Source: Sulfuriflexus mobilis (GTDB taxonomy: Bacteria > Pseudomonadota > Gammaproteobacteria > AKS1). From it: a stretch of DNA of 64,000 nucleotides. Shown one piece after another: positions 1-64,000 of this stretch; within the stretch, counting starts at the first letter, position 1; each line of letters opens with the position of its first letter. The stretch covers positions 2,786,001-2,850,000 of the forward strand of contig NZ_AP018725.1 of the NCBI RefSeq assembly GCF_003967195.1, given 5' to 3'. The notes beneath the pieces are model-generated. The model saw nothing but the letters and a program-made list of their open reading frames with translations, had not been told where the DNA came from and searched no databases. The position numbers were made by a program, and so were the translations under genes.

Positions 1-280
1 CGACACGACGGGTGGTGCCGGTGCTGATGCCGTATTCGATCTGTTGCGGGCGCGGGTCTTCAAAGTCGCCGCGCAATACCCGTTGCACGAGGTCGTCTTC
101 GACACAGCCCCCGGAGACGGACCCGACTACGCGCCCCTCGGCCTGGATCGCCATCAGTGCCCCGGGCCGCCGGGGGGAGGAGCCCCAGGTACGGACTACG
201 GTTATCAGTGTCACGGCGGCGCCGTCGTCCAGCCAGCCGATGGCGGTATGCAGGACTTCGTTATCGGTGTTGCGATCCAT
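1..280 (-). CDS. XdhC/CoxI-family molybdenum enzyme maturation protein (N-terminal part, cut by window edge)
   Basis: About 93 residues of an open frame starting at 280 and running off the window at base 1. Seen: a WGSSPRRPG segment followed by GSVSGGCVE, both typical of the XdhC/CoxI N-terminal domain. Family knowledge: XdhC proteins bind molybdenum cofactor and help load or sulfurate it into xanthine-dehydrogenase-type hydroxylases. The ATG shares one base with the TAA stop of the molybdopterin subunit gene (TAATG), so translation is probably coupled. This fits a dedicated maturation factor for the enzyme encoded just upstream. The C-terminal Rossmann part is outside the window. Confidence 0.85.
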   Translation of the reverse strand, partial: MDRNTDNEVLHTAIGWLDDGAAVTLITVVRTWGSSPRRPGALMAIQAEGRVVGSVSGGCVEDDLVQRVLRGDFEDPRPQQIEYGISTGTTRRV

Positions 281-2439
281 TAGCTATGTAATGTAATGGG
301 CAGACTGCGCACGGGCTGACCCGTCAGGGCAAACACGGCATTCGCCACTGCCGGTGCGGTAGGCGGCACCCCGGGTTCGCCCACACCGCCGGGGGCCTCT
401 TCACTGCTGACGATATGCACCTCGATGGCCGGACATTCATCCAGGCGCAGCAGCGGATAATCATCAAAGTTACTTTGTTGAACCCGGCCGCCACTAATCG
501 TAATGGCACCTTTCAACGCCGCCGTCAGGCCATAGACAATACCGCCTTCCATTTGCGCACGGATGCTGTTCGGATTAACGTTCATACCACAGTCCACTGC
601 ACAGGTGATGCGATGCACGCGCACCCTGCCCCTGTCGATGGATACCTCCGCCACCTGGGCCACAAAACTGGCAAAGGCTTCCGCCACGGCGATACCGCGG
701 GCATGTCCTGCCGGCAAGGCTGTTCCCCAACCGGCTTTTTCCGCAGCAAGCTTGACGACACCGGCATGGCGTGGATGCTCGGTCATAAGTGCCAGGCGCG
801 CGGCCAGCGGATCCTGGCCGGCAAGTTTGCACAGCTCGTCAAAAAAACACTCGGTAATAAAGGCATTCTGTGAGCTGCCTACCGAACGCCAGAAACCTAC
901 CGGCACCGGCGTATTGCTCATGGCATAGGTCACGCGCAGGTTATTGACGTGATAGGGGATGTTTTTAGCACCTTCGGTACTCGACCAGTCATGTCCGTCT
1001 GCTGCGCTATCAGGAAACACCCGCGCCAGGATAGAAGGCCCGGCAATGCGATGCTCCCAGGCCACAATCTTGCCTTGTGCATCCACACCCCCACGCAACA
1101 CATTGTAGGTGGCCGGACGATACTGGTCATGCATGACGTCGTCTTCACGCGTCCAGATCACTTTCACTGGCTGACCCGCAAGCTTGGAACACTCCACCGC
1201 ATCAACGATAAAATCCTGTTCCGAGCGCCGGCCGAAACCACCACCGAGAAACGTGGTAATCACCTTGACCTTATCACGCGCTAAGCCGGTAATGCGCATG
1301 GCGGTTTCCTGGGTAAACGTCTGACCCTGGGTGGGTGCATACACATCGCAGGCATCGACGCGCACATCGGCCGTGGCATTCATCGGTTCCATACAAACAT
1401 GGGCCTGGAACGGCACGGTATACACGGCCTCTACCGTCCTGGCCGCAGCGGCTAGCGCCGCCTTGACATCGCCATCGTCACGCTCGACCAGGCCCTTATC
1501 TACCGCGGCCTTGAACTGCGCCTCGATAGCCGCCGAGTCCAGCGTGTCATTGCCGGCCTTATCCCATTCGATGCGGAGTGCATCACGACCTTTCTTCGCT
1601 GCCCAAAAGTGCTCGGCGATGACGGCCACACCGCCACTGATTTGCGCCACTTGTTTCACCCCGGGCACCGCCAATGCCTGGTGCGCATCGAAAGACTTCA
1701 CCCTGCCACCTTGCACCGGGCAACGGGCAACGGTAGCGATAAGTAAATTCGGCAACTGCACATCCATGCCAAACACCGCGGCACCGTTGACCTTGTCCGG
1801 TGTATCCAGTCGCGGTAACGGTTGTCCAATCAGTACAAACTCGTCCGGTTCCTTGAGGAGCACCGCATCAGGCAACGGCAACTCGGCAGCGGCCCGGGCC
1901 AGCTCCCCGTAGTGCAGACGGCGGCCACTGGCCTCGTGCAGCACTTCGCCGTTGCGCGCCTGGCATTCGCTGACGTCCACCGCCCAGGTAGCAGCAGCGG
2001 CCTGCAATAACAACTCGCGGCCGGTGGCACCGGCCTTGCGTGCAATAGTCCAGAAACCACGAATCGCCGTACTGCCACCGGTATGCTGCCGACCGAGAAT
2101 GGGATTGGTATAGGCCTTATCGGCTGGCGCATGTTCGGCGCGTACCCTGGACCAGTCGGCATCGAGTTCATCGGCGATTAACATAGCAATACCGGTCAGG
2201 GTACCCTGGCCCATTTCCGAACTGCCGACGCGAATGGTCACACGGTTATCACTATGGACAGTGAGCCAGGCATTGGGGGTAAACGCTGTCGGCGCTGTTT
2301 CTGTCTCGGCCATAGGCATTGTCTTCGGCGGCGCAGGCTTTTCATCGCATCCCCCGAGGGAAAACCCTATCAGCAGACCGCCACCCGTGGCGGCACTGAT
2401 TTTGAGAAATTCACGGCGTTTCAGTTTTATCTGTTTCAT
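280..2439 (-). CDS. Molybdopterin-binding subunit of an aldehyde/isoquinoline-type oxidoreductase
   Basis: 719-residue large subunit of the xanthine dehydrogenase family, of the IorB/isoquinoline 1-oxidoreductase beta type. Seen: a twin-arginine signal (KRREFLK near residue 8) followed by a hydrophobic glycine-rich stretch, then SSEMGQGT near residue 73, the GGGFGRRSEQD molybdopterin loop near residue 400, and a C-terminal VGEPGVPP motif with a glutamate in the usual catalytic position. Family knowledge: such enzymes hydroxylate aldehydes or N-heterocycles using a Mo cofactor and pass electrons to a 2Fe-2S subunit. The start lies one base after the stop of the 2Fe-2S subunit gene. The Tat signal places the complex in the periplasm. 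The substrate cannot be read from the sequence. Confidence 0.92.
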   Translation of the reverse strand: MKQIKLKRREFLKISAATGGGLLIGFSLGGCDEKPAPPKTMPMAETETAPTAFTPNAWLTVHSDNRVTIRVGSSEMGQGTLTGIAMLIADELDADWSRVRAEHAPADKAYTNPILGRQHTGGSTAIRGFWTIARKAGATGRELLLQAAAATWAVDVSECQARNGEVLHEASGRRLHYGELARAAAELPLPDAVLLKEPDEFVLIGQPLPRLDTPDKVNGAAVFGMDVQLPNLLIATVARCPVQGGRVKSFDAHQALAVPGVKQVAQISGGVAVIAEHFWAAKKGRDALRIEWDKAGNDTLDSAAIEAQFKAAVDKGLVERDDGDVKAALAAAARTVEAVYTVPFQAHVCMEPMNATADVRVDACDVYAPTQGQTFTQETAMRITGLARDKVKVITTFLGGGFGRRSEQDFIVDAVECSKLAGQPVKVIWTREDDVMHDQYRPATYNVLRGGVDAQGKIVAWEHRIAGPSILARVFPDSAADGHDWSSTEGAKNIPYHVNNLRVTYAMSNTPVPVGFWRSVGSSQNAFITECFFDELCKLAGQDPLAARLALMTEHPRHAGVVKLAAEKAGWGTALPAGHARGIAVAEAFASFVAQVAEVSIDRGRVRVHRITCAVDCGMNVNPNSIRAQMEGGIVYGLTAALKGAITISGGRVQQSNFDDYPLLRLDECPAIEVHIVSSEEAPGGVGEPGVPPTAPAVANAVFALTGQPVRSLPITLHS

Positions 2440-2440
2440 G

Positions 2441-2914
2441 TCACGCCCCCTTAACCTTGCCGGCGGCCAACTCCACCGCTTTCATTACCGCTGTGCGAAT
2501 ACGGGGATAGGTGCCACAACGACACAATACCTCGCTCATGGCTTCCTCAATATCCGCTTGCGTCGGCTTTGGCTTGCGTGCCAGCAAGGCGGCTGCCGTT
2601 AATATCTGGCCGGACTGGCAATAGCCGCACTGCGGAACCTCTTCTTCTATCCAGGCCTGTTGCACGGGGTGGGAACGATCAGGTGAGAGCCCTTCTATGG
2701 TGGTGATTTGTTTGCCGGCTACGGCAGACAAGGGTGTGACACAACTGCGTAGCGGCTTGCCGTCCACCAGCACCACACAGGCACCGCACACCGCGATGCC
2801 GCAGCCAAACTTGGTGCCGGTGAGTTGCAGGCCGTCTCGCAAGGCCCAGAGTAAAGGTGTGTCGGCTTCCATGGCCACATCATGACGCTGGCCATTGATG
2901 TTGAGTTTCAGCAT
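2441..2914 (-). CDS. 2Fe-2S subunit of the molybdenum hydroxylase
   Basis: 157-residue small iron-sulfur subunit (IorA/CoxS type). Seen: the plant-ferredoxin cluster motif [13 protein letters not shown] near residues 38-50 and, in the second half, the GYCQSGQ and CRCGTYPR motifs for the second 2Fe-2S cluster. No signal peptide is visible, so it is probably exported piggyback with the Tat-tagged large subunit. The ATG at 2914 has a GGAGGG ribosome site five bases upstream. It is first in the operon seen here, followed by the molybdopterin subunit and the XdhC-like gene. Its role is electron transfer from the Mo centre to an external acceptor. Confidence 0.92.
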
Positions 2915-3679
2915 GCTTGCCCTCCGTGGTGTATGACGAACCGGTAGAAAACCTTAACCTATCATAATGCCGTGCGGTTGAGGAGAGGTACAATCACTGT
3001 CCAAACCCTTGTGACAATATTCAGTAACGCTAATATTCAACAATGGCGGCAAACGTAACCGGCCTGGGCTAATCGCCTTACTATCCCTAACCCAAATGAG
3101 TAGAGTCGTTACGCCCTTCGCCCCTAACCGTCCCTCTGCCCGGAATAAAAAAGCTTTTAAGAAGCCATGTAAAAATCAATTCATTCGCAAACCTACGCCG
3201 CTTTTCTGGATCACCTACCTGAAACGAGGGAAAAGACCGGCATGCCCCAGGAACAACCGAGCGAGACACGATCCTTCGTCAGCAAGTCTGAGCGTGGTGT
3301 TCGGTGAATCGATATCGATGAGCTGTGCGAATTATATCGCCAGTGATACATGGCTGGAATAAGTTTATAAAACGTTAACCAGCCTCTTTGGTTAAATATC
3401 CGTTTAATCGAGTCTGACGCTATGGGAATCCATCGTGTCTTGGTATCGGCATGGTTGCATTACCAGCCGGCATCATAAGTTCTGGCTTTGTAAATCAATT
3501 GAATAAACAACATATCATTGACCCCCCTCGCAAATGCCCCCACTGCGGAAAACCTATTGAATAGCTGCTAAATTCAGTATGCCTCAGAGCACAGCATGCG
3601 AATATATTATGCCCCGGTTTTTACTCTAACCTTCAATATTGCAAGCACTCAGACCCTTGATTTCACACAATGATAACTT
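2915..3679. other. Intergenic stretch with one gene remnant
   Basis: About 765 bases between the molybdenum hydroxylase operon and the cytochrome gene. The part 3421-3564 is the channel remnant described separately. Short open frames at 3087-3362 on both strands lack ribosome sites and protein-like composition. No promoter, RNA gene or repeat is clear in the rest. Confidence 0.5.
3421..3564 (+). pseudogene. Decayed C-terminal end of a voltage-gated-type potassium channel
   Basis: A reading frame ending at the TAG at 3562-3564 encodes YGNPSCLGIGMVALPAG followed by IISSGFVNQL and CPHCGKPIE. This resembles the pore exit, the last transmembrane helix (LGIGMVALPAGIIASGF type) and the CPHCG tail of bacterial voltage-gated potassium channels. 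The selectivity region upstream is damaged: SLT is readable in another frame just before, but the usual TTVGYGD is not intact and a stop closes the frame near 3415. No intact N-terminal part is visible back to 2915. It is inferred to be a gene remnant. Confidence 0.55.
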
Positions 3680-4006
3680 CTACTTTTTCTCAAACTTGTA
3701 ATAAGCCTGGTTCAGGTAATCCAGTATATTCGCGAGTTGTTGCTTAGTCAGATTAAAACCTAAATTGTGATTACAGTTCCCAATCTGACCCTCTAGCCCC
3801 TGTAAAGAATGCACCCTGCGGTCATCTCGGGTATAGATACCGCTGCCATCTCCACCAAACATACCCACGTGGCAGGACATACAGAGTTTATCGTGCAACG
3901 CTTTACCTCTCTGGCCATTGGCCTCTGTCTCAGCCGCATGGGTGACGCTGGACAGGAAGAGACAGCTGACGGTAAGTATCGTTTTGAGTAGGGAAATTCG
4001 CATCAT
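3680..4006 (-). CDS. Small periplasmic c-type cytochrome
   Basis: 108-residue protein. Seen: a Sec signal peptide (hydrophobic residues 5-22, probable cleavage after THA), then the heme site CMSCH at residues 42-46 and a C-terminal helix (LANILDYLNQAYYKF), which resembles class I cytochromes. There is no methionine after residue 50, so the usual distal methionine ligand is missing. Histidines in RRVHSLQ or NCNHNLG are possible sixth ligands. GGAG lies seven bases before the first of two adjacent ATG codons. The gene stands alone. The electron partner is unknown. Confidence 0.8.
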   Translation of the reverse strand: MMRISLLKTILTVSCLFLSSVTHAAETEANGQRGKALHDKLCMSCHVGMFGGDGSGIYTRDDRRVHSLQGLEGQIGNCNHNLGFNLTKQQLANILDYLNQAYYKFEKK

Positions 4007-4091
4007 AGTCGGCTCCGTAACAGTTTCGTTCAGTGTACAGGCATTTCGTGTGAAATGGATGCAGGCAGCGCCTTATCCTCGGTCAGCTTTA

Positions 4092-5333
4092 TTATGAGTA
4101 CTCTGTCTCATTGATGGCCACATCGTTTCTTTCGAAGCCGATACTTCTGATTTTGAAGTTTTCCTGAGAGATGACAGTACAATTTCTGCCGGTATTTTTT
4201 GCCGCGTAGAGGGCGTTGTCGGCTTCTTTCAGCATGCTCTCCAGCGTGACCGGCGCCGGGCCACTGGCATAGCTGATGCCTGCGCTGAATTTCACGTTGT
4301 GCGTCGCTTCGCTTGCATCAGTGCGCTGAGCCGACCAGGTCTCACGCAACCGATCGATGGCCTGCTCTGCCTGCTCCGGGCTACTGTTCTGAAAGAGTAT
4401 AACGAACTCCTCACCACCATAGCGCGCAAACAGGTCTCCCTCACGCAGGCTATCATGGGTTAGCCTGGAGAAATGCCTCAGAACCTGGTCGCCAACCGCG
4501 TGGCCGTAATGGTCATTGACCTTCTTGAAGTGATCGATATCCACTACAGCCAGGGCCAAACTGACTCTATCTCGCCTGAGTGCCGCCAGCAATGGCCTGC
4601 TTGCCTCAAAGAATGCTCGCCGGTTCAACGCCCCTGTCAGGGGGTCTATGGCGGCCTGGTGACGCAGCCGCTGGAGGATACGTTGGTTAGTCATCAACAA
4701 CAGTGAAAAGGTAAACACCATACCCATGACAATACTGCTGTAAGCGCAGATCAGGTCGACCGTAGCCGAACCACTGGCTCGTTGCAGGTCGCCGACCAGT
4801 GACAGCCCACGTGCCAGCCAGCCCAGCGTAACAAAGGCCATCGCCATGCCGGCCATGTGCGTGACGATATAATGTTCTGATTTTTTCCGGTACAGCTCCC
4901 AGATAATCATTGCAGAAAATGACACAATCGACAGGCTGGTCACGGCAACCCGCCAGCCGGGTAAGTGTGCACCCGGTAACAGAATCATGATAAAGATGAC
5001 CGCGAAGACGGGCAGCAAGCCGTAACTGAACGCCCGCCTGCGGTAGAAATGCCTGATACCCATCCAGGCCAGAAACCAGCCGGTATTGACCATGCCGACC
5101 CCGGCATCACGCACCAGTAAGACAAACAATGGCGGCTCTGCACCACTCGCCTGATCACTGAGCAGGATGGCCGCAGCGATCAATAGGCTGCCAATGGCCA
5201 TCAGGGCTTGCGCGATACCCCAATCACGCAACCCGACTTCCCGCGGGTTCTGCCGCCAGCTCACGAGTAAGGCTATCGCCTGTATCATCAGGGTCGTAAA
5301 TTGTATGAACAGCAACGTGCTGTAGATGGTCAT
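4092..5333 (-). CDS. Membrane-anchored diguanylate cyclase (GGDEF)
   Basis: 413-residue protein. The first about 220 residues contain several hydrophobic segments, consistent with a multi-helix membrane sensor domain of MASE-like type. The C-terminal half is a GGDEF domain: DPLTGALNRRAFF opens it, DIDHFKKVNDHYGH follows, and the active loop is GGEEF around residue 305. An RxxD inhibitory site (REGD) sits five residues before GGEEF, so product feedback by cyclic di-GMP is likely. Predicted role is synthesis of c-di-GMP from two GTP in response to a membrane or redox signal. The ribosome site before ATG 5333 is weak. Confidence 0.92.
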   Translation of the reverse strand: MTIYSTLLFIQFTTLMIQAIALLVSWRQNPREVGLRDWGIAQALMAIGSLLIAAAILLSDQASGAEPPLFVLLVRDAGVGMVNTGWFLAWMGIRHFYRRRAFSYGLLPVFAVIFIMILLPGAHLPGWRVAVTSLSIVSFSAMIIWELYRKKSEHYIVTHMAGMAMAFVTLGWLARGLSLVGDLQRASGSATVDLICAYSSIVMGMVFTFSLLLMTNQRILQRLRHQAAIDPLTGALNRRAFFEASRPLLAALRRDRVSLALAVVDIDHFKKVNDHYGHAVGDQVLRHFSRLTHDSLREGDLFARYGGEEFVILFQNSSPEQAEQAIDRLRETWSAQRTDASEATHNVKFSAGISYASGPAPVTLESMLKEADNALYAAKNTGRNCTVISQENFKIRSIGFERNDVAINETEYS

Positions 5334-5671
5334 GACGCGCTACTGCCCGGCCCGATGCGCAGCCTTTTTTGCATGGCTGGCGGTCGCTGCTGTTGTTGTT
5401 TTTGCCATGTCCGCACACACAGCGACATGCCTGGCGTGCGGTCCCGTTTTTTCCCCTAGCATCCTGATTTCACCTCAAACTTGAATCAGACCTTTAAGGT
5501 AACATCCGGGGTATTTTCAGCTTTGTGGTAATTACCACATTTCACTTAACATCGCTCATGGCCCCTGTCTGGGCAGGTAAAAGCCCAAAAACCGCCAAAA
5601 TCTTCTACACCCTCAAGCGAACGAACGGCGTATGATTATGAAAAGGCCACTGCATCCGGGGAGGACATACC
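5334..5671. other. Divergent promoter region between cyclase and TetR genes
   Basis: 338 bases between two divergent genes. It contains the 16-base palindrome listed at 5524-5539 and a GGGGAGGA ribosome site for the TetR gene. A short stem (CCGCAC at 5411, GTGCGG at 5436) followed by six T occurs, but no plus-strand gene ends there. No protein-like frame is present. Confidence 0.5.
5524..5539. promoter_or_regulatory. Perfect 16-base palindrome, candidate operator
   Basis: TGTGGTAATTACCACA reads the same on both strands with no spacer. It lies 133 bases before the TetR-type gene at 5672 and between two divergent genes. Many TetR proteins bind short palindromes in their own divergent promoter. 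Binding by this particular protein is inferred from position only. Confidence 0.45.
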
Positions 5672-6235
5672 ATGACCACCAGGATAAATACGGGGCTGTC
5701 CACAGACCAGCTCTTAGATACCGCCCTTAGCCTGAGCAGGGAAAAGGGCTGGGAATCGCTCAGTCTGTTAGAGATTGCTCACAGCCTGCATGTGCCCATG
5801 ACCGATATCTACAGGCTTATTCAACAGAAGGATGATCTTGCCGAGTATCTGTTCGATCGTGCCGACCGGCAGATGCTTGCCGAAACGGCGCAACAGAATT
5901 TTCAGCATGCCTCCCGGCAAGGTCGTTTGCAGTTATTAATAACTGCCTGGCTGGATACCCTTGCCCCCTATCGGCCCATCGTCAGGCAAATGCTTTGCTA
6001 CAAACTCGAACCCGGTCATATCCACTTACAGGTGCTGGGGCTTCTGCGCATCAGCCGCACCGTGCAATGGATGCTGCACGCCGCCGCAATGAAAGACACC
6101 GGACTACGGCGCATAGCCGAGGAAATCATCCTCACCAATCTTTATCTGGCGGCATTTTCCTACTGGCTGTTTCAAGCACCGGATGACGCCCGTATGCAGC
6201 GCTTTCTCACTAACCTGCTATGGCATTACCGTTAA
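5672..6235 (+). CDS. TetR-family transcriptional regulator
   Basis: 187-residue protein. Seen: an N-terminal helix-turn-helix (LLDTALSLSREKGWESLSL then IAHSLHVPMTDIYRLIQQKDDL) over residues 14-60, followed by an all-helical ligand/dimer domain. Family knowledge: TetR proteins usually repress neighbouring genes and release DNA on binding a small molecule. A strong ribosome site GGGGAGGA precedes the ATG by eight bases. No obvious target gene lies next to it on the same strand, so the regulon may be itself or the divergent diguanylate cyclase. The recognition helix is somewhat divergent (HVPMTDIYRLI). Confidence 0.85.
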   Translation: MTTRINTGLSTDQLLDTALSLSREKGWESLSLLEIAHSLHVPMTDIYRLIQQKDDLAEYLFDRADRQMLAETAQQNFQHASRQGRLQLLITAWLDTLAPYRPIVRQMLCYKLEPGHIHLQVLGLLRISRTVQWMLHAAAMKDTGLRRIAEEIILTNLYLAAFSYWLFQAPDDARMQRFLTNLLWHYR

Positions 6236-6279
6236 CTTCTGGATAGATAGGATAAATAGTGCAAGACAGCCTCGAAAAC

Positions 6280-6732
6280 TTACTCTATCCGGAATAACTC
6301 GGCGATATCCGTGCCGAAGGCCATCGCCAGCCGGTCCAGGTCTGTCAGACTCATTTCGCACAGGCCCGCCTCGATATCGCACAGCCGACTAATCGACATC
6401 GTACTGGCCTCGGCGAGTTGTTTAACGCTCCACTGATATTGCCGGCGCAGGGTAAAGACATTGCGGGCCAGGCGTTCATGGCTGGGGCTGATACCGGGCT
6501 GGTCAGCAGGCGGGCTGGGCCGTGGCTGCAAACTGAGTGATATCTCGTCGCGCAGGATGGTCAGGCTCGTATGGGCGGTAATACCCATATTCACTTGCCC
6601 CCTTTCTACATGGTTCACCCTCACCTCTATCGGCCCATGGGTGAACAAGGCCCCAAGGGGCGCGGTCAGGTCTACCCCAAGCCCTGGCTGGATGGTAATG
6701 GCCTGGCCGGGTCTGCGTGTGAGTACTAGCAT
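6280..6732 (-). CDS. CsrA-like RNA-binding domain fused to an XRE helix-turn-helix
   Basis: 150 residues. The start at 6732 is chosen because AAGGAG lies eight bases upstream and the protein then begins MLVLTRRPGQAITI, as CsrA does. Residues 1 to about 66 match CsrA (MLILTRR opening; VNMGITAHTSLTILRDEI equals the IGV-HREEI end), but with an insertion of roughly 15 residues in the middle. The LTRR and late arginine positions used for RNA binding are kept. After a proline-rich linker, residues about 88-148 form an XRE/Cro HTH (LAEASTMSISRLCDIEAG). Such a protein could bind both RNA and DNA. It faces the small XRE gene at 6823 across a shared operator-like region. Confidence 0.8.
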   Translation of the reverse strand: MLVLTRRPGQAITIQPGLGVDLTAPLGALFTHGPIEVRVNHVERGQVNMGITAHTSLTILRDEISLSLQPRPSPPADQPGISPSHERLARNVFTLRRQYQWSVKQLAEASTMSISRLCDIEAGLCEMSLTDLDRLAMAFGTDIAELFRIE

Positions 6733-6758
6733 GAGTAAGCTCTCCTTGCTTCTATTGA

Positions 6759-6781
6759 ATACTATAGTATGTAATACTATA
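6759..6781. promoter_or_regulatory. Three-half-site operator between divergent regulators
   Basis: The sequence holds the half-site ATACTAT / ATAGTAT three times in alternating orientation. The perfect palindrome ATACTATAGTAT at 6759-6770 overlaps a second inverted repeat, TATAGTAT (6763-6770) and ATACTATA (6774-6781), with spacer GTA. It lies between the start of the CsrA-HTH gene (6732) and the small XRE gene (6823). This is the pattern expected for an autoregulating XRE dimer. The actual binder is inferred. Confidence 0.55.
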
Positions 6782-6822
6782 TGCTGTAGACGCATAGTCA
6801 CGCAAGGGCCAATTTATGGCCC

Positions 6823-7056
6823 ATGAGCAAAACAAAAAATACTGATTTGACTGAACGTTTCCCGGCTGTATTAAAGGAACTTAGGCTACAAAAGGGAATT
6901 TCTCAGGAAGAACTGGCAGACCGTGCCAGTCTACATCGCACCTATATTTCTCAGATAGAACGAGGCCTTAAATCACCCTCACTGCGCTCGCTTGGGCAGA
7001 TAGCCGATGCCCTGGAAGTCACCTTATCGAACTTGATAAAGAAAATGGAGAAATAG
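6823..7056 (+). CDS. Small XRE-family regulator
   Basis: 77-residue protein that is essentially one helix-turn-helix domain. Seen: RLQKGISQEELADRASLHRT and SQIERGLKSPSLRSLGQIAD, the classic five-helix Cro/C1 layout over residues 10-72. It resembles the controller (C) proteins of restriction-modification systems in size and sequence, but no restriction or methylase gene is nearby. No ribosome site is visible. Instead an inverted repeat GGGCC / GGCCC (6806-6822) ends exactly at the ATG, so leaderless or structure-controlled translation is possible. It is divergent from the CsrA-HTH fusion and probably autoregulated. Confidence 0.85.
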   Translation: MSKTKNTDLTERFPAVLKELRLQKGISQEELADRASLHRTYISQIERGLKSPSLRSLGQIADALEVTLSNLIKKMEK

Positions 7057-7129
7057 CCACATACGCTACAGGCTGTCTCCCTCATGATTCACTCTGCCCA
7101 ACTACTCACAAGCCCCATGAGGAAAAGCA

Positions 7130-7981
7130 TTGAATATACCCAAGCCTCTGTTTATTACCCTGCTGGTGTTACTGAATGCCGTACCGGTCTATGGCGTGTT
7201 CCAGTGGGGCTGGAAGAGTTTTGACCTGATCTTTCTTTACTGGCTTGAGAATCTCATTATCGGCGTGTTTATGATCCTTCGTATAGTGGCACGCCGCTAT
7301 AGCCACCCCATTGAGTTGGCCTTGCCGCTTTTTTTAGCGCCCTTCTTTACCCTGCATTACGGCTTGTTCTCTTATGGCCACGGCACATTTATTATCAACC
7401 TGTTTGGTAAGGGACTGGAAGGTGAACTCGCTGGAATGCACATTCCGGAAATTATACTGCCGCTTATTGAAAGTCGTCATTTATTCTGGCCAGTGCTGGC
7501 ATTGTTTGCCTACCAACTCATTGACTGGATAAGGGATACCAGTGAGCGGGGGTTTGGCAGTGATGGCATTAAGGATCTAACGACCGCACCGTATCGACGT
7601 ATTCTGGTGCTGCATATCACCATCCTCGCATCGGGCTTTGCACTAGGTGCAATGGATGAGCCTTTAACAGGGTTACTTCTTCTCATTATTTTTAAGACGG
7701 GCATGGATATCTATCATTGGGACAAAGACGAGAAGGCCGCAGCACCCAAAGATATACAGCCGGTAATGAATGAAAAGATTAAAAAAAGGATCGATGCCTT
7801 TCTGGATAAGCCGACGATTACGGTTAATGGCGAGGAGATTCGTTACAACAACTTCGACGAGATGAAAGCATCAAAGCACTACAATTTAATGCGCTCCATC
7901 GTGCGCATGGTCGGTGGCGGCAAACACATGCAAGACATTGAGGCATATATAGAACAACAAGCCAAGCAACGTGATATATAG
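7130..7981 (+). CDS. Membrane protein of the DUF6498 type
   Basis: 283 residues with about six transmembrane segments in the first 205 residues (for example LFITLLVLLNAVPVYGV, LENLIIGVFMILRI and LLLLIIFKTGMDIYHW) and a polar C-terminal tail of about 70 residues. The motif YWLENLIIGVF resembles the WENL(I/V)IG signature of DUF6498 membrane proteins, whose function is not known to me. A TTG start at 7130 is used because GAGG lies seven bases before it and the nearby ATG at 7117 is out of frame. It may share a transcript with the small XRE gene, which ends 73 bases upstream. Confidence 0.75.
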   Translation: MNIPKPLFITLLVLLNAVPVYGVFQWGWKSFDLIFLYWLENLIIGVFMILRIVARRYSHPIELALPLFLAPFFTLHYGLFSYGHGTFIINLFGKGLEGELAGMHIPEIILPLIESRHLFWPVLALFAYQLIDWIRDTSERGFGSDGIKDLTTAPYRRILVLHITILASGFALGAMDEPLTGLLLLIIFKTGMDIYHWDKDEKAAAPKDIQPVMNEKIKKRIDAFLDKPTITVNGEEIRYNNFDEMKASKHYNLMRSIVRMVGGGKHMQDIEAYIEQQAKQRDI

Positions 7982-8034
7982 AAAAAATAGAAAGGGATAA
8001 AAAAACCCTGTTTCCCGAACACCAAATATCGAAT

Positions 8035-8394
8035 CTATTTACGGCAGTTTTTTATTGTTACCGTGTGATCGATCTTATTGGTGAGCTCATCGAGATCAGG
8101 GCAAAATTGCGGGCTGAATGTGCAGCCAGTGGTTTGGTTAAGCTGTTGCTTAATGCGTTCGAGAATGTGCTTGGCCTGTTCATTGTAGGCCACATATTCC
8201 ATTGCGGATGCGATCTTTGCCTTGACGAGGCCATGCTTGGCGACATTAGTCGCCGGATGGGTGATAAGTTTTTTCCTGTCCGCGGAGTTTTTCAGTATGT
8301 CACCGCGCCCTTTAATTCCCCCACCTTGACCACACTCATTCCCAAATGGAATAAATATTATACATAAATGCCCTATTATAATATTAATCAGCAT
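8035..8394 (-). CDS. Hypothetical small protein with hydrophobic N-terminus
   Basis: 119 residues, not recognised. A hydrophobic N-terminal stretch (MLINIIIGHLCIIFIPFG) could be a signal or anchor. The rest is soluble, with a predicted helix in ASAMEYVAYNEQAKHILERI and four spread cysteines. It is convergent with the DUF6498 gene. The ribosome site is unclear, so the true start could be downstream. A real but unknown gene is likely because the second half looks protein-like. Confidence 0.45.
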   Translation of the reverse strand: MLINIIIGHLCIIFIPFGNECGQGGGIKGRGDILKNSADRKKLITHPATNVAKHGLVKAKIASAMEYVAYNEQAKHILERIKQQLNQTTGCTFSPQFCPDLDELTNKIDHTVTIKNCRK

Positions 8395-8441
8395 ACTCTA
8401 ACCTTTACCTCACTAGCCATAACAGCCAGGAGGTAAATGTC

Positions 8442-8621
8442 ATGAAAAGAAAAATGCGCGGAATCATAGACCCCTACGGAATCAGTTTAGTACTCGTCAT
8501 CATCGGGGGATTCTTTTTTGAGGCCCAGCAAGATGAAATGCAGCAGGCGCAATTTAGCCAGTCCGTCACCAACAGCGATCAGGCCATTGCACAAAAGACA
8601 ACTGATGCCAATAACAAGTGA
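8442..8621 (+). CDS. Small single-pass membrane protein, 59 residues
   Basis: An open frame from ATG 8442 to TGA 8621. It has a very strong ribosome site (CAGGAGG, nine bases upstream). Seen: a basic start (MKRKMRG), one hydrophobic segment (ISLVLVIIGGFFF, residues 14-26), then a glutamine-rich hydrophilic tail. This is the usual layout of a short inner-membrane protein with its C-terminus exposed. No family is recognised. A hairpin near 8876 could end its transcript. Confidence 0.6.
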   Translation: MKRKMRGIIDPYGISLVLVIIGGFFFEAQQDEMQQAQFSQSVTNSDQAIAQKTTDANNK

Positions 8622-9136
8622 ACTCTATTGACTCACCCTCACTGTGATTATCAGCTTACTACTCGTCTTCCCGTATGTCTTTGTCAGAACCCATCGTCTG
8701 GGTTTTTTAAAAATGCTAACAAAGTCGATACCCGGAGTATGCTCCGTTCGAGCAGGCCTGAGCACACTGTGCTTACCTGGTGCGTATGAATGCCGGGAAC
8801 CTGATGGTCACTGCCCAGTTAATAATTACTGACATAGCGTAATGAGGGATCGGGGATAATAAGCGGTCTACCCTCAGGGACTCCGGTCCCTCCCTTTATT
8901 TCCAAGTTAAAGGCGGTGGCGTCATTTAATTCATGATAAGGCTACTGTATAAACTTAATGGAGTATTCGGAAAAAACGGGAGTACTCCAGTCTGCCCCAT
9001 ATTATGCCTTTATTAGAAAGACTTAATTCTCCAGTCCCGGGCTGTATTTTGCTATCCATGAACCAGACGATGATATAACCTACGCCTGTTTTTTAGCCAT
9101 CTATCTCAACACACAAAGGAACGGGTTTAACCGACA
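8622..9136. other. Intergenic stretch before the GNAT-deacetylase gene
   Basis: About 515 bases. A 62-codon frame at 8644-8832 has no ribosome site and no protein-like composition. The terminator-like hairpin at 8876-8891 is the only clear element. The ribosome site for the next gene is weak: AAAGGAA lies about 17 bases before its ATG. Confidence 0.4.
8876..8891 (+). terminator. Hairpin with TCCG loop, possible terminator
   Basis: Stem AGGGAC/GTCCCT closed by a stable TCCG tetraloop and followed by a pyrimidine-rich CCCTTTATTT run. It lies downstream of the small membrane-protein gene and upstream of the GNAT-deacetylase gene, in the right orientation to end the former. The T run is not continuous, so termination is only moderately likely. 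Confidence 0.4.
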
Positions 9137-10891
9137 ATGTTCAGAATTCGTAAAGTTCTCGATAACACCTCCAGCGCTAACCGCGAGGCTATAAGTCAGG
9201 TCCTGCCTATTCTTGCCGAGCAATTCCCGGCCGCTCGCAAGGAAGAATTTAAAAAACTCCCGGAACAGCTGCACGACCCACTAAAATATGAATATCGTTC
9301 AATCCTGTTCGTTGCAGAAAACGGTGTTGGTAAGGTCAAGGGCTTTGCCATGTTGCTACATTTGCCGGATATCGGCATTGCCTATCTTGAACTGATTTCA
9401 GCCGCCCCGGGGCGAACCGGGGGCGGCATTGGCAGCACGCTATATGAATATGTGCGCGAGGAATGTCAGCTACTGAAGGTAAAAGGCTTATTCTTTGAGT
9501 GCGCCATCGACGACCCGGAGAAGATTAAAGACCCTGCCATATTGAAACAAAACATAGCTCGCTTAAAGTTTTATGAGCGCTACGGTGTCTACCCGATCAT
9601 TAACAATATTTATCCGTCCCCCGTGAACCCTGGCGATCAGGATTTATATTACCTGATGATGGACGACCTTGGAACCAGAAGAAAAATAAACTCCGCCCTT
9701 GCACAGAAGATTATCCGCGCCATTTTAGAACGCAAATACGGTGATGTACTATCACGATCGCAAATCGATGATGTCGTGCTTTCATTTACTGATGACACAC
9801 TGCGTTTCCGCGAGCCACGCTATGTATACAAACCTGTCGCCATTAACCGAAGCCACAAGGACAAGGAATTCATTGCGCTGGTCGTAAATGAAGGCCATAG
9901 CATTCATCACGTAAAAGACCGTGGTTATGTCGAGGCCCCGGTACGCCTGTCGACCATCCTTACCGCGCTCGATAAAACCCAATTATTTAAGCGTGTTGAA
10001 CCCAAGCGAGTCAGCGAGAAGTTGATTAAAAAGGTTCACCTGCCTGCCTATGTAGATTACCTACGTCGTGCCTGTGCCCAAATGGCTCCAGGCAAATCTA
10101 TGTACCCGCTTATCTTCCCGTTGCGTAATTTATCACGCCCGCCAAAAGATATTGAATTGCAGGTGGGTTACTATTGTCTGGATACTTTCACACCGTTAAA
10201 CAGCAATGCCTATCTGGCTGCTCGTGGCGCAGTAGATTGTGCCGTTACCGCTGCTAATGCGGTATTAGATGGCGCTCACATCGCCTACGCACTGGTGCGT
10301 CCGCCGGGCCATCACGCTGAGCGTCGTGCCTTTGGCGGGTTTTGTTATTTTAATTCCGCGGCTATCGCGGCCCATCATCTCAGCGACTATGGCAAAGTTG
10401 CTATACTCGATATCGACTTTCATCATGGTAATGGTACGCAGGACATCTTCTATGAACGCAATGATGTGCTCACGGTGTCAATACATGGTGACCCGCACTT
10501 CGCATATCCGCACTTTGCTGGTTTTAAAGACGAAATTGGCAATAAAGATGGTGAAGGCTTTAACATTAACTTTCCATTACCGGAACATATTACTGCAGAG
10601 AAATATCGCCGTACGCTGTCTACTGCCTTAAAACGTATTAAAGTCTTTAACCCTGCCTACCTGGTGGTCTGTTTGGGACTGGACACCGCCAAATCGGACC
10701 CGACCGGGACCTGGGATCATACATTTGAAGACTTTTTTAAAATCGGTCAATTAATCGGAGCACCCAAGTACCACACCGTTGTAGTGCAAGAAGGCGGTTA
10801 CCGCACACAAACCCTGGGCACCAATGCCAAACATTTTTTTCAGGGATTATGGGCAGGATTCTTTGGGCAGGATAAGGCCAAAAAAAAGTAA
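9137..10891 (+). CDS. Fusion of a GNAT acetyltransferase and a histone-deacetylase-family amidohydrolase
   Basis: 584 residues. Residues 1 to about 185 look like a GNAT N-acetyltransferase (LELISAAPGRTGGGIGSTLY is the acetyl-CoA loop). Residues about 250-575 are an HDAC/AcuC/acetylpolyamine-amidohydrolase domain: RPPGHHAE (about 388), the zinc ligands in DIDFHHGNG (about 425) and GLDTAKSDPTG (about 515), and a C-terminal EGGY tyrosine. All catalytic residues are present. The GLDxxxxDP form is closest to acetylpolyamine amidohydrolases. One protein would thus both add and remove acetyl groups, perhaps on polyamines or lysines. It stands alone, with no polyamine genes next to it. Confidence 0.9.
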   Translation: MFRIRKVLDNTSSANREAISQVLPILAEQFPAARKEEFKKLPEQLHDPLKYEYRSILFVAENGVGKVKGFAMLLHLPDIGIAYLELISAAPGRTGGGIGSTLYEYVREECQLLKVKGLFFECAIDDPEKIKDPAILKQNIARLKFYERYGVYPIINNIYPSPVNPGDQDLYYLMMDDLGTRRKINSALAQKIIRAILERKYGDVLSRSQIDDVVLSFTDDTLRFREPRYVYKPVAINRSHKDKEFIALVVNEGHSIHHVKDRGYVEAPVRLSTILTALDKTQLFKRVEPKRVSEKLIKKVHLPAYVDYLRRACAQMAPGKSMYPLIFPLRNLSRPPKDIELQVGYYCLDTFTPLNSNAYLAARGAVDCAVTAANAVLDGAHIAYALVRPPGHHAERRAFGGFCYFNSAAIAAHHLSDYGKVAILDIDFHHGNGTQDIFYERNDVLTVSIHGDPHFAYPHFAGFKDEIGNKDGEGFNINFPLPEHITAEKYRRTLSTALKRIKVFNPAYLVVCLGLDTAKSDPTGTWDHTFEDFFKIGQLIGAPKYHTVVVQEGGYRTQTLGTNAKHFFQGLWAGFFGQDKAKKK

Positions 10892-10929
10892 TTATGATCA
10901 GGGCACAAACTGAGGTAACCCACTTTTAG

Positions 10930-11182
10930 TCACTGGCCACATTGAACAGTAAAATAGTCAAACGCCAGTGTTTGATCACAACCTTTATCCCCGGAAATTG
11001 AAACCTGGGGCTTGGCAGTAATCGTATAACTCTGTGGTGCTGGCAGGTAAGTAAATCTAGAATATGTATCCCCAAGCCGCTTACATGCCTTTTCCTTGAT
11101 AAAGGCCTTCATACTCGCGCCCTGGAGGTAGTTATTGACAGCACCACACGATCCCGGCCGAACCGAATAGATTTCGTTTCAT
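10930..11182 (-). pseudogene. Probable frameshifted small exported protein
   Basis: A good start (ATG 11182 after AGGAAGGA) begins MKRNLFGSAGIVWCCQ and stops. In a neighbouring frame the sequence continues as CGAVNNYLQGASMKAF and stays open to 10930, ending FDYFTVQCGQ. One frame change near 11130 would join a signal-like start to a cysteine-containing domain. The downstream part alone could also start at ATG 11112 (60 residues). The family is not recognised. Confidence 0.35.
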
Positions 11183-11339
11183 GGATCCTTCCTCCATAGT
11201 ATGGACTGATGATTGCTTTACATGACTACCTCATCATTTTATTACACAATGGTTTGAATGATAATGACCATGATACAGATCAAATCTTCACGCGAATTAC
11301 CCGATAATTTGAGTCTGATCCTAATTACCAGCTTTTATT

Positions 11340-12320
11340 TCACAGTTTCCCAAGATGTTGTTTTACCCAGTCCCTGATGAAGCGCATGTGAAAATCGTAA
11401 TAGTTATCATCAATCCAGGCGTCGCCAATATGTTTGCGCATCATTAGTTGGAAGCCGAGCAACTCGAATTCACGGATCATGACAAACGCAGGTAACAGCG
11501 CCTTTTCCTCGTGCGACAGTTTGCGCACGCTGGTATAGCCGCGCAGGACAGCGCGCCAGCGGGAGGCACTTTGATCATCACGCAGCGTCCACCACAGTGT
11601 TGCCAGGTCATAAATCCGCCAGCAGTAGCCACTCCAGTCAAAATCGATCAGGGTCAGTCCCCCGTCGGGCGACAACATGACGTTACCGGTATGCAGGTCA
11701 CCGTGACACAGGCCAAAGTCCAGTGCCCCTGCCGGGGTGTCGTCAAGCAACACCTGTAGATGATCGGCAAGCCGATGCAGGTAGGCCAGGTCCCTGTCAC
11801 GCTGCGCGAACAACGGTGAAAGTCCTGTCAGGGTCTGCGTGACGAGGAAATCAAAATCCATCGTCCAGCGTTTTGCCGGCGGCTGGAAGCGGTCGGCGGC
11901 GTTATGCAGTTGGGCTGCGAGCTCCCCCAGGCGTAGCATGTTGGTATTGCGCGGACCGGCGTTCCTGCCCAGCAACCGCCCCGGCACGTAGCCAAACAAC
12001 GCGCCGTAGCGGGTACCTTCCGCCGTCTTTACCGAAATATAACGCTGATTATGTTTGTTACGCTTCGGTACCACGGCACTGATCTTTTGCCGCTTTATGA
12101 ATTCGAGGAAACGTAGTTCTTCCTCGAAATCCAGCACGGGCCACCAGTCCTTACGGTTCAGACGGAACACGTAATCCTGGCGCTTGCCCTTGATGAAAAA
12201 ATTATCGTTGCAGTTAAGCGCCAGAATCTTGCAGTCACTTGCACCAATCGTCGGATAATGACGTTTAATCACCGTCAACAAGCTATCAGGGCGAATAACA
12301 GAATGTTGCGCTTTGAGCAT
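11340..12320 (-). CDS. APH/choline-kinase-type phosphotransferase
   Basis: 326 residues with the aminoglycoside-phosphotransferase (protein-kinase-like) fold. Seen: the catalytic loop CHGDLHTGNVML and the metal-binding LIDFDWSGYCWRIYDL in the usual order about 20 residues apart. The start at 12320 is preferred because GGGGGA lies six bases upstream and it falls one base after the stop of the methyltransferase gene, suggesting translational coupling. The family phosphorylates small alcohols, amines or protein side chains; the target here is unknown. The paired methyltransferase hints at a shared small-molecule or modification role. A longer start at 12365 would overlap the upstream gene by 44 bases. 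Confidence 0.85.
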   Translation of the reverse strand: MLKAQHSVIRPDSLLTVIKRHYPTIGASDCKILALNCNDNFFIKGKRQDYVFRLNRKDWWPVLDFEEELRFLEFIKRQKISAVVPKRNKHNQRYISVKTAEGTRYGALFGYVPGRLLGRNAGPRNTNMLRLGELAAQLHNAADRFQPPAKRWTMDFDFLVTQTLTGLSPLFAQRDRDLAYLHRLADHLQVLLDDTPAGALDFGLCHGDLHTGNVMLSPDGGLTLIDFDWSGYCWRIYDLATLWWTLRDDQSASRWRAVLRGYTSVRKLSHEEKALLPAFVMIREFELLGFQLMMRKHIGDAWIDDNYYDFHMRFIRDWVKQHLGKL

Positions 12321-12321
12321 G

Positions 12322-13440
12322 TCACTGTCCCCCTTGTTTTTGTTGGTTAGCGGGTTTCTGGCCATAGATATAATACTGCGTCATATCATGCCATGCGCCC
12401 TTATCGGTGGCACGCTGGCGGATATCGGCCTCGTAATCCTGCTGGATACGCTGGCGGGTTTCTTCTGTCATGCCTTGCAGAGGGTGCGGGTACTGTCCCG
12501 GCGAATACGATTTCAAGCTCAGGAAATCACCCATATCGTCATCAACCTCCAGATACTCTCCGTCGTTCTCTTCATAAAGACGAAAATTATCAAAACCCGC
12601 CAGTTCGAGCATGTCGCGGGCATTGTCGTAATCGCCCGCCGGGATATTGCAGGTGAACTCATAACCATGTTTTGCCATGGCGCGACGCGCACCATCACCC
12701 CAGAAGAAGGAGTTCGACGGCGTGGCATTGAACCCGACATGGCCACCGGGTTTCAGCAGCTCAAACCAGTGACGTAACGTCGCCTGCAGGTTACTCATCC
12801 AGAAAATCGCCGAAGTGCAGTAAATGCGATCAAAACTGTTGGCCGGAAAATCCAGGTTTTCGCCATCCGCATACATAAACTCGAGGTTATCGAGCTCGGT
12901 TGCGGCAAGCTTTTCGTTGCACTTGTCGAGCATGCCCCGGGAAATATCGACGCCAATCACATGGCCAGCCGGGCCAACCCGCTCGGCGGCATAAAAGGCA
13001 ATCGTGCCCGTCCCGGTCGCCACGTCAAGCACTGCATCACCCGGGCCAGGCGGGCAATAGTCGACCGCCTGAATCGCAATCCCCCTGTGCCACTCACTGT
13101 TGTCATAGTTTTTGCTGCGCTCATCGTATGAATCGGTAATCGTACGGTGATAGCCCTGCCTGTCAGCGACCTTGTTATACAGGGGTAAATTGATCGACTC
13201 GACATAGCGCTTGAGCGTCGCCCAGCTGGAGTAGCCGTATTCACGGGCGACAATGCGCTGCGCATCGTTGATCGAGAACTTCGCGGTCAGGATCTCGGTA
13301 TCAGACAGGTTTTTATAAGCGCTATCGTTGTCGCGCAGGCGTGCACAACACGCGCGATCGCCCTGTCGGTGAAGCGCACGCAGGGCTTTAGCTTCTTTTT
13401 TCAGAAACTCGAGATGTGGTTTGCTGGGTAGAGATTTCAT
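12322..13440 (-). CDS. SAM-dependent methyltransferase with an ankyrin-leader-like N-terminus
   Basis: 372 residues. Residues 1-85 (LPSKPHLEFLKKEAKALR and AQRIVAREYGYSSWATLK) match the helical leader often found before ankyrin repeats or stress-related proteins. Residues about 105-260 are a UbiE-type class I methyltransferase with motif I VLDVATGTGTIAFYAAE, motif II GVDIS and a FDRIYCTSAIFWM acidic-loop region. The substrate is unknown. A strong ribosome site (AAGGAGG) precedes ATG 13440. It is followed directly by a phosphotransferase gene, and the two probably form one operon. Confidence 0.85.
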   Translation of the reverse strand: MKSLPSKPHLEFLKKEAKALRALHRQGDRACCARLRDNDSAYKNLSDTEILTAKFSINDAQRIVAREYGYSSWATLKRYVESINLPLYNKVADRQGYHRTITDSYDERSKNYDNSEWHRGIAIQAVDYCPPGPGDAVLDVATGTGTIAFYAAERVGPAGHVIGVDISRGMLDKCNEKLAATELDNLEFMYADGENLDFPANSFDRIYCTSAIFWMSNLQATLRHWFELLKPGGHVGFNATPSNSFFWGDGARRAMAKHGYEFTCNIPAGDYDNARDMLELAGFDNFRLYEENDGEYLEVDDDMGDFLSLKSYSPGQYPHPLQGMTEETRQRIQQDYEADIRQRATDKGAWHDMTQYYIYGQKPANQQKQGGQ

Positions 13441-13836
13441 AGAAATCCTCCTTTCGTCATTCCTGTTGGCCGCGAGACAGGTAGAAAGAAGGACATAATG
13501 TATGTCATTAAATAATAGGTGGGGATCATCCCCTTTCCGCGGACCCAGCTGTGCCCTACTGCACTTTGTTCAGTATAGCAAAAACGCGCAAGATGGGAAG
13601 CTGTCGATGCAGGGGCAGAGCACAAATATTCTATTATTATTTCGAGTGATCTGCCCCTTGATTACATGGGTTTCAAGTGTCCTGATCCCTTGATTTCCAT
13701 CAGAGAAATGAAAGGCAGCGGTGACAAATGAGAATCATTAGTATTTTAACCTATCACCGACCTTTTTATCCGTTGAGTAGATGAATAGCATAAAATAACG
13801 TACTCTAACTCCATTTGTTCTTTCAGGGAATTGAAT
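13441..13836. other. Intergenic region with repeat halves and a Fur-like site
   Basis: About 396 bases. It holds a diverged copy of the inverted repeat that elsewhere ends TCTGACCCCTTGATT (here GGGGCAGAGCACA near 13612 and TCTGCCCCTTGATT, then GTCCTGATCCCTTGATT). It also contains the Fur-like motif at 13726 and, at 13774-13790, the 16-base sequence AGTAGATGAATAGCAT. The last also occurs at the end of the IS4-type remnant near 18221, so it may be a solo element end. Confidence 0.5.
13726..13742. promoter_or_regulatory. Fur-box-like motif
   Basis: AAATGAGAATCATTAGT matches 11 of 12 central bases of the classic Fur site core (ATGATAATCATT). It lies about 100 bases before the beta-helix lipoprotein gene. 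Closely similar motifs recur inside dispersed repeats near 19996, 24475, 29969, 37823 and 38545, so it may instead be repeat sequence. Iron control of the next gene is inference. Confidence 0.4.
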
Positions 13837-15567
13837 ATGCGAATTCAGATTATAAAAGTTTATCTCCTTTTGCTTTGCAGTTCTTTATTAATCTCCTGCA
13901 ATAATCCACCGACAGAAATCACAATTGGTTGTGATGTACAGGAATTAATCACTGCTATTAACACAGCTAATAATACGGCCGGTAATTATCATATTCATCT
14001 GGCACCAGGTTGCACTTATAGCTTCACTTCAAAAGATAACAGTAATGGTGGACATGGTGCCAATGCACTTCCCCTCATTACTAGCACCATTTTCATAGAA
14101 GGTCATCAGGCACGCCTCGAGCGTTCTCAGTCGGCATCGCAGCAATTCCGCCTTTTCTTCATCTCGACTAATGGCAATCTCCGTTTAGACGATCTAAGCA
14201 TCGCTAATTTCTATAGCATTGGCATTCCTGACGAGATCGATCGTGGTGGCGGTGCAATCTATAATGATGGCGACTTGCTCACTGTTAACGCTGTTATCTT
14301 CGAAGGCAACCACAATGTTGCAAATGGCGGCGCCATCTTTAACAAAGGCACTTTGATTATCCGTAATAATAGTGTGTTTAATGGCAATAACGCGAATATT
14401 GGCGGAGCGCTATACAACACAAACATAACAAACATCGCTACATATATCGAAGATAGCCGCTTTGAAAACAATATTGCCCAAACTGGCGGTGCAATATACA
14501 ACACCGGCGGTGATTCGGACTTATCAATCAACACAAGTGAATTTACCGACAATGTTGCATTCGACGATGGCGGCGCCATTTATACTTCACATGGTGAAGT
14601 ATTGATTTACTCTAGTACTTTTTCTGACAACCGCGCTATTCATGCGGCCAATCCAGGCAGTCGTGGCGGCGCCATTTTTTGTGGAGATTGCACACTCTCC
14701 CTGCAACAAAGCACTTTCAAGCTCAACCGCGCCGATGGCGAAGGTGGCGCAATATATAACCATGACGGTGATTTACGTTCTATACAAAAAACCACCTTTG
14801 ACAACAACCTTTCTGATAGAGATGGTGCTGGCTTGTATAATCTTTCTGGCACCTTCACCATGAAGGAAGTTTCCTTCGTGTTTAATAACGCTGACCCCTT
14901 TCAGGCCAGTGGCGGCGCAATCTACAATGGCGGAACCGGAACTATCGAGAAAGCTTATCTGGCTGCGAACGTCGCCGAGCATGGTGGGGCCATATACAAC
15001 AACGGCTCAATGAGCGTGCTTAACAGTACTTTTAGTGTAAACAGTGCCCGCGAAGATGGTGGCCATATCTACAATGGGCAACAATTTGATATCAGTTTTA
15101 GTACATTAGCTGAATCCCAGGCTTATCATGGGCGAGCTATATTCAATGCTGGTAGCAGTTTACGCATCAAAAGTTCAATTCTTTATAATACCACCGTCCA
15201 CCAAAACTGCACCGATCAATCCGGTACACTGCAAGCACTCGGGGTGAATCTCGATAATGTTGGAGATTGCCCTGGCTTTAGTATCGTCGCTGATCCCACT
15301 CTCGATGCAGTGAAGAACAATGGCGGTTATGCGCCAACCTATGGCCTGCTTTCCGGCAGCCCTGCCATCGGCGCGACAAATGATTGCACCGACCATAACG
15401 GCATAACTGTCAACCAGGATCAACGCAACGTCGCTCGACCACAACCACCGTCCACTGGTTGGTGTGATCTCGGTGCTTACGAGGGTGAAGTTATTCCTGC
15501 AGCGCCTCCCGCACCACCTCTTTCCAAGAATACGTCTAACCAGAGTATCGAACATGAAAACCTATAA
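13837..15567 (+). CDS. Beta-helix lipoprotein with choice-of-anchor Q domain
   Basis: 576 residues from ATG 13837 (AGGGAA upstream; a TTG two codons earlier is less likely). Seen: a lipoprotein signal ending LLISC near residue 23, then about ten repeats centred on GGAIYN, spaced roughly 25-35 residues, as in right-handed parallel beta-helix proteins such as chlamydial polymorphic outer-membrane proteins. The C-terminus (NNGGYAPTYGLLSGSPAI and DQR, then WCDLGAYE) is the choice-of-anchor Q signature. It is probably displayed on the outer membrane; adhesion or surface binding is plausible. It overlaps the next gene by 14 bases. Confidence 0.88.
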   Translation: MRIQIIKVYLLLLCSSLLISCNNPPTEITIGCDVQELITAINTANNTAGNYHIHLAPGCTYSFTSKDNSNGGHGANALPLITSTIFIEGHQARLERSQSASQQFRLFFISTNGNLRLDDLSIANFYSIGIPDEIDRGGGAIYNDGDLLTVNAVIFEGNHNVANGGAIFNKGTLIIRNNSVFNGNNANIGGALYNTNITNIATYIEDSRFENNIAQTGGAIYNTGGDSDLSINTSEFTDNVAFDDGGAIYTSHGEVLIYSSTFSDNRAIHAANPGSRGGAIFCGDCTLSLQQSTFKLNRADGEGGAIYNHDGDLRSIQKTTFDNNLSDRDGAGLYNLSGTFTMKEVSFVFNNADPFQASGGAIYNGGTGTIEKAYLAANVAEHGGAIYNNGSMSVLNSTFSVNSAREDGGHIYNGQQFDISFSTLAESQAYHGRAIFNAGSSLRIKSSILYNTTVHQNCTDQSGTLQALGVNLDNVGDCPGFSIVADPTLDAVKNNGGYAPTYGLLSGSPAIGATNDCTDHNGITVNQDQRNVARPQPPSTGWCDLGAYEGEVIPAAPPAPPLSKNTSNQSIEHENL

Positions 15568-15919
15568 CGGTAGTTGTCACTGCGGCGCGATTAAGTTCGC
15601 TTTAAACTGTACTGCAATTACAAAAGGCTTACGTTGCAATTGCTCAATTTGCCGTCGCAAGGGCACCATGATGCTGGGCGAAGCCGTAGACGAAGCGGAC
15701 ATTACCATCGAAGCCAACCCGGAAGACATCGGCCTCTATCAGTTCGATAGCAAAATCGCTAAACACTACTTTTGCAAACACTGCGGTATTTATACTCATC
15801 ACGAAACAGCCCGCTATCCCGGTAAATACCGCGTCAACCTGGGCTGCCTCGATGAAGTCGATCCTTTTGCGCTGGAATATGATGTGTTTGACGGAAAGAA
15901 TTGGATGCCAGAGACTTAA
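15554..15919 (+). CDS. GFA/CENP-V-type zinc protein
   Basis: 121 residues. Seen: GSCHCGAIKF at the start, CNCSICRRKG at residues 28-37 and FCKHCGIYTHH at residues 76-86, the zinc-binding cysteine pattern of the glutathione-dependent formaldehyde-activating (GFA) family. The start at 15554 overlaps the end of the beta-helix gene, so the two may be co-translated. Family members bind glutathione or related adducts, but the reaction is often unproven. It is probably cytoplasmic, as no signal peptide is visible. Confidence 0.9.
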   Translation: MKTYNGSCHCGAIKFALNCTAITKGLRCNCSICRRKGTMMLGEAVDEADITIEANPEDIGLYQFDSKIAKHYFCKHCGIYTHHETARYPGKYRVNLGCLDEVDPFALEYDVFDGKNWMPET

Positions 15920-16311
15920 AAAATGGATTCAGGTACCAGTACTTTCTAATATTAGAGAAAACTGCGACCAGAACCTGTGGTTCAGGAAGTTGCCCTGACA
16001 CTGGAAGTGTAGGGTACTCATAATTGCCTCGACCCATTGGAAATGGGTGAGGTATCCATAATTGTCCTGACCCATCGGAGATGGGTAGGGTATCCATAAT
16101 GAACCTGAATAGGTTCTATGGTGTAAACCTGAATAGATTCTATGGTGTAACCCTGAAAGGGTTCTAAGTGAGTTCTGACCCCTTTTATCATTACGTATTC
16201 TATCGATGCCGGTATTGGCCACGCGCAACGTTGGCGTTACTATATAAATACGTTTTTTTCATCACGTTCACCCTCTACCTTGTTTTTTATCCGTTTTTGT
16301 AGGAGAAACAT
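15920..16311. other. Intergenic region dominated by hairpin array
   Basis: 392 bases between the GFA and HbpS-like genes. Most is hairpin array copy A. It ends with AGTTCTGACCCCTTTTA, a half of the dispersed inverted repeat. A good ribosome site (GTAGGAGAAAC) precedes the next gene. Confidence 0.6.
15950..16167 (+). repeat. Hairpin array, copy A
   Basis: Seven short stem-loops in a row joined by fixed linkers. Examples: GAACC-TGT-GGTTC (15971), CCCT-GA-CACT-GGA-AGTG-T-AGGG (15993), CCTC-GA-CCCATT-GGA-AATGGG-T-GAGG (16027), CCT-GA-CCCATC-GGA-GATGGG-T-AGG (16066), then two TGAATA-loop hairpins and one TGAA-loop hairpin. Linkers TACTCATAATTG and TATCCATAAT(T)G recur. The array starts about 30 bases after the GFA gene, on the same strand. 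Copies B (29445), C (31525) and D (48720, reversed) share this plan. Confidence 0.8.
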
Positions 16312-16812
16312 ATGCATATATCCAAACTGTCTTTACTGCCTATGCTTGCTGCAGTCGTCGCGACGCCTCTACTGGCCGAGGAACCCATGACCATCAGTGT
16401 CAAGCGTCTGACCCTGGATACAGCGAGCCGCATCGCCCAGGCCGCCATTAAGCAGTGTCGCAAGGAAGGGGTGCAGATTGCCGTCACCGTCGTGGATCGC
16501 GCTGGCCACCCGCAGGTCGTAATGCGTGATGTACTGGCCATGGATATTACCCTGACCATCAGTAAACAAAAGGCCCACACGGCTATGGCCTTCAATACCC
16601 CACTTTCCGAAATGGAAGACCGTTTCAAGGGCGCTTACGCGGTACCCAAGATCGACGGACTGGTGGTCAGTGCCGGCGGTCTACCCATTAATATTGCTGG
16701 TACGATCCTCGGTGGCGTTGGTGTCAGTGGTGCACCTTCAGGCGTGACGGATGAAAAATGTGCCAAGGCCGGTGTGGATGCGGTACGCGCGGATCTGGAA
16801 CTAGAAGGCTAG
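16312..16812 (+). CDS. Exported GlcG/HbpS-type heme-binding-like protein
   Basis: 166 residues. Seen: a Sec signal peptide (residues 5-22, cleavage near LLAEE), then the DUF336/GlcG-HbpS fold: LTLDTASRIAQAAIKQC, VTVVDRAGHPQVVMRD, AHTAMAF and GGLPINIAG followed by GGVGVSGAP. Members bind heme or act in glycolate or redox sensing. The export signal favours a periplasmic heme- or cobalamin-related role. A paralogue lies at 34166 with the same layout. GTAGGAG precedes the ATG. Confidence 0.88.
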   Translation: MHISKLSLLPMLAAVVATPLLAEEPMTISVKRLTLDTASRIAQAAIKQCRKEGVQIAVTVVDRAGHPQVVMRDVLAMDITLTISKQKAHTAMAFNTPLSEMEDRFKGAYAVPKIDGLVVSAGGLPINIAGTILGGVGVSGAPSGVTDEKCAKAGVDAVRADLELEG

Positions 16813-16914
16813 CTAGCCTGCGGGACGACACAGGGAATGTCTCCCGCACTCGCCATTAAACGTGGTATGTCCCCTATTATTCTGCAATGGATGGCGGTCA
16901 TTCAGAACAGGGCA

Positions 16915-17523
16915 TTACCAACCCATTCCACCTTTGCCCCTGCCTTTAATTCCGGCGGTCAGCGTGAAGCGCATAGCCTCTTCCATGCTCATGTCCAGGG
17001 GACGTACGGCACTGCGTGGCATCAGCACGGCATAACCGCCAATCATGTAGCTCAGGGGTAGATAAACCAGGATGCTGCCTTCTTCCCGAAAGCCTTCTGG
17101 CAGGCGTTCTGGTACCGCCTGAGTAACGAAGCCAATCACCTGCATGCCTGTGTCGCCTATCGCAACGGCGACTACCTGCTCGAACTCCTTTTGTTTATCC
17201 GGAGAGAAATAGTCAAAGAAATCGCGGATAGCTCTATATACCGATTTAACCAGCGGCAAGTGGTAAAGAATCTGCTCTCCCCAGGCAAATAGACGTTGCA
17301 CCACGTAAGCATGCATCAGCAGTCCGACCAAAAATATCATCACCAGGCCGGCCATTGAGCCCATGCCGGGCCAGTACAGATTTTCCGGTAGCACCAATCG
17401 AATCACGCTCCCCAGCGCAGCCTCCGTCGAAACCACGAACCAGTAGAGGAGATAAAACGTGAGTGCGACCGGCAGGAGGGTAATCAGGCCGGTAAGAAAG
17501 GTTTTGCTTATGGATTTCAGCAT
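16915..17523 (-). CDS. DUF502 membrane protein
   Basis: 202 residues. Two transmembrane segments (residues about 7-30, FLTGLITLLPVALTFYLLYW, and about 53-76) are followed by a soluble domain with LPLVKSVYRAIRDFFDYF, GFVTQAVPE and VYLPLSYMIGGY, all hallmarks of DUF502. A role in membrane organisation has been suggested for the family, but the function is not established. The length matches the family. It is probably a stand-alone gene. Confidence 0.9.
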   Translation of the reverse strand: MLKSISKTFLTGLITLLPVALTFYLLYWFVVSTEAALGSVIRLVLPENLYWPGMGSMAGLVMIFLVGLLMHAYVVQRLFAWGEQILYHLPLVKSVYRAIRDFFDYFSPDKQKEFEQVVAVAIGDTGMQVIGFVTQAVPERLPEGFREEGSILVYLPLSYMIGGYAVLMPRSAVRPLDMSMEEAMRFTLTAGIKGRGKGGMGW

Positions 17524-17602
17524 CAGGTGTCTCTCCGCTAATAGGGGCGGTAATTAATAACGAAAATAAAAAGGGTCTGCCCCTGAGTGATCCTCACAAA
17601 AA

Positions 17603-18220
17603 TCATGCCCACGACTGTAGCAGGACATGTTGTTTAAGTGCATGCATTGCCTCGGTGTATTCATGTTGCCGGGATACGATACCCTTGTCCAGCACACGAT
17701 AGCCCAAATAACGCGGCCGTGTTGTCGCTGTGTCAAGGATAGGCTCAACCCGTATACACTCCGCTTTGGATTGGGGGCTTATCATCGTGTGACCTCCGAT
17801 ACGGCCCACAAAGTCCCAGCCCAAGGCCTGTACGGCCTTAAACCTCGGTACGCGGTATCCCGCATCGGTAACAATAACGGGGCAACAGTCATCAGGAAGA
17901 ATGGTCTTTAATGCCAGCAGAAAACGCGCATGCACCTGTGGGTTTCCTTCATATTGCTGGTGATGCGTTTCTTCATAGAGTGTTAAGGCACGACCCCCTA
18001 CAGGTAGCGAAGCACGTAATAAATGAAATTTACGGCCTGCACTTAAATCAGACCAATCGACGAGGATAACCGGTTGTCGTTGCTTGCCAATCAAACGCTG
18101 TGCCAGTGCCTGATAAAGCATCCTACGCTCTTGATGCAAATACCGATTCCCACCGTTTAATATTGTGCTTTTCGTAGGCGGTACTTTGTATGGCTTGACA
18201 TTGGGTTGATAACGCTTCAT
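17603..18220 (-). pseudogene. Truncated IS4-family transposase
   Basis: 205 residues. Seen: ILVDWSDL and HLLRASLPVGGRALTLYEE, then PVIVTDAGYRVPRFKAV and GWDFVGRIGG, the first and second catalytic-aspartate regions of IS4-type DDE transposases. The family usually runs to 350-440 residues and carries a final YRxRxxIEExFRDLK block with the catalytic glutamate. That block is absent here, so the enzyme should be inactive. The N-terminus follows directly on a long inverted repeat (18221-18307), probably one element end. Confidence 0.82.
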
Positions 18221-18307
18221 TTAGTAGATGAATAGCATGCATGGTTGTCTTCCTGTTCGTTTGGTCACTTACAAGGAGATCAAAGACAGCCATGCATGTC
18301 TACTCAA
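18221..18307. repeat. Long inverted repeat at the IS4-type element end
   Basis: Two arms of 16 bases (CATGCATGGTTGTCTT and its near-complement AAGACAGCCATGCATG) surround about 40 bases and are flanked by AGTAGA / TCTACT. On the minus strand this forms a leader hairpin just before the transposase ATG. It probably is the terminal structure of the element, or controls transposase expression. The outer 16 bases AGTAGATGAATAGCAT recur alone at 13774. Confidence 0.6.
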
Positions 18308-18345
18308 TTATCTTTATGTCTAAATTATTGTTTTTGATCGCTTTT

Positions 18346-19737
18346 TTATGGGGACGCCTCAGACTCCGACCCCTTTAATTCTCTTTCTTTTCCCTCAAGA
18401 CCGAGCAGACAACACCTGGCTGATCTTAACCACTCGAGCTCATCATCATTTTTACATGTATACCACGCCGTCAAGAGTTCCTCCTCGTGGATCACTTTGA
18501 TTTTGTTTTTCTTCGCCCCCTTATCCTTTTGTATCTTTTCAAGTAACTTTATCAGGATAGCCCTCGAACTATCATCCCGCATCACATCGACGAAATCGAA
18601 AATAGTCCTGATCTTTGCCTCTCTCAATGTATATATTTTATCTCGAAATATCAGATATAGCTTTGCCTGGGCTATCCAGTCAATCAGCAATCGTGGATTA
18701 AAGGGTGTGCGTATCAATAATTCGAGAAGGTTAGCATTTGCCATATTCTCGGTGTCATCTATCCCTGCCTCAGACAAACGTGTGCGTTGAAAAAGCTGCG
18801 TGCCCTGTATCATTTCAAGCGGCAATGATCTGGCTTCTTTCGCTCGCATACCGATTAGATAGAATACTTTTTCCTTCATATATTGAAACACACGTCTTGG
18901 AAACCAGCCAACAAAAAATGCTATGGCAGGTATCCACCCTGGAAAACTAGTGAGAATTTTATCTTCGAAAGCCAGAAAAAATATTATGGCTATGAAATTT
19001 GACAAAATTATGCGTACGCCTACGCTATAAAAAGCGTTCGAATCGAGGTCAATCACATAAAGCCTTCGCATAATATAGGTAAGCGACCAAATAAAGGCTC
19101 CCATGAATGCAAACACACTAACTTGCAGGTTCTGTAGTGTCCTTATCTTATTCTTACAGTTATCCACACCCTTACAAAGATCGGTGAATCTTCCTGTTTC
19201 CCTGGCATTTAAAATACTACCTTCCTCTTTTTCATCAGTGATTTTTGTTACTTTTTCATCAGTGATTTTTCCTAATTCCTTAGCAACCGAATCCAGGGTT
19301 ATCTTCTTGGTATCTGTTTGGCCATCTGTTTTTTCAAAATAAAACGGACCATCCATGACAATACTTACCTTGGAAAACGATTTATCTACGAAGCTTGGAC
19401 CATAGACAAGAAGTATCGAACCAAGCATGGCAGTTATTGAGGCAAAGATTACCGGCAATATATAATCTTTCCTTGCTGCCTGGCGAGCCGTTTCCAGTAG
19501 TTCCTCTTGTTTCGATGTGTTTGCCTCAAGCGCATCTCCTACTTCCACCAGAAGTGAATATGGTATCCATGCGGGTTCACGCTTTGATTTTGTCCACTTG
19601 CACTTTTTCATGATTTCCAGCAAGCGCTTTTGCTTATCCGGGAGTTGCCAACGTAAGTACGAGATGACAGAAAATGAGAAAAAAGCTGAGAAGAGCAGAA
19701 TGGTAATGATTCGAAATGTATGATCAGCCACATCCAT
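18346..19737 (-). CDS. Large hypothetical membrane protein
   Basis: 463 residues, family not recognised. Seen: transmembrane segments near residues 10-28, 92-113, 205-226, 238-257 and 265-282. Between the second and third is a soluble loop with an internal direct repeat (GKITDEKVTKITDEKEEG) and two cysteines (DLCKGVDNC). The C-terminal 170 residues are soluble and helical, with a helix-hairpin-helix-like stretch (RTRLSEAGIDDTENMANAN then LLELLIRTPF). Codon and base use is AT-richer than the LPS genes further on. It stands alone between repeat-containing gaps. A signalling or transport-related role would be a guess. Confidence 0.7.
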   Translation of the reverse strand: MDVADHTFRIITILLFSAFFSFSVISYLRWQLPDKQKRLLEIMKKCKWTKSKREPAWIPYSLLVEVGDALEANTSKQEELLETARQAARKDYILPVIFASITAMLGSILLVYGPSFVDKSFSKVSIVMDGPFYFEKTDGQTDTKKITLDSVAKELGKITDEKVTKITDEKEEGSILNARETGRFTDLCKGVDNCKNKIRTLQNLQVSVFAFMGAFIWSLTYIMRRLYVIDLDSNAFYSVGVRIILSNFIAIIFFLAFEDKILTSFPGWIPAIAFFVGWFPRRVFQYMKEKVFYLIGMRAKEARSLPLEMIQGTQLFQRTRLSEAGIDDTENMANANLLELLIRTPFNPRLLIDWIAQAKLYLIFRDKIYTLREAKIRTIFDFVDVMRDDSSRAILIKLLEKIQKDKGAKKNKIKVIHEEELLTAWYTCKNDDELEWLRSARCCLLGLEGKERELKGSESEASP

Positions 19738-20016
19738 GATGGTTCACTCCTGATAATTTAAACAATTAGTCTCTGAGACCTCTTAACCGACCATCCTGGT
19801 AACGTTGCATCTCATAATACAAAAAAGAGACGCTCCATGTAATCATCACAAGCCCGGTTAAGAGTTAAATGGGGTCTGTCCCCTATTATTACTATTGTCT
19901 TAAAGGGCACTGACCCCTTAAATTAATATCAGTCCACATACTAATGAGTAATTAGGGTCAGAGTGGGGTTACCTCAGTACCCTTTTATTGTTAAAAATGA
20001 GAATGATAACTATTTG

Positions 20017-20508
20017 TTACCGACCTAGTGGTCTTATATGCTCAAGTGCAGGCCGTTTACATTTGAAGCTGAAATTTGCAATCTTAGTACATGTCTTGCC
20101 ACTTGGCTCCCGCTGTTTAATGATATAGCTGGTCCAATAAGGTTCGCTGCGGTTCATGGAGTATCCACAATAGAGGTAGTCCTTGTTATTGACCTCCCCC
20201 ATATAATGACTTGAGACAATATAATCCAAGCCACTATAACGTTTTGCATCATGATATTGCCAATCAGCTGGCGCGCTTATCTGACCATTATTCCATTTCT
20301 GGCACATAGGTTTAACATTCATACCGATAATGCCACAGTCATGTAAGTTGACTGGTTCGTGATGCCAGCCATCAAGCTTCTCCGGGCACTGAATGATTTG
20401 TGTACCAAATAGAGCACTTGTTGAAGGGGCCTGTTGTACGGGTGGGTCAGCCTGAAGCGGCATATTTATAGTGGTCGTAAGAAAAGCAATAAATAGTATC
20501 TTCTTCAT
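20017..20508 (-). CDS. Exported hypothetical protein
   Basis: 163 residues from ATG 20508, chosen because GGAGGG lies ten bases upstream and the product then opens with a standard signal peptide (MKKILFIAFLTTTINMPLQA). The mature part has six cysteines (for example IIQCPEKLDGW, HDCGIIG and PMCQKW), suggesting disulfide bonds in the periplasm or outside. The family is not recognised. It stands alone on the minus strand, with repeat sequence on both sides. Confidence 0.65.
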   Translation of the reverse strand: MKKILFIAFLTTTINMPLQADPPVQQAPSTSALFGTQIIQCPEKLDGWHHEPVNLHDCGIIGMNVKPMCQKWNNGQISAPADWQYHDAKRYSGLDYIVSSHYMGEVNNKDYLYCGYSMNRSEPYWTSYIIKQREPSGKTCTKIANFSFKCKRPALEHIRPLGR

Positions 20509-20694
20509 CTTTAGATTCCCTCCATGCAAATAAATAGCTATTTAGTTAATGGCACCAGCCATCCTGGATGGTGCGCTAACCATAATAAGCAAACCACATA
20601 TCGTCACTCTATACATTGATACACATCAAAATATGAATGGTTAAAGGGCTCTGATCATTTTTATTATGGCCCTATTTATATGCTATTTATTGGA

Positions 20695-21294
20695 TTATGG
20701 TCCTAATCTGGTTGCACCTTCAGGAATAAGGTATCCGGAAATCGACGAAAAAACTGTCAATGTGCCCGTAAAGACATCCTGTTTTGCTATAGTAATAGAT
20801 ACGTTGGTTCCGGAATCAGCATATAGCCTCACAGAATGTAACCCTCTGTAATATCTTGAAGTACCAATCACGGCCAATTCCGGTAAATCAAAATGATGTT
20901 CTGCAGAATTTGCTGATGCCGTGGTGGTAACACTGCTTCGAAACAAGACCTGGCTTGATGGTACGGTTGTCAGCACAGAAAAGCTTTCAATTACCAAGGT
21001 GTAACCATCGGGAACTGGATAATGATGCGTCACACTGATGGTATCGGGTACTTGCGAGCTTTGTTGCTGTCTTTGAAAAGGTATTCTCTGAAAACCCCCT
21101 TCTATTATTACCGGCAAGGGATCGGCATTAACAACTTCTATATCCACTGTGTTAGTTACGGTAGTTTCCCCCACAATGGGCACAGGGTTTACCGGATCAT
21201 TAACAACAATGACATCTTTCACTTTTTCTGCGAAGGCAGGCACGCCTATAACAATAAAAATTATCGAAATTGTTAACACGGTAATTCTTTTCAT
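20695..21294 (-). CDS. Exported hypothetical beta-rich protein
   Basis: 199 residues from ATG 21294 (AGGAG six bases upstream). Seen: a signal peptide ending GVPAFA, then a valine/threonine/proline-rich sequence with many short beta-strand-like segments (VVNDPVNPVPIVGETTV and VDIEVVNADPLPV). No cysteines or catalytic motifs are visible. It probably is a small secreted or surface structural protein. The family is not recognised. Confidence 0.62.
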   Translation of the reverse strand: MKRITVLTISIIFIVIGVPAFAEKVKDVIVVNDPVNPVPIVGETTVTNTVDIEVVNADPLPVIIEGGFQRIPFQRQQQSSQVPDTISVTHHYPVPDGYTLVIESFSVLTTVPSSQVLFRSSVTTTASANSAEHHFDLPELAVIGTSRYYRGLHSVRLYADSGTNVSITIAKQDVFTGTLTVFSSISGYLIPEGATRLGP

Positions 21295-21466
21295 AACCAT
21301 CTCCTTTTTAAGGTTCTATATTACTGCCAGTTCAATAAAAGGATACTTAGGTAACCCCAGCCTGTCCCCTATTATTTTTTATCGACCCCACTTATTTACT
21401 GAAACTGACAGATGGAGAGGTTAATTTTTAACCCCTCCATCCTTGTTATTATTGTTCAAACCTGGT

Positions 21467-21895
21467 TTAGCGTCTGGCGACCACGACCGGGCCATTGATT
21501 GCGGTAAACGCGACGAGGTCCATGCTGATTTCCTTGAGCCTGGAGGAAACCAATTCATGCGCCTGTACCGCCTCGGCATGGGCATTCTTCTTATAGGCGG
21601 CGTATAACAGGCCGCCAGGCAACAGGAAGGCCAACACGGCATCACTTCCCTTGGTACGTTTTTGCTCTTCCTGACGGGAGAGCAGTTTTTCATCGTGTTT
21701 AAGCGCGATCTTTAGTTTGGCAATCTCATCAACCAGTACATCCATGTTGATGCTCGGAGCCATGACGGTGAAGCCTCCCTTATCTTGCTTCGGAGCCCAC
21801 TGGACTCCTTCAGCGAAAGCCCATCCTGGCATTCCAATAGCAGCAATCATCGACAAAATTCTGGCGTTACGGATAATTAAAGGTAGCTTAAACAT
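21467..21895 (-). CDS. Exported hypothetical protein with coiled-coil region
   Basis: 142 residues from ATG 21895 (AAGGAAA seven bases upstream). A signal peptide (IRNARILSMIAAIGMPGWAFA) precedes a charged helical stretch (DEIAKLKIALKHDEKLL and SRQEEQKRTKG), a short hydrophobic segment (AVLAFLLPGGLLYAAY) and a final helix. The layout suggests a periplasmic coiled-coil protein with a membrane-inserting segment. The family is not recognised. Confidence 0.6.
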   Translation of the reverse strand: MFKLPLIIRNARILSMIAAIGMPGWAFAEGVQWAPKQDKGGFTVMAPSINMDVLVDEIAKLKIALKHDEKLLSRQEEQKRTKGSDAVLAFLLPGGLLYAAYKKNAHAEAVQAHELVSSRLKEISMDLVAFTAINGPVVVARR

Positions 21896-21952
21896 AAAGT
21901 GTTTCCTTGTGAGACGACAATTGCTCAATAAGAACATATTATGCTTTGCCAA

Positions 21953-22313
21953 TCCGTTAACGGGTCGAGCGTAAATATATTATTTTTGTGATTTTATATT
22001 AAACGAAATTCTGTCAATTTTTCGGTTTTAGCGGAAGTACTGTCAAGGTCATTTGATAGCAGATCCATTTCTATCGGGCTCAAACCCGTTGCAGGTTACC
22101 TGTTGCTATTTCCTTTATTTCACATCTTTAACCGGATAGCCTGTAGCGGCTACCAATGCTAAGGCCAACTCAGATGAAACCTGAAAGGGTTCTAAGTGAG
22201 AGCCCTGACCCCACTTATTCTTTTAATTTAATATATTATGATCAGGATCATGGCTTCCCCGGACCGATTTGTTAGCATAACATTTTATAACTTATGATTG
22301 GGAGAGCGACACC
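21953..22313. other. Intergenic region with repeat half
   Basis: About 360 bases. Besides the remnant ending at 22115 it contains the hairpin-family unit CCTGAAAGGGTTCTAAG and the repeat half AGCCCTGACCCCACTTATT. The next gene has GGGAGAGCGACACC before its ATG. Confidence 0.4.
22115..22200 (-). pseudogene. Short C-terminal gene remnant
   Basis: On the minus strand a frame without a start reads SSELALALVAATGYPVKDVK and stops at 22115. It is bounded upstream by the repeat sequence CCTGAAAGGGTTCTAAG. It looks like the end of a coding region cut off by insertion of repeat sequence. Very short, so only tentative. Confidence 0.25.
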
Positions 22314-22571
22314 ATGAAATACAAAGAGCTTCTTATTATTATCCCGTTGCTTGTTCTAAGTATGGGAACCAGTCCGATATTGGCACAAGAAGAGCCGCCG
22401 GAAGAGGAAGAGGAACCCATTCAGGCACGCCCGGTCCCCTATACCCGGCCAGACCCGACAAGCAGAGAGGCTGTGGGCACACAGCAGCAGAAATTGCAGC
22501 AACAGAAATTACAGCAGCAGAAATTGCAGCAACAAAAATTGCAGCAGCAAAAATTGCAGCAACAGAGATAG
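22314..22571 (+). CDS. Small exported protein with KLQQQ repeats
   Basis: 85 residues. Seen: a signal peptide (LLIIIPLLVLSMGTSPILA), an acidic proline stretch (EEPPEEEEEP), then six tandem copies of the pentapeptide KLQQQ at the C-terminus, encoded by 15-base repeats. The low-complexity helix-prone tail suggests a coiled or fibrous secreted peptide. The repeat number may vary by slippage. The family is not recognised. GGGAGAG precedes the ATG. Confidence 0.6.
   Translation: MKYKELLIIIPLLVLSMGTSPILAQEEPPEEEEEPIQARPVPYTRPDPTSREAVGTQQQKLQQQKLQQQKLQQQKLQQQKLQQQR
22483..22568 (+). repeat. 15-base tandem repeat coding KLQQQ
   Basis: About six near-identical units of AAATTGCAGCAACAG, alternating CAG and CAA codons, inside the 3' end of the small exported-protein gene. 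In-frame unit length (15) means copy-number change would not break the gene. Confidence 0.8.
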
Positions 22572-22595
22572 TATCTGGGATCAGTGGAATTAAGT

Positions 22596-22654
22596 GGGGT
22601 CAGATTAAGTCTGAACTACTTCACTTGATTCGTCATTTCATGTGCTCTGACCCC
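22596..22654. repeat. Dispersed inverted repeat (CTGACCCC type)
   Basis: Left end GGGGTCAGATTAAGT and right end TGTGCTCTGACCCC enclose ACTTGATTCGTCATTTCA. Almost the same core occurs at 31422-31475, and a decayed copy at 42810. It lies between the KLQQQ gene and the PLP-enzyme gene. Confidence 0.65.
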
Positions 22655-22721
22655 TTGATTTATTGCCGTCACGTGTAAATCGTGGTCTGTTCTTTATTAT
22701 AAATCACTCCGACCACTTTAA

Positions 22722-24341
22722 TTACGCATAACTCCGCTGATGTATATTTTTCGGTAGCTTACCTTTCTGCATCTTCTTGATAACATCGATCACAGCCTTT
22801 ACAACATTGTCAATGTCTGTCTTGGTATTGTTGATGGTCGGTGCAATGCGTAGCAGACCTGCGAGTGCGGCAATGGCGTAACCGTGTTCAGTATAGACAT
22901 GCTGCATAACACTTCCCGGGTCGATGCCTGGTGGCGTCTTGAACAAAAAGACGGAGCTGCGCAGCGAGGCATGGGTGGTAGGTGTGGCAATATAATAGTA
23001 GGGCCTTTCTTTGAAGTCCTTGATGACCTGTGGCAAACCTGCGTAAAGGGCGTCTTTGGTCAGGTTGCCAAGATGTGCGATGCGGTTCTCGATCACCTTT
23101 GGATTGACGTTCGGGTGAAAGCGCCCCGTGTGAAAAAGCGCGGTAATCCATGTTGAGACCAGGGTCGCGTCATTTTGCTGACCAAGGTAGGAAAAGCGCT
23201 TGGCATCCGCATCGATCTCACCCTTGGCCGCGTCATAGCCATAGTCCTCGGGTGTTTTAATGTATTCATCATAACCCCAGTTGTTCGGTAAAAAGCGTTC
23301 GGCCGGGCTATTATCAGCACGCATGTAAAGCAGGCCGACCATCTTCGGGCCGCAGGGCCACTTATGGAAGCTTCCGGCGATGCTGTCCACGTCCAGGCCA
23401 CCGAGCTTGAGGTCAAGTACACCGAAGGTCTGCGCGGAGTCTGCATGAATGTGGACATTATTGCCGTATTTCTTACGGATGAATTCGACCACATCACCCA
23501 TGGGCAGCAACATGCCACATTCGTTTGACTGCCAGGACAGACTGACCACGCGGGTGTGCTTGTCCATCGCCGTATCAAGTGCCTTGATGATCGGGTCAAT
23601 ACTTTGCGGGTCGGAAGGGATGCGCATATTACTGCTCGGCTGTTGGGCAAACAGATCGGTACCTATGATTCTGACCGAGCCATCATCCCATTTCTTTGTC
23701 GCCTTACGGTACTTCCAGGCTTGGAAATTGGTCGGGTGATTCTGATCCCAGACGACGACATTGTCCTGCGACGGATTGAAATAACCCGAATCGACCAGGC
23801 CATTGTTCAGGATATTGTTGCCCTCGGTGGTGTTGCGCGTCAGTGCCATCAGGCACGGCGGGGCGCAGGTCGATGCCCCCTGGCCGATCCAGGTCTTGAT
23901 TGCGTCCGTAGCATAAGCCTGACTTGCCGTGGCCAACTCGCCGCGCAGCGGAAAAGAGATATCACGTGCCAGTACGTTATCTACCCATTGCACCATCTCA
24001 TCGACGTACCTTAGCGACGGACAGAGGTTGGCCGCGTTCACGGAGGTGCAATAAGGGACAGGCCCTGTCTTGTCACGTGGAGGAAAATAAAAATCGATCA
24101 GCCGCTGCCATTGCAGCTCATTACTCGGTTCAAGCTTGTCGCCCGCGAACCGCTGAGCGCCTTCCATGGACCATTGATTGATCATGTCCTCAATGTCTTT
24201 AAGGACCGACGACGAACCAGGATTATACGCGACACCGGCAATGGCCTGACGCGGATCGGATAAGAGTGTGAGGGGTACCGAGGAAGCGGAGGCAAGCCCC
24301 GCTATATAACCAAGAAACCGACGACGTGTGATTCCGTTCAT
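22722..24341 (-). CDS. Tat-exported PLP-dependent enzyme, class V aminotransferase fold
   Basis: 539 residues from ATG 24341 (GGAGG seven bases upstream). Seen: a twin-arginine signal (TRRRFLGYIAG, residues 5-15), then a class V fold (isopenicillin-N epimerase/cysteine-desulfurase type). HADSAQTFGVLDL carries the PLP-binding aspartate and SFHKWPCGPKM the Schiff-base lysine. PLP enzymes are normally cytoplasmic; Tat export of a folded, cofactor-loaded enzyme would place it in the periplasm. The substrate is unknown. It stands alone. The sequence between the signal and residue 90 is less family-like. Confidence 0.85.
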   Translation of the reverse strand: MNGITRRRFLGYIAGLASASSVPLTLLSDPRQAIAGVAYNPGSSSVLKDIEDMINQWSMEGAQRFAGDKLEPSNELQWQRLIDFYFPPRDKTGPVPYCTSVNAANLCPSLRYVDEMVQWVDNVLARDISFPLRGELATASQAYATDAIKTWIGQGASTCAPPCLMALTRNTTEGNNILNNGLVDSGYFNPSQDNVVVWDQNHPTNFQAWKYRKATKKWDDGSVRIIGTDLFAQQPSSNMRIPSDPQSIDPIIKALDTAMDKHTRVVSLSWQSNECGMLLPMGDVVEFIRKKYGNNVHIHADSAQTFGVLDLKLGGLDVDSIAGSFHKWPCGPKMVGLLYMRADNSPAERFLPNNWGYDEYIKTPEDYGYDAAKGEIDADAKRFSYLGQQNDATLVSTWITALFHTGRFHPNVNPKVIENRIAHLGNLTKDALYAGLPQVIKDFKERPYYYIATPTTHASLRSSVFLFKTPPGIDPGSVMQHVYTEHGYAIAALAGLLRIAPTINNTKTDIDNVVKAVIDVIKKMQKGKLPKNIHQRSYA

Positions 24342-24577
24342 GTTATTCGCCTCCTGCGTTAGTTTGGTGATTCCTGAAAAAGCATAAATCATCCTACGCC
24401 CCCAAACAAGTCACCGCACTGAGAACCATAATTAAAGGGGTTCTAGTAGGCGTCGTTGATTACGAATGAGAATGAGATGCATTTGTCACGTGTGTATCTG
24501 CTTCCTGTGGATTAACAAATATTCTTGTTATACATAATATTAAAGGGGTACTGACCCCTTTTCTCTTATTTAATTTT

Positions 24578-25069
24578 TTAATTCACTACGGAAATACTAA
24601 TCTGGGTTTCACTGCCCATGGTGCCGATTGCAACATTGGCACTACGTTCTTTCTTTACATACAGTAATGTTGAATGTGTCCCCATGCTCATCGTTTGTGT
24701 GACGGTCCAGCCGTTGGCAGTCATTTCCTGTTCAAGGGTTGCTATGACTTTATCTATATCATCACCGCTCGTCATGACCACGCTAAAACCCTCTGGCATC
24801 TGCATTGAAGAAATGACTTTGGCAGCGGGATAGATCGGTATATCGTCGGGAAATTCTTTAGGTAGCTTGACATCCTCACCACCCATTAACGTATATTGAC
24901 TCCCTTCCAGCTCTCCCTTGATAGTTACTTGGTTCTTTGTAATATCCACATCGGTATCTCCCCCTGTGGATTTCTCGATCATCTCTTCCATCGCCTTCTC
25001 CTCAGCATCTTGACCACAGCCAGCAACCAGGACCACAAGGCCCAATATGAACAATGGTAGTAATCTCAT
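24578..25069 (-). CDS. Hypothetical lipoprotein
   Basis: 163 residues from ATG 25069 (AAGGAG upstream). Seen: a lipoprotein signal LVVLVAGC with Cys near residue 18, an acidic linker, then a compact domain with EFPDDIPIYPAAKV and a repeated ATLEQEMTANGWTVTQTMS element. That pattern is common in small putative lipoproteins of gammaproteobacteria. Function unknown. It sits alone, flanked by repeat sequence. Confidence 0.72.
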   Translation of the reverse strand: MRLLPLFILGLVVLVAGCGQDAEEKAMEEMIEKSTGGDTDVDITKNQVTIKGELEGSQYTLMGGEDVKLPKEFPDDIPIYPAAKVISSMQMPEGFSVVMTSGDDIDKVIATLEQEMTANGWTVTQTMSMGTHSTLLYVKKERSANVAIGTMGSETQISISVVN

Positions 25070-25189
25070 GAGATTCTCCTTATTTCTTGCATTGATATAG
25101 GTCAATACAATGATAAATGTAAATGGATAAATGGGGTTACCTCACTCTAACCCTTCTAATTTTAGAGAAGTCTGTGCTCTGATCCCCAC

Positions 25190-25609
25190 TTATTTCGCGT
25201 TTGATAATTCATGATTTCTCATCGCATCATTCTCAATAAGCACCCGCTCCTGCACCAGTCGCCACTGGTCATCGTCCTCTTTCTCCAGCGACATCTCTAC
25301 GATCTGTTCATTCAGGGTGCCATCCGCCCCCACCACCATTTCAAAAACAGTGAAGTTAATCTGAGTCTCCGTTGCACTGATCAGGTTAAAACCCTTGTAA
25401 GCAATGCTTTTTATCATGGCATTTTCAAACTGATGTCTGCACTGCTGATGCCAGATATCGTAATCAATGTTATCAAACCCGGGAACACCCTGTACGCTGA
25501 CACGTTTTGATATCATCCCCATATGGCCCTTAAGGTCTTTTTGCCCGGCACTTTCTGCCGCATGCGTTAACCACTGCTCTGCAATCTGTTGGGCACGTTC
25601 TTCTATCAT
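25190..25609 (-). CDS. NTF2/SnoaL-like small protein
   Basis: 139 residues from ATG 25609 (GGAG six bases upstream). The order of one long N-terminal helix (AQQIAEQWLTHAAESAGQKD), then alternating strands ending in DDQWRLVQERVLIE, fits the cone-shaped NTF2/SnoaL-like fold. No signal peptide is visible. These proteins bind small hydrophobic ligands or act as simple enzymes. The substrate cannot be told. It stands alone. Confidence 0.6.
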   Translation of the reverse strand: MIEERAQQIAEQWLTHAAESAGQKDLKGHMGMISKRVSVQGVPGFDNIDYDIWHQQCRHQFENAMIKSIAYKGFNLISATETQINFTVFEMVVGADGTLNEQIVEMSLEKEDDDQWRLVQERVLIENDAMRNHELSNAK

Positions 25610-25816
25610 AAAAACTCCAGTATTTTTTGTTGTAATAACGCCAGTCAAGCTGGTTTCTTACAGGCACACTTATTAAAGATATCCATCATACTAGCAACAA
25701 ACCAGAAGCCAACCGAATACAAGATAATAGGTGTCAGAGAACAATACTCTCTAATATTTAGTCAAAAGGAACAGATTTATTTGGAGGCTACCGGCGGTTG
25801 CTATGAGCATCCTACT

Positions 25817-25889
25817 CTTTTGCAGAAATTAAGGGCACTGATCCAATTTAATCTTATGATTATGCTTGATTGCAAGACCTGACCCCGTC
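25817..25889. repeat. Direct repeat flanking the DUF2931-like gene, first copy
   Basis: About 73 bases beginning CTTTTGCAGAAATTAAGGG and ending GATTGCAAGACCTGACC. The second copy is at 27102-27173 in the same orientation, differing at only a few positions. Together they bracket one complete gene. Confidence 0.8.
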
Positions 25890-25920
25890 GTTTTTTTGAC
25901 ATCGCTATTGGCGAAATCGG

Positions 25921-26040
25921 TCATTTCGACCGTATTTGCTGAATTTTCGCTTCAGCCGATTTTAAAAAAATGGCAAGATAATTAGTATCCCAGCCGCGCT
26001 TTTTAAGCGCTTCGGTTTCATTCGATGGGGCTTTAAAAAG
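25921..26040 (-). pseudogene. Start-less C-terminal fragment
   Basis: A stop-to-stop frame of 39 codons with protein-like composition: LFKAPSNETEALKKRGWD followed by a helix AIFLKSAEAKIQQIRSK. There is no start codon, and a stop lies directly before it. It looks like the decayed end of an unrecognised gene left between repeats. Confidence 0.3.
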
Positions 26041-26071
26041 CTATTAGATAGTCCCGTAAGCATCACACCAA

Positions 26072-27088
26072 CTACCAATCATCAAAGACAACTTTTTCAA
26101 GCTCGATCGACTCTTTTGCATTGTACACCTTCGCTCGACTGTTTGAGCGGGGGTATTGCAAATCCAGTTCAAGTGCAATTCTCCTTTGTTCTTCTGTTAA
26201 ATTTTCATGTGCGTTCAACTGCTCAAATGCAGCTACAATTTCAAGATGGTCAAAATGAACATCGTAGATGTGGTCTTTTGTCTCGAACAGTAACTGACGC
26301 GGAACCGGTAGTAAACGCAGTTTGTTTTCCGAATCCACAAACGGAAAATGCCCTTTCTCACTCTCGCCATTCACATAGTGGACACTAAAACTGTGTACGT
26401 AGCCTTCCTTGGCCCTTGGAAACCAGTGGTATCGATTTCGATAACGTGACCACAAATCAAAAGGAATGCCATTCTCTTTTATTGACCTCAGCTCATCAGG
26501 AGAAACTGACTCAAGTAATCCTTTTGCCATATAATCATCTGCCTCTTCTGCCGAATCAAATGGCAAATCAAATGCAATACTCGGATCGAGATGCGTTTCT
26601 TCGGCTTGCCCAAAGAAAACTTCCACTTTTGATTTTCCTGTTACCCACACAGACACTACACCACCTGGCGCAATGCCTGCCATCATTTTCGTATATACTG
26701 GAAATACTTCGCCGGTTTGCACGCCTTCCTGGAATAAAGCAACCAACCGATCGTAAGGCAGAGCAAATTCACCATGATAGAATTTTTTTTCCGCGTAAGA
26801 GAAAAACGTGATTTTCAGGCGATCCGGTAAACTATGAAGAATACTTCCATGATTAGACAAGGAATTCCCCCAACCGCCCGTTAGTGTGCCACCAGCAGGA
26901 ATATACAGGCCGTGGTCTTCCCCTTTAAAAAGAAAAGTACCACTGATAATTTCCATCGGGTAGCCTTTGGGCGCACATTCCGTGGCTCCCCATGTAAATT
27001 CTGTCATATTTTTTGCTATCGCATAGTAGTCGACAAAGAACCATAATATAACAGTTAAAACAAAAATCTTATACGGTTCTGCTCTCAT
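26072..27088 (-). CDS. DUF2931-like exported or membrane-anchored protein
   Basis: 338 residues from ATG 27088. A longer start at 27160 is rejected because those codons lie inside the flanking direct repeat. Seen: a hydrophobic anchor (IFVLTVILWFFVDYYAIA, residues 8-25), then FTWGATECAPKGYPMEI, GTLTGGWGNS and LPDRLKITFFS. This is the layout of DUF2931, whose function is unknown. It probably faces the periplasm. The gene is framed by two near-identical 73-base direct repeats. Confidence 0.72.
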   Translation of the reverse strand: MRAEPYKIFVLTVILWFFVDYYAIAKNMTEFTWGATECAPKGYPMEIISGTFLFKGEDHGLYIPAGGTLTGGWGNSLSNHGSILHSLPDRLKITFFSYAEKKFYHGEFALPYDRLVALFQEGVQTGEVFPVYTKMMAGIAPGGVVSVWVTGKSKVEVFFGQAEETHLDPSIAFDLPFDSAEEADDYMAKGLLESVSPDELRSIKENGIPFDLWSRYRNRYHWFPRAKEGYVHSFSVHYVNGESEKGHFPFVDSENKLRLLPVPRQLLFETKDHIYDVHFDHLEIVAAFEQLNAHENLTEEQRRIALELDLQYPRSNSRAKVYNAKESIELEKVVFDDW

Positions 27089-27101
27089 TATCCCTGGATT
27101 C

Positions 27102-27173
27102 CTTTTGCAGAAATTAAGGGTACTGATCCAGTTTAATTTTATGATTATGCTTGATTGCAAGACCTTACCTCGT
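27102..27173. repeat. Direct repeat flanking the DUF2931-like gene, second copy
   Basis: Same orientation and about 90 percent identical to 25817-25889, including CAGAAATTAAGGGTACTGAT and the CTTGATTGCAAGACC end. It supplies the false upstream start of the DUF2931-like gene. Confidence 0.8.
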
Positions 27174-27210
27174 TGAGCCCCTAACCCTGAAGGCTCTGAC
27201 CCTACTTATT

Positions 27211-28224
27211 TTATCGCGCTGCCTGCCGGATTCTAATATCAAAGACCTCGTCCTTAGTCGCATTAAGAAATCGAAAGTATTCTTCGTCGCTCAATATCTC
27301 TGCATATTGATTTAGCGCTGCATTGATACCCTTGTTCATTTGCTCAAGGTACAGGTCATGATTATCTTCAGGCGCCTGCAAGCTCTTCAGGGTTTCTTCC
27401 ATTTGCATACGAATCGACTGTAACTGATCTCTTTTGCCCTGACTAAAGTCCTTTCCCAGTTTTTCCTCGATATTGAGATCGAATAAATCCGTTAGGTATT
27501 GTGCCTGCCGGATATTGGCAGCTGATGCACTTAGGGTTTGCTCAGCTTGCTTGCCAAAATAACGCTCGAATAGGTGTACACGCGGGTCTACTTCGCCAGC
27601 CTTGTCCATCAACCAGTTCAAGGATCTGCCCTGCCAGGGATAATTATCCTGACTTGATTTCATACACTTAGACCAGGCGTATAACCTACGCCCTTCCCGG
27701 CATTTTTTACGAAAACAGGTAGAGTTCGTATCCAGACCGTAAGTTCCGAAGTAGGACTCAATGACCGCGTAGAATTTAACCTTGTGCACGGTCTTGCCCG
27801 TATGATACAGCCCTCGGTTGGTGGCGTTCCAACAAACACCGACCACCGCGTAGTATGGATCATAAGGCCAGATACAGGGTGACTCGGACATCACATAATT
27901 GACATTGCTAATATCAACGCAGTCCTTGTCGCACTTAGTAGTCGTGTCAGCCAGAGGCTCTCCGCCCGAATCGCCTCCAAGGGCCTTCCATGCCCTGTGT
28001 TTACCGTCATTGCCGATTGCAACCGGATAAGTGTGTACCGCTATCTTTTTCAGGACGGGCTGCGTAAGCGGATAATTATAAACCTCAAGTTTTTTTCCCA
28101 TGATATGGGCAGCAGTTGAATCCTGAGTTTCCTGACCCTGTGTTGACGACCATGAAATCAAAAGGCTGACTGCGGTTATTGTTATCAATAGCCGCGCTAT
28201 AGATATAGATTGATAATTAAACAT
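27211..28224 (-). CDS. Exported hypothetical protein with C-terminal helices
   Basis: 337 residues. GGAGGAG lies six bases before ATG 28224. Seen: a signal peptide (LLITITAVSLLISWSSTQGQ), a cysteine-bearing N-terminal domain (TTKCDKDCVDI, VVGVCWNATNRGLYHTG, TCFRKKCREG), and a long helical C-terminal part rich in Gln and Glu. The cysteine pairs suggest disulfides in the periplasm or outside. The family is not recognised. A strong inverted repeat lies just upstream (28257-28318). Confidence 0.65.
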   Translation of the reverse strand: MFNYQSISIARLLITITAVSLLISWSSTQGQETQDSTAAHIMGKKLEVYNYPLTQPVLKKIAVHTYPVAIGNDGKHRAWKALGGDSGGEPLADTTTKCDKDCVDISNVNYVMSESPCIWPYDPYYAVVGVCWNATNRGLYHTGKTVHKVKFYAVIESYFGTYGLDTNSTCFRKKCREGRRLYAWSKCMKSSQDNYPWQGRSLNWLMDKAGEVDPRVHLFERYFGKQAEQTLSASAANIRQAQYLTDLFDLNIEEKLGKDFSQGKRDQLQSIRMQMEETLKSLQAPEDNHDLYLEQMNKGINAALNQYAEILSDEEYFRFLNATKDEVFDIRIRQAAR

Positions 28225-28256
28225 TGAACTCCTCCGTGAGAATGCCTATGTAAGTG

Positions 28257-28318
28257 TAATGGGTGTAATTGGGGTCCGAGTAAAAAATCGGAATAGTTTT
28301 TACCCGGACTCCCATTAC
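28257..28318. repeat. Imperfect 62-base inverted repeat
   Basis: The left arm TAATGGG..GGGGTCCGAGTAAAAA pairs with the right arm TTTTTACCCGGACTCCCATTA around a short TCGGAATAG centre. It lies 33 bases upstream of the gene starting at 28224, so it could act in its promoter or leader, or be one more mobile-type repeat. It differs in sequence from the CTGACCCC repeats but has the same kind of design. Confidence 0.65.
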
Positions 28319-28364
28319 TCTAGAGTTTTTACTCTGACCCCTTTAATTCTTTTTACCTTTTACC

Positions 28365-29054
28365 TCAATTGTCTTCCCACCATTTTTGCGCCTTGGCGCG
28401 ATCAAAAGCCGGCAAAATGGCCTTTTCAACCTGGGCACTGGTGAGCTGGGGGAAACGCTGCTGAAAGATCGGCCAGTCACGTTGCCACTGATCCGATACA
28501 ACAATATCAAATGAACCACCGGAGGCGCCGGCAACCGACTGGTCAATTAGTGGAATGGGTGAGCCCGCCCGGAATTCATCACCCTGGCGTTCATTAACAG
28601 TGGCATCTACATGGCCAAGATAGTACATCCCCGATCCATTGGCTTTGACATCGGCATGTAGCGGTGCAAAGAACGAAGCAATAATGGGGAAGGATCTGTA
28701 CAGGCTGGTAAATCCGCGAATAATATAATCCCCCCTGGCCAGTGGCATACGCAGGTAATAGGTATTTCCCGTAGCCACATTGTCCGTTTCCGCCTTGGCC
28801 TTGTCGTCCATGGTGAAATTAATACGGTCCTCACTTCCATTGACAATGGCCTTTTCTACATTGACCACCAACAAGTTAGGCTGATAGTCCGGCCGGTACT
28901 TATTCTTGATAGTAAAGGTCATGAGGTATACAGGCTTATCCGGTTCAAGTGGTGTTGTCAGCTCCGGGTCAAAGGCCATTTTCGTTGGGCTGGCACAGCC
29001 ACTGAGCAAGCTGCCAAGCAGAAACAGGACAGGAACAAGTAGTCGTATATACAT
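28365..29054 (-). CDS. Hypothetical lipoprotein
   Basis: 229 residues. Seen: a lipoprotein signal with lipobox LLSGC (Cys near residue 20) and a globular domain with alternating strands (PVYLMTFTIKNKYRPDYQPN, YYLRMPLARGDYIIRGF). Near the end is a helix followed by AKAQKWWEDN. It is probably anchored to the outer membrane facing the periplasm. The family is not recognised. Confidence 0.7.
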   Translation of the reverse strand: MYIRLLVPVLFLLGSLLSGCASPTKMAFDPELTTPLEPDKPVYLMTFTIKNKYRPDYQPNLLVVNVEKAIVNGSEDRINFTMDDKAKAETDNVATGNTYYLRMPLARGDYIIRGFTSLYRSFPIIASFFAPLHADVKANGSGMYYLGHVDATVNERQGDEFRAGSPIPLIDQSVAGASGGSFDIVVSDQWQRDWPIFQQRFPQLTSAQVEKAILPAFDRAKAQKWWEDN

Positions 29055-29089
29055 GGATTAAGGCCCTCGTTTATTTTTTTTAGGAAATT

Positions 29090-29141
29090 GGGGTCAGAGC
29101 CCAATCGTTTCTTATATTAGTGGAAACTGTGCTCTGACCCC
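29090..29141. repeat. Dispersed inverted repeat (CTGACCCC type)
   Basis: GGGGTCAGAGC at the left, GTGCTCTGACCCC at the right, with a core containing TATATTAG and GGAAACT. It is a complete copy in the gap between the lipoprotein gene and the cysteine-rich peptide gene. Confidence 0.7.
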
Positions 29142-29150
29142 ACTTAATTG

Positions 29151-29354
29151 TTATTTTGTTGGAGGAGGTGGAGGTTCTGGTGGTGGCGGTGGTGGCTTTG
29201 GCGAGTAATCTTCTTTACAGCACTTACTGCCACAACAATAGGTGCCCGCTGGGCAGTATTTGCCGCTACCCGGGGGGCACTCGTCTGCGAGGGCGGGCAC
29301 AGCCAGTGATGCAATAAATAGTAGCCCGTATAGACTGATTAATTGCTTTAACAT
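29151..29354 (-). CDS. Small secreted cysteine-rich protein with proline tail
   Basis: 67 residues from ATG 29354 (AAAGGAGG upstream). Seen: a signal peptide (GLLFIASLAVPALA), then a compact block of seven cysteines including CPPGSGKYCPAGTYCC and CCKEDYS, then a C-terminal tail that is almost all proline. The CC pairs and spacing resemble small disulfide-knotted peptides. The proline tail could cross cell wall or capsule material. The family is not recognised. An in-frame extension upstream would run into repeat sequence and is rejected. Confidence 0.7.
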   Translation of the reverse strand: MLKQLISLYGLLFIASLAVPALADECPPGSGKYCPAGTYCCGSKCCKEDYSPKPPPPPPEPPPPPTK

Positions 29355-29444
29355 GTTGGCCTCCTTTGTCTTAAATAACGCTATCAGCTTCAGATAAATA
29401 GTATACGTAAAATTAATTGGGGTTAGATACCATTTATTTCTAAT

Positions 29445-29602
29445 ATTAGAGAAAAGTGCATCCATAACCTTTGGTTCAGGAAGTTGCCCTGACACTGGAA
29501 GTGTAGGGTACTCATAATTGCCTCGACCCATTGGAAATGGGTGAGGTATCCATAATGAACCTGAATAGGTTCTATGGTGTAACCCTGAAAGGGTTCTAAC
29601 TG
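29445..29602 (+). repeat. Hairpin array, copy B
   Basis: Same order of stem-loops and linkers as copy A, with one fewer internal unit: ATAACC-TTT-GGTTC, CCCT-GA-CACT-GGA-AGTG-T-AGGG, CCTC-GA-CCCATT-GGA-AATGGG-T-GAGG, GAACC-TGAATA-GGTTC and AACCC-TGAA-AGGGTT. Flanked by TTAGAGAAAA on the left and TGTGCTCTGACCCC on the right. Confidence 0.8.
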
Positions 29603-29730
29603 TGCTCTGACCCCATTTATTATGCGTAAGGTTCAAGTCTTGCAATGTGCCTGCAAAAGACAAGACCTGATCCCGTCTATTTTTACATCCCACCCATTTC
29701 TAGGCTCATTCCATGAGCCAAACATTTATT

Positions 29731-29798
29731 GGGGTCAGAGCACAGTTTTTTCTAATATAAGAGATTGTGAATATTAGCGTTAATTGTGCTCTGACCCC
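29731..29798. repeat. Dispersed inverted repeat (CTGACCCC type)
   Basis: GGGGTCAGAGCACAGTT at the left and AATTGTGCTCTGACCCC at the right, centre with TAATATAAGAGA. One of the best-preserved copies in the window. Confidence 0.72.
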
Positions 29799-29848
29799 AC
29801 TTATTTTTTTTGAAGTAGCCCCTACTACCTATGACTACTCTAACAATA

Positions 29849-29920
29849 AGGGGACGGAGGGATTATATTTTGACCAACTGATACAACTGTTAATTTTTTA
29901 ATCCCTTCATCCCCTTTTAT
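29849..29920. repeat. Inverted repeat of the GGGGACGGAGGGATTA type
   Basis: Left arm GGGGACGGAGGGATTATATT, right arm AATTTTTTAATCCCTTCATCCCC, centre TGACCAACTGATACAACTG. A near-identical full copy is at 38457-38529 and a right-hand half at about 37567-37600. Confidence 0.72.
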
Positions 29921-30076
29921 TAAATAAATCTGCCCCCTTTGGTTAATCTTCAGGGCTCATAATAATGTAAATGAGAATCATTTGTCACTGCCCCCTTTTG
30001 ACCTAGTATCCCCTTATCTAAGACTCTATGAAACCTAGGGGGCTTCACTCTGACCCGTTTTTTTTCTTGTAACACC

Positions 30077-30916
30077 TTACTGCCATGTTGAATTCCAAAG
30101 CCCTATTACTTCACACTGAGAACCTCTACATGACCCATACGGGTTCATGTTGATCCAGGTAACACGATGAGCTTCCATTCCAAATACAACAACAGGCCTT
30201 TTTATCAAACCAGCTGTAATTACAACACTGCCATACCCGTCACGAATGTCCCTGTTTTGCTCAGGTAAGGATTCGACGTAGTCCTTAATATCGTCGTAGT
30301 GATCGCCAAGCTTGAGTGAAAACGCCTGCCGTGTATTGCCTGCTGAAATGGCACCGTGCCCCAGGACGGGGAGCCCGATGGCTGCCACGGGAACAATAAG
30401 CGGAGCAGTAAATACTGCTGTACTTGCGATTGCATAACCAGTCTTGGCAGCCTGTCCGAGAGACGCACCCTCATCAGAACTTCCAGCTGATGCATCAGGC
30501 TTATCCGGATAAGGGGTCAAATAAGCGTGAGCCGGGTTATCATCCAGCACCCTCCTCGTAAAATCATCCAGGCATTCACTGGACTTGTTCACCTGTAATG
30601 GCGGAAACGTCGTGCAGTTCGTGATCTCTGGACGGAAAGCCAAGCCACGAGTCCGTCCAACTATGGTGACAAGCTGGGTGTCGCGATACAGGAGACCATG
30701 ATGTCTGCCCGTATCAGCACCGTAATAGGTTTCATACCTGTAGGCATGGCCCAGGGCGATATAGTCAGCCCTGAACATATGATTTCCATTGGTAACGGCA
30801 CTGACCTCTTCGGTCGAGGCATGATGTCCTAGCCGGGTGATCGCATTAAAGTTGACGCCTGATGTGGAACAACCACTTAAGACGAACAACAACAGTAAAA
30901 TGACTGCCCTTTTCAT
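30077..30916 (-). CDS. Hypothetical lipoprotein
   Basis: 279 residues. GGGAGG precedes ATG 30916. Seen: a lipoprotein signal (ILLLLFVLSGC, Cys near residue 16), a soluble domain, a hydrophobic stretch near residues 160-195 (AIASTAVFTAPLIVPVAAI), and a C-terminal domain with two cysteines (YGSCRGSQCEV). The internal hydrophobic stretch could insert in a membrane. The family is not recognised. It stands alone. Confidence 0.7.
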   Translation of the reverse strand: MKRAVILLLLFVLSGCSTSGVNFNAITRLGHHASTEEVSAVTNGNHMFRADYIALGHAYRYETYYGADTGRHHGLLYRDTQLVTIVGRTRGLAFRPEITNCTTFPPLQVNKSSECLDDFTRRVLDDNPAHAYLTPYPDKPDASAGSSDEGASLGQAAKTGYAIASTAVFTAPLIVPVAAIGLPVLGHGAISAGNTRQAFSLKLGDHYDDIKDYVESLPEQNRDIRDGYGSVVITAGLIKRPVVVFGMEAHRVTWINMNPYGSCRGSQCEVIGLWNSTWQ

Positions 30917-30935
30917 AAGACCTCCCTTGATAATT

Positions 30936-30984
30936 GGGGTCTGAGAACAATACTCTCTAATATTAAAAACTGCGCTCTGACCCC
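30936..30984. repeat. Dispersed inverted repeat (CTGACCCC type)
   Basis: GGGGTCTGAGAACA at the left and TGCGCTCTGACCCC at the right around CTCTCTAATATTAAAAA. It begins about 20 bases upstream of the lipoprotein start at 30916. Confidence 0.65.
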
Positions 30985-31051
30985 ACTTGTTCTGGGTACC
31001 CCGGCAATGATAGACCTCCTTGTCCGTAATGCGAATGAATATATTTATTAT

Positions 31052-31258
31052 TTACCTTCTGAAGAGATTAACCAGGACAGTCAACACAATGCTGATGATC
31101 ACCATCGAAGTAATGGGAATGAATATCTTTCCCTGTCCCGTTTGTATACGGATATCGCCGGGCAACTTCCCAAACCAGTTCACTGCCCAGGGGGCGTATT
31201 GTAACAATGCACCCACTACCAGCAACGCTACACCCAGTATCATGAACCATTTAGCCAT
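31052..31258 (-). CDS. DUF2905 small membrane protein
   Basis: 68 residues from ATG 31258. Two transmembrane segments (FMILGVALLVVGALL and IPITSMVIISIVLTVLVNLF) flank the conserved loop WFGKLPGDIRIQTGQGKIFIPI, which is the DUF2905 signature. The length matches the family. Function unknown; it is often found alone. Confidence 0.9.
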   Translation of the reverse strand: MAKWFMILGVALLVVGALLQYAPWAVNWFGKLPGDIRIQTGQGKIFIPITSMVIISIVLTVLVNLFRR

Positions 31259-31421
31259 AAGCAACTATCTGTTCTTTACAATAAGGTTGTCGATAATCGA
31301 GTCTGATGCCATTTATGTGATTTATCAACTACTGCCTTGTTATTTCCCTACAAGACACCAGGCAAACTCCTGATCAGTAAAAGGGGTTAGCAAATGTTTA
31401 TTTAGAAATAAGGAAATAAGT

Positions 31422-31475
31422 GGGGTCAGAGCATTTGATTCGTCAATATATTGCCATTTCAAGTGTTCTGACCCC
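31422..31475. repeat. Dispersed inverted repeat (CTGACCCC type)
   Basis: GGGGTCAGAGCATTTGATT at the left and TTTCAAGTGTTCTGACCCC at the right, centre CGTCAATATATTGCCA. It shares its core with copies at 22596 and 42810. Confidence 0.7.
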
Positions 31476-31524
31476 TTGATTGAAGCAATAAATGGTACTG
31501 ATCCCTTTTATTGCCTTTTATTCT

Positions 31525-31682
31525 ATATTAGAGAAAAGTGCGCCCAGAACCTCTGGTTCAGGAAGTTGCCCTGACACTGCAAGTGTAGGGTACTCATAAT
31601 TGCCTCGACCCATTGGAAATGGGTGAGGTATCCATAATGAACCTGAATAGGTTCTATGGTGTAACCCGATAGGGTTCTTTGA
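31525..31682 (+). repeat. Hairpin array, copy C
   Basis: Same plan as copy B. Differences: the first loop is TCT, the CACT hairpin has loop GCA in place of GGA, and the last unit is AACCC-GAT-AGGGTT. Linkers TACTCATAATTG and TATCCATAATG are identical to copies A and B. Confidence 0.8.
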
Positions 31683-31762
31683 GAAATAATGAAGCTCTTT
31701 AGAGATTCTAAGTGTGCTCTGATCCCATTTATTATTGAATACCGTTATCCGGGCGTCTGTTT

Positions 31763-32455
31763 CTACTTATTGACCGGCGATTTCGGATCCAGCAGATAGG
31801 CCATGACGTCGCTGATCTGCTGCTGGGTCAGTACACCGTTGTGGCCGAACCTCGGCATGGCGGTGCACGGGAAGTAGGTGTGGGCGTTGTAGATGACCTC
31901 GTAGGTGTACTTGAGGATGGCATCGCTGTTACCACGTTGCTTGCCGTAGCCGGTAAGGCTAGGACCCAGCGTGCCGTAGGTGAATTCATCGGGAGCCAGG
32001 GCATGGCAGGCATAGCAGTTACCGCCGGGGTTGCGTTTGCTGTGGTTGTCATTGCGGTGGCCAATACGGAAACCGTAACCGGAACGTGCCACTGCTTCAC
32101 CCTTGCTCCAGTCACCCAGCTTGATGCCGCCTTCCGGCAGTTTGATCGATTCCCGGGCAATGCTGGTCACCTTGCTCGCGGTAGTGCTGTCGATGCTGCG
32201 CTTCCCCAGCGCCGAGCACGCCTTCTGAATTCCGTCCTGAGTCAGACGGTCCTGGGTCGTGCCGCCTTCTTGTGCCTTTTCGTTCAAGCGGAAGCCTGCT
32301 TTTTCGATAATCAGGTGATCGGCCAACTCCTGCGGTGTCATCGCAGAGTAGTCTGCTGCGCTGGCGTCTTCCGCCACCGAATCACCGGCGAACAAACCGA
32401 ACAGTCCAAGTACGGCCAGGCCGCCCGCGGTAGTAAGAATCTTGTGAGTAAACAT
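31763..32455 (-). CDS. soxX: Sulfur-oxidation cytochrome SoxX
   Basis: 230 residues. Seen: a signal peptide (residues 5-28), then a cytochrome c domain with heme site CYACH at 147-151, GTLGPSLTGYG downstream, and a distal methionine in PCTAMPRFG (Met 200). The C-terminal QQQISDVMAYLLDP is typical of SoxX. Role: the heme partner of SoxA in the periplasmic SoxAX complex that attaches thiosulfate to the SoxYZ carrier and takes the released electrons. It starts 26 bases after soxA, so the two form an operon. The N-terminal 110-residue extension is on the long side for SoxX. Confidence 0.92.
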   Translation of the reverse strand: MFTHKILTTAGGLAVLGLFGLFAGDSVAEDASAADYSAMTPQELADHLIIEKAGFRLNEKAQEGGTTQDRLTQDGIQKACSALGKRSIDSTTASKVTSIARESIKLPEGGIKLGDWSKGEAVARSGYGFRIGHRNDNHSKRNPGGNCYACHALAPDEFTYGTLGPSLTGYGKQRGNSDAILKYTYEVIYNAHTYFPCTAMPRFGHNGVLTQQQISDVMAYLLDPKSPVNK

Positions 32456-32481
32456 ATGTCAGTCTCCTTATGCGTTCGCGA

Positions 32482-33324
32482 TTAGCGTTTCATATCGGGA
32501 AGGATGGCCGGCTGGCCTCGCGCGGCATCGGTCCAATACAGGATTAGCGCGATGGAGGCATCGGAACCGGCCTCGACCCGCCCCTGACGCATCTGCCAGT
32601 AACAGCCACGTACGCGATGCTGGCTGCTGCGCACGTTGTCGTGTCCCACCCGGAAGGCAGGCCAGGAAATCGCCTTGGTCCATTCTTCGGGCACGTTGAT
32701 GTTCGGCAAAACCGAGGCACGGATACGCTTGTTGGTGGCACCGTGGCAGGTATTGCAACTGAAATCCATGTTACCGGCACGGCGATAGAAGAGTACTTTG
32801 CCGGCGTCACGCATGGTCTTTTCCACCGGATGATTGAGCGGCGGATTCCACGGATAACCGCTGGACTTGCCGGCGATGAAGGTCTGCAGCTTCATCATGT
32901 CCGAGCCTGAGCCGTGGCGCTTCTTGACCGCCGGGTCGTCCTTGGGGAAACCCTGAATGGTGGTCATGCAATGCACCAAACGGGTCTCCAGATCCATGAC
33001 CTTGCCGGTGTCCTCGAAATAGCGGGGCATCTCGACGTAAGCGCCTTCCAGCACGCCGGGACCTTTGCCGAAGTCACAGGTCTCCAGAGAGGCATTGTTG
33101 GGTCCGCGCTTTAGGTAGAACAGCGCTTCCCCGTCCTCCGCAGTCCAGTAGGCCGGATTGTCGGCCATCATCATGAGGTTCTGTTCACTTTGGGTGAGGT
33201 ACTTCGAGTCAACTTTCTCGATGAGCCCTTTCAGCACATCCTCCGGCGCCTTATAAGAATCGGCACTCAGGGTGCCTGGCATGGTCAGTACTATGGGAAT
33301 TGCAAATAAGATGCGTTTGAACAT
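32482..33324 (-). CDS. soxA: Sulfur-oxidation cytochrome SoxA (single-heme type)
   Basis: 280 residues. Seen: a signal peptide cleaved near residue 21, an N-terminal cytochrome-like domain in which the heme motif is replaced by two cysteines (Cys 83 and Cys 119, a probable disulfide), and a C-terminal domain with heme site CNTCH at 190-194. The catalytic cysteine is in GCYWQMRQGR (Cys 241), which becomes the persulfide ligand in known SoxA proteins. Role: with SoxX, couples thiosulfate to SoxY. GGAGG precedes the ATG. No soxYZ, soxB or soxCD is visible here. Confidence 0.93.
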   Translation of the reverse strand: MFKRILFAIPIVLTMPGTLSADSYKAPEDVLKGLIEKVDSKYLTQSEQNLMMMADNPAYWTAEDGEALFYLKRGPNNASLETCDFGKGPGVLEGAYVEMPRYFEDTGKVMDLETRLVHCMTTIQGFPKDDPAVKKRHGSGSDMMKLQTFIAGKSSGYPWNPPLNHPVEKTMRDAGKVLFYRRAGNMDFSCNTCHGATNKRIRASVLPNINVPEEWTKAISWPAFRVGHDNVRSSQHRVRGCYWQMRQGRVEAGSDASIALILYWTDAARGQPAILPDMKR

Positions 33325-34165
33325 TCAATCCTCCTTACAAACATGGCGTTTGTTCTGGTTGTTATCGGGCATCTATGTTCCAGTTCGAAGTTAACTGCGT
33401 ATTAGTCTAGTCTTGATTTTCCGTTCTATTGCCCATCTTAGTATTCCACACAAAAAATTAGATTTTTAATAATAGCTGTCGCGGCTCTGATATTTTCACA
33501 CTGCGAAACCATGACATTTTTCAGTATTTTACAATGTCTTCGGACTCGGCCGCATATACTGCCGAAGCGGTACTAAGCAACAGGCAGACAAAAGTAAAAA
33601 ATATGCACTGGCGAAAAAAGGAGAACCTTTTTCTGGCTTTGGCTAAGTTTTAACATGCCACTTTCCGCCTACCTTTCCATTCTCTCTTGCGCCTTTATAA
33701 CGTGTCCCACCGTATTGATTTCTGAAAATTACACACATGACATTTTCCCTGTCGTTTGAAATAGCGCTATGACCTGAATCTTGCAGCGTCCATCGCTGAC
33801 ATGGAAGGTCTATATCCACAGCGTGTAGCCATCAATGCGGTAGTCAGGACTGTGCATATGCACAGCCACAAAGGTTATAAAAGTACGATATGATAAAAAC
33901 CGGAATGAATGATTAAACCAGCTTATGCGTTAAGCGTAGTCAGAGAACAATTATTTTAAATGGCTCTAACTCCTTTAATTAGTTAAATTTAAATGACCAG
34001 AACAAGCAAAGCGAGTTCAGGAAATGCTTGACGAAGCCCGAAGAGGGTTCTAAGTCACTCCGACCCCTTTAATGCTTTAGAGAAAACTGTGCTATGACAC
34101 CTTTTATTTGATTAAAATGGGTTCACAATAAGCACATCGCCTGATAAACACATGAGGAGGCAACA
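33325..34165. other. Long intergenic region upstream of soxA
   Basis: About 840 bases. The soxA promoter should lie in the first part, but no clear sigma-70 boxes stand out. Near 33940-33975 there is a decayed repeat (GTCAGAGAACAATTATTT). A remnant-like repeat follows at 33985-34071. The rest shows nothing protein-like. Confidence 0.45.
33985..34071 (+). repeat. Dispersed segment with possible coding remnant
   Basis: This segment is repeated in reverse at about 37615-37690 with few differences. One frame reads PEQAKRVQEMLDEARRGF and stops here; the other copy reads PEQAKRVQEILDEARRD. It ends in the hairpin-like GAAGCCCGAAGAGGGTTCTAAG and the CTCCGACCCCTTTAAT unit. It may be the 3' end of a small gene carried along with the repeat. 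Confidence 0.5.
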
Positions 34166-34645
34166 ATGAGAGTACTCGTTCTTTTATGCCTGGGTATATT
34201 CAGCAGCCAGCTGTTTGCGGAGCAAAGCCCGGTGATTTCAACCAAACGCCTGACCATGGAATATGCGTTGAAAATGGCACAGGGTGCAATTAATGCATGC
34301 CGTCAGAAAGGAATACAGGTAGGGGTAACCGTCGTCGACCGCAATGGTCAGCCACAGGTCATGTTACGTGATGTGCTGGCGCCTATCCTCACAGCAGAGG
34401 TCAGCATGAAAAAGGCCTATACGGCGGCCATGTTTATCGCGGCCACATCCGCGTTGCAAAGGCAGGCTGGTAGCTCACTGGCGCACATGGATAACATAAT
34501 GTTTGGTGCCGGTGGTTTACCTATCCAGGCAGGTGGTGAGATCTATGGTGGTATCGGTGTCAGTGGAGCACCGGATGGTAAAGATGATGAAAAGTGCGCC
34601 CAGACTGGGATTAATTCAATAATAGAAGACTTGGAATTACTATAA
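34166..34645 (+). CDS. Exported GlcG/HbpS-type protein (paralogue)
   Basis: 159 residues. Seen: a signal peptide (VLVLLCLGIFSSQLFA) and the DUF336 fold (LTMEYALKMAQGAINACRQ, VTVVDRNGQPQVMLRD, FGAGGLPIQAGG then GGIGVSGAPDG). It shares the same motifs in the same order with the gene at 16312, including the C-terminal DDEKCAQTGI. A strong ribosome site (GAGGAGG) precedes the ATG. It lies next to soxA but is divergent from it. Heme binding in the periplasm is inferred from the family. Confidence 0.88.
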   Translation: MRVLVLLCLGIFSSQLFAEQSPVISTKRLTMEYALKMAQGAINACRQKGIQVGVTVVDRNGQPQVMLRDVLAPILTAEVSMKKAYTAAMFIAATSALQRQAGSSLAHMDNIMFGAGGLPIQAGGEIYGGIGVSGAPDGKDDEKCAQTGINSIIEDLELL

Positions 34646-34870
34646 GTTTAACCTTACCCTTATCTACTTATAGTAAAAGGGTCAGAGTGATTAAATTTTA
34701 ATCACTCTGACCCTTTTATTTTTCCTGCAAAAGGCAAGACCTGACCCCATCTATTCATTTATTCCTTATATTAGAGAAAACTGTGCTCTGACCCCACTTA
34801 TGTTAAAATCACTCCGACCCCTTTAATTTGGAGATTAACAGTAACAGTGAGGTTAAGAGGTCTGGCCCCT

Positions 34871-35749
34871 TTAATACTGGCAAGTGGTAATTATTTCTTC
34901 TTCAAACTTCAGGCATTCATTTTCAACAATAGCTCTAACTACATGTATATCCATTGCTTCGGTGCCAAAGTTTTTATAATACAGAAACATATTTGTATCG
35001 TTGAGAGTATTGACGCTTGATAGCGATCCATTCTTATATTGAGTGAATGTGTGTTTATGATACAGGTCGGTTGATCTCATTATTGACAATTGATGAGTAT
35101 GGCCACTGAAAACGTGTTCTATATGATTCTCTCTTACGAACTCGACAACGGTTCTGGAATTGAAAAGAGGGTCTGAATCAGTATCCAGGATAGAATGATG
35201 ATTTAGAAGCATTATTCTATCGTAACTATCTTTATTAATTGCATGAGAAAGTGTTCTCAACATTTCTTGATCCACAAAACCGTTGTCTTCATAGAGTGAA
35301 CAGGTATCGAGGCATACTATCAGGACTGACTCACCATTGACCGTGATGTTTTTAATAAAATTGATGTCAGTAAAATCTTCCTTTATGCCATTGGTATTTC
35401 CATCAAGAAAAATATTATTCTTTCTACAATTGTCACGATTTAATGGGCGAATGACTTCTATGTCGTCGATATACTGTCGAAAATAGTCAGCACAGCGCAT
35501 ATTTCGTTTGTCATGATTTCCGGGAATAGAAACGACGTGTTGGCAATCAATTGACTTCAAAAAATTCCCTGCGGCTTCAAATTCATTTTCGAGAGCATCC
35601 GTTGTATTATCGCCTGTGTTGATTACAATGTCGGCCTCATAGCTGTTCAATTTCTCCAACAACAATTCACTTTTTCCGAGCCAGTGACGAGGGCCAAAAT
35701 GCATATCTGAGATGTGTAGTAGATTCATTTTCGTTTCGAGTATATCCAT
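34871..35749 (-). CDS. Calcineurin-like metallophosphoesterase
   Basis: About 292 residues from ATG 35749 (GGGA just upstream); ATG 35728 (MNLLHISDMHFG) is equally possible. Seen: the five metallophosphoesterase blocks in order: ISDMHFG, NTGDNTTD, SIPGNHDKR, LLNHHS and FSGHTH, which bind two metal ions. The family covers cyclic-nucleotide, protein and nucleic-acid phosphoesterases; this one is closest in outline to CpdA/Icc-type enzymes. No signal peptide, so it is cytoplasmic. It stands alone and is AT-rich. Confidence 0.88.
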   Translation of the reverse strand: MDILETKMNLLHISDMHFGPRHWLGKSELLLEKLNSYEADIVINTGDNTTDALENEFEAAGNFLKSIDCQHVVSIPGNHDKRNMRCADYFRQYIDDIEVIRPLNRDNCRKNNIFLDGNTNGIKEDFTDINFIKNITVNGESVLIVCLDTCSLYEDNGFVDQEMLRTLSHAINKDSYDRIMLLNHHSILDTDSDPLFNSRTVVEFVRENHIEHVFSGHTHQLSIMRSTDLYHKHTFTQYKNGSLSSVNTLNDTNMFLYYKNFGTEAMDIHVVRAIVENECLKFEEEIITTCQY

Positions 35750-36264
35750 TTCCCTAAGCAGGTGAATTGTGCCCAATAAACAACATTTAGGCTTATGATC
35801 TTTGGATCTGGTATCAACGTGCACACAGTCCCGACCAATAGACACAGAGTATGCAGATAATGTGACAATAGCGTGTTCAACAATGGAATAAAAGGATCAG
35901 TACCTTTTAATAATATCGCAAAAAGCGCTTCTAACTGGCAAGAAACCATTGGCTATACAAGACGATACAAATAAAAAATTAAACAGCTGTGCGCCTGACT
36001 AAATAGAGCGTATAATTACACTGTTAATATTTCTCTGTATCGAGCCTACTGGCCAACATGCCTCTATCCTCCTTATTGCGACCCTGTTTGCTTGCAAGCG
36101 AATAGAGCCTATTCATAGCACCCCCTGTTTGCGCTTCTCAAGCTTAATGAGAACGACCAAATTTTAGCGTAAGTCTGTTCATTTGAGCAGCGAGGTGCGC
36201 GCGTTATATCTCCAGCGTGATACAGGTGCGTCCTTGATTTGTATTTATGCCTTTTAGGAGCGCC
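35750..36264. other. Intergenic region, little visible
   Basis: About 515 bases between divergent genes. A short AAAAGGATCAGTACCTTTTAAT unit occurs near 35890. The final part carries AGGAG for the next gene. No gene, RNA or strong promoter is recognised. Confidence 0.4.
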
Positions 36265-36918
36265 ATGACCACCAGCAACGAAAAAGCCCAAGAGTTACAA
36301 CCCGCCATTATTTCCTATGTGAAAGATCTCCCTAATTTGTGTTCACTTGCCGGCTTGGCCTGCACAATATTGGCGATCTATTTCAGCATTCTTGGCGTTT
36401 ACTACGCAGCAATGATTGGCATGATATGGGCCGTTGCCTTTGACTGGGCCGATGGTCTGGTTGCGCGAAGAATGAAGGGCCGCACCGGTAGTGACCGAAT
36501 TTTTGGTGGCCAACTCGATCTACTCATAGACATTGTGAGCTATGGCGTTACTCCCGCGATTCTTTTGCTTAGTTATGGAAAGTTCGACCCAATATTTCTG
36601 CCAATCGCTTTCATTGTACTTGCTGCCAGTGCGATACGCTTAAGTTACTTCAGTACTTTCGGTTTGTCTGATGAGTCCAAATACACTGGGCTGGCACTGG
36701 ATAACAACAACATCGTACTGGTTCTTATATTCCTTTTAGAAAGTGTTCTTCCCGGTGGGGTTTTCTCAATGGTCCTCTATGTCAGTGCTCTGGGGCTGGC
36801 CGCACTCAATGTATCTCAAATTAAAACACCCAAATTTTCTGGCAATCCACGAAATGTTTTTTTGCTTGCGTTTTATACGCTTGGAATAACGTTCATTTAT
36901 GCCTGGAAGCTTTGGTAG
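36265..36918 (+). CDS. CDP-alcohol phosphatidyltransferase
   Basis: 217 residues from ATG 36265 (AGGAG five bases upstream; the ATG at 36247 has no ribosome site). Seen: about six transmembrane segments and the family motif DWADGLVARR, then GGQLDLLIDIVSYGVTP. The motif normally reads DGxxARx8Gx3Dx3D; here there are about four extra residues between AR and the glycine. The SYGVTPA end resembles phosphatidylserine synthases (PssA). Role: transfers a phosphoalcohol between CDP-activated and free alcohols in the membrane. It probably works with the cytidylyltransferase 71 bases downstream. Confidence 0.88.
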   Translation: MTTSNEKAQELQPAIISYVKDLPNLCSLAGLACTILAIYFSILGVYYAAMIGMIWAVAFDWADGLVARRMKGRTGSDRIFGGQLDLLIDIVSYGVTPAILLLSYGKFDPIFLPIAFIVLAASAIRLSYFSTFGLSDESKYTGLALDNNNIVLVLIFLLESVLPGGVFSMVLYVSALGLAALNVSQIKTPKFSGNPRNVFLLAFYTLGITFIYAWKLW

Positions 36919-36989
36919 CCGGTATCGGCACTGGTAAAACGGTCGATTAAAAACGGCACTGATAATTATTTCTTCGAGGAAGTAAGCGC

Positions 36990-37433
36990 ATGATTGTATA
37001 TACCGTAGGTACTTTTGATTTATTGCATGTAGGACACCTTGCTTTACTGGAGTACTGTAAATCACTAGGTAGTGTTGTGGCCGTAGGCGTTGCGTCAGAT
37101 CGTGTTGTAAATTCTTACAAGCCTAATGTGCCTGTTATTCCTCTTCAGCAACGAATGGAAATGCTGAGAGCTTTGAGCTGTGTTGATATTGTGCGCCCCT
37201 ACGACGAACTTGAATATGTGTCTGGTTGCAAAGAACTGAATGTTGATATTTTCGTGATTGGCGAAGATTGGGGGAACAAACCTCACAATCTTGCGGTGGA
37301 GTCTTATCTAAAATCGGCAGGGAAGCAGATCAAGCAAGTACTTTATAACCCCCGCACTTCATCAACCACAATAAAACAAAATGTCATAGCTCAATCTTAT
37401 AATGTAAGTGATTTTAAGATTGCTGTTGCGTAG
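36990..37433 (+). CDS. Small CTP-dependent nucleotidyltransferase (TagD/RfaE-C type)
   Basis: 147 residues. Seen: GTFDLLHVGHLALLEYC (the HxGH site), PVIPLQQRMEMLRAL, VIGEDWG and the late NPRTSSTTIKQN, as in glycerol-3-phosphate cytidylyltransferases. Role: makes a CDP-alcohol from CTP and an alcohol phosphate. Placed directly after a CDP-alcohol phosphatidyltransferase gene on the same strand, it could make the activated head group which that enzyme uses. Which alcohol is used cannot be read. The last 15 residues extend a little past the usual end. Confidence 0.88.
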   Translation: MIVYTVGTFDLLHVGHLALLEYCKSLGSVVAVGVASDRVVNSYKPNVPVIPLQQRMEMLRALSCVDIVRPYDELEYVSGCKELNVDIFVIGEDWGNKPHNLAVESYLKSAGKQIKQVLYNPRTSSTTIKQNVIAQSYNVSDFKIAVA

Positions 37434-37889
37434 CGGCCTAATTAACAGGAATTAAGTTGACGCAGGGCTCAACGGGTCAGAGGGCTAAAGAGGTAATCCA
37501 TTTAATGCTAGTGGGAAGTAAGATTAAAGGGTACTGACCCCTTTTATTATTGCTACGGCTGCTCATTTTTTAATCCCTCCGTCCCCTTTTATTAGTCCGA
37601 TTTAAAGGGGTCGGAGTGACTTAGAATCCCTTCGGGCTTCATCAAGTATTTCCTGAACTCGCTTTGCTTGTTCTGGTCATTTAATTTTGACCACTAGCAC
37701 CCCTTGCTTTCGGGCGACCCCTTTGTTTTTTTCCCAGATTAAAGGGGTCAGACCCCTTTAATTTCGAGTCTGACCCTATTTATCACTGTTACGGCTTAAT
37801 TATTGAGGCATCATACTAATGTAAATGAGAATCATTTGTCACTGACCCCTTTTATTTCTGAAAAGGCAAAAGACAAGACCTGACCCCGT

Positions 37890-38028
37890 TATTTCTCCCG
37901 TTATTTCTCCAAATATTTTGTATTTCTCCCGTTATTTCTCCAAATATTTTGTATTTCTCCCGTTATTTCTCCAAATATTTTGTAATTAGGACCCCGTTAT
38001 TTCTCCCGTTATTTCTCCAAATATTTTG
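37890..38028. repeat. 31-base tandem repeat
   Basis: Three consecutive copies of TATTTCTCCCGTTATTTCTC-CAAATATTTTG (37890-37982), then a 15-base break and a fourth copy. Copies are identical, so the expansion is recent. The unit itself contains TATTTCTCC twice. Confidence 0.85.
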
Positions 38029-38210
38029 TAATTAGAACAGAAAGGCAAAAAGCAAGACCTGACCCCGTTGTTCTTTCGTTGTTCTTTTAGAGAAAACTGT
38101 GCTCTGACCCCACTTATTGCATTGATTCTAAGCGTGAGTTTTTTCAAGTACTCTGACCCCTTGATTGAAAGGCAAAAAGCAAGACCTGACCCCGTTGTTC
38201 CACTCGTCCA

Positions 38211-38429
38211 GATGGCACCGCGTTTTCGCCCCATGTGATCTTCACCTGCAAGAACTGGTCGAGCAACGAAGAAGGTGCCGCGGCGGTCGGGCATCATGAT
38301 AAAACCGGCCCGACAGAGGATAATTGGGCAAAATCCTGGAACTTCTCACATTTCAGCAGGGGCTGTAGCCAGAAGGCGCTCGAAAGCACGGGCGGCGCCG
38401 GGTTGATATATTGTTTTGCTATTGATTGA
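38211..38429 (+). pseudogene. C-terminal remnant of a secreted DUF1554-like domain
   Basis: A start-less frame reading DGTAFSPHVIFTCKNWSS, then GHHDKTGPTEDNWAKSW, RGCSQKALEST and GLIYCFAID before a TGA at 38429. The W-C-NW pattern and the final LIYCF resemble the end of DUF1554/lectin-like secreted domains. Upstream it is cut by an AAGACCTGACCCCGTT repeat unit. It is inferred to be a gene whose front was lost. Confidence 0.45.
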
Positions 38430-38456
38430 AAAACAGGGGCAGATCGCGATTCAGTT

Positions 38457-38529
38457 AAAGGGGACGGAGGGATTATTTTTTGACCAATTAGTATAACTGT
38501 TCATTTTTTAATCCCTCCGTCCCCTTTTA
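38457..38529. repeat. Inverted repeat of the GGGGACGGAGGGATTA type
   Basis: Arms AAAGGGGACGGAGGGATTAT and TTAATCCCTCCGTCCCCTTT around TTTTTTGACCAATTAGTATAA. It is nearly identical to the copy at 29849-29920. It lies 65 bases downstream of the nuclease-STAND gene. Confidence 0.75.
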
Positions 38530-38594
38530 TTTTTATTCGTTGGCAAATGAGAATGAGATGTATTTGTCACCGACCCCTTTTATTGTTTTGCAAC

Positions 38595-41500
38595 TTATAA
38601 TACCCGTTCCATGAATTCTCCAATTTCCCGCCTCAAAGCTTTCGCGGCGGGAACAAGTAAGCTCTTCAGTGTGCCGCCACCTTTCTCAACTTCATCCACC
38701 CCACTCAGCAGTGCGGGTACTGATGTTCTGGGAGAATAAAAATTAGAGCCGCTCTCCGCATAAATACGCCAGGAATCTGATAAACAATGGGCAACATGGT
38801 GGTTGAATAACTGCTGCAGCAAAAAACTTCCATCAGAGACCATCCCTGAAACCAAAAACGCCTGCAGCTCTAGCGCTTGCTCAGGTTTCAACTCATCCGA
38901 CAACAATTGCACCGCAGCACCACAGCGTTTACACCGATCTGCACTCGCATCATACAGAATCTCAGGCTGCGAATAACCCTCACTGAATAACCTGATATTG
39001 TTCGTTAGGTCGGCGCCATCACCAAGGAGTCGCCTGCTATCCTCCGCCCATATACCCAGCTTTGCTTGTACGTCTAGACCAGCACATACCAATCCAGCGC
39101 ACAACAATCCAAACCAATAGTCTGGCTCTACTAGCGGCCCAGACTCTGGACCATTATCAGGCTCCAGAAATAAATGACTGGAATCTTCTTGTATGAGGCG
39201 TTGAGCTTGTACATAGCTCAATATAGCCTCTACAAAACCCTCTCCGGCGCCAAGAGCGAAAGACAAAGCAAGTTGCGCTTCTGCCGAAACCCAGCGAACG
39301 GCGCGGTACCTAGACCCTTTAAGCCTGTCCAATTCTGCCTTGTACTTTGCTGCCTCAGGCGCCATGGTGGACAAAACGAGAATAACTTGTGCGCAAATAA
39401 ATTCACGACGCGCTTCCAGTCCATCTTCCACGCTAAGGACTTTTAAGTCTGGCGAGCTTGCATAACCAACCTCTATAAAAGCATCATCTTTGCCTCTCTT
39501 CCAAATGCTATTCTCAATTGCTTTGCATACATCAACAGCAACACGGTGTACCGCATCCCACCGCTCAACCTCCTGACTGAAGACTTCATCAGGCAAGAAC
39601 AAAACTGTTTCTGCTAGCAACTTTGCGGCAGAAACGCTATCTCCCTCTTTAAGCATGGAATGGGCGGCATCCACTCTCAGCCCGAACTTGGTAAACTCAT
39701 AAGTACCTGGCTGAATCGAGTCAGCCCCAGCGGAAAATATCTGTCTTGCTTCACCCCACAGGCCTAATCGCGCGGCGCTCATTGCTGCCCGCCGAAACGC
39801 AAATGGGTCAAGTGTTTCTTTGGTGTCAGGGTTGTTGAATAATTCACGCCAAATCTCAAGCACAGACTTATCATCTTCGACGTGAAATAAAACATTGGCC
39901 CGCTGCTCCATAAGCACAGCCGACGACCCATACTCTTCTTCAGCCTCTTTGAGCGCCACAAGCGCGGCATCGCTTTGCTCAAGATACTCCGTCAGAATTA
40001 TGGCCCTTGATTTTGCTACCTCCCTCCCCAGATTGCAGGAAGACTCACCTCTTGAATAATCGTCTAGACGGTCAAGCACTTCAAGCCAAGGCTCCCAGTC
40101 GCTTGTTTCCTCGTGAGTTGCCACCCACGCTGTTTGAACGAATGCACCAACATTCTGCACAAGAGGCCATTCCAGCATCTGATCGAACTGCTGTTTAATT
40201 TCAGTGGTTGCCTCACTTTTTAACCAGTGCAGCAACTCATTAAGACTTTCCATGCCTGTTACAGAATGAATTGCACCAATCAATCCAACTTGTGCCGTCG
40301 TTCCGCTTTTGGGCAGTCCATCTAAGTCAGTGACGCCGAAAAAACCTTTACCAATATCCGGAAGAATATCTGACAATTCATCGGGTAATTTAGAAGGCGA
40401 TCTCAATAACCCGCTTATGGCGTCCAAGCGCATTTTGAGCGGTATTTTTGAATTATCCTTCGCAATCACAGACATCCACATCAACACCTCGTTAACCATC
40501 CTTGCCTCGGGTTTTGATATTTTTTCAACATCTTCCTTCCAGCGAGCGCACACTTGCGGAATACTGTCTGCATCCAAAGTGCATGCCACACTAAATTGCA
40601 GGCTTCTAATAATCACATTAGCTATTTCAGTGCTTGCAAACGTTTCGCCAGCGTCAATTGCGACAAAAGGCAGCCATAAAAGGTGACGCTCAACTTCATT
40701 TACGGCATCATTTTCTTCTGATGTTTGTAATTTTATTGCCGTATTCGCAACCAGTGATGGCTCTCCACCCATATATGCATGAAAAAATAGCGCCGCAACT
40801 TCGGATGGGTCAAGCGTGTGTTTTGATAGCAATGCACTATAGATATCAATATGAGCTTTCTTCCTCCTCTCTTCAGTCCAAACATCAGCCGAGACCCCTT
40901 TCAACAAGGCCGTCACCCGGTACCACTCAGATTCTATGCACTCAATCCATTTGCCAGCCAATCCATCAATAACATCGCCGCCGTTTGCTATCTTGCTTAT
41001 TCCCTCAGCCAGTTTGAGCGCAACCTTTCTATGCATAAGCACCGAGCTTTCTGATAACAAATAAATAAACTCCGCAACCGGCTCTGTCACAGTATCCCTG
41101 AGTAATTGCCTTGCTAACTGCCGCACTGAAGTTACAGCCGTTGACTGGGCGGTTATACTGTCTACGCTCGGCGCAGGCCATCCTTCCGAGGAAAGTTCAC
41201 TCAATCTGACTTGAACAAGTTTCGGATGCCCCCCGGTCGAAGCCGTTACAAGAGCACTCCACTTATGCGCAAATTTCACTGGGCAGCCTTGCTGGATACA
41301 CAATGCTTTCACCTCTTCTGCATCCATCTCCGGCACATAAAAAAGCTCAATATTACTGAAGTCATGAATTGCCGCTGAATCGCTTGACGCCCCTTGCGCA
41401 GTAAGGATAATGCCGCGCCCAGTTATGTTGGCCCTATGCAATATGAGCTCAAGCGAATCTTTGTATGCACGATGTGCGACAGGACTCAAATCCAAGTCAT

Positions 41501-42650
41501 CAATAACAATCAAGCTAGAGCAGGCGTCTTCATCAATTCTTCGCGCAATCGCCATAAACAGGCTGTCTACCTCGCTTGGTTTTCGCCCGCTTAAAGCAAT
41601 CCACCACGCATCCGGACATAGGACTGAAGATACCAGCTGCGCTAACGTGGTCTTGCCCTTGTACACAGTCCCCGTAAGAAGCACTACTTTACGAAGATTA
41701 ATTAGCTCTTGTAGCTGGTTAGTCAGGACAGGTCTTAACAAAAGGGGTTCGGGTAACTTGGGGAGCTTGTCGACCAACAACTCAAGAAGCGCTTCGCCTG
41801 AGGCGCCGCCAGCGATAACGTCCGCCACCTTTTCAGCAGGAACAGGCAAGTACACTGTAGTTGCCTCTTCAATCTGACGCAGCGCATCCCCAAAAGTCAG
41901 GTATCTTTTGCTGGAATCCCTCTCCCGAATAACCTGCCAGAACCTTGATTCCAAATACTTCTTAACACTCTGGACGAGGCTTAACGGTCGACTACGAGAA
42001 CTTAGAATCACAGCGATGCGGTCATCCACACTCCTGATAACCGCATCAGTGTCTGGCTGCTCTGTGAACCAGAAAAACCTCCGTATAAGCTGCTCCTGTA
42101 TAGCTTCGGGTTTCTCGGTAGCCAAAAAAGTTTTGAGCGGACTACCCTCTTTGAGCTTTGTTGAGAGATAGTTGGCTATTTTGGTTGTTATATCGAGGCT
42201 TGTTTGTGCCGCTCTCCACAAATCAATACCCTTGCCGCCGTTAAAATTTCCGTCCTTCTCAGCAGCAACCGAACTGGTTGTCAGGAATTGGAACGATACC
42301 CGGCGAGTAGGTTCTTTGCTTGCTAGGGACCAGTAATTCTCCAGCGCCTCAAGAGCTTTAGCATTCCCAAGGGAGATTGAGCCTTTGTGTCTTTTTACCT
42401 GTACTGCCTTTGCTGAGCCAGTACTGACAACGTCAAAATCTTCCGCCCCCTCCAGATAAATAACCTCTTCTCCATCCCTCAGCCTGAGCCAAGCGTCGAT
42501 TGACCACCAAGCCTGATAAATTATCCCGTCTATGGAGTCGACAGCCTGTCGACGAGAGTCGCCAGTCAGCTCACGAAGAGGATTGGCGTCCTCTATCTGA
42601 GAATTTGCAGATTTTATATCTACGTCAGGTGGAGGGTTATCATTATTCAT
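38595..42650 (-). CDS. Cap4-like nuclease + STAND NTPase + helical-repeat protein (Avs-type defence candidate)
   Basis: 1351 residues. N-terminus (about 30-200): GIIYQAWWSIDAWLRLRDG, then EGAEDFDVV (Glu 67/Asp 73) and AVQVKRHKG (Gln 84, Lys 86), the E-D-QxK core of Cap4/DUF4297-type PD-(D/E)xK nucleases. Residues about 300-520: STAND-like ATPase with Walker A GTVYKGKTT (327-335) and Walker B LIVIDDLDL (around 384). The remaining about 800 residues are helical TPR-like repeats, with a CKRCG pair near 1235. Avs anti-phage proteins have this architecture: the C-terminal part senses a phage protein, the ATPase oligomerises and the nuclease cuts DNA. No adjacent accessory gene. The ribosome site before ATG 42650 is weak. 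Confidence 0.82.
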   Translation of the reverse strand: MNNDNPPPDVDIKSANSQIEDANPLRELTGDSRRQAVDSIDGIIYQAWWSIDAWLRLRDGEEVIYLEGAEDFDVVSTGSAKAVQVKRHKGSISLGNAKALEALENYWSLASKEPTRRVSFQFLTTSSVAAEKDGNFNGGKGIDLWRAAQTSLDITTKIANYLSTKLKEGSPLKTFLATEKPEAIQEQLIRRFFWFTEQPDTDAVIRSVDDRIAVILSSRSRPLSLVQSVKKYLESRFWQVIRERDSSKRYLTFGDALRQIEEATTVYLPVPAEKVADVIAGGASGEALLELLVDKLPKLPEPLLLRPVLTNQLQELINLRKVVLLTGTVYKGKTTLAQLVSSVLCPDAWWIALSGRKPSEVDSLFMAIARRIDEDACSSLIVIDDLDLSPVAHRAYKDSLELILHRANITGRGIILTAQGASSDSAAIHDFSNIELFYVPEMDAEEVKALCIQQGCPVKFAHKWSALVTASTGGHPKLVQVRLSELSSEGWPAPSVDSITAQSTAVTSVRQLARQLLRDTVTEPVAEFIYLLSESSVLMHRKVALKLAEGISKIANGGDVIDGLAGKWIECIESEWYRVTALLKGVSADVWTEERRKKAHIDIYSALLSKHTLDPSEVAALFFHAYMGGEPSLVANTAIKLQTSEENDAVNEVERHLLWLPFVAIDAGETFASTEIANVIIRSLQFSVACTLDADSIPQVCARWKEDVEKISKPEARMVNEVLMWMSVIAKDNSKIPLKMRLDAISGLLRSPSKLPDELSDILPDIGKGFFGVTDLDGLPKSGTTAQVGLIGAIHSVTGMESLNELLHWLKSEATTEIKQQFDQMLEWPLVQNVGAFVQTAWVATHEETSDWEPWLEVLDRLDDYSRGESSCNLGREVAKSRAIILTEYLEQSDAALVALKEAEEEYGSSAVLMEQRANVLFHVEDDKSVLEIWRELFNNPDTKETLDPFAFRRAAMSAARLGLWGEARQIFSAGADSIQPGTYEFTKFGLRVDAAHSMLKEGDSVSAAKLLAETVLFLPDEVFSQEVERWDAVHRVAVDVCKAIENSIWKRGKDDAFIEVGYASSPDLKVLSVEDGLEARREFICAQVILVLSTMAPEAAKYKAELDRLKGSRYRAVRWVSAEAQLALSFALGAGEGFVEAILSYVQAQRLIQEDSSHLFLEPDNGPESGPLVEPDYWFGLLCAGLVCAGLDVQAKLGIWAEDSRRLLGDGADLTNNIRLFSEGYSQPEILYDASADRCKRCGAAVQLLSDELKPEQALELQAFLVSGMVSDGSFLLQQLFNHHVAHCLSDSWRIYAESGSNFYSPRTSVPALLSGVDEVEKGGGTLKSLLVPAAKALRREIGEFMERVL

Positions 42651-42958
42651 AGTCTGGACTGCAGTTTTCAGAACTAAAAGCTGCTTAATGCCCCCTTAGG
42701 AAATGCACACCCCTACAATACAGCTACAGGACATGCTTCAATGCATTTTTGTACTTATACAAAAGCAAAAAACAGGTCTTTTCAGACGACTGTGGACTCT
42801 GTGAATCAAGGGGTCAGATCATTTGATTCGTCAATATATTACCATTTCAAGTCCACTAAGCCTTTTCTGAGTGTCCGTTAAACTAGGGTAAGTCAACCTA
42901 ACCCCTTTGATTGATTATTTCATAAACTAAAAAATATGAATATAGACTTAATATATAC
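42651..42958. other. Intergenic region with a decayed repeat
   Basis: About 308 bases. The segment 42810-42860 is a decayed copy of the repeat at 31422 (GGGGTCAGATCATTTGATTC and CAATATATTACCATTTC). The promoter of the large nuclease gene should lie here. No strong boxes are visible. Confidence 0.45.
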
Positions 42959-43414
42959 TTATGCTGCTTTATTTGGTCGCCATTTTGAATGGCTCTTTTG
43001 AAATGTGCGTTTTTTGGCTGCTTCTTTACGATCCAAATTATTAAGTCTATCGACCAATTCAATAATAGTTTCATTTCCACCATGCACTTCTAGATATACC
43101 TTACGAACAAAACGATCAGCCCATTGAGGAACAATCCCTTTACGCTCCCATAGAGATAATGTTTGCTCTTTTGTGCCCATTAATTCAGCTAACCGTTTTT
43201 GGGACATATCTATTTCTTTACGCAAGAATCTAAATTCTGTACCTGTAAGTTTAGGTTTATAATGAATCAAATCACATGCGATCGCATGATGCAGATCTAA
43301 CAGGTTCTCTATAGCTACAGTTTCACCATACGGAGTTTTACGTATCTTAAAACCATTTTTAAGGTAAATATTTCGTAAGCCACACTCCCGATAATGCAAA
43401 GGTTTTGCACTCAT
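42959..43414 (-). CDS. MqsA-like HTH antitoxin/regulator
   Basis: 151 residues. Seen: a divergent N-terminal segment with two cysteines, then RFLRKEIDMSQKRLAELMGT and EQTLSLWERKGIVPQ, the XRE helix-turn-helix of MqsA/HigA-type antitoxins, with a helical tail. The gene follows a DUF4258-domain gene by 76 bases on the same strand, the common order for these pairs. Role: probably represses the pair and neutralises its partner. Unlike MqsA, there is no full zinc-binding CxxC set at the N-terminus. Confidence 0.8.
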   Translation of the reverse strand: MSAKPLHYRECGLRNIYLKNGFKIRKTPYGETVAIENLLDLHHAIACDLIHYKPKLTGTEFRFLRKEIDMSQKRLAELMGTKEQTLSLWERKGIVPQWADRFVRKVYLEVHGGNETIIELVDRLNNLDRKEAAKKRTFQKSHSKWRPNKAA

Positions 43415-43490
43415 CGCTTTTCTCCTTAATCAAACCTGTGTTACTACAACTAATTATCTTTGTTATATTTAATTACATTACTTTTTACTG

Positions 43491-43808
43491 CTATTCCATA
43501 GCGGTCACTATGATAATAGGTGTTGAATCTTCATTTCTTTCTATAGCTACCACTACATTGACATTGTCACCAGCTGTAAATTGCTCAAGCCTACACTTCC
43601 AGTGACCAGTCTTTATATCTTCGTATGGCCCTTCAAGTATTCCACCGGTCTTAAGAACACGTAGCACTTGTGTCATCGACACTTTACGCTGCCGCATTCT
43701 TTTTTTTGCGTGACTCGACCACTCAACACGATCTGTTTCCTGTGCAGCAGTTCGAATGAGTTGCAATGCTCTACGCTGGGTCATTCCAAATTTTACGACC
43801 TTTCTCAC
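43491..43808 (-). CDS. DUF4258 domain protein, probable toxin partner
   Basis: About 105 residues. A GTG start at 43808 is used, with GAGGG six bases before it; ATG 43784 is a shorter choice. Seen: SSHAKKRMRQRKVSMTQVLR, then TGGILEGPYEDIKTGHWKCR and a strand-rich end (VNVVVAIERNEDSTPIIIV), the DUF4258 pattern. DUF4258 proteins are often encoded with an MqsA-like HTH partner and resemble small RelE/MqsR-type toxins. Activity on RNA is inferred. It is separated from thiC by a terminator. Confidence 0.78.
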   Translation of the reverse strand: MRKVVKFGMTQRRALQLIRTAAQETDRVEWSSHAKKRMRQRKVSMTQVLRVLKTGGILEGPYEDIKTGHWKCRLEQFTAGDNVNVVVAIERNEDSTPIIIVTAME

Positions 43809-43954
43809 CAAACCCTCGCACCCATAATTATTATTGGTTACCTGTAAATACTATAGGTTTATGAGCATTTGTCAAACCTACTTTCTCATGTTCTATAATT
43901 CTGTATAAATAAGCTTAATTCATTAATTTCAGTTGGTTACACCTAGCTAAACCA

Positions 43955-43982
43955 ATAAAAAAGCCCGCTTTCGCGGGCTTTG
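43955..43982 (-). terminator. Rho-independent terminator of thiC
   Basis: On the minus strand, stem AAGCCCGC / GCGGGCTT with loop GAAA (43961-43980) followed by a run of T down to 43955. It lies 26 bases after the thiC stop and in the right orientation. A classic terminator shape. Confidence 0.9.
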
Positions 43983-44007
43983 TCAGCATTTACTTACAAA
44001 GTAAGGT

Positions 44008-46052
<2,045 letters not shown>

Positions 46053-46266
46053 CCAATGGTCTGATTCTACCGGAAGCCTGCCCCGTCCACCACTACAAGG
46101 AGAAAAATGCCTATAAATAATAGACTTATGCCCTGCAGGGGTAAGTCCAAACCACGTCCAAATCCATCATATGCACCCATAAAGGATACCTGTGCCGGGG
46201 TGCTTGCCTGCCGGGGGCAACCTGTTACTCTCTTGCGGCGTAGAAATAAGGATGGGGAATAGAACA

Positions 46267-46941
46267 ATGCAGAATCCTGACCTCGAACTGGCCCGTCACA
46301 ACATGGTCGTGCAGCAGGTCCGCCCGTGTGACGTCATCGACGACCACGTGCTGGAGCTGATGGAAAGCGTGCCGCGCGATGCCTTTGTTTGCGAACCCTG
46401 CCAGAAACTGGCCTACACCGATACCATGATCCCGCTTGGCCATTTCGAGGGGGATTGCCCGGTGATGATGACACCGATCGTCGAAGGTAAAATGTTGCAG
46501 GCCCTGAACGTGCAGCCCACCGAGACCGTGCTCGAGATCGGTACCGGCAGTGGCTATGTCACCGCCCTGCTGGCCAAACTGGCCCGCCATGTGCACAGTG
46601 TTGAGATCATCCCCGCCCTGAGCGCCAGCGCCAAAGACAAGCTCGCCGCCCAGCACATCCGCAACGTCACGCTCGAGGTCGGCGATGCCGCCCACGGCTG
46701 GGGGGCCCATGCCCCCTACGACGTCATTGCCATTACCGGTTCGCTGCCGGTACTGGAAGAACGGTTCCAGCAGAGCCTTAAGGTTGGTGGCCGCCTGTTT
46801 GTGATCACCGGCGAGGGCCATGCCATGCAGGCCCTGCTGATCACACGCACGAGTGACCACGAATGGCACTACGAGAGCCTGTTTGAAACCGAGATCCCCG
46901 CGCTGCTGAACGCCACCCAGCCGCAGCACTTCGCCTTTTAA
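46267..46941 (+). CDS. Protein-L-isoaspartate O-methyltransferase family protein
   Basis: 224 residues from ATG 46267 (GGGGAA eight bases upstream). Seen: ARHNMVVQQVRPCDV at the start, PRDAFVCE, IPLGHFEGDCPVMMTPIVEG, and motif I VLEIGTGSGYVTALLA, all as in PCMT. Family role: methylates isoaspartyl residues in damaged proteins using SAM. The divergent-subtype sequence (IPLGHFEGD in place of the usual GQTIS) is common in proteins encoded next to a rhodanese and tolC; here the rhodanese and tolC follow directly, so one operon is likely. Confidence 0.9.
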   Translation: MQNPDLELARHNMVVQQVRPCDVIDDHVLELMESVPRDAFVCEPCQKLAYTDTMIPLGHFEGDCPVMMTPIVEGKMLQALNVQPTETVLEIGTGSGYVTALLAKLARHVHSVEIIPALSASAKDKLAAQHIRNVTLEVGDAAHGWGAHAPYDVIAITGSLPVLEERFQQSLKVGGRLFVITGEGHAMQALLITRTSDHEWHYESLFETEIPALLNATQPQHFAF

Positions 46942-47016
46942 TTTATCTTTGGCTGATTGATACCGCTATTCCGCTTATAATCTGTCCGCCGCACTGTGCG
47001 GCCGGATGGAACCACG

Positions 47017-47337
47017 ATGCAAAACTTCAGCGCCAGTCAATTACAGCAATACCTGAACGATAAGGAAGAGGCCCCGCTGCTGCTCGACGTGCGCGAGCCG
47101 TGGGAATTCGAGCGCTGCCACATCGAGGGCTCGGTGCTGGTGCCGATGAACCAGCTGGCCGCCCGGCTGCCGGAGCTTGACCCGCAGCGCGAAACCGTGG
47201 TGATCTGTCACCATGGCATTCGCAGCCGCCACGTCGGCATGCAACTGGAACACGCCGGTTTTAGCCATATCATTAACCTTGCCGGTGGCGTCGATGCCTG
47301 GGCGCGAGATGTGGACCCGGAGATGGCGGTTTACTGA
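47017..47337 (+). CDS. Single-domain rhodanese-like sulfurtransferase
   Basis: 106 residues from ATG 47017. Seen: LLLDVREPWEFERCHIEGS at the front, the active-site loop CHHGIRS (Cys near residue 66) and NLAGGVDAWA at the end. The loop length fits sulfur transfer. It lies between pcm and tolC, the same order as in many proteobacteria. Cytoplasmic, no signal peptide. A GTG start seven codons earlier is possible. Confidence 0.93.
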   Translation: MQNFSASQLQQYLNDKEEAPLLLDVREPWEFERCHIEGSVLVPMNQLAARLPELDPQRETVVICHHGIRSRHVGMQLEHAGFSHIINLAGGVDAWARDVDPEMAVY

Positions 47338-47384
47338 TGTCCTTATTAGAATAGATATAAAATATTATACAAATGGATGAGACC

Positions 47385-48695
47385 ATGAAGACTGTTCGCC
47401 TGCTGACCCTGACATTGAGTTTATGCGCCCCGGCCGCCGTCTTGGCCGGCGGGCTCACGGATGCCTACCGCCAGGCGCTGGAGAGCGACCCGCAACTGCG
47501 GGCCGCCGAGGCCGCACGCGGGGCCCTCGGTGAGGCCGGGCCACAGAGTCTGGCGCTGTTGTTGCCGTCGCTGAACCTGTCGGCGAATACCACCGCCAAT
47601 GACGTTGAGACCACGCAGAGTAGCTTCTTTCCGAATAACAGTGAGGAATATAACTCAAATGGTTACAACCTGACCCTGACCCAGCCGATTTACCATCACG
47701 ACTACTGGGTGGGCCTGCGCCAGGCCGATGCCACCGTCGCCCAGGCCGAGGCCGACTATGCGGCGGCCAGGCAGGAGTTGATCGTGCGCGTCGCCACCGC
47801 CTATTTCGATGTGCTGGCCGCGCAGGATACCCTCGAGTTTGCCCGCGCCGAGAAAGAGGCCACCGCGCGCCAGCTGGAGCAGGCCAAGCAACGCTTCGAG
47901 GTGGGGCTTATTGCCATCACCGATGTGCACGAGGCGCAGGCACAGTACGACCTGACCGTGGCGCAGGAGATCGTTGCCGAAAACACCTTGGCGAATACCC
48001 GTGAGGCCCTGCAGGAGATCACCGGCCAGTATGACGAGGCCTTGCAGGTGTTACGCGAGGAGATCCCGCTGCTGAACCCGGAGCCATACAATATCGACGC
48101 CTGGGTGACACAGGCCCGCGATCAAAACCTCTCGCTGCGTGCCGCCGAGTTTTCCGCCACGGCCGCCAGGGAAGAGATCAACCGCCAGCGCGCCGGCCAT
48201 TACCCGACCCTGGATCTTGTTGCGACACAATCCAACTCCTTATCGCACAGCATTACCGGGCGCGAGGTCGATTCGGAAACCCTGGCCCTGCAACTGAATG
48301 TGCCGCTGTTTGCCGGTGGTGCGGTAAACTCGCGGACCCGCGAGGCGCATTACCGTTCGGAAGAGGCTCGCCATCGCCTCGAGCAGACCCGCCGCAGCGT
48401 CAAGCGCCAGACGCGCGATGCCTACCTCGGTGTGCTCGCCGGCATCAGCCGCGTCAAGGCCCTGAAGCAGGCCGTGCTCTCGAATGAAAAGGCCCTGGAG
48501 GCCACCCAGACCGGTTTTGAAGTTGGCACACGCACCATCGTTGATGTGTTGTTAAGCCAACGCGAACTGTTCCGTGCCCAGCGCGACTACTCACGTTCGC
48601 GTTATGACTACCTGTTGAACACCTTCCGCCTGAAGCAGGCCGCCGGTTCACTGGCGCAGACCGATGTTGAAGCGATTAATGGCTGGCTTAAATAG
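47385..48695 (+). CDS. tolC: TolC-family outer-membrane efflux channel
   Basis: 436 residues from the second ATG (MKTVRLL), which opens a clean signal peptide ending VLAGG. Seen: two repeated halves with long heptad helices and YRQALESDPQLRAAEAA at the front, LTQPIYHHDYW, and the second-half LNVPLFAGGAVNSR, all typical of TolC. Role: outer-membrane and periplasmic exit duct for tripartite efflux and type I secretion. Length fits the family (about 430-500). Likely co-transcribed with pcm and the rhodanese. Confidence 0.94.
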   Translation: MKTVRLLTLTLSLCAPAAVLAGGLTDAYRQALESDPQLRAAEAARGALGEAGPQSLALLLPSLNLSANTTANDVETTQSSFFPNNSEEYNSNGYNLTLTQPIYHHDYWVGLRQADATVAQAEADYAAARQELIVRVATAYFDVLAAQDTLEFARAEKEATARQLEQAKQRFEVGLIAITDVHEAQAQYDLTVAQEIVAENTLANTREALQEITGQYDEALQVLREEIPLLNPEPYNIDAWVTQARDQNLSLRAAEFSATAAREEINRQRAGHYPTLDLVATQSNSLSHSITGREVDSETLALQLNVPLFAGGAVNSRTREAHYRSEEARHRLEQTRRSVKRQTRDAYLGVLAGISRVKALKQAVLSNEKALEATQTGFEVGTRTIVDVLLSQRELFRAQRDYSRSRYDYLLNTFRLKQAAGSLAQTDVEAINGWLK

Positions 48696-48719
48696 ATCGA
48701 TGATTTCTGGCTCACAGAA

Positions 48720-48898
48720 TCCCTTCGGGCTTACAGCATAGAACCCTATGGGTTCATCATGCATACCTTACCCACCGTACCGGAGGGTCAAGGCAATAGA
48801 ACCCTATGGGTTCATCATGCATACCTTACCCACCGTACCGGAGGGTCAAGGCAATTGTGAGTACCCTAACCTTCGTCCCGAAGGTTCAGGGCAATTGC
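48720..48898 (-). repeat. Hairpin array, copy D (reversed), with a 58-base tandem duplication
   Basis: Read on the minus strand: CCCT-GA-ACCTTC-GGGAC-GAAGGT-T-AGGG, linker TACTCACAATTG, then CCTT-GA-CCC(T)CCG-GTA-CGG(T)GGG-T-AAGG, then GAACCC-TAT-GGGTTC. The 58 bases carrying the last two hairpins are present twice (period 58 from 48741). Stem sequences differ from copies A-C, but the linker and plan are kept. The first hairpin overlaps the last codons of waaA and supplies its TGA stop. Confidence 0.8.
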
Positions 48899-50172
48899 TG
48901 ATTTTGGCTTAAGCCGGTTTGATCAATTAGTTTTAAGAGTTTTTCCATCGCGCCGCGGTTGCGCTCGACAACGCCCCTGGCATTCTCGCCACGCTGGTGA
49001 CGCAGGTTGGGGTCACGGAAACAATCCAGGACCATTGCCGCGAGTTGCTCGCTGTCTTTCACCACGCACACGGCCTCGTCTTCGCGCAGCATGCGACCGA
49101 CCTCGGTGAAGTTATAAAAACTCGGGCCAATGATAATCGGCAGGCCGAGTGCGGCGGCCTCGATCGGGTTTTGCCCGCCGGCCGGGACCAGACTGCCGCC
49201 GATGAAGGCGACATCGGAGGCGGCATAAAACAGCGGCAACTCGCCCATGCTGTCGCCGAGATAGATATCGGTGTCGCTGTCACAGCCGCGGTGTTCGCTA
49301 CGGCGCACCAGGTTAAAGCCGCGCTTCTCACACAGGCTGGCGACACCATCAAAACGTTCCGGGTGGCGTGGCACCAGCACCAGCAGGGCATCGGGCTGGG
49401 CATGTTTGACCTGGGCATAGGCATCGAGGACGGACTCCTCTTCACCCTGGCGGGTGCTCGCCGCTATCCAGATGCTGCGGCCCACACCCCAGTCGCGACG
49501 CAGCACCTCGGCCTGTTCCTTCAGGCTGGCGGGAATATAGACATCGAACTTCACGCTGCCGATGATGTGCATGTGCGCGGGTTTGACGCCAAGGCTGATC
49601 AGGCGCGCGGCGTCATCCTGAGACTGTGCGGCGACAACATCAATGCTGCCCATAACGCCCTGCATGAACTTGCCAAGCTTACGGTAACCGGCCGCCGAGC
49701 GGGCCGACATACGCGCGTTGGCGAGCATGGTCGGGATCTTGCGCTGTGCGCAGTGATAAAAGATGTTCGGCCAGATCTCGGTCTCCATGATGATGGCCAT
49801 GACCGGCTGCATACGGTTGAGGAAACGCCCGACGGCGCCGGGCAGGTCGTAGGGGGCATAGACGTGCATGACCTCGTCACCGAGGGCCTCACGCACACGT
49901 GCCGAGCCCGTGGGCGTGGTGGTGGTGACCAGCACCGGGTGTCCGGGATAACGTTCGCGCAGTTTATCGATGAGCGGGACGGCGGCCTGTGCCTCGCCGA
50001 CCGATACGGCATGGACCCAGATGGGCGGTTTTTCCGGTTTCAGTTCGTAGAAACCAAAACGTTCCGCCCAGCGCTCACGGTAGGCCGGCGCACGCCGACT
50101 GCGCCACAGCAGGTAAACGATGAACAGCGGGGAAATAAGGTAGAGGACAGCACTGTATAGATAACGAGCCAT
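48886..50172 (-). CDS. waaA: 3-deoxy-D-manno-octulosonic acid (Kdo) transferase
   Basis: 428 residues. Seen: an N-terminal membrane anchor (SAVLYLISPLFIVYLLW), WVHAVSVGEAQAAVPLI with the catalytic glutamate, TTTTPTGSARV, IIMETEIWPNI, and a C-terminal nucleotide-binding half ending GQNPIEAAALGLPIIIGP. Role: transfers Kdo from CMP-Kdo to lipid IVA on the inner face of the inner membrane. The last residues NQQLP and the stop lie inside hairpin array D. Downstream of hldE-hldD on the same strand. Confidence 0.97.
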   Translation of the reverse strand: MARYLYSAVLYLISPLFIVYLLWRSRRAPAYRERWAERFGFYELKPEKPPIWVHAVSVGEAQAAVPLIDKLRERYPGHPVLVTTTTPTGSARVREALGDEVMHVYAPYDLPGAVGRFLNRMQPVMAIIMETEIWPNIFYHCAQRKIPTMLANARMSARSAAGYRKLGKFMQGVMGSIDVVAAQSQDDAARLISLGVKPAHMHIIGSVKFDVYIPASLKEQAEVLRRDWGVGRSIWIAASTRQGEEESVLDAYAQVKHAQPDALLVLVPRHPERFDGVASLCEKRGFNLVRRSEHRGCDSDTDIYLGDSMGELPLFYAASDVAFIGGSLVPAGGQNPIEAAALGLPIIIGPSFYNFTEVGRMLREDEAVCVVKDSEQLAAMVLDCFRDPNLRHQRGENARGVVERNRGAMEKLLKLIDQTGLSQNQQLP

Positions 50173-50196
50173 GTTTTTATTTAATCGTTAAAGCCC

Positions 50197-50278
50197 AACG
50201 CAAAGGCGCAGAGACGCAAAGGACGCAGAGTATTGATATTTTTCTTTGCGAGCCTCGTAGCTTTGCACCTCTGCGTTA
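50197..50278. repeat. CGCAAAGGCGCAGAG-type dispersed repeat
   Basis: AACGCAAAGGCGCAGAGACG at one end and ACCTCTGCGTT at the other, with CTTTGCGAGCC between. It fills the gap between hldD and waaA. Similar GCAAAGG/CGCAGAG sequences occur in many bacterial intergenic regions. It may fold as a weak hairpin in the hldD-waaA transcript. Confidence 0.55.
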
Positions 50279-50283
50279 AATTT

Positions 50284-51246
50284 TTATTTTTCGCCCGCAT
50301 TCAGGATTTCCATATAGGCAGTGACACCTTGCTCGACCGTCTTGAAGGGTTTGTCGTAACCGGCGGCGCGCAGCTTGCTGATGTCGGCCTGGGTGAAGCT
50401 CTGGTAACGCCCCCTGAGGTGATCGGGGAAGGGGATGTATTCGATCTGACCCTTGCCGTGAAACTTGATGACCGCCTCGGCCACTTCGCGGAAGCTTTGC
50501 GCACGACCGGTGCCGACGTTAAAGATGCCTTTCGCCTGCGGGTTATCGAGAAACCACAGGTTCACATCGACGACATCATCGATATAGATAAAGTCACGTT
50601 GCTGGCCGCCGTTGCCAAAACCGTCGGTGCCTTCGAACAACTTCGGGTTTTCGCCTTTATGGATTTGTGTGTTCAGGTGGAAGGCGACGCTCGACATGGT
50701 GTCTTTGTGCTGCTCACGCGGGCCGTAGACATTGAAGTAACGGAAGCCGGCGATCTGGATGCGGGCGCTGGGCAGGTGATGGCGCACGTATTGATCAAAC
50801 TGAAACTTGGAATAGCCGTACATGTTCAGCGGCGCCTCGTTGGCGCGCTCTTCGACGAAGACGCTACCCCCGCCATACACCGAGGCCGATGAGGCATAAA
50901 TGAACGGGCAGTTCTGCAGCATGCAGTAGTGCAGCAGGCGCTTGGAGTATTCGTAGTTGTTGAGCATGACGAAGCGGCCGTCCCACTCGGTGGTCGAGGA
51001 ACAGGCACCCTCGTGGAAGACGCCCTTGATCTTCGCACCGAAGTTATCGCCATCACCGGCACGAGAGATGAAGTCGTCCTTGTCGAAATAATCGAGGATG
51101 TCGCAATCGGCGATATTGACAAACTTGGTGCCGTCACTGAGGTCATCGACGACGATGATGTCTTTGATGCCGCGTCGATTCAACGCCTTAACAATGTTAC
51201 TGCCGATAAAGCCGGCACCGCCGGTGACGATATACACGTTACTCAC
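50284..51246 (-). CDS. hldD: ADP-L-glycero-D-manno-heptose 6-epimerase
   Basis: 320 residues. Seen: Rossmann NADP-binding [15 protein letters not shown] at the start, [12 protein letters not shown], and [12 protein letters not shown] (Tyr-Lys catalytic pair), then [21 protein letters not shown] and [10 protein letters not shown]. These are the extended short-chain dehydrogenase blocks specific for HldD. Role: last step of ADP-heptose synthesis for the LPS inner core. It follows hldE by 15 bases. Confidence 0.97.
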
Positions 51247-51261
51247 TCCAGAAAAATGATT

Positions 51262-52713
51262 TCAGCTGCCTTCACTGACCTGACCGCGGATGGCCTCGAC
51301 CATGCGTGTGGTCGAGACGCCCTCTTCGTAATCGAGGACGATGACCTCGCCGCCGTTGTCCTGCACACACTGCCCACCGGCGATGTCTTCGGGACGGTAG
51401 TCGCCACCCTTGACCAGCAGGTCGGGCAGGAGCTTGCAGATCAGGCGCTCGGGGGTGTCTTCACTGAACGCTACGACCCAGTCGACACAGCCGAGCCCGG
51501 CCAGCACGGTCATGCGTTGTTCAAGCGGGTTGATGGGGCGTTCTTCGCCTTTGAGGCGGCGCACCGAGTCGTCGTCATTGACGGCGATAATGAGGCGGTC
51601 GCCGAGCTTGCGGGCGGCCTCGAGATAACCGACGTGGCCGGCGTGCAGGATATCGAAACAGCCGTTGGTCATGACGACCCGCTCGCCGTGGGCGCGGGCA
51701 TCCTCGACGATTTGCAGCAGGCTGTCTTCATCCATGCTGCCGCGGTTACCGGTCTGCTGGCTATACAGGGCACGGCGGATCTCGGCGACGCTGGCGGTGG
51801 CCGTGCCGAGCTTGCCGACCACGATCCCGGCGGCGAGGTTGGCGATGCTCATGGCCTGCTCGGCGCTCTGGCCGGCGGCCATGCTCGCGGCGAGCGCCGC
51901 GATAACGGTATCACCGGCACCGGTGACGTCATAGACCTCACGGGCCTGGGTGGGAATGTGCACGGGGACATTGGCCGGGCGCAGCAGGCTCATGCCCTTG
52001 TCGCTGCGTGTGACCAGCAGGCTGTCGAGCCCGAGACGGCGACACAGCGCCTCGCCACGTTCGGCCAGGTCGATATCGTCCGCGCAGGGGCCTACCACGC
52101 CCTCGAATTCAGACAGGTTTGGCGTGATCAGGCTGGCACCGTGGTAGTGGTCAAAGTCCATGCCCTTCGGGTCGACCAGCACCGGCTTGCTGGCCGTACG
52201 GGCGCTCTCGATCAGGGCCGGGGCGCCACGCAGGGTGCCCTTGCCGTAGTCCGAGAGCAGCACGACATCGACATCGGCGAGGTAGGTACGAAACTGCAGG
52301 AGCAGGTCCTCCGGGTTGTATTCGGCGAAACCGTCCTCGAAATCCAGGCGGATCAGCTGCTGGTGACGGCTGAGTACACGCAGTTTGGTGATAGTCGGCT
52401 GGCCGGTGAGGCGCAGGAAGTGGCACTCGACCCCGGCATCCTCGAGGCGCTGTTGCAGGGTATCAGCCGGTTCGTCGTTGCCGGTGACGCCGAGCAGGGT
52501 GACACTGGCGCCGAGGGCGACGATGTTGAGGGCGACATTGGCGGCCCCGCCGGGGCGTTCCTCGGCATCGGCGACGCGTACCACCGGCACCGGCGCCTCG
52601 GGCGAGATGCGCGAGGTATCGCCGTGCCAGTAGCGATCCAGCATGATATCGCCGATAACGAGCACATGTGCCTTGGAGAAATCGGGCAGACTAACTTTCG
52701 TGTTCTTTGACAT
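51262..52713 (-). CDS. hldE: Bifunctional heptose-7-phosphate kinase / heptose-1-phosphate adenylyltransferase
   Basis: 483 residues, full length. Residues 1 to about 320 are a ribokinase-type kinase ([20 protein letters not shown] at the front, [13 protein letters not shown] with the catalytic Asp). Residues about 345-480 are a nucleotidyltransferase ([17 protein letters not shown], then the HxGH-type site). Role: two steps in making ADP-heptose; the product goes to HldD encoded 15 bases downstream. Divergent from the acyltransferase gene; a TATAAT-like box at 52753 on the other strand may serve that gene. Confidence 0.97.
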
Positions 52714-52861
52714 ATTGGCCGTAAATATCGGTCGTCATTGATAATTTGTGCCTATAATAGCACAGCCTCTGGAGTGAAAAGCGACCCCGAGGCGACGATT
52801 TGTCATAGGGCCGCAGGCTGCTTAGAATCACACGCTTTGTGAACCAAACCGACCCGATACC

Positions 52862-53827
52862 GTGAGTACTGCAAAAACCACCTTCAAGCCTTCACGCTAC
52901 CTGCACCCACGTTACGGGTTGTTGTGGATGGGCCTTGGCCTGATGTGGCTGACCGCGCAGTTGCCCTACCGCCTGCAAATGGGACTGGGGAGCCTGCTCG
53001 GCTGGTTTATGTACCGGCTTGTGCCGGCACGACGGCGGATTGCCGAGATCAACCTCGAACTGTGTTTCCCGGAGTTGAGCGCAGCCGAGCGCCAACACCT
53101 GCTGCACCGTCACTTTGACTCGCTAGGCAAAGGAACGATTGAAACCGCCATGGCCTGGTGGACACCGGCATGGCGGCTGCAGCGACTACAGCACATCGAA
53201 GGCCTGCCACACCTAGAGGCGGCCCTGCAACAGGGCAAGGGTGCCATCCTGCTCAGTGCTCACTTCACCAGCCTTGAGCTCGGTGGCCGCCTGCTGGCCC
53301 TGCACCGCCCCTTTCATGTCATGTACCGTGAGCACCGCAATCCCCTGTTCGAGGCCGTGATGCGTTCCCGCCGGGAAAAAAACTTTGAGCGCGCCCATGA
53401 GCGCCAGGACATCCGCCATATCATCGGCAGCCTCAAGGCCGGCATGCCGGTCTGGTATGCACCGGACCAGGACTATGGCCGCCGGCACAGTGTCTTTGCG
53501 CCGTTCTTTGGCAAGCCTGCCGCCATGATCACCGCCACGGCACGGTTTGCGAAGATCAGCGGCGCACCCGTGGTGCCCTTCTTCCAGCAACGCCTCGAGG
53601 ATGGCAGCGGTTACGCGCTACGCATCCTGCCGGCACTGGAGGGTTTCCCGAGCGGTGACGATGTTGCCGATGCGACGCGCATTAATGAAATTATTGAAGA
53701 AGAGATCCGCCGCCAACCGGAGCAATACCTGTGGGTGCACCGTCGTTTCAAGACCCGGCCCGAGGGTGAAGCACGCCCTTACCCGAAACGTAAACGCCGG
53801 GTGCGTCGCAAACGAGTCAAGACATGA
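52862..53827 (+). CDS. LpxL/LpxM-type lipid A acyltransferase
   Basis: 321 residues with a GTG start at 52862. Seen: an N-terminal membrane segment, the HxxxxD/E-type site in SAHFTSLELGGRLL, MYREHRNPLFEAV, and VWYAPDQDYGRRHSVFAPFF. These are the blocks of the lauroyl/myristoyl acyltransferase family. Role: adds a secondary acyl chain to Kdo2-lipid IVA on the inner membrane. It overlaps the next kinase gene by four bases (ATGA). The basic C-terminus (RKRRVRRKRVK) is unusually arginine/lysine-rich. Confidence 0.93.
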   Translation: MSTAKTTFKPSRYLHPRYGLLWMGLGLMWLTAQLPYRLQMGLGSLLGWFMYRLVPARRRIAEINLELCFPELSAAERQHLLHRHFDSLGKGTIETAMAWWTPAWRLQRLQHIEGLPHLEAALQQGKGAILLSAHFTSLELGGRLLALHRPFHVMYREHRNPLFEAVMRSRREKNFERAHERQDIRHIIGSLKAGMPVWYAPDQDYGRRHSVFAPFFGKPAAMITATARFAKISGAPVVPFFQQRLEDGSGYALRILPALEGFPSGDDVADATRINEIIEEEIRRQPEQYLWVHRRFKTRPEGEARPYPKRKRRVRRKRVKT

Positions 53828-54657
53828 TCCCGACTCGTCGTTGTGCACATGTATTTCATGGTGAAAAAATCTGGTATGCCGAAGGCTGGCGGCACGCGCT
53901 CGAAAAAATTGGCGTCGCCAAGGGAAATAACTGGGCGCGGTTGAGTCCGGGGCAATTCATTTCCGGTGGTTCACCGATCACCAATTGTTACCGGGTGGAA
54001 CTGGATAATGGTGAGGTCGGTTACTTCAAGCGTTATGTCTATGACATTCCGCGCCCGCAATTCTGGATGCTACCGAGCAAGGCCGCGGTTGAGGTCTTTG
54101 GTTATGCCTTTCTGCACCGCCATGGTATGGAAGTCCCGGAGGTCGTTGCCTACGGTGAACAACGTCGCCGTGGCACCCTGTTTGCCGCCTTCATCGTCAC
54201 CAAAGAAATACCCGATACTATCAACCTTATGGAGTTTGCCCGTGACCAGTGGTTTGCTATGCCTGAACCGGAAAGATCGGCGACGTATACACAAATCTCT
54301 GGGCGCCTGTGTACACAGGTAAGGACAATGCATGCGGCGGGTTTCTTTCACCACGACCTGAAGTGGAAAAATATTCTCCTGCGCCATGACGAAGACGGCT
54401 GGCACCCGATCTGGATCGACTGCCCGCGCGCCGCGCACGTACGCCTGCGCAAAAGGCGTTCGGTGATCATTGACCTCGGAAGGCTCGGCCGACTCGCCGG
54501 GCACTATCTCAGCGTCAAACAACAATTGCGCTGGCTGCATGCCTACCTCGGCCCGCATGCCGGTAAAAAAGATGTGAAAAAACTTTATTATGAGGTAAAG
54601 GCGTACCTCGACCGGCGTGGCCCGCCGCATGACTATGAACTGCCGGCAGTGAAATAA
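53824..54657 (+). CDS. Kdo kinase / WaaP-type LPS kinase
   Basis: 277 residues. Seen: GYFKRYVYD (ATP lysine), FHHDLKWKNILL (catalytic loop with Asp) and WIDCPRA (metal Asp), the reduced kinase-like fold of KdkA/WaaP/RfaP. Role: phosphorylates Kdo or heptose of the LPS inner core, cytoplasmic face. Starts inside the stop of the acyltransferase gene (ATGA overlap), so the pair is co-translated. KdkA versus WaaP cannot be decided from this sequence alone. Confidence 0.88.
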   Translation: MIPTRRCAHVFHGEKIWYAEGWRHALEKIGVAKGNNWARLSPGQFISGGSPITNCYRVELDNGEVGYFKRYVYDIPRPQFWMLPSKAAVEVFGYAFLHRHGMEVPEVVAYGEQRRRGTLFAAFIVTKEIPDTINLMEFARDQWFAMPEPERSATYTQISGRLCTQVRTMHAAGFFHHDLKWKNILLRHDEDGWHPIWIDCPRAAHVRLRKRRSVIIDLGRLGRLAGHYLSVKQQLRWLHAYLGPHAGKKDVKKLYYEVKAYLDRRGPPHDYELPAVK

Positions 54658-54658
54658 G

Positions 54659-56203
54659 CTACTTGTGTACTTTAAAAATCAGTATCGCGTCGCCACGTTT
54701 ATTGGCGGCACGATGGATCGGCTGACTACCCGCCCAGGCAATAACCTTTTCTTCAAAGCCGGTTTGTTTACGGCCGATCCGCATTACCACATAATCAAAG
54801 GATCTTAGTTCCATAAGATTTATAGGTGGCAGCTGTGCAAGACGTGTTGCGGTAAGGGCGGATGAAATAACGTCCTGGTTCATGGTTCGCCCTGAATAAT
54901 AATATACGGCTTCTTCATTTGAAAAAAGACGCGCCTCTGCCGCGACATTTTCCTTCAGCCAAATACCCGACTCGCGGATATAGGCCTTGCTTGAGCTGAA
55001 TGACGTGACGCCATCCAGAAACATATAACCCAGAACAACAACGATCAATATCTGCCCACGTCGTCGCCATACAGAACGTCTATGTCCTGCAACTGGCACC
55101 TCAGTACGGAAGAAACTTGCCAAAGCAAATGCCGCAAGCAGAGTCATTAACAGTGCAAAGGTCATTGCATAGCGTGGCGTTAAAAATGTTCGACTAATAA
55201 GCACCGTTGCCAGCACCAAGGCATTAATCGCCATAAAGCCGATAATGACATTTACACCCGTCATACTGCTTCGAATTCGAGCAGAGAGGCCGGCCCATAT
55301 TGAGAAGAACAATGGGATATAGCCACTCGCTGAAATGATTTTTAGCACAAACATCATAACCAGAATCGCGAGCATACTCTTTGTGCCCATATTTCTGGCA
55401 TTGACATCAAGCACAACCTCTTCTATGAGCCTGCCCTTCTCAACAATACCCTGCGATATGCCTTGCAAGGTCGTTTTTAAATAAAAGAGAGGTTCAAATA
55501 AGCGTCCTTGCTCAAGCAGGGAAGAAGACGTCAATAATGCAGTGGTCACTGCCAGACCACCTAATACTATTAGTGGGGACAATGTCCATCCACACCGATA
55601 AACACGCTGCTTCCAGTTACCTGTCTGGAATAAAAATATCAACGGCGCCATAAATGCAAAGACTATCCCCTCTATACGAAATAGGGTTGCTATTAGTACG
55701 CTGATGCTAAAGCCTAATGCATATTTAACAAGTCTCGTGCGATGGTATTGCAGGAAAAAATACAGGGCGGTAAAGAAAAAGGCCCAGTAACCAAAATCGC
55801 GGATAATGAGGTCGCGGTAGCCGTTAAGCGTGACATTCGTCAGTAGCAGAATAGCAGCAAAGGTCGCTACCCATCGATTACCGCCCATCACCTGGCTGCA
55901 GCGGACAAATACATAAGCCAGCAGCGCCTGTAATGTTACATTAAGCACATAGGCCGAAGTTTCAAGGCTCAAAAAGCTGATCTTGCTCATGATGGCAATC
56001 AGCGCTGAATAGAAGGGCCAATTATAACGCGCTATCGCCGCCTGCCAGTCACCCTCAAGGAGTAGCCCGGCAACCTCAATGTAGAGAATACCGTCACTAT
56101 TGATCAGATCATCACTTATAATATTCCAAGTGGAGATGAGCAGACTGAGTATCGCCGCACTCCAGGCGGGGTTACGGGTAAGTACACGTATAACGGATTG
56201 CAT
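54659..56203 (-). CDS. Multi-pass membrane glycosyltransferase-like protein (GT-C type)
   Basis: 514 residues from ATG 56203. About ten hydrophobic segments. Seen near the N-terminus: DDLINSDGILYIEVA, where an Asp-Gly pair sits in the first outside loop, as in PMT/ArnT-type GT-C enzymes, followed by RDFGYWAFFF and a large soluble C-terminal loop with DYVVMRIGR. Role: probably uses a lipid-linked sugar on the outer face. AT-richer than neighbours. It converges with the kinase gene, one base apart. Upstream starts (56233, TTG 56245) are possible. Confidence 0.7.
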   Translation of the reverse strand: MQSVIRVLTRNPAWSAAILSLLISTWNIISDDLINSDGILYIEVAGLLLEGDWQAAIARYNWPFYSALIAIMSKISFLSLETSAYVLNVTLQALLAYVFVRCSQVMGGNRWVATFAAILLLTNVTLNGYRDLIIRDFGYWAFFFTALYFFLQYHRTRLVKYALGFSISVLIATLFRIEGIVFAFMAPLIFLFQTGNWKQRVYRCGWTLSPLIVLGGLAVTTALLTSSSLLEQGRLFEPLFYLKTTLQGISQGIVEKGRLIEEVVLDVNARNMGTKSMLAILVMMFVLKIISASGYIPLFFSIWAGLSARIRSSMTGVNVIIGFMAINALVLATVLISRTFLTPRYAMTFALLMTLLAAFALASFFRTEVPVAGHRRSVWRRRGQILIVVVLGYMFLDGVTSFSSSKAYIRESGIWLKENVAAEARLFSNEEAVYYYSGRTMNQDVISSALTATRLAQLPPINLMELRSFDYVVMRIGRKQTGFEEKVIAWAGSQPIHRAANKRGDAILIFKVHK

Positions 56204-56327
56204 TTTGTTAATTCTATCCCTACTAATAAGCATCCTGGAAACCAATATAACCAGTTGTTTTATATGCTATACTAGACAAAATTTAAACGCTATAAGTCTT
56301 TTCTTACATTTAAGATAATATTCGAAT

Positions 56328-57140
56328 ATGTCCAAGCCCGAAGTCACCATCCTGCTACCGAATTACAAGACGCCGGAGATCACGAAGATCTGCCTGCGCC
56401 TGTTGCGCAAGTACACCGACACCTCGCGTATCCATGTCATTGCCATCGACAATGCCTCCGGTGATGCGTCGCTGGATTATTTACGCTCGCTGAGCTGGAT
56501 CGAGTTGATTGAACGCCCCAACTATGAGGATGAAAGCGGTCCGCTGTCGCATTCACACGCCCTGGATGAGGCCATGGAGCGTGTGACCACGCCCTATGTA
56601 CTCTCCATGCACACCGACACCTTTGTCCGCCGTCATGACTGGCTGGATTTCCTGCTCGCCCGGATCAAGGCCGATGACAACATTGCCGGGGTCGGCTCGT
56701 GGAAGCTTGAGGTCAAGCCGTGGATCAAGCGTGTGCTCAAGCGTATCGAATACAAGTGGCAGAGCTTCTACTTTCCGTTGGTCGGCAAAGGCTACGGCAA
56801 ACTCGAGGGCAAGGGCGATAATTTTCTCTATCTGCGTAGCCACTGTGCCTTGTACCGCACCGACCTGATCCGCAAATATGGCCTGAAGTTCTCGCAGGAG
56901 AATGATACCGCCGGGCGTATCCTGCACAAAAAACTCGTTGAACACGGTCACGTCATGCAGTTCATCCCGTCCGAGGAACTCATCGACTACATGGTGCACC
57001 TGAATCACGCCACCATGTTATTGAATCCCGAGCTCGGCATCCGCAAACACAAGCGCGTCAAGGGATTAAAACGTATCAAGCAGGTCTTTGAAGAACTGGA
57101 GTGCGAAAAGGTCTTGCAGGACACAAGCCTTGATGCCTGA
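56328..57140 (+). CDS. Family 2 glycosyltransferase
   Basis: 270 residues. Seen: VTILLPNYKTPEITKIC (front strand), VIAIDNASGD (nucleotide loop) and SMHTDTF (DxD-type metal site), then IERPNYEDESG. GT-A fold, inverting. Role: adds a sugar in LPS or another surface glycan, at the cytoplasmic face. It lies on the plus strand between two convergent minus-strand genes, so it has its own promoter. Acceptor and donor are unknown. Confidence 0.88.
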   Translation: MSKPEVTILLPNYKTPEITKICLRLLRKYTDTSRIHVIAIDNASGDASLDYLRSLSWIELIERPNYEDESGPLSHSHALDEAMERVTTPYVLSMHTDTFVRRHDWLDFLLARIKADDNIAGVGSWKLEVKPWIKRVLKRIEYKWQSFYFPLVGKGYGKLEGKGDNFLYLRSHCALYRTDLIRKYGLKFSQENDTAGRILHKKLVEHGHVMQFIPSEELIDYMVHLNHATMLLNPELGIRKHKRVKGLKRIKQVFEELECEKVLQDTSLDA

Positions 57141-57156
57141 GGTAGTCACGAAGTGA

Positions 57157-57885
57157 CTAGCGAATACCTTCGCTACCTACCCGTACCAGGCCAATACCAA
57201 TCTTTTTGCCTGTACCCTCGGGGCCGATAAACTCAACGGTATCGTACTTTTCCTTCAGTTCCAGCCAAAACCGGTGCACATCAAGACCTGCGACCTCGGG
57301 TCGATCAACGATATCGTGAAAACCGATCAAGCCGCCTGGGCGTACCAGCGGCCCGTACATTTCGAAGTCCTGTTTAACACCTTCATAGGTGTGATCACCA
57401 TCAATAAAGGCAAAGTCGATCTCATGGCCGGCAAACAATCTTTTAACTTCATCCAGCGTTTCCGGCTGGTGTGAATCAGTTCGCATCAGATGCATGATTT
57501 GTTGTTCACGGGCAAACTCGCTGTAAAAAGGCACACGACATGCCGGGTAAGCGCCACCAAAGTCTCCCCCAGGCAGATCGACACTAACCAGTGTCGCATC
57601 AGGTGCCGCCGCCTGCGTCCATAGATACAAGGTGCCGCCCCGCGCCGTACCTATTTCAAGTATGCGTTTTGCGTCCAGTTCACAGACTGCCTTGTAAAGC
57701 GATTCAATCTCGAACGGGTTCTGGCGCGGTTCAATGATTCGATAATAACCCTTGCCACGATAGGCAAACGGGATCGCAAAACGTGCTTCGCGTGAAATGA
57801 GTTTTCGCTCGAGATCTCGTAAGACTTTAATGCCATAACGGAAATGTCGGGCCGATAGCAGGCTGTAGAACCAATGTTTAAGCAT
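57157..57885 (-). CDS. Class I SAM-dependent methyltransferase (glycan cluster)
   Basis: 242 residues. Seen: ILEIGTARGGTLYLWTQAA (motif I), DATLVSVDLPGGDFGG (motif II), DFAFIDGDHTYEGVKQD and GGLIGFHDIVDRPEV, the Methyltransf_24/cephalosporin-hydroxylase-like layout with HD metal residues. Such proteins often methylate sugars or hydroxyls. Last gene of a long minus-strand run of glycan genes. The substrate is unknown. Confidence 0.85.
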   Translation of the reverse strand: MLKHWFYSLLSARHFRYGIKVLRDLERKLISREARFAIPFAYRGKGYYRIIEPRQNPFEIESLYKAVCELDAKRILEIGTARGGTLYLWTQAAAPDATLVSVDLPGGDFGGAYPACRVPFYSEFAREQQIMHLMRTDSHQPETLDEVKRLFAGHEIDFAFIDGDHTYEGVKQDFEMYGPLVRPGGLIGFHDIVDRPEVAGLDVHRFWLELKEKYDTVEFIGPEGTGKKIGIGLVRVGSEGIR

Positions 57886-57916
57886 AGCGTTAACTTTTTT
57901 ACCTTATTAAATGCTG

Positions 57917-58648
57917 TTACAAACCCAGCCGTCCGGCATGCACAAAGATCGCATTCGACCACATCAACATGCCATTTTCGTCCGTCTTCGGTTTGTACAG
58001 ATTATACAGCATGAACCCGGCCTCCCGCAGGCACAGGTCGATCTCACTATACAGTGCGCCACCCTCGTAAAGCGGGTTAAACAGTATCTCGGTATAAACC
58101 AGTAGCGTGGATTCGCGCAGGGTTTGCTGGGCACCGCGCAAGGCCGCGAGTTCGCCACCCTGGATATCGAATTTCATGACCTCGATGCCCGGGTTACCCT
58201 GCTGCGCACGCCAGTCATCAATGGCGACGACATCGACCGTCGCGGTTTCCTTGATAGCGGCCTCGTCCGGGTACATGGACTGCATGCGGGCACTGGGTTT
58301 GAATAAGGAGGTGCAGCCCGCCGACGCTGTGATCTGCAACTCAAGGCTACCCTGTCGTTCACCGAGGGCGAGAAATTGCGGGCGGATGCGCGAGTCCTGT
58401 TCGGCTAAGCTTGTTAGCTGCTCGCGGTACATGGGCTGTGGTTCAAAGGCATAGGCCCGGGCCGTTGGAAAGACCTTCAGAAATTTTCCCGTGATACGTC
58501 CTGTGCTCGCGCCCGCATCCAGGATACCGTTTACCTCTTTGCCCTTAAGCAAGCCGGCCATAACCTGGTAATGATCATCCAGGCTCACCAGGTTGCCCTT
58601 GTTCTTGAACGCAGTCTTACGCATCAGTGACCAGAGTAGTTTTGCCAT
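57917..58648 (-). CDS. FkbM-family methyltransferase
   Basis: 243 residues. Seen: GILDAGASTGRITGKFL (motif I), AYAFEPQPMYREQL, ATVDVVAIDDW and EVMKFDIQGGELAALRGAQQ, the FkbM set including the DxQGxE-type block. Family members O-methylate sugars or polyketides. In this cluster a role in methylating a surface sugar is likely. Spaced 31 bases from the next gene. Confidence 0.9.
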   Translation of the reverse strand: MAKLLWSLMRKTAFKNKGNLVSLDDHYQVMAGLLKGKEVNGILDAGASTGRITGKFLKVFPTARAYAFEPQPMYREQLTSLAEQDSRIRPQFLALGERQGSLELQITASAGCTSLFKPSARMQSMYPDEAAIKETATVDVVAIDDWRAQQGNPGIEVMKFDIQGGELAALRGAQQTLRESTLLVYTEILFNPLYEGGALYSEIDLCLREAGFMLYNLYKPKTDENGMLMWSNAIFVHAGRLGL

Positions 58649-58661
58649 GTTCCTTTCCCGT

Positions 58662-59639
58662 TTATTCTTTGCCGCGCAAGATAGTTACGATCTGTTCCAG
58701 CGTCTTGTGCATATCATGTTCGCGTAAAACAAACTCTCTGCCCGCCCTGCCCAGTCTTTCACGCTGTGCCTTGTCCGCCAGCAAGGTCTCGATGGCGCGA
58801 CGCCAGTCAGAGTCTTGCTTCACCGGCAGGCTGTTCGAGGCATCGAGTATTTCCGCCGTTGCCCCACGCACCTGTGCCACCACCGGCAGACCGCAGGCCA
58901 GGTATTGCAGGGCCTTGATCGGTGACTTGCCGCGGGTAAAGGCATCGTCTTCGGGCAAGGGCAACAGGCCAATATCCAGCTGCTGCACAAAGGCCGCCTC
59001 GGTGCCCGGGGCAAACGGCGTGTAGGCAAACTCGCAATCCAATGTGGGCCGTACGCCACAATACACCGCCAGTCTTAATGACGGATTGGCCGCGAGTGTC
59101 TCGCATAATTGCGGGCCGATGTGTTCCAGGTTTTTCAGGGTCGCCGGTGATCCCGCCCAGCCCATGACAACCTCGGCGCGCGTTGTTCTTTCAGCCGGTT
59201 GCCACTGGCCGGTATCCAGTGCCATGTGGATGACCTGCACCCGCGCAGAAAACTGTCGCGCATAACCGGCCAGGTAATCATTCGCCGCCGTGACCACATC
59301 GGCCGCCGCCAGCCATTGCCTCAGGCGCGCCTTTACCCGCCAGACGGTAAACCAGGAGTGCGTACGCCCCGACCGGGTCCAGATCGCATCATCCATATCG
59401 AACACCAGGCGCTTGCTTGCTGCGATCACCTTCGCCGCCAGGCGTTTTTGCATCAGGCACTTCTGGTTAATGACCACGTCATAGTCGGCCAGGCGTTGCA
59501 GCATGGCCGCATCAATCGCATCGCGCCTGACATAATCCAGGCTGATGCCGTGCTCGGCCAGCATGGCCTCGTACTGCACGAACCGAAAACGGGTACTGGC
59601 CTTGTCTCGATCACGACTGATGATGACAAGCGCCTTCAT
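58662..59639 (-). CDS. Family 4 (GT-B) glycosyltransferase
   Basis: 325 residues. Seen: an N-terminal half with VFDMDDAIWTRSG and a C-terminal half with VVMGWAGSPATLKNLE, PFAPGTEAAFVQQLDIGLLP and KSPIKALQYLACGLPVVA, which is the nucleotide-sugar end of GT4 enzymes. Retaining, cytoplasmic side. Role: adds a sugar to the growing LPS or capsule chain. It is followed by FkbM 13 bases later, in the same transcript. Confidence 0.88.
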   Translation of the reverse strand: MKALVIISRDRDKASTRFRFVQYEAMLAEHGISLDYVRRDAIDAAMLQRLADYDVVINQKCLMQKRLAAKVIAASKRLVFDMDDAIWTRSGRTHSWFTVWRVKARLRQWLAAADVVTAANDYLAGYARQFSARVQVIHMALDTGQWQPAERTTRAEVVMGWAGSPATLKNLEHIGPQLCETLAANPSLRLAVYCGVRPTLDCEFAYTPFAPGTEAAFVQQLDIGLLPLPEDDAFTRGKSPIKALQYLACGLPVVAQVRGATAEILDASNSLPVKQDSDWRRAIETLLADKAQRERLGRAGREFVLREHDMHKTLEQIVTILRGKE

Positions 59640-59649
59640 TGAACTATGT

Positions 59650-61380
59650 TTAAACGCCGTGCTTGGTGATCATGATGTCTTCCATGATCAGGTATTCGAG
59701 GTCCGAGCCATAGAACATATCCAGCGCATCCTTCGGACTACAGACCATTGGTTCGCCACGACGGTTCAACGAGGTATTCAACACCACGCCGTTGCCGGTG
59801 CGTTTTTCCAGCTCTTCGATCAGCTGGTAGTAACGCGGGTTGGTTGCCTTCGTCACCACCTGCGCACGCGCCGTGCCGTCTTCATGCACAACCTCGGGGA
59901 TGCGCGACTTCCATGATTCGGCGACATCAAAAGTAAAGGTCATATACGGTGACGGATGATCGGTTTGCAGGATCTCCGGCGCGACGCGGTCCAGCATACT
60001 TGGGCAGAACGGGCGCCAGCGTTCACGGTATTTGATCTGTGCGTTGATGCGGTCCGCTACACCCGGATGGCTCGGGTCACCAAGGATGCTGCGGTTGCCC
60101 AGTGCACGTGGACCAAACTCCATGCGCCCCTGGAACCAGGAAATAGGATTCCCCTCGGCCAGCAACTCGGCGGCTTTGGCCGGGGCATCCTCCAGCACGA
60201 TGTATTCCGGTGCCTTTTCGTGTTGCCGGCAGGCCTCTATGCATTGCTCGTTGCTGTAGGACGGGCCAAGATAGGCGTGCTGCATCGGCTCGACCTGTTC
60301 GCCCATTTGTACGGCCACAAATGAGGCCGCACCGAGTGCGGTACCGGCATCGTTCGCGGCCGGTTGTACAAATAATTCTTTCACCCCATCCATGGCGATA
60401 ATGCGCTGGTTGAGTTTTACATTTAGCGCCACACCACCGGCATAACAAACCTTGCCGGTCTCGCGGATGATGTCACCAACGTAGTAATCGATCAGCTTCA
60501 GCGCCACTTCTTCAAGCAGGGCCTGAATACTCGCCGCGTAATCAATATAGGGATCGTCGATCTCATCACCCTTGCGCATCGGCCCGAGCCAGTCGATCAG
60601 CTTCTGGGTGAAGAAATAACTCTTGCCATCATTCTTGTAACGACGCAGGCCAACCACGTTGGCGTAGTCGGTATTAATCTTGAAGTTCTTGCCATCGAAA
60701 TCGATCAGGCGCGAGAAATCAAAACGCGTCGGGTCACCATACGGCGCCATGCCCATGACCTTGAACTCGCCGTCGAGCATCTCGAAACCCAGGTATTCGG
60801 TCAATGCACCGTACAGTCCGCCGAGTGAATCCGGGTCGTAGAATTCTTTTATCTTGTGGATCTTGCCGTTCTCGGCATAGCCGAACATGGTCGTCGCATA
60901 CTCACCCTTGCCATCGATCGTGATGACAGCGGTCTTTTCCTTGAAGCCACTCAGGTGGTAGGCGCTACTGGCGTGGGTCATATGATGTTCGACCGGCATC
61001 AGGCGGACGTGACGCGGGTCAAGACCGATCTCGCGCATCATGTCATGCGCCATGCGCACGTTACGACGATAACGGCGGTTGCCATTGAAGATCGCGGTCA
61101 GGGCACGGTCCGGGGCATACCAGTGGCGCATGGCATAGTGCCAGCGCGCTGGGTTAAACAAACCAATTTTCGCATAGGGCATGGCGACAATATCGACCTC
61201 GTCCGGGCGAATGCCGGCCTGCTCGAGACAAAAGCGTGCCGCCTCGACGGGAAAACGGCCCTTGGCGTGCTTGTCGCGGATGAAGCGCTCTTCCTCAGCG
61301 GCGGCCACCAACTTGCCATCGATGAACAATGCCGCGGAGGCATCGTGGAATACTGCACCGGAAATACCGAGGATAATCAT
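59650..61380 (-). CDS. Carbamoyltransferase (NodU/CmcH family)
   Basis: 576 residues, full length. Seen: ILGISGAVFHDASAALFIDG at the start, VEHHMTHASSAYHLSGF (metal histidines), ITIDGKGEYATTMFG, and a C-terminal YrdC-like half with GRMEFGPRALGNRSIL and VLNTSLNRRGEPMV. Role: transfers a carbamoyl group from carbamoyl phosphate to a hydroxyl, via carbamoyl-AMP. In this glycan cluster the acceptor is probably a surface sugar (carbamoylated heptose or similar). Ten bases upstream of the GT4 gene. Confidence 0.93.
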   Translation of the reverse strand: MIILGISGAVFHDASAALFIDGKLVAAAEEERFIRDKHAKGRFPVEAARFCLEQAGIRPDEVDIVAMPYAKIGLFNPARWHYAMRHWYAPDRALTAIFNGNRRYRRNVRMAHDMMREIGLDPRHVRLMPVEHHMTHASSAYHLSGFKEKTAVITIDGKGEYATTMFGYAENGKIHKIKEFYDPDSLGGLYGALTEYLGFEMLDGEFKVMGMAPYGDPTRFDFSRLIDFDGKNFKINTDYANVVGLRRYKNDGKSYFFTQKLIDWLGPMRKGDEIDDPYIDYAASIQALLEEVALKLIDYYVGDIIRETGKVCYAGGVALNVKLNQRIIAMDGVKELFVQPAANDAGTALGAASFVAVQMGEQVEPMQHAYLGPSYSNEQCIEACRQHEKAPEYIVLEDAPAKAAELLAEGNPISWFQGRMEFGPRALGNRSILGDPSHPGVADRINAQIKYRERWRPFCPSMLDRVAPEILQTDHPSPYMTFTFDVAESWKSRIPEVVHEDGTARAQVVTKATNPRYYQLIEELEKRTGNGVVLNTSLNRRGEPMVCSPKDALDMFYGSDLEYLIMEDIMITKHGV

Positions 61381-61459
61381 GTTAGTGCCTGTTCGTGCTG
61401 CAAAAAACGGTCAAACGAGACCGGCATAATACAGCAAAATGTCCTGATAATTGAGCCAT

Positions 61460-62917
61460 TTATTCCGCCGGCAGGTCGGCCTGCAGGCCCGCCGCACTGA
61501 AAACCTCGCGGAACTGCTCGGCCACCTCGGGCAAGTCACCCCAGTTCTGGAAGAAACGCCGCAGATCGCGCCGAAAAGCGTACTCAAAACAGCTCTTATT
61601 CCTGTGCTGACGCAGGGCATCCAGGTCCAGCACGACTAACCGGCCATCACTGATCATAAAATTGGTCGCCTTCATGTCACCATGGCTAATCTGTTCCCGG
61701 CGCATAATGATTAGCATCTCCGCAAACTGGCTGGCTATCGAAAACTGTTCCGCCTGACTGACCGACGGCTCGCGAAAAAACTCGTGGGCACTTGGCCCTT
61801 CAACTGCCTGCATAATAAACCAGGCCGTCCCGCGCAGGGGGCCGAAGCGATTCTCGATCAGTGCCAACGGCTTGGCCGTGGCAATGCCGTGCATGAGCAG
61901 GCGATGTGCACTACGCCACGACCTCGAGGCGCGACTCGGACGAAATGCGCGACCCAGGCCATGCCAGATATTCTTGATGTTATAACGTTTACAAACCAGC
62001 TGTTGTTGCCCAATCCGGACCGATGTCACCGTACAGGTATTACCGGCCTTGAGTATGCTGCGGTGTGCCGTCACCGGCAGGATGTCCGGGTTGCTCACCA
62101 GTTCACGAAACAGGGCCTTATCTTCATGGCGGTCATAAACATGGAAGCGTCGCCAGGTTTTGTTGGCGACAAAGGCCGTGCAATGGCGGAAGACCTTATC
62201 GAGAAACTTGTTTTGCTTATAACGACGTTGTCGCCGGACTTCGACCAGCAGTTTGGCTTCATCATGGGGGTCCACCTGCCAACCCCGATGTTGACAATAG
62301 CGGGCATAAAACTCCGCCAACCACTGATCGTATTCCGGCCTGAGCAGGGCAAACAGGGCGGCAAGATTTTCCACTGACGCCTGTTTGTTCAATTCACCAG
62401 GGTTGATCTCAATATCAGCGGCATCCAGCGTATACAGTATTGAACCACTGTATAAAAAATTCCTCATGTGCAGGTCTTGTTGTCGCAAACCGGCGGCATG
62501 ATGCGTTGCCAGCAGGTCTACCAGTTCTTCAAGCAACTGGTGACGACCCTCATCATCCTCACTTTCCCAGCGCTCACGACTGCTCTGCACCTGCTCGAGT
62601 GCGGCATAGACAAGCACATGGGCGGCAGGTTGTGTCAGACTTGTGCTCAAGAGTAATTTCGGCGCGGCAATCGCCTTCTCTTCCAACTTACCTATGCCGC
62701 GCTGCTCATTCTGCCATTCCCGTGTGGCTCGGGCCTCTTGCATAAACAATTTTATAAAGACGTCACGCTCACCCCATTTACCACGACAAACATAACGCCG
62801 CCCGGGCATCGCACGCACAACTTCGTCACAGGTGATATGACTCCCATCAGGCAGATCGATACCTAATGGCAGTATTGGGGTATAACCGGAATCCCACAAT
62901 TGTGACGCTTCCTGCAT
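61460..62917 (-). CDS. Tandem kinase-fold LPS kinase
   Basis: 485 residues with two kinase-like halves. First half: DVFIKLFMQEA (ATP lysine), LRQQDLHMRNFLY (catalytic loop) and YTLDAADIEI. Second half: QLVCKRYNIKN, ISHGDMKATNFMI and LVVLDLDALRQ. Both halves keep the catalytic and metal residues. Family: lipopolysaccharide/Kdo kinase and InaA-type. Role: phosphorylates two sites in the core or one large substrate. Its ATG overlaps the stop of the upstream kinase gene by one base. Confidence 0.85.
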   Translation of the reverse strand: MQEASQLWDSGYTPILPLGIDLPDGSHITCDEVVRAMPGRRYVCRGKWGERDVFIKLFMQEARATREWQNEQRGIGKLEEKAIAAPKLLLSTSLTQPAAHVLVYAALEQVQSSRERWESEDDEGRHQLLEELVDLLATHHAAGLRQQDLHMRNFLYSGSILYTLDAADIEINPGELNKQASVENLAALFALLRPEYDQWLAEFYARYCQHRGWQVDPHDEAKLLVEVRRQRRYKQNKFLDKVFRHCTAFVANKTWRRFHVYDRHEDKALFRELVSNPDILPVTAHRSILKAGNTCTVTSVRIGQQQLVCKRYNIKNIWHGLGRAFRPSRASRSWRSAHRLLMHGIATAKPLALIENRFGPLRGTAWFIMQAVEGPSAHEFFREPSVSQAEQFSIASQFAEMLIIMRREQISHGDMKATNFMISDGRLVVLDLDALRQHRNKSCFEYAFRRDLRRFFQNWGDLPEVAEQFREVFSAAGLQADLPAE

Positions 62918-63699
62918 CAGTGATTTTTATCCTCACGGGCTTTATAACGTTTTTTCCTGCGTTCAAGCAGCTGTGACCAAAGATTCCGCACAGCACTTGT
63001 TAAGCTTTCACTGTGCAGGTAGCTGTGTAAAAAGAACAAGCGGTCTGCTGACGACCAATTATGTGTGTGCCGATTAAGCGAATCCAGATCACGAACCATG
63101 GCCGTACGCTCAAACAAGCGTCGTTTGGTTTTTTCCAGGTCAATCAAGCGCGCCTCAAAACCAGCCCCTGTCTGTTTGACAAAAATATGTTTCGGGTACA
63201 GGCAATTATGCTGCAAATTCTTCGCATGCAAGCGCCGAACCAGGGTCGCAACGGCCTTGATAAGCTGACGACGCGCACTATGTTCAAGTTCACCCGTTGA
63301 GATTTCATCAAGTGGCGTGAAGCCGTCAAGTGATTCAGTCACTAACACTGCGCGTTGTGCACCATTTATTGTCCGTACTGCAAAATAAACAGGCTCCAGG
63401 GCAGCAACACCCGCCTCCTTTAGTCGCAGGATATTGTGCATTTCCCGAACAAATGTTGGTACCCCGCGCAATGGATGCAAGAGCGTTTTTGCAACATGAT
63501 TTTCCTGGCGCTTGAGAAATACTACGCGTGTTGATCCATCTGTCGCCCTTAGTTCCAGCCGACTCACACCACTCCAGCCACCACGCCGGTAATTGGGTTC
63601 TTCAAACCAGTCGGCTTCACGTTGCCACCAGTCATCGAAACTCTTAAGGCCATTGTTTGCCAGAAATGCTTTCCAGTTATCCGCCTGATAGTCTTGCAT
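62917..63699 (-). CDS. InaA/WaaP-type LPS kinase-like protein
   Basis: 260 residues. Seen: VVFLKRQENHV (ATP lysine), LQHNCLYPKHIFVK at the catalytic-loop position, and ARLIDLEKTKRR (metal Asp). In most kinases the loop reads HxDLxxxN; here the Asp position holds Cys and the Asn position His. As I recall, InaA-type proteins show a similar HxCLYPKH loop, so this may be a family feature and not decay. Role: probably LPS core phosphorylation. Directly coupled to the tandem kinase gene. Confidence 0.82.
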   Translation of the reverse strand: MQDYQADNWKAFLANNGLKSFDDWWQREADWFEEPNYRRGGWSGVSRLELRATDGSTRVVFLKRQENHVAKTLLHPLRGVPTFVREMHNILRLKEAGVAALEPVYFAVRTINGAQRAVLVTESLDGFTPLDEISTGELEHSARRQLIKAVATLVRRLHAKNLQHNCLYPKHIFVKQTGAGFEARLIDLEKTKRRLFERTAMVRDLDSLNRHTHNWSSADRLFFLHSYLHSESLTSAVRNLWSQLLERRKKRYKAREDKNH

Positions 63700-63705
63700 T
63701 GTTTG

Positions 63706-64000
63706 TTATTTTTTCCGCAAGACATAGATACGCCACATGGCGTAATACTTTAAGAAATCGACGTGATCAACGATCTCAAAACCGGCCTCGCGCATTTCCG
63801 CTTCGATGCTCTCGCGTGGCTGCACGAAACGGTTTTGATACTTCTTGTGTCGACGATGCTGTTCTAGCCTGGCGCGCTTGCGCGCCTTGTAATTACCATC
63901 CACCCACAGTGATACGACTACGGTATCCGAGGTGACGCGGTGAAACTCGCGCAGCATCTTCATACGGTCTTCGCGTTCCCCGATATGGTGCAACAGGCGC
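63706..64000 (-). CDS. SAM-dependent methyltransferase (C-terminal part, cut by window edge)
   Basis: Open frame from the window edge to a stop at 63706, about 98 residues visible. Seen: RLLHHIGEREDRMKMLREFH and VTSDTVVVSLWVDGN, then EMREAGFEIVDHVDFLKYYAM, the late part of a class I methyltransferase. The front with the SAM-binding motif is outside. It lies six bases before the LPS-kinase gene and belongs to the same operon. Confidence 0.75.
   Translation of the reverse strand, partial: RLLHHIGEREDRMKMLREFHRVTSDTVVVSLWVDGNYKARKRARLEQHRRHKKYQNRFVQPRESIEAEMREAGFEIVDHVDFLKYYAMWRIYVLRKK

Follow-up and report, generated by a model that had tools for sequence, protein, structure and literature searches.

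A self-nesting family of probable double-hairpin insertion elements in Sulfuriflexus mobilis and other Gammaproteobacteria

Short palindromic repeats are common in bacteria, and for many of them the way of spreading is unknown. The double-hairpin elements (DHEs) of Allomyces mitochondria, and others like them, are short, optional pairs of adjacent hairpins whose mobility has been inferred, according to the excerpts available of their descriptions (PMC7218506, PMC2800124). The CGTC-tagged palindromes of Di Nocera and others (2013) are palindromic elements for which the available part of the account reports no dedicated transposase (PMC3733652). At the ends of IS200/IS605 elements, as set out in the accessible portion of the source, a guide sequence 5' of a hairpin pairs with the cleavage site (PMC8266576).

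Four arrays in Sulfuriflexus mobilis (GCF_003967195.1, NZ_AP018725.1) are built from a unit that can be set beside each of these. Compared with DHEs by description, not by sequence, and within those excerpts, the unit likewise consists of two adjacent hairpins and is optional between relatives; unlike DHEs, it occurs in bacterial chromosomes, has a linker paired with a closing arm, nests within its own kind in a fixed order, and has terminators and CGTC palindromes as targets. Like the CGTC-tagged palindromes as excerpted, it is palindromic and no dedicated transposase was found for it, but its sequence is different, and CGTC-type palindromes serve it as insertion targets. With REP, BIME and REPIN elements it shares short length, bulged palindromes, many copies and a mostly intergenic location where this was checked. 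Unlike them, it lacks a terminal GTAG and an association with RAYT genes, and it nests; nor is it built as a REPIN, as its two hairpins differ in sequence and structure (alignments A2 and A3) and are not inverted copies of one REP. Among the papers listed in searches of open-licence PMC text, none described the repeat. We conclude that this insertion family of double hairpins is real, self-nesting and under structural constraint; it works like other non-autonomous palindromic elements but is neither REP nor REPIN by the features that define them.

The stretch analysed (positions 2,786,001-2,850,000 of the forward strand, 64,000 nt; hereafter the window) had been given a first-pass annotation that placed arrays at 15950, 29445, 31525 and, reversed, 48720, and all four were at those places. 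When a covariance model was run unfiltered across the entire window, its top ten hits coincided with the array units and with nothing else (E from 1.9e-17 to 0.0037); the model was made from 23 genome units, of which arrays 2 and 4 each contributed one. A GFA-domain gene and an HbpS-like gene flank array 1. Array 3 has a cytochrome c gene on the opposite strand as its neighbour and lies either upstream or downstream of it, and array 4 is where an outer membrane efflux gene and a Kdo transferase gene converge, with the 3' end of each facing it; the functions of these neighbours suggest no connection with the arrays. The same annotation called the family new-looking, and Rfam offered no match: at gathering score, a search of the window returned a TPP riboswitch only, and a near-threshold search with array 1 turned up nothing meaningful, its one match being weak and chance-like. 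The TPP riboswitch, at 45945-46060 on the minus strand, scored 67.3 bits, above the Rfam gathering score. Arrays 1 to 3 sit inside degenerate copies of GGGGTCAGAGCA-type repeats. Repeats of this type occupy 29 places in the window (for example 29731-29798) with at most two mismatches, against 4.3 expected, often as inverted pairs.

What is the repeating unit? Each had been described as a single bulged hairpin joined to the next by fixed linkers. Hairpin A is real, with an outer stem, a bulge, an inner stem and a loop that is usually GGA or GAA, but it is only half of the unit, and each A belongs with a B hairpin further 3'. At solitary loci, a linker comes after hairpin A, then a second hairpin, and finally a closing arm whose sequence is complementary to that of the linker. 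Comparison of dispersed copies gives a unit of about 55-60 nt that runs TG-hairpin A-linker-hairpin B-closing arm, with the consensus TGCCCTGA-stem-GGA-stem-TAGGGTA, CTCATAAT, GAACCC..GGGTTC and TATGAG. Nor are the linkers fixed: they co-vary with the downstream closing arm, each being half of a further stem, and the units are nested. Matched versions include CTCAT/ATGAG, CCCAT/ATGGG, CTCAC/GTGAG and CGCAT/ATGCG among others, and at least 10 linker/closing combinations are paired over four or five positions.

Array 1, on the plus strand, shows this organization to a depth of three. It is held by an outer, related unit type whose hairpin (CCAGAACC..GGTTCAGG, 15966-15990) is kept, with a few changes, in six aligned copies. 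Covariance-model matches and parsing identify hairpin A1 (15991-16016) and hairpin A2 (16025-16054). Between them lies linker 1 (CTCATAAT, 16017-16024), the insertion site of the inner units according to parsing, joined flanks and copy alignment. Linker 2 (TCCATAAT, 16055-16062, by parsing) leads to hairpin A3 (16063-16092), the start of the innermost unit that is intact (16063-16122, a 79.2-bit model match). Linker 3 (also TCCATAAT, 16093-16100) pairs with the closing arm at 16117, as model match and folding agree, and hairpin B3 (16101-16116) was found by parsing and folding. The remaining parts were all assigned by parsing: closing arm 3 (TATGGTG, 16117-16123), hairpin B2 (16124-16140), closing arm 2 (TATGGTG, 16141-16147), which is the partner of linker 2, hairpin B1 (16148-16164) and closing arm 1 (TAAGTGAG, 16165-16172), a decayed partner of linker 1.

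Model match, parsing and copy alignment place array 2 (29485-29602) and array 3 (31567-31683), both on the plus strand and of depth two. Array 2 comprises A1 (29485-29510), a linker (29511-29518), an inner unit (29519-29579), B1 (29580-29596) and a decayed closing arm; array 3 comprises A1 (31567-31592), a linker (31593-31600), an inner unit (31601-31661), B1 (31662-31677) and the closing arm TTTGAG (31678-31683). Around array 3, copy alignment also identifies the outer related unit by its B hairpin and closing arm (31684-31716, plus strand). Array 4 (48711-48893, minus strand; model match and parsing) has A1 and the linker CTCACAAT at 48893-48855, a tandemly duplicated inner unit (48853-48796 and 48795-48735), B1 at 48733-48717 and the closing arm TGTGAG at 48716-48711. 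At loci L235, L133 and L010 we also saw related units in which the A hairpin is of another kind (CCAGAACC..GGTTCAGG; GTAGCGAAGCGTAGGT) and the B part is similar. At L148, L153, L156, L210 and L213, which are terminator-linked units, a conserved stretch (GTGGTGAA..CCAC) comes after the closing arm and is possibly a third domain.

The first three arrays are copies of one composite repeat; hence what they have in common cannot count as independent evidence for co-variation, and such evidence comes from loci outside the composite and from other genomes. The units examined formed a set of 141 from 99 loci, with most Lysobacteraceae MAG27 loci left out as near-copies. Of 37 units, alignment A1 included 27 (one trimmed), and alignment A2 left out four more. 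A 23-unit MAFFT alignment was paired in 95.6% of 568 cells and had double changes in 14 of 25 pairs, with a co-variation score of 0.384 against 0.151 for shuffled alignments, while slid partners never scored above 0.123; RNAalifold, to which no structure was supplied, predicted the same structure from these 23 rows except for one pair. Among 132 distinct units, compensated double changes reached 21 of 25 pairs and the score was 0.350 versus 0.145 when shuffled, although this alignment was made to the covariance model and leans towards its structure. The helix of linker and closing arm (helix 2) was paired in 92.2% of cells across the 132 units, with double changes in all six pairs. Both alignments thus uphold the earlier proposals that the stems co-vary and that pairing is under selection.

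Parsing of the loci in the S. mobilis genome gave the patterns AB, AABB and AAABBB, which are nested and not tandem. In 11 of 12 two-level arrays the arms matched better in reverse than in direct order (the twelfth was a tie), and outer and inner arm matches both exceeded those of reshuffled arms (P = 0.00035). These 12 arrays were read by hand, because a looser automatic parser gave only 6 after duplicate removal; they are not all independent, as those at 29485 and 31567 represent the same composite. We left out L001 and L004/L220 (triple depth), L015/L240 and L009/L213 (outer part missing or truncated) and L066/L201 (unclear outer linker).

The composite repeat, aligned in six copies, records the steps. 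The same internal site holds one unit in L007 and L008 (1175 kb and 2038 kb), a second unit inside the linker of the first at 29485 and 31567, and a third inside the second at 15991; L018 is a further copy with its insert partly deleted. Copies with one, two and three units at one site argue for growth by whole units inside an older linker. Joined across its insert, the outer unit of 31567 differs from the solitary L008 unit by one mismatch, and the joined flanks of nested units match solitary units with one or two mismatches. Entry points within older units are the linker (CATAAT^) and the A-B junction (GGT^A; L205, L216 and L232), and it is entry at these points that puts the closing arms in reverse order. 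We consider the unit very probably a nesting insertion element.

Outside older units, two targets recur. Sixteen of 102 non-nested units start immediately downstream of a terminator-like hairpin with its T-tract, a junction found at 44 of 60000 random positions (p about 1e-32); no unit of the 102 has a terminator on its 3' side, so that the orientation is always the same. CGTC-type palindromes (GTCATTGCGA), assigned by their CGTC start and not tested against the families of Di Nocera et al. 2013, were filled at 18 distinct places, at several of which the other arm of the same palindrome provides the empty form. When the flanks of units were joined and searched (132 flank pairs), 18 counterparts with at most two mismatches were found, some of them tandem and self-derived; one empty-site counterpart lies in a tRNA-Ser neighbourhood (L227). 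Inserts at CGTC sites have the ends TG..TATGR. A lack of target duplication would be expected of an IS200/IS605-derived element; the CGTC and tRNA-Ser empty sites rejoin without a clear one, though a 2-base GA repeat may be present there. The right edge of the unit can be placed only to within 1-2 bases, and at the nested right junction TGTAA stands in place of the GAA of the empty site. General insertion into hairpin loops was weakly supported: the mean stem was 2.83 against 2.55, 2 of 300 shuffles equalled the higher mean, and stems of at least 6 were not enriched. At L224 and at L068 (G244), units come after nearly the same flank (CGCGTTCCGGGT) in two families; in L010 a tmRNA-like sequence follows.

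The S. mobilis genome contains 83 covariance-model matches to the unit, which merge into 45 loci in both orientations. If the origin is near coordinate 0, 34 of the 45 fall in the origin-proximal half (p 0.0008). Units were present in all four genomes of the genus, in 6 of 56 relatives, and in at least 19 of 369 genomes and at least 13 of 271 genera of the class sample, where scoring of at most 14 candidates per genome makes the counts lower bounds. An exact pattern scan of a collection with one genome per species (described as covering 84,980 species; it may leave out the records of S. mobilis itself) returned 75 stretches, all titled as gammaproteobacterial groups; two Lysobacteraceae MAGs supplied 25 of the 75, and Thiohalophilus thiocyanatoxydans DSM 16326 and Thiohalobacter thiocyanaticus Hrh1 were among the strains with units. 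In the phylum sample, the one genome of 398 with units was S. mobilis. Phages and plasmids gave no match to a 248-base array, and IMG/VR viral contigs none to the unit pattern. The first-pass annotation had named few copies elsewhere and no co-variation beyond chance as findings that would speak against the family; neither was borne out.

Could a REP-associated tyrosine transposase (RAYT) move the units? On this reading they would be REP/BIME-type elements on whose hairpins a RAYT acts in trans, which we consider doubtful. The unit hairpins are bulged, guide-like motifs 5' of palindromes are known from the portion of the literature available (PMC8266576), and RAYT genes, searched for with PF01797, a relative's protein and NF047646, occurred in 17 of 19 unit-bearing genomes. 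However, 190 of 274 class genomes also had one, which is no clear enrichment (p about 0.07, from overlapping samples), and no RAYT was detected in two unit-bearing genomes, G083 (one contig) and G097. GTAG was absent within a few bases of either end, on either strand, in all 141 units, although 62 have it inside hairpin A on the top strand. RAYT loci in the S. mobilis genome lacked units, and RAYTs in several unit-bearing genomes were flanked by other repeats. Among 30 RAYT-search loci and 18 further ones (partly the same places), confident unit matches occurred only at the G003 locus (L111 and L109, which are one place), where the unit comes after a porin terminator; that terminator is filled in G003, unfilled in G001 and of different sequence in G002. 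Because units do not flank RAYT genes except at this locus, we rejected RAYT as the obvious mover. The three congeners G001, G003 and G002 (L110-L112) have a 170-aa RAYT adjoining the porin gene, with no close homologue in S. mobilis (best match 24% identity). In the S. mobilis genome, L031 (G000:C1:2058057-2061377) contains a full-length RAYT between GGGGTCAGGTCTTG repeats; L032 has a truncated one between GGGGTCAGAACACTTG-type repeats.

Perhaps the arrays grew in place, by replication slippage or template switching at palindromes, with hairpins duplicated locally and stems corrected and no transposition at all? Tandem copies do exist: L230 (G000:C1:2377790-2379922) has seven tandem 112-bp repeats with one unit in each, the inner unit at 48735-48853 is duplicated, and in array 1 hairpin B3 nearly duplicates B2. 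The scarcity of G-T intermediates would also fit template-switch correction. Yet the A hairpins of inner and outer units at the same site have unlike sequences, solitary units stand at unrelated sites with readable empty sites, and the family is spread over 13 genera. We regard local growth as unlikely.

The arrays might instead be transcribed as a putative regulatory or protein-binding RNA, for example with their GGA loops as CsrA sites. GGA is the most frequent loop (61 of 141 units, with 33 left unassigned by the parser). Compensatory changes are strong, the 16 terminator-linked units lie in transcript orientation, and the fold is stable: for single-strand folding of 15990-16169, z was -3.54 as RNA and -5.99 as DNA, and 0 of 200 dinucleotide shuffles were as stable. 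On the other side, loops vary, the 45 loci are dispersed in both orientations, Rfam has no meaningful match, and empty sites show insertion. G-T pairs made up 36 of 1718 paired cells at the 15 variable pairs of the unit, against 12 of 230 in a small control of variable acceptor and T-stem columns from 21 tRNAs (Fisher p 0.010). This scarcity, from a small control, leans towards pairing or template correction at the DNA level, and with the insertion evidence it leads us to favour a DNA element; an RNA function seems improbable.

Group IIC introns favour terminators, but retro-insertion of that kind, for which the single orientation of terminator junctions would speak, is scarcely credible and was largely refuted by a search for group II reverse transcriptase, found in 5 of 19 unit genomes (one above the cut-off) and not in S. 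mobilis, and the unit is far too short for an intron.

The reading we hold to be probable is that of non-autonomous double-hairpin insertion elements, mobilized in trans by an enzyme whose gene would lie elsewhere. Against it, searches for REP transposase and group II reverse transcriptase found no moving enzyme, and recent movement of a unit was not observed. The integron attC core is GTTRRRY, and it occurred in none of the 141 units on either strand. The enzyme would act on folded single-stranded DNA. New units enter an older unit's linker or A-B junction, terminator T-tracts in one orientation, or CGTC-tagged palindromes. As at the right end of IS200/IS605 elements in the accessible source (PMC8266576), the linker 5' of hairpin B is complementary to sequence 3' of B, and it may pair with the right end in the manner of a guide. 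By this analogy a single-strand, guide-based mechanism is conceivable, though we put it forward tentatively. Unlike IS200/IS605 elements, the unit carries no transposase gene and begins with TG directly at hairpin A, with no room for a left guide between its edge and the hairpin. A lagging-strand mechanism predicts an orientation bias, but none was seen (26 versus 33 strand-clusters, p 0.43, with the origin inferred from the GC skew of sampled loci).

A bolder version, which we think has a rather low probability, is that the units are a new enzyme-in-trans mobile DNA in which the linker is both internal guide and preferred landing site, in an undescribed single-strand system unrelated to RAYT. 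If this is true, the linker pairs and co-evolves with the right end, and the element builds bracket-like nested structures in bacterial chromosomes. Within a single genome, copies with one, two and three levels form a readable history of insertion, the co-varying arms offer a test for guide-like choice of ends, and because the targets are defined (terminator T-tracts and CGTC palindromes), the mover can be searched for. Nested growth with kept pairing is a clear structural signature for surveys of other repeats.

Follow-up and report, generated by a model that had tools for sequence, protein, structure and literature searches.

A 1351-residue nuclease–STAND-like–TPR protein of Sulfuriflexus mobilis: a rare and undescribed family of probable bacterial immune proteins of a known type

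The locus and its surroundings

Within the window, i.e., the whole 64,000-nucleotide stretch of Sulfuriflexus mobilis DNA that was analysed (NZ_AP018725.1, positions 2,786,001 to 2,850,000), the minus strand carries a single gene for a protein in which a nuclease domain, a STAND-like ATPase and a long helical-repeat region are joined (Table 1). The reading frame is unbroken, with neither stops nor frameshifts, and its ATG start is plausible since conservation begins near residue 32.

Table 1. Features of the nuclease–STAND–TPR gene and of the gene pair upstream of it
Feature	Coordinates	Strand	Basis
Whole gene, 1351-aa nuclease–STAND–TPR protein	38595..42650	−	Open frame; length and domain order matched by homologues
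LmuA/DUF4297 (Cap4-type) PD-(D/E)xK nuclease domain, residues 32–260	41871..42557	−	PADLOC models; PDB DUF4297 chains
Predicted catalytic core D71…Q84-x-K86, residues 71–86, with E67 just ahead	42393..42440	−	Conservation; alignment to DUF4297–HerA
AAA+/STAND-type P-loop NTPase, residues ~300–500	41151..41753	−	Family profile; Foldseek/VIA; Pfam-type matches of homologues
Walker A GTVYKGKTT, residues 327–335	41646..41672	−	Sequence and homologue conservation
Walker B IVIDDLDL, residues 381–388	41487..41510	−	Sequence and homologue conservation
TGGHPKLV, STAND-type GxP motif, residues 472–479	41214..41237	−	Conservation in 11 homologues
Helical linker GKWIE…YRVTALL, possibly winged-helix-like, residues 501–640	40731..41150	−	Conservation; low-confidence model
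Helical repeat (TPR-like) putative sensor, residues 641–1351	38598..40730	−	All-helical model; TPR folds; TPR matches of homologues
HTH (Xre/MqsA-like) antitoxin- or repressor-like gene	42959..43414	−	HTH_3 1.3e-5; TIGR03830 1.6e-7
DUF4258 toxin-like gene	43491..43811	−	PF14076 5e-15

A sequence-only reading of this DNA had placed the gene between a repeat-packed gap and a toxin–antitoxin-like pair, as in defence islands. Both flanks are present: positions 37434–38594 are full of repeats, and the HTH/DUF4258 pair sits on the opposite side, directly after thiC. The comparison with a defence island did not hold, since most of the surrounding genes have metabolic roles or none that is recognised, and they form no dense island of that kind. 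On one side lie thiC and core genes, and on the other are cytochrome, HDAC-like, CDP-alcohol and cytidylyltransferase (CTP_transf) genes together with unknowns. Elsewhere in the window, 34871–35845 encodes a calcineurin-like metallophosphoesterase with matches to PDC-S10 (3e-10) and DS9_1 (4e-11), perhaps via a common domain only, and 9137–10888 encodes a fusion of a GNAT acetyltransferase with a histone-deacetylase-like domain.

Since the gene has a low GC3 (0.46, as against 0.81 for thiC), is missing from three genomes of the same genus, and lies at a break in synteny at thiC, we regard it as accessory. In one congener, thiC and its preceding gene are present at 74.6% DNA identity, and the similarity ends exactly at the end of thiC; in congener G132, a short ParE-like ORF likewise directly follows thiC.

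The repeats that pack the gap are part of a REP-like family spread across the accessory region. These short palindromic repeats (AAAGGGGTCAGA/CTGACCCC) occur in 28–29 copies in the window, where 1–2 would be expected, and span positions 14890–42818, being densest at 37521–38597. They are mostly intergenic and occupy a low-GC accessory stretch on both sides of the gene. With one mismatch allowed, AAAGGGGTCAGA matched the genome 53 times, and 22 of these matches fell in the 14890–42818 stretch. One genome match lies ~14 bp from a match to a Y1 (RAYT-like) transposase at 1.375 Mb, which suggests that the family consists of REP elements.

The HTH/DUF4258 pair lies directly upstream of the gene on the same strand, and the three could conceivably form one operon in which the HTH protein represses the gene or the pair safeguards it as an addiction module. 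However, a 308-bp gap containing one copy of the repeat family separates the pair from the gene, promoter and terminator signals were no higher than chance, and none of the homologues examined had the pair next to it; we therefore consider a common operon distinctly unlikely.

Domains of the protein

Residues 32–260 matched the PADLOC model for LmuA (PDLC03848; E 2.9e-13 over 229 residues) and that for DUF4297 (E 2.3e-8), and thus the Cap4/DUF4297-type nuclease proposed from sequence was borne out by profile search. The NCBIfam model for the DUF4297 anti-phage protein was also matched (E 5.8e-7), at a score far under the model's full-length cut-off. When a profile built from 12 related nuclease domains was compared with the PDB, it retrieved the DUF4297 chains 8xav (2e-7), 8ziq (4e-6) and 9c1m (5e-4), and no chains beyond DUF4297 nucleases were found in that search. 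In the alignment to 8xav, the segment IECIEDVDV…AIQCK puts D40, Q53 and K55 opposite D71, Q84 and K86, respectively; D40, Q53 and K55 are the residues mutated in a study of DUF4297–HerA (PMC11291478). The catalytic core had earlier been assigned to E67, D73 and Q84/K86. Of this assignment, the nuclease and Q84/K86 stand, but the catalytic aspartate is D71 rather than D73 according to the structure-anchored alignment, and position 73 varies among homologues, in contrast to the invariant E67 and D71. The predicted active site is D71–Q84–K86, a PD-(D/E)xK core of the form D…QxK. Its aspartate is present in all 12 homologous nuclease domains and its glutamine in all but one, while the third position is occupied by K or R, with R in 4 of the 12 domains, including that of the Dyella homologue.

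The Walker A and Walker B motifs are both intact, as originally noted, and two acidic residues are present in the latter. Among 11 homologues, G332, K333 and D385 never change, and conservation of D384 is at least 90%. Downstream of the ATPase core lies GGHP (residues 473–476), which we take to be the GxP motif of STAND proteins; in the same homologues G474 is invariant, and H475, P476 and L478 are each conserved in at least 90%. The protein by itself gave best Pfam STAND/AAA matches at E 0.16–0.23, i.e., below significance, while several homologues had matches, in a range of about 1e-5 to 1e-2, to AAA, AAA_16 and nSTAND5 (the last at 1e-4). A profile of the family also matched AAA+ proteins. 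The best STAND match, to nSTAND3, was weak (E 0.23 for the protein itself and 0.004 at best among homologues). Comparison by hhalign of the ATPase profile with two STAND-like proteins gave E-values of 6e-4 (a repeat protein, over 182 columns) and 8e-3, and an hhalign comparison with Dsr2 showed no relation. The low-confidence model of the domain resembles AAA+ folds (Z about 11 over roughly 180–210 residues, rmsd 4–6 Å); its Foldseek list contained NLRP7 and Apaf-1 among many AAA+ proteins, and its VIA list contained AAA+ chains. Taken together, the ATPase is likely, rather than proven, to be of STAND type. Following it, the helical linker carries five residues (G558, G566, W568, R578, and L582) that are invariant in the homologue alignment.

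Both structure models were built from two-sequence alignments (this protein and that of Dyella) and had a poor overall pLDDT of 44–46, and hence only their better stretches and secondary structure were used. The long repeat-rich C-terminus recognised from sequence was confirmed by structure prediction, in which the ~710 residues from about 640 to 1351 are all-helical and TPR-like. The best-modelled stretch of repeats (residues 849–979; pLDDT 70–86) lies in a region that resembles TPR solenoids. Homologues matched TPR_12, TPR_16 and TPR_19, and a comparison of the C-terminal profile with the PDB returned nothing beyond weak TPR matches. The fold lists contained no Avs chains, an absence that carries no weight as evidence. 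Mean pairwise identity peaks in the first 150 residues and in residues 451–600 and is lowest in the repeat half, except for residues 901–975, as expected for an effector and switch as opposed to a sensor.

Homologues and distribution of the family

About a dozen homologues with the same domain order and 19–42% identity were found; they come from Dyella and from plasmids of alpha- and betaproteobacteria. They include a chromosomal homologue in Dyella tabacisoli (41% identity) and, since plasmids were the collection searched, plasmid homologues from Janthinobacterium, Bradyrhizobium, Sphingopyxis, Rhizobium, Agrobacterium, Paraburkholderia, Caulobacter and Ciceribacter. Because the entire layout is conserved in these proteins, the combination of nuclease, STAND-like ATPase and helical repeats first read from the sequence is supported and goes beyond chance. 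The family is rare: among genomes of the class it was found in one of 369, the genome under study, and among those of the phylum in two of 398, one of them holding a C-terminal remnant, so that the whole gene was present in its own genome alone. That remnant, which derives from the repeat half and is spread over two reading frames, lies in genome G733 (L016, around 7497–8257). At a strict cut-off, a profile of the ATPase alone gave no matches in the 398 genomes, which says little on frequency, and phage records and viral contigs yielded no homologue. The family is nonetheless coherent, its length and domain order being kept in Dyella, Janthinobacterium, Bradyrhizobium, Agrobacterium, and others, and current defence catalogues see it by its nuclease end alone.

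Two plasmid loci depart from the single-gene form. In Rhizobium leguminosarum (L006, 5974–10013), the nuclease–ATPase and the repeat sensor are encoded by two genes that overlap by 4 bp, the second of which aligns with the repeat half (E 4e-24); this natural split falls between effector–switch and sensor and could be exploited for domain swaps and in a search for the trigger. In Burkholderia contaminans (L012, 5983–7827), the nuclease domain is fused to a different, unrecognised partner of ~400 aa.

Some homologues adjoin known defence genes, namely Dsr2 (6e-142), QatA (6e-144) and an AbiLi/AriA-like ATPase, and a PDC-S60-like phosphoesterase accompanied by a GASH-type gene is also among their neighbours. 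The Dsr2 case is that of Dyella, in which the homologue (L001, 12166–16005) is followed by a full-length Dsr2-like gene. These neighbours, together with the patchy distribution of the family, count against a role outside immunity. On such a reading, the protein would be a MalT-like STAND regulator or a housekeeping ATPase whose nuclease is a dead remnant; STAND proteins regulate transcription too, and in 4 of the 12 homologous domains R replaces K at the third catalytic position. However, K is present at this position here, the aspartate and glutamine are retained as described above, and no DNA-binding output domain was found in the protein. We consider a role outside immunity extremely doubtful.

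Proposed function and comparison with known systems

Since one polypeptide unites a domain for cutting DNA, a switch driven by ATP and a long helical region suited to sensing, its most likely task is to recognise phage infection and then destroy the DNA of the cell, and we think it probable that the protein is by itself an anti-phage system of the Avs-like (bacterial NLR-like) kind. With Avs analogues as the model (PMC12931631; PMC11291478), the C-terminal helical repeats would keep the protein off until they bind a molecule of the invader, probably a conserved phage protein. Ligand binding would then allow the STAND-type ATPase to bind ATP and oligomerise, and the oligomer would bring the N-terminal DUF4297/LmuA-type nucleases together. 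The nucleases may then cut the double-stranded DNA of both phage and host, resulting in death of the infected cell and hence abortive infection.

The same machine could have another trigger, sensing invading, plasmid or damaged DNA (cf. Lamassu and Hachiman) and acting on mobile elements generally. For the nuclease, the nearest matches are LmuA and HerA-associated DUF4297, which belong to systems that sense or process DNA, and homologues are often plasmid-borne, though plasmids made up the collection searched. However, no SMC (LmuB), helicase or HerA partner adjoins the gene, and the sensor half is a TPR-like solenoid, usually a protein-binding structure, which makes DNA sensing unlikely. Within the favoured reading, i.e., detection of a phage, it is a tentative possibility that the protein represents a separate lineage of bacterial NLR-like receptors (LmuA-type nuclease, nSTAND, TPR) that senses a phage feature unseen by Avs1–5. 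If its trigger were new, it would widen what bacterial NLR-like proteins recognise.

Among known systems, Avs1–4 (AVAST) likewise combine an N-terminal nuclease, a central STAND ATPase and a long C-terminal repeat sensor in one protein, and they recognise a phage terminase, portal or other conserved phage protein. PADLOC includes AVAST models, and no Avs model was among the PADLOC matches of the gene at E <= 1. Avs3 also has a Cap4-type nuclease (PMC11291478). Avs5 shares a STAND ATPase with TPR/Sel1 repeats (PMC12931631), but its effector is a Sir2 NADase whereas the protein described here has a nuclease. LmuA of Lamassu, the best PADLOC match, shares the N-terminal Cap4/DUF4297-type nuclease; however, Lamassu has an LmuB SMC partner, whereas here the nuclease is fused to a STAND–TPR module and no LmuB is adjacent (the neighbours being HTH, DUF4258, CTP_transf, and others). 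HerA–DUF4297 has the nuclease family and the D/Q/K active site in common, but its HerA translocase is a separate protein, while here the ATPase is fused and STAND-like, and no HerA helicase occurs among the neighbours. With Cap4 of CBASS the protein has the nuclease superfamily in common, and one homologue matches PF14130 (E 0.002); there was no SAVED match in the gene and no CD-NTase among its neighbours. Since either no model matched or a partner that the system requires was absent, we do not assign the protein to Avs1–5, Lamassu, HerA–DUF4297 or CBASS. Instead, it belongs to a rare, undescribed family inside a known type of bacterial immune protein, and by analogy it would work like an Avs, or bacterial NLR, protein.
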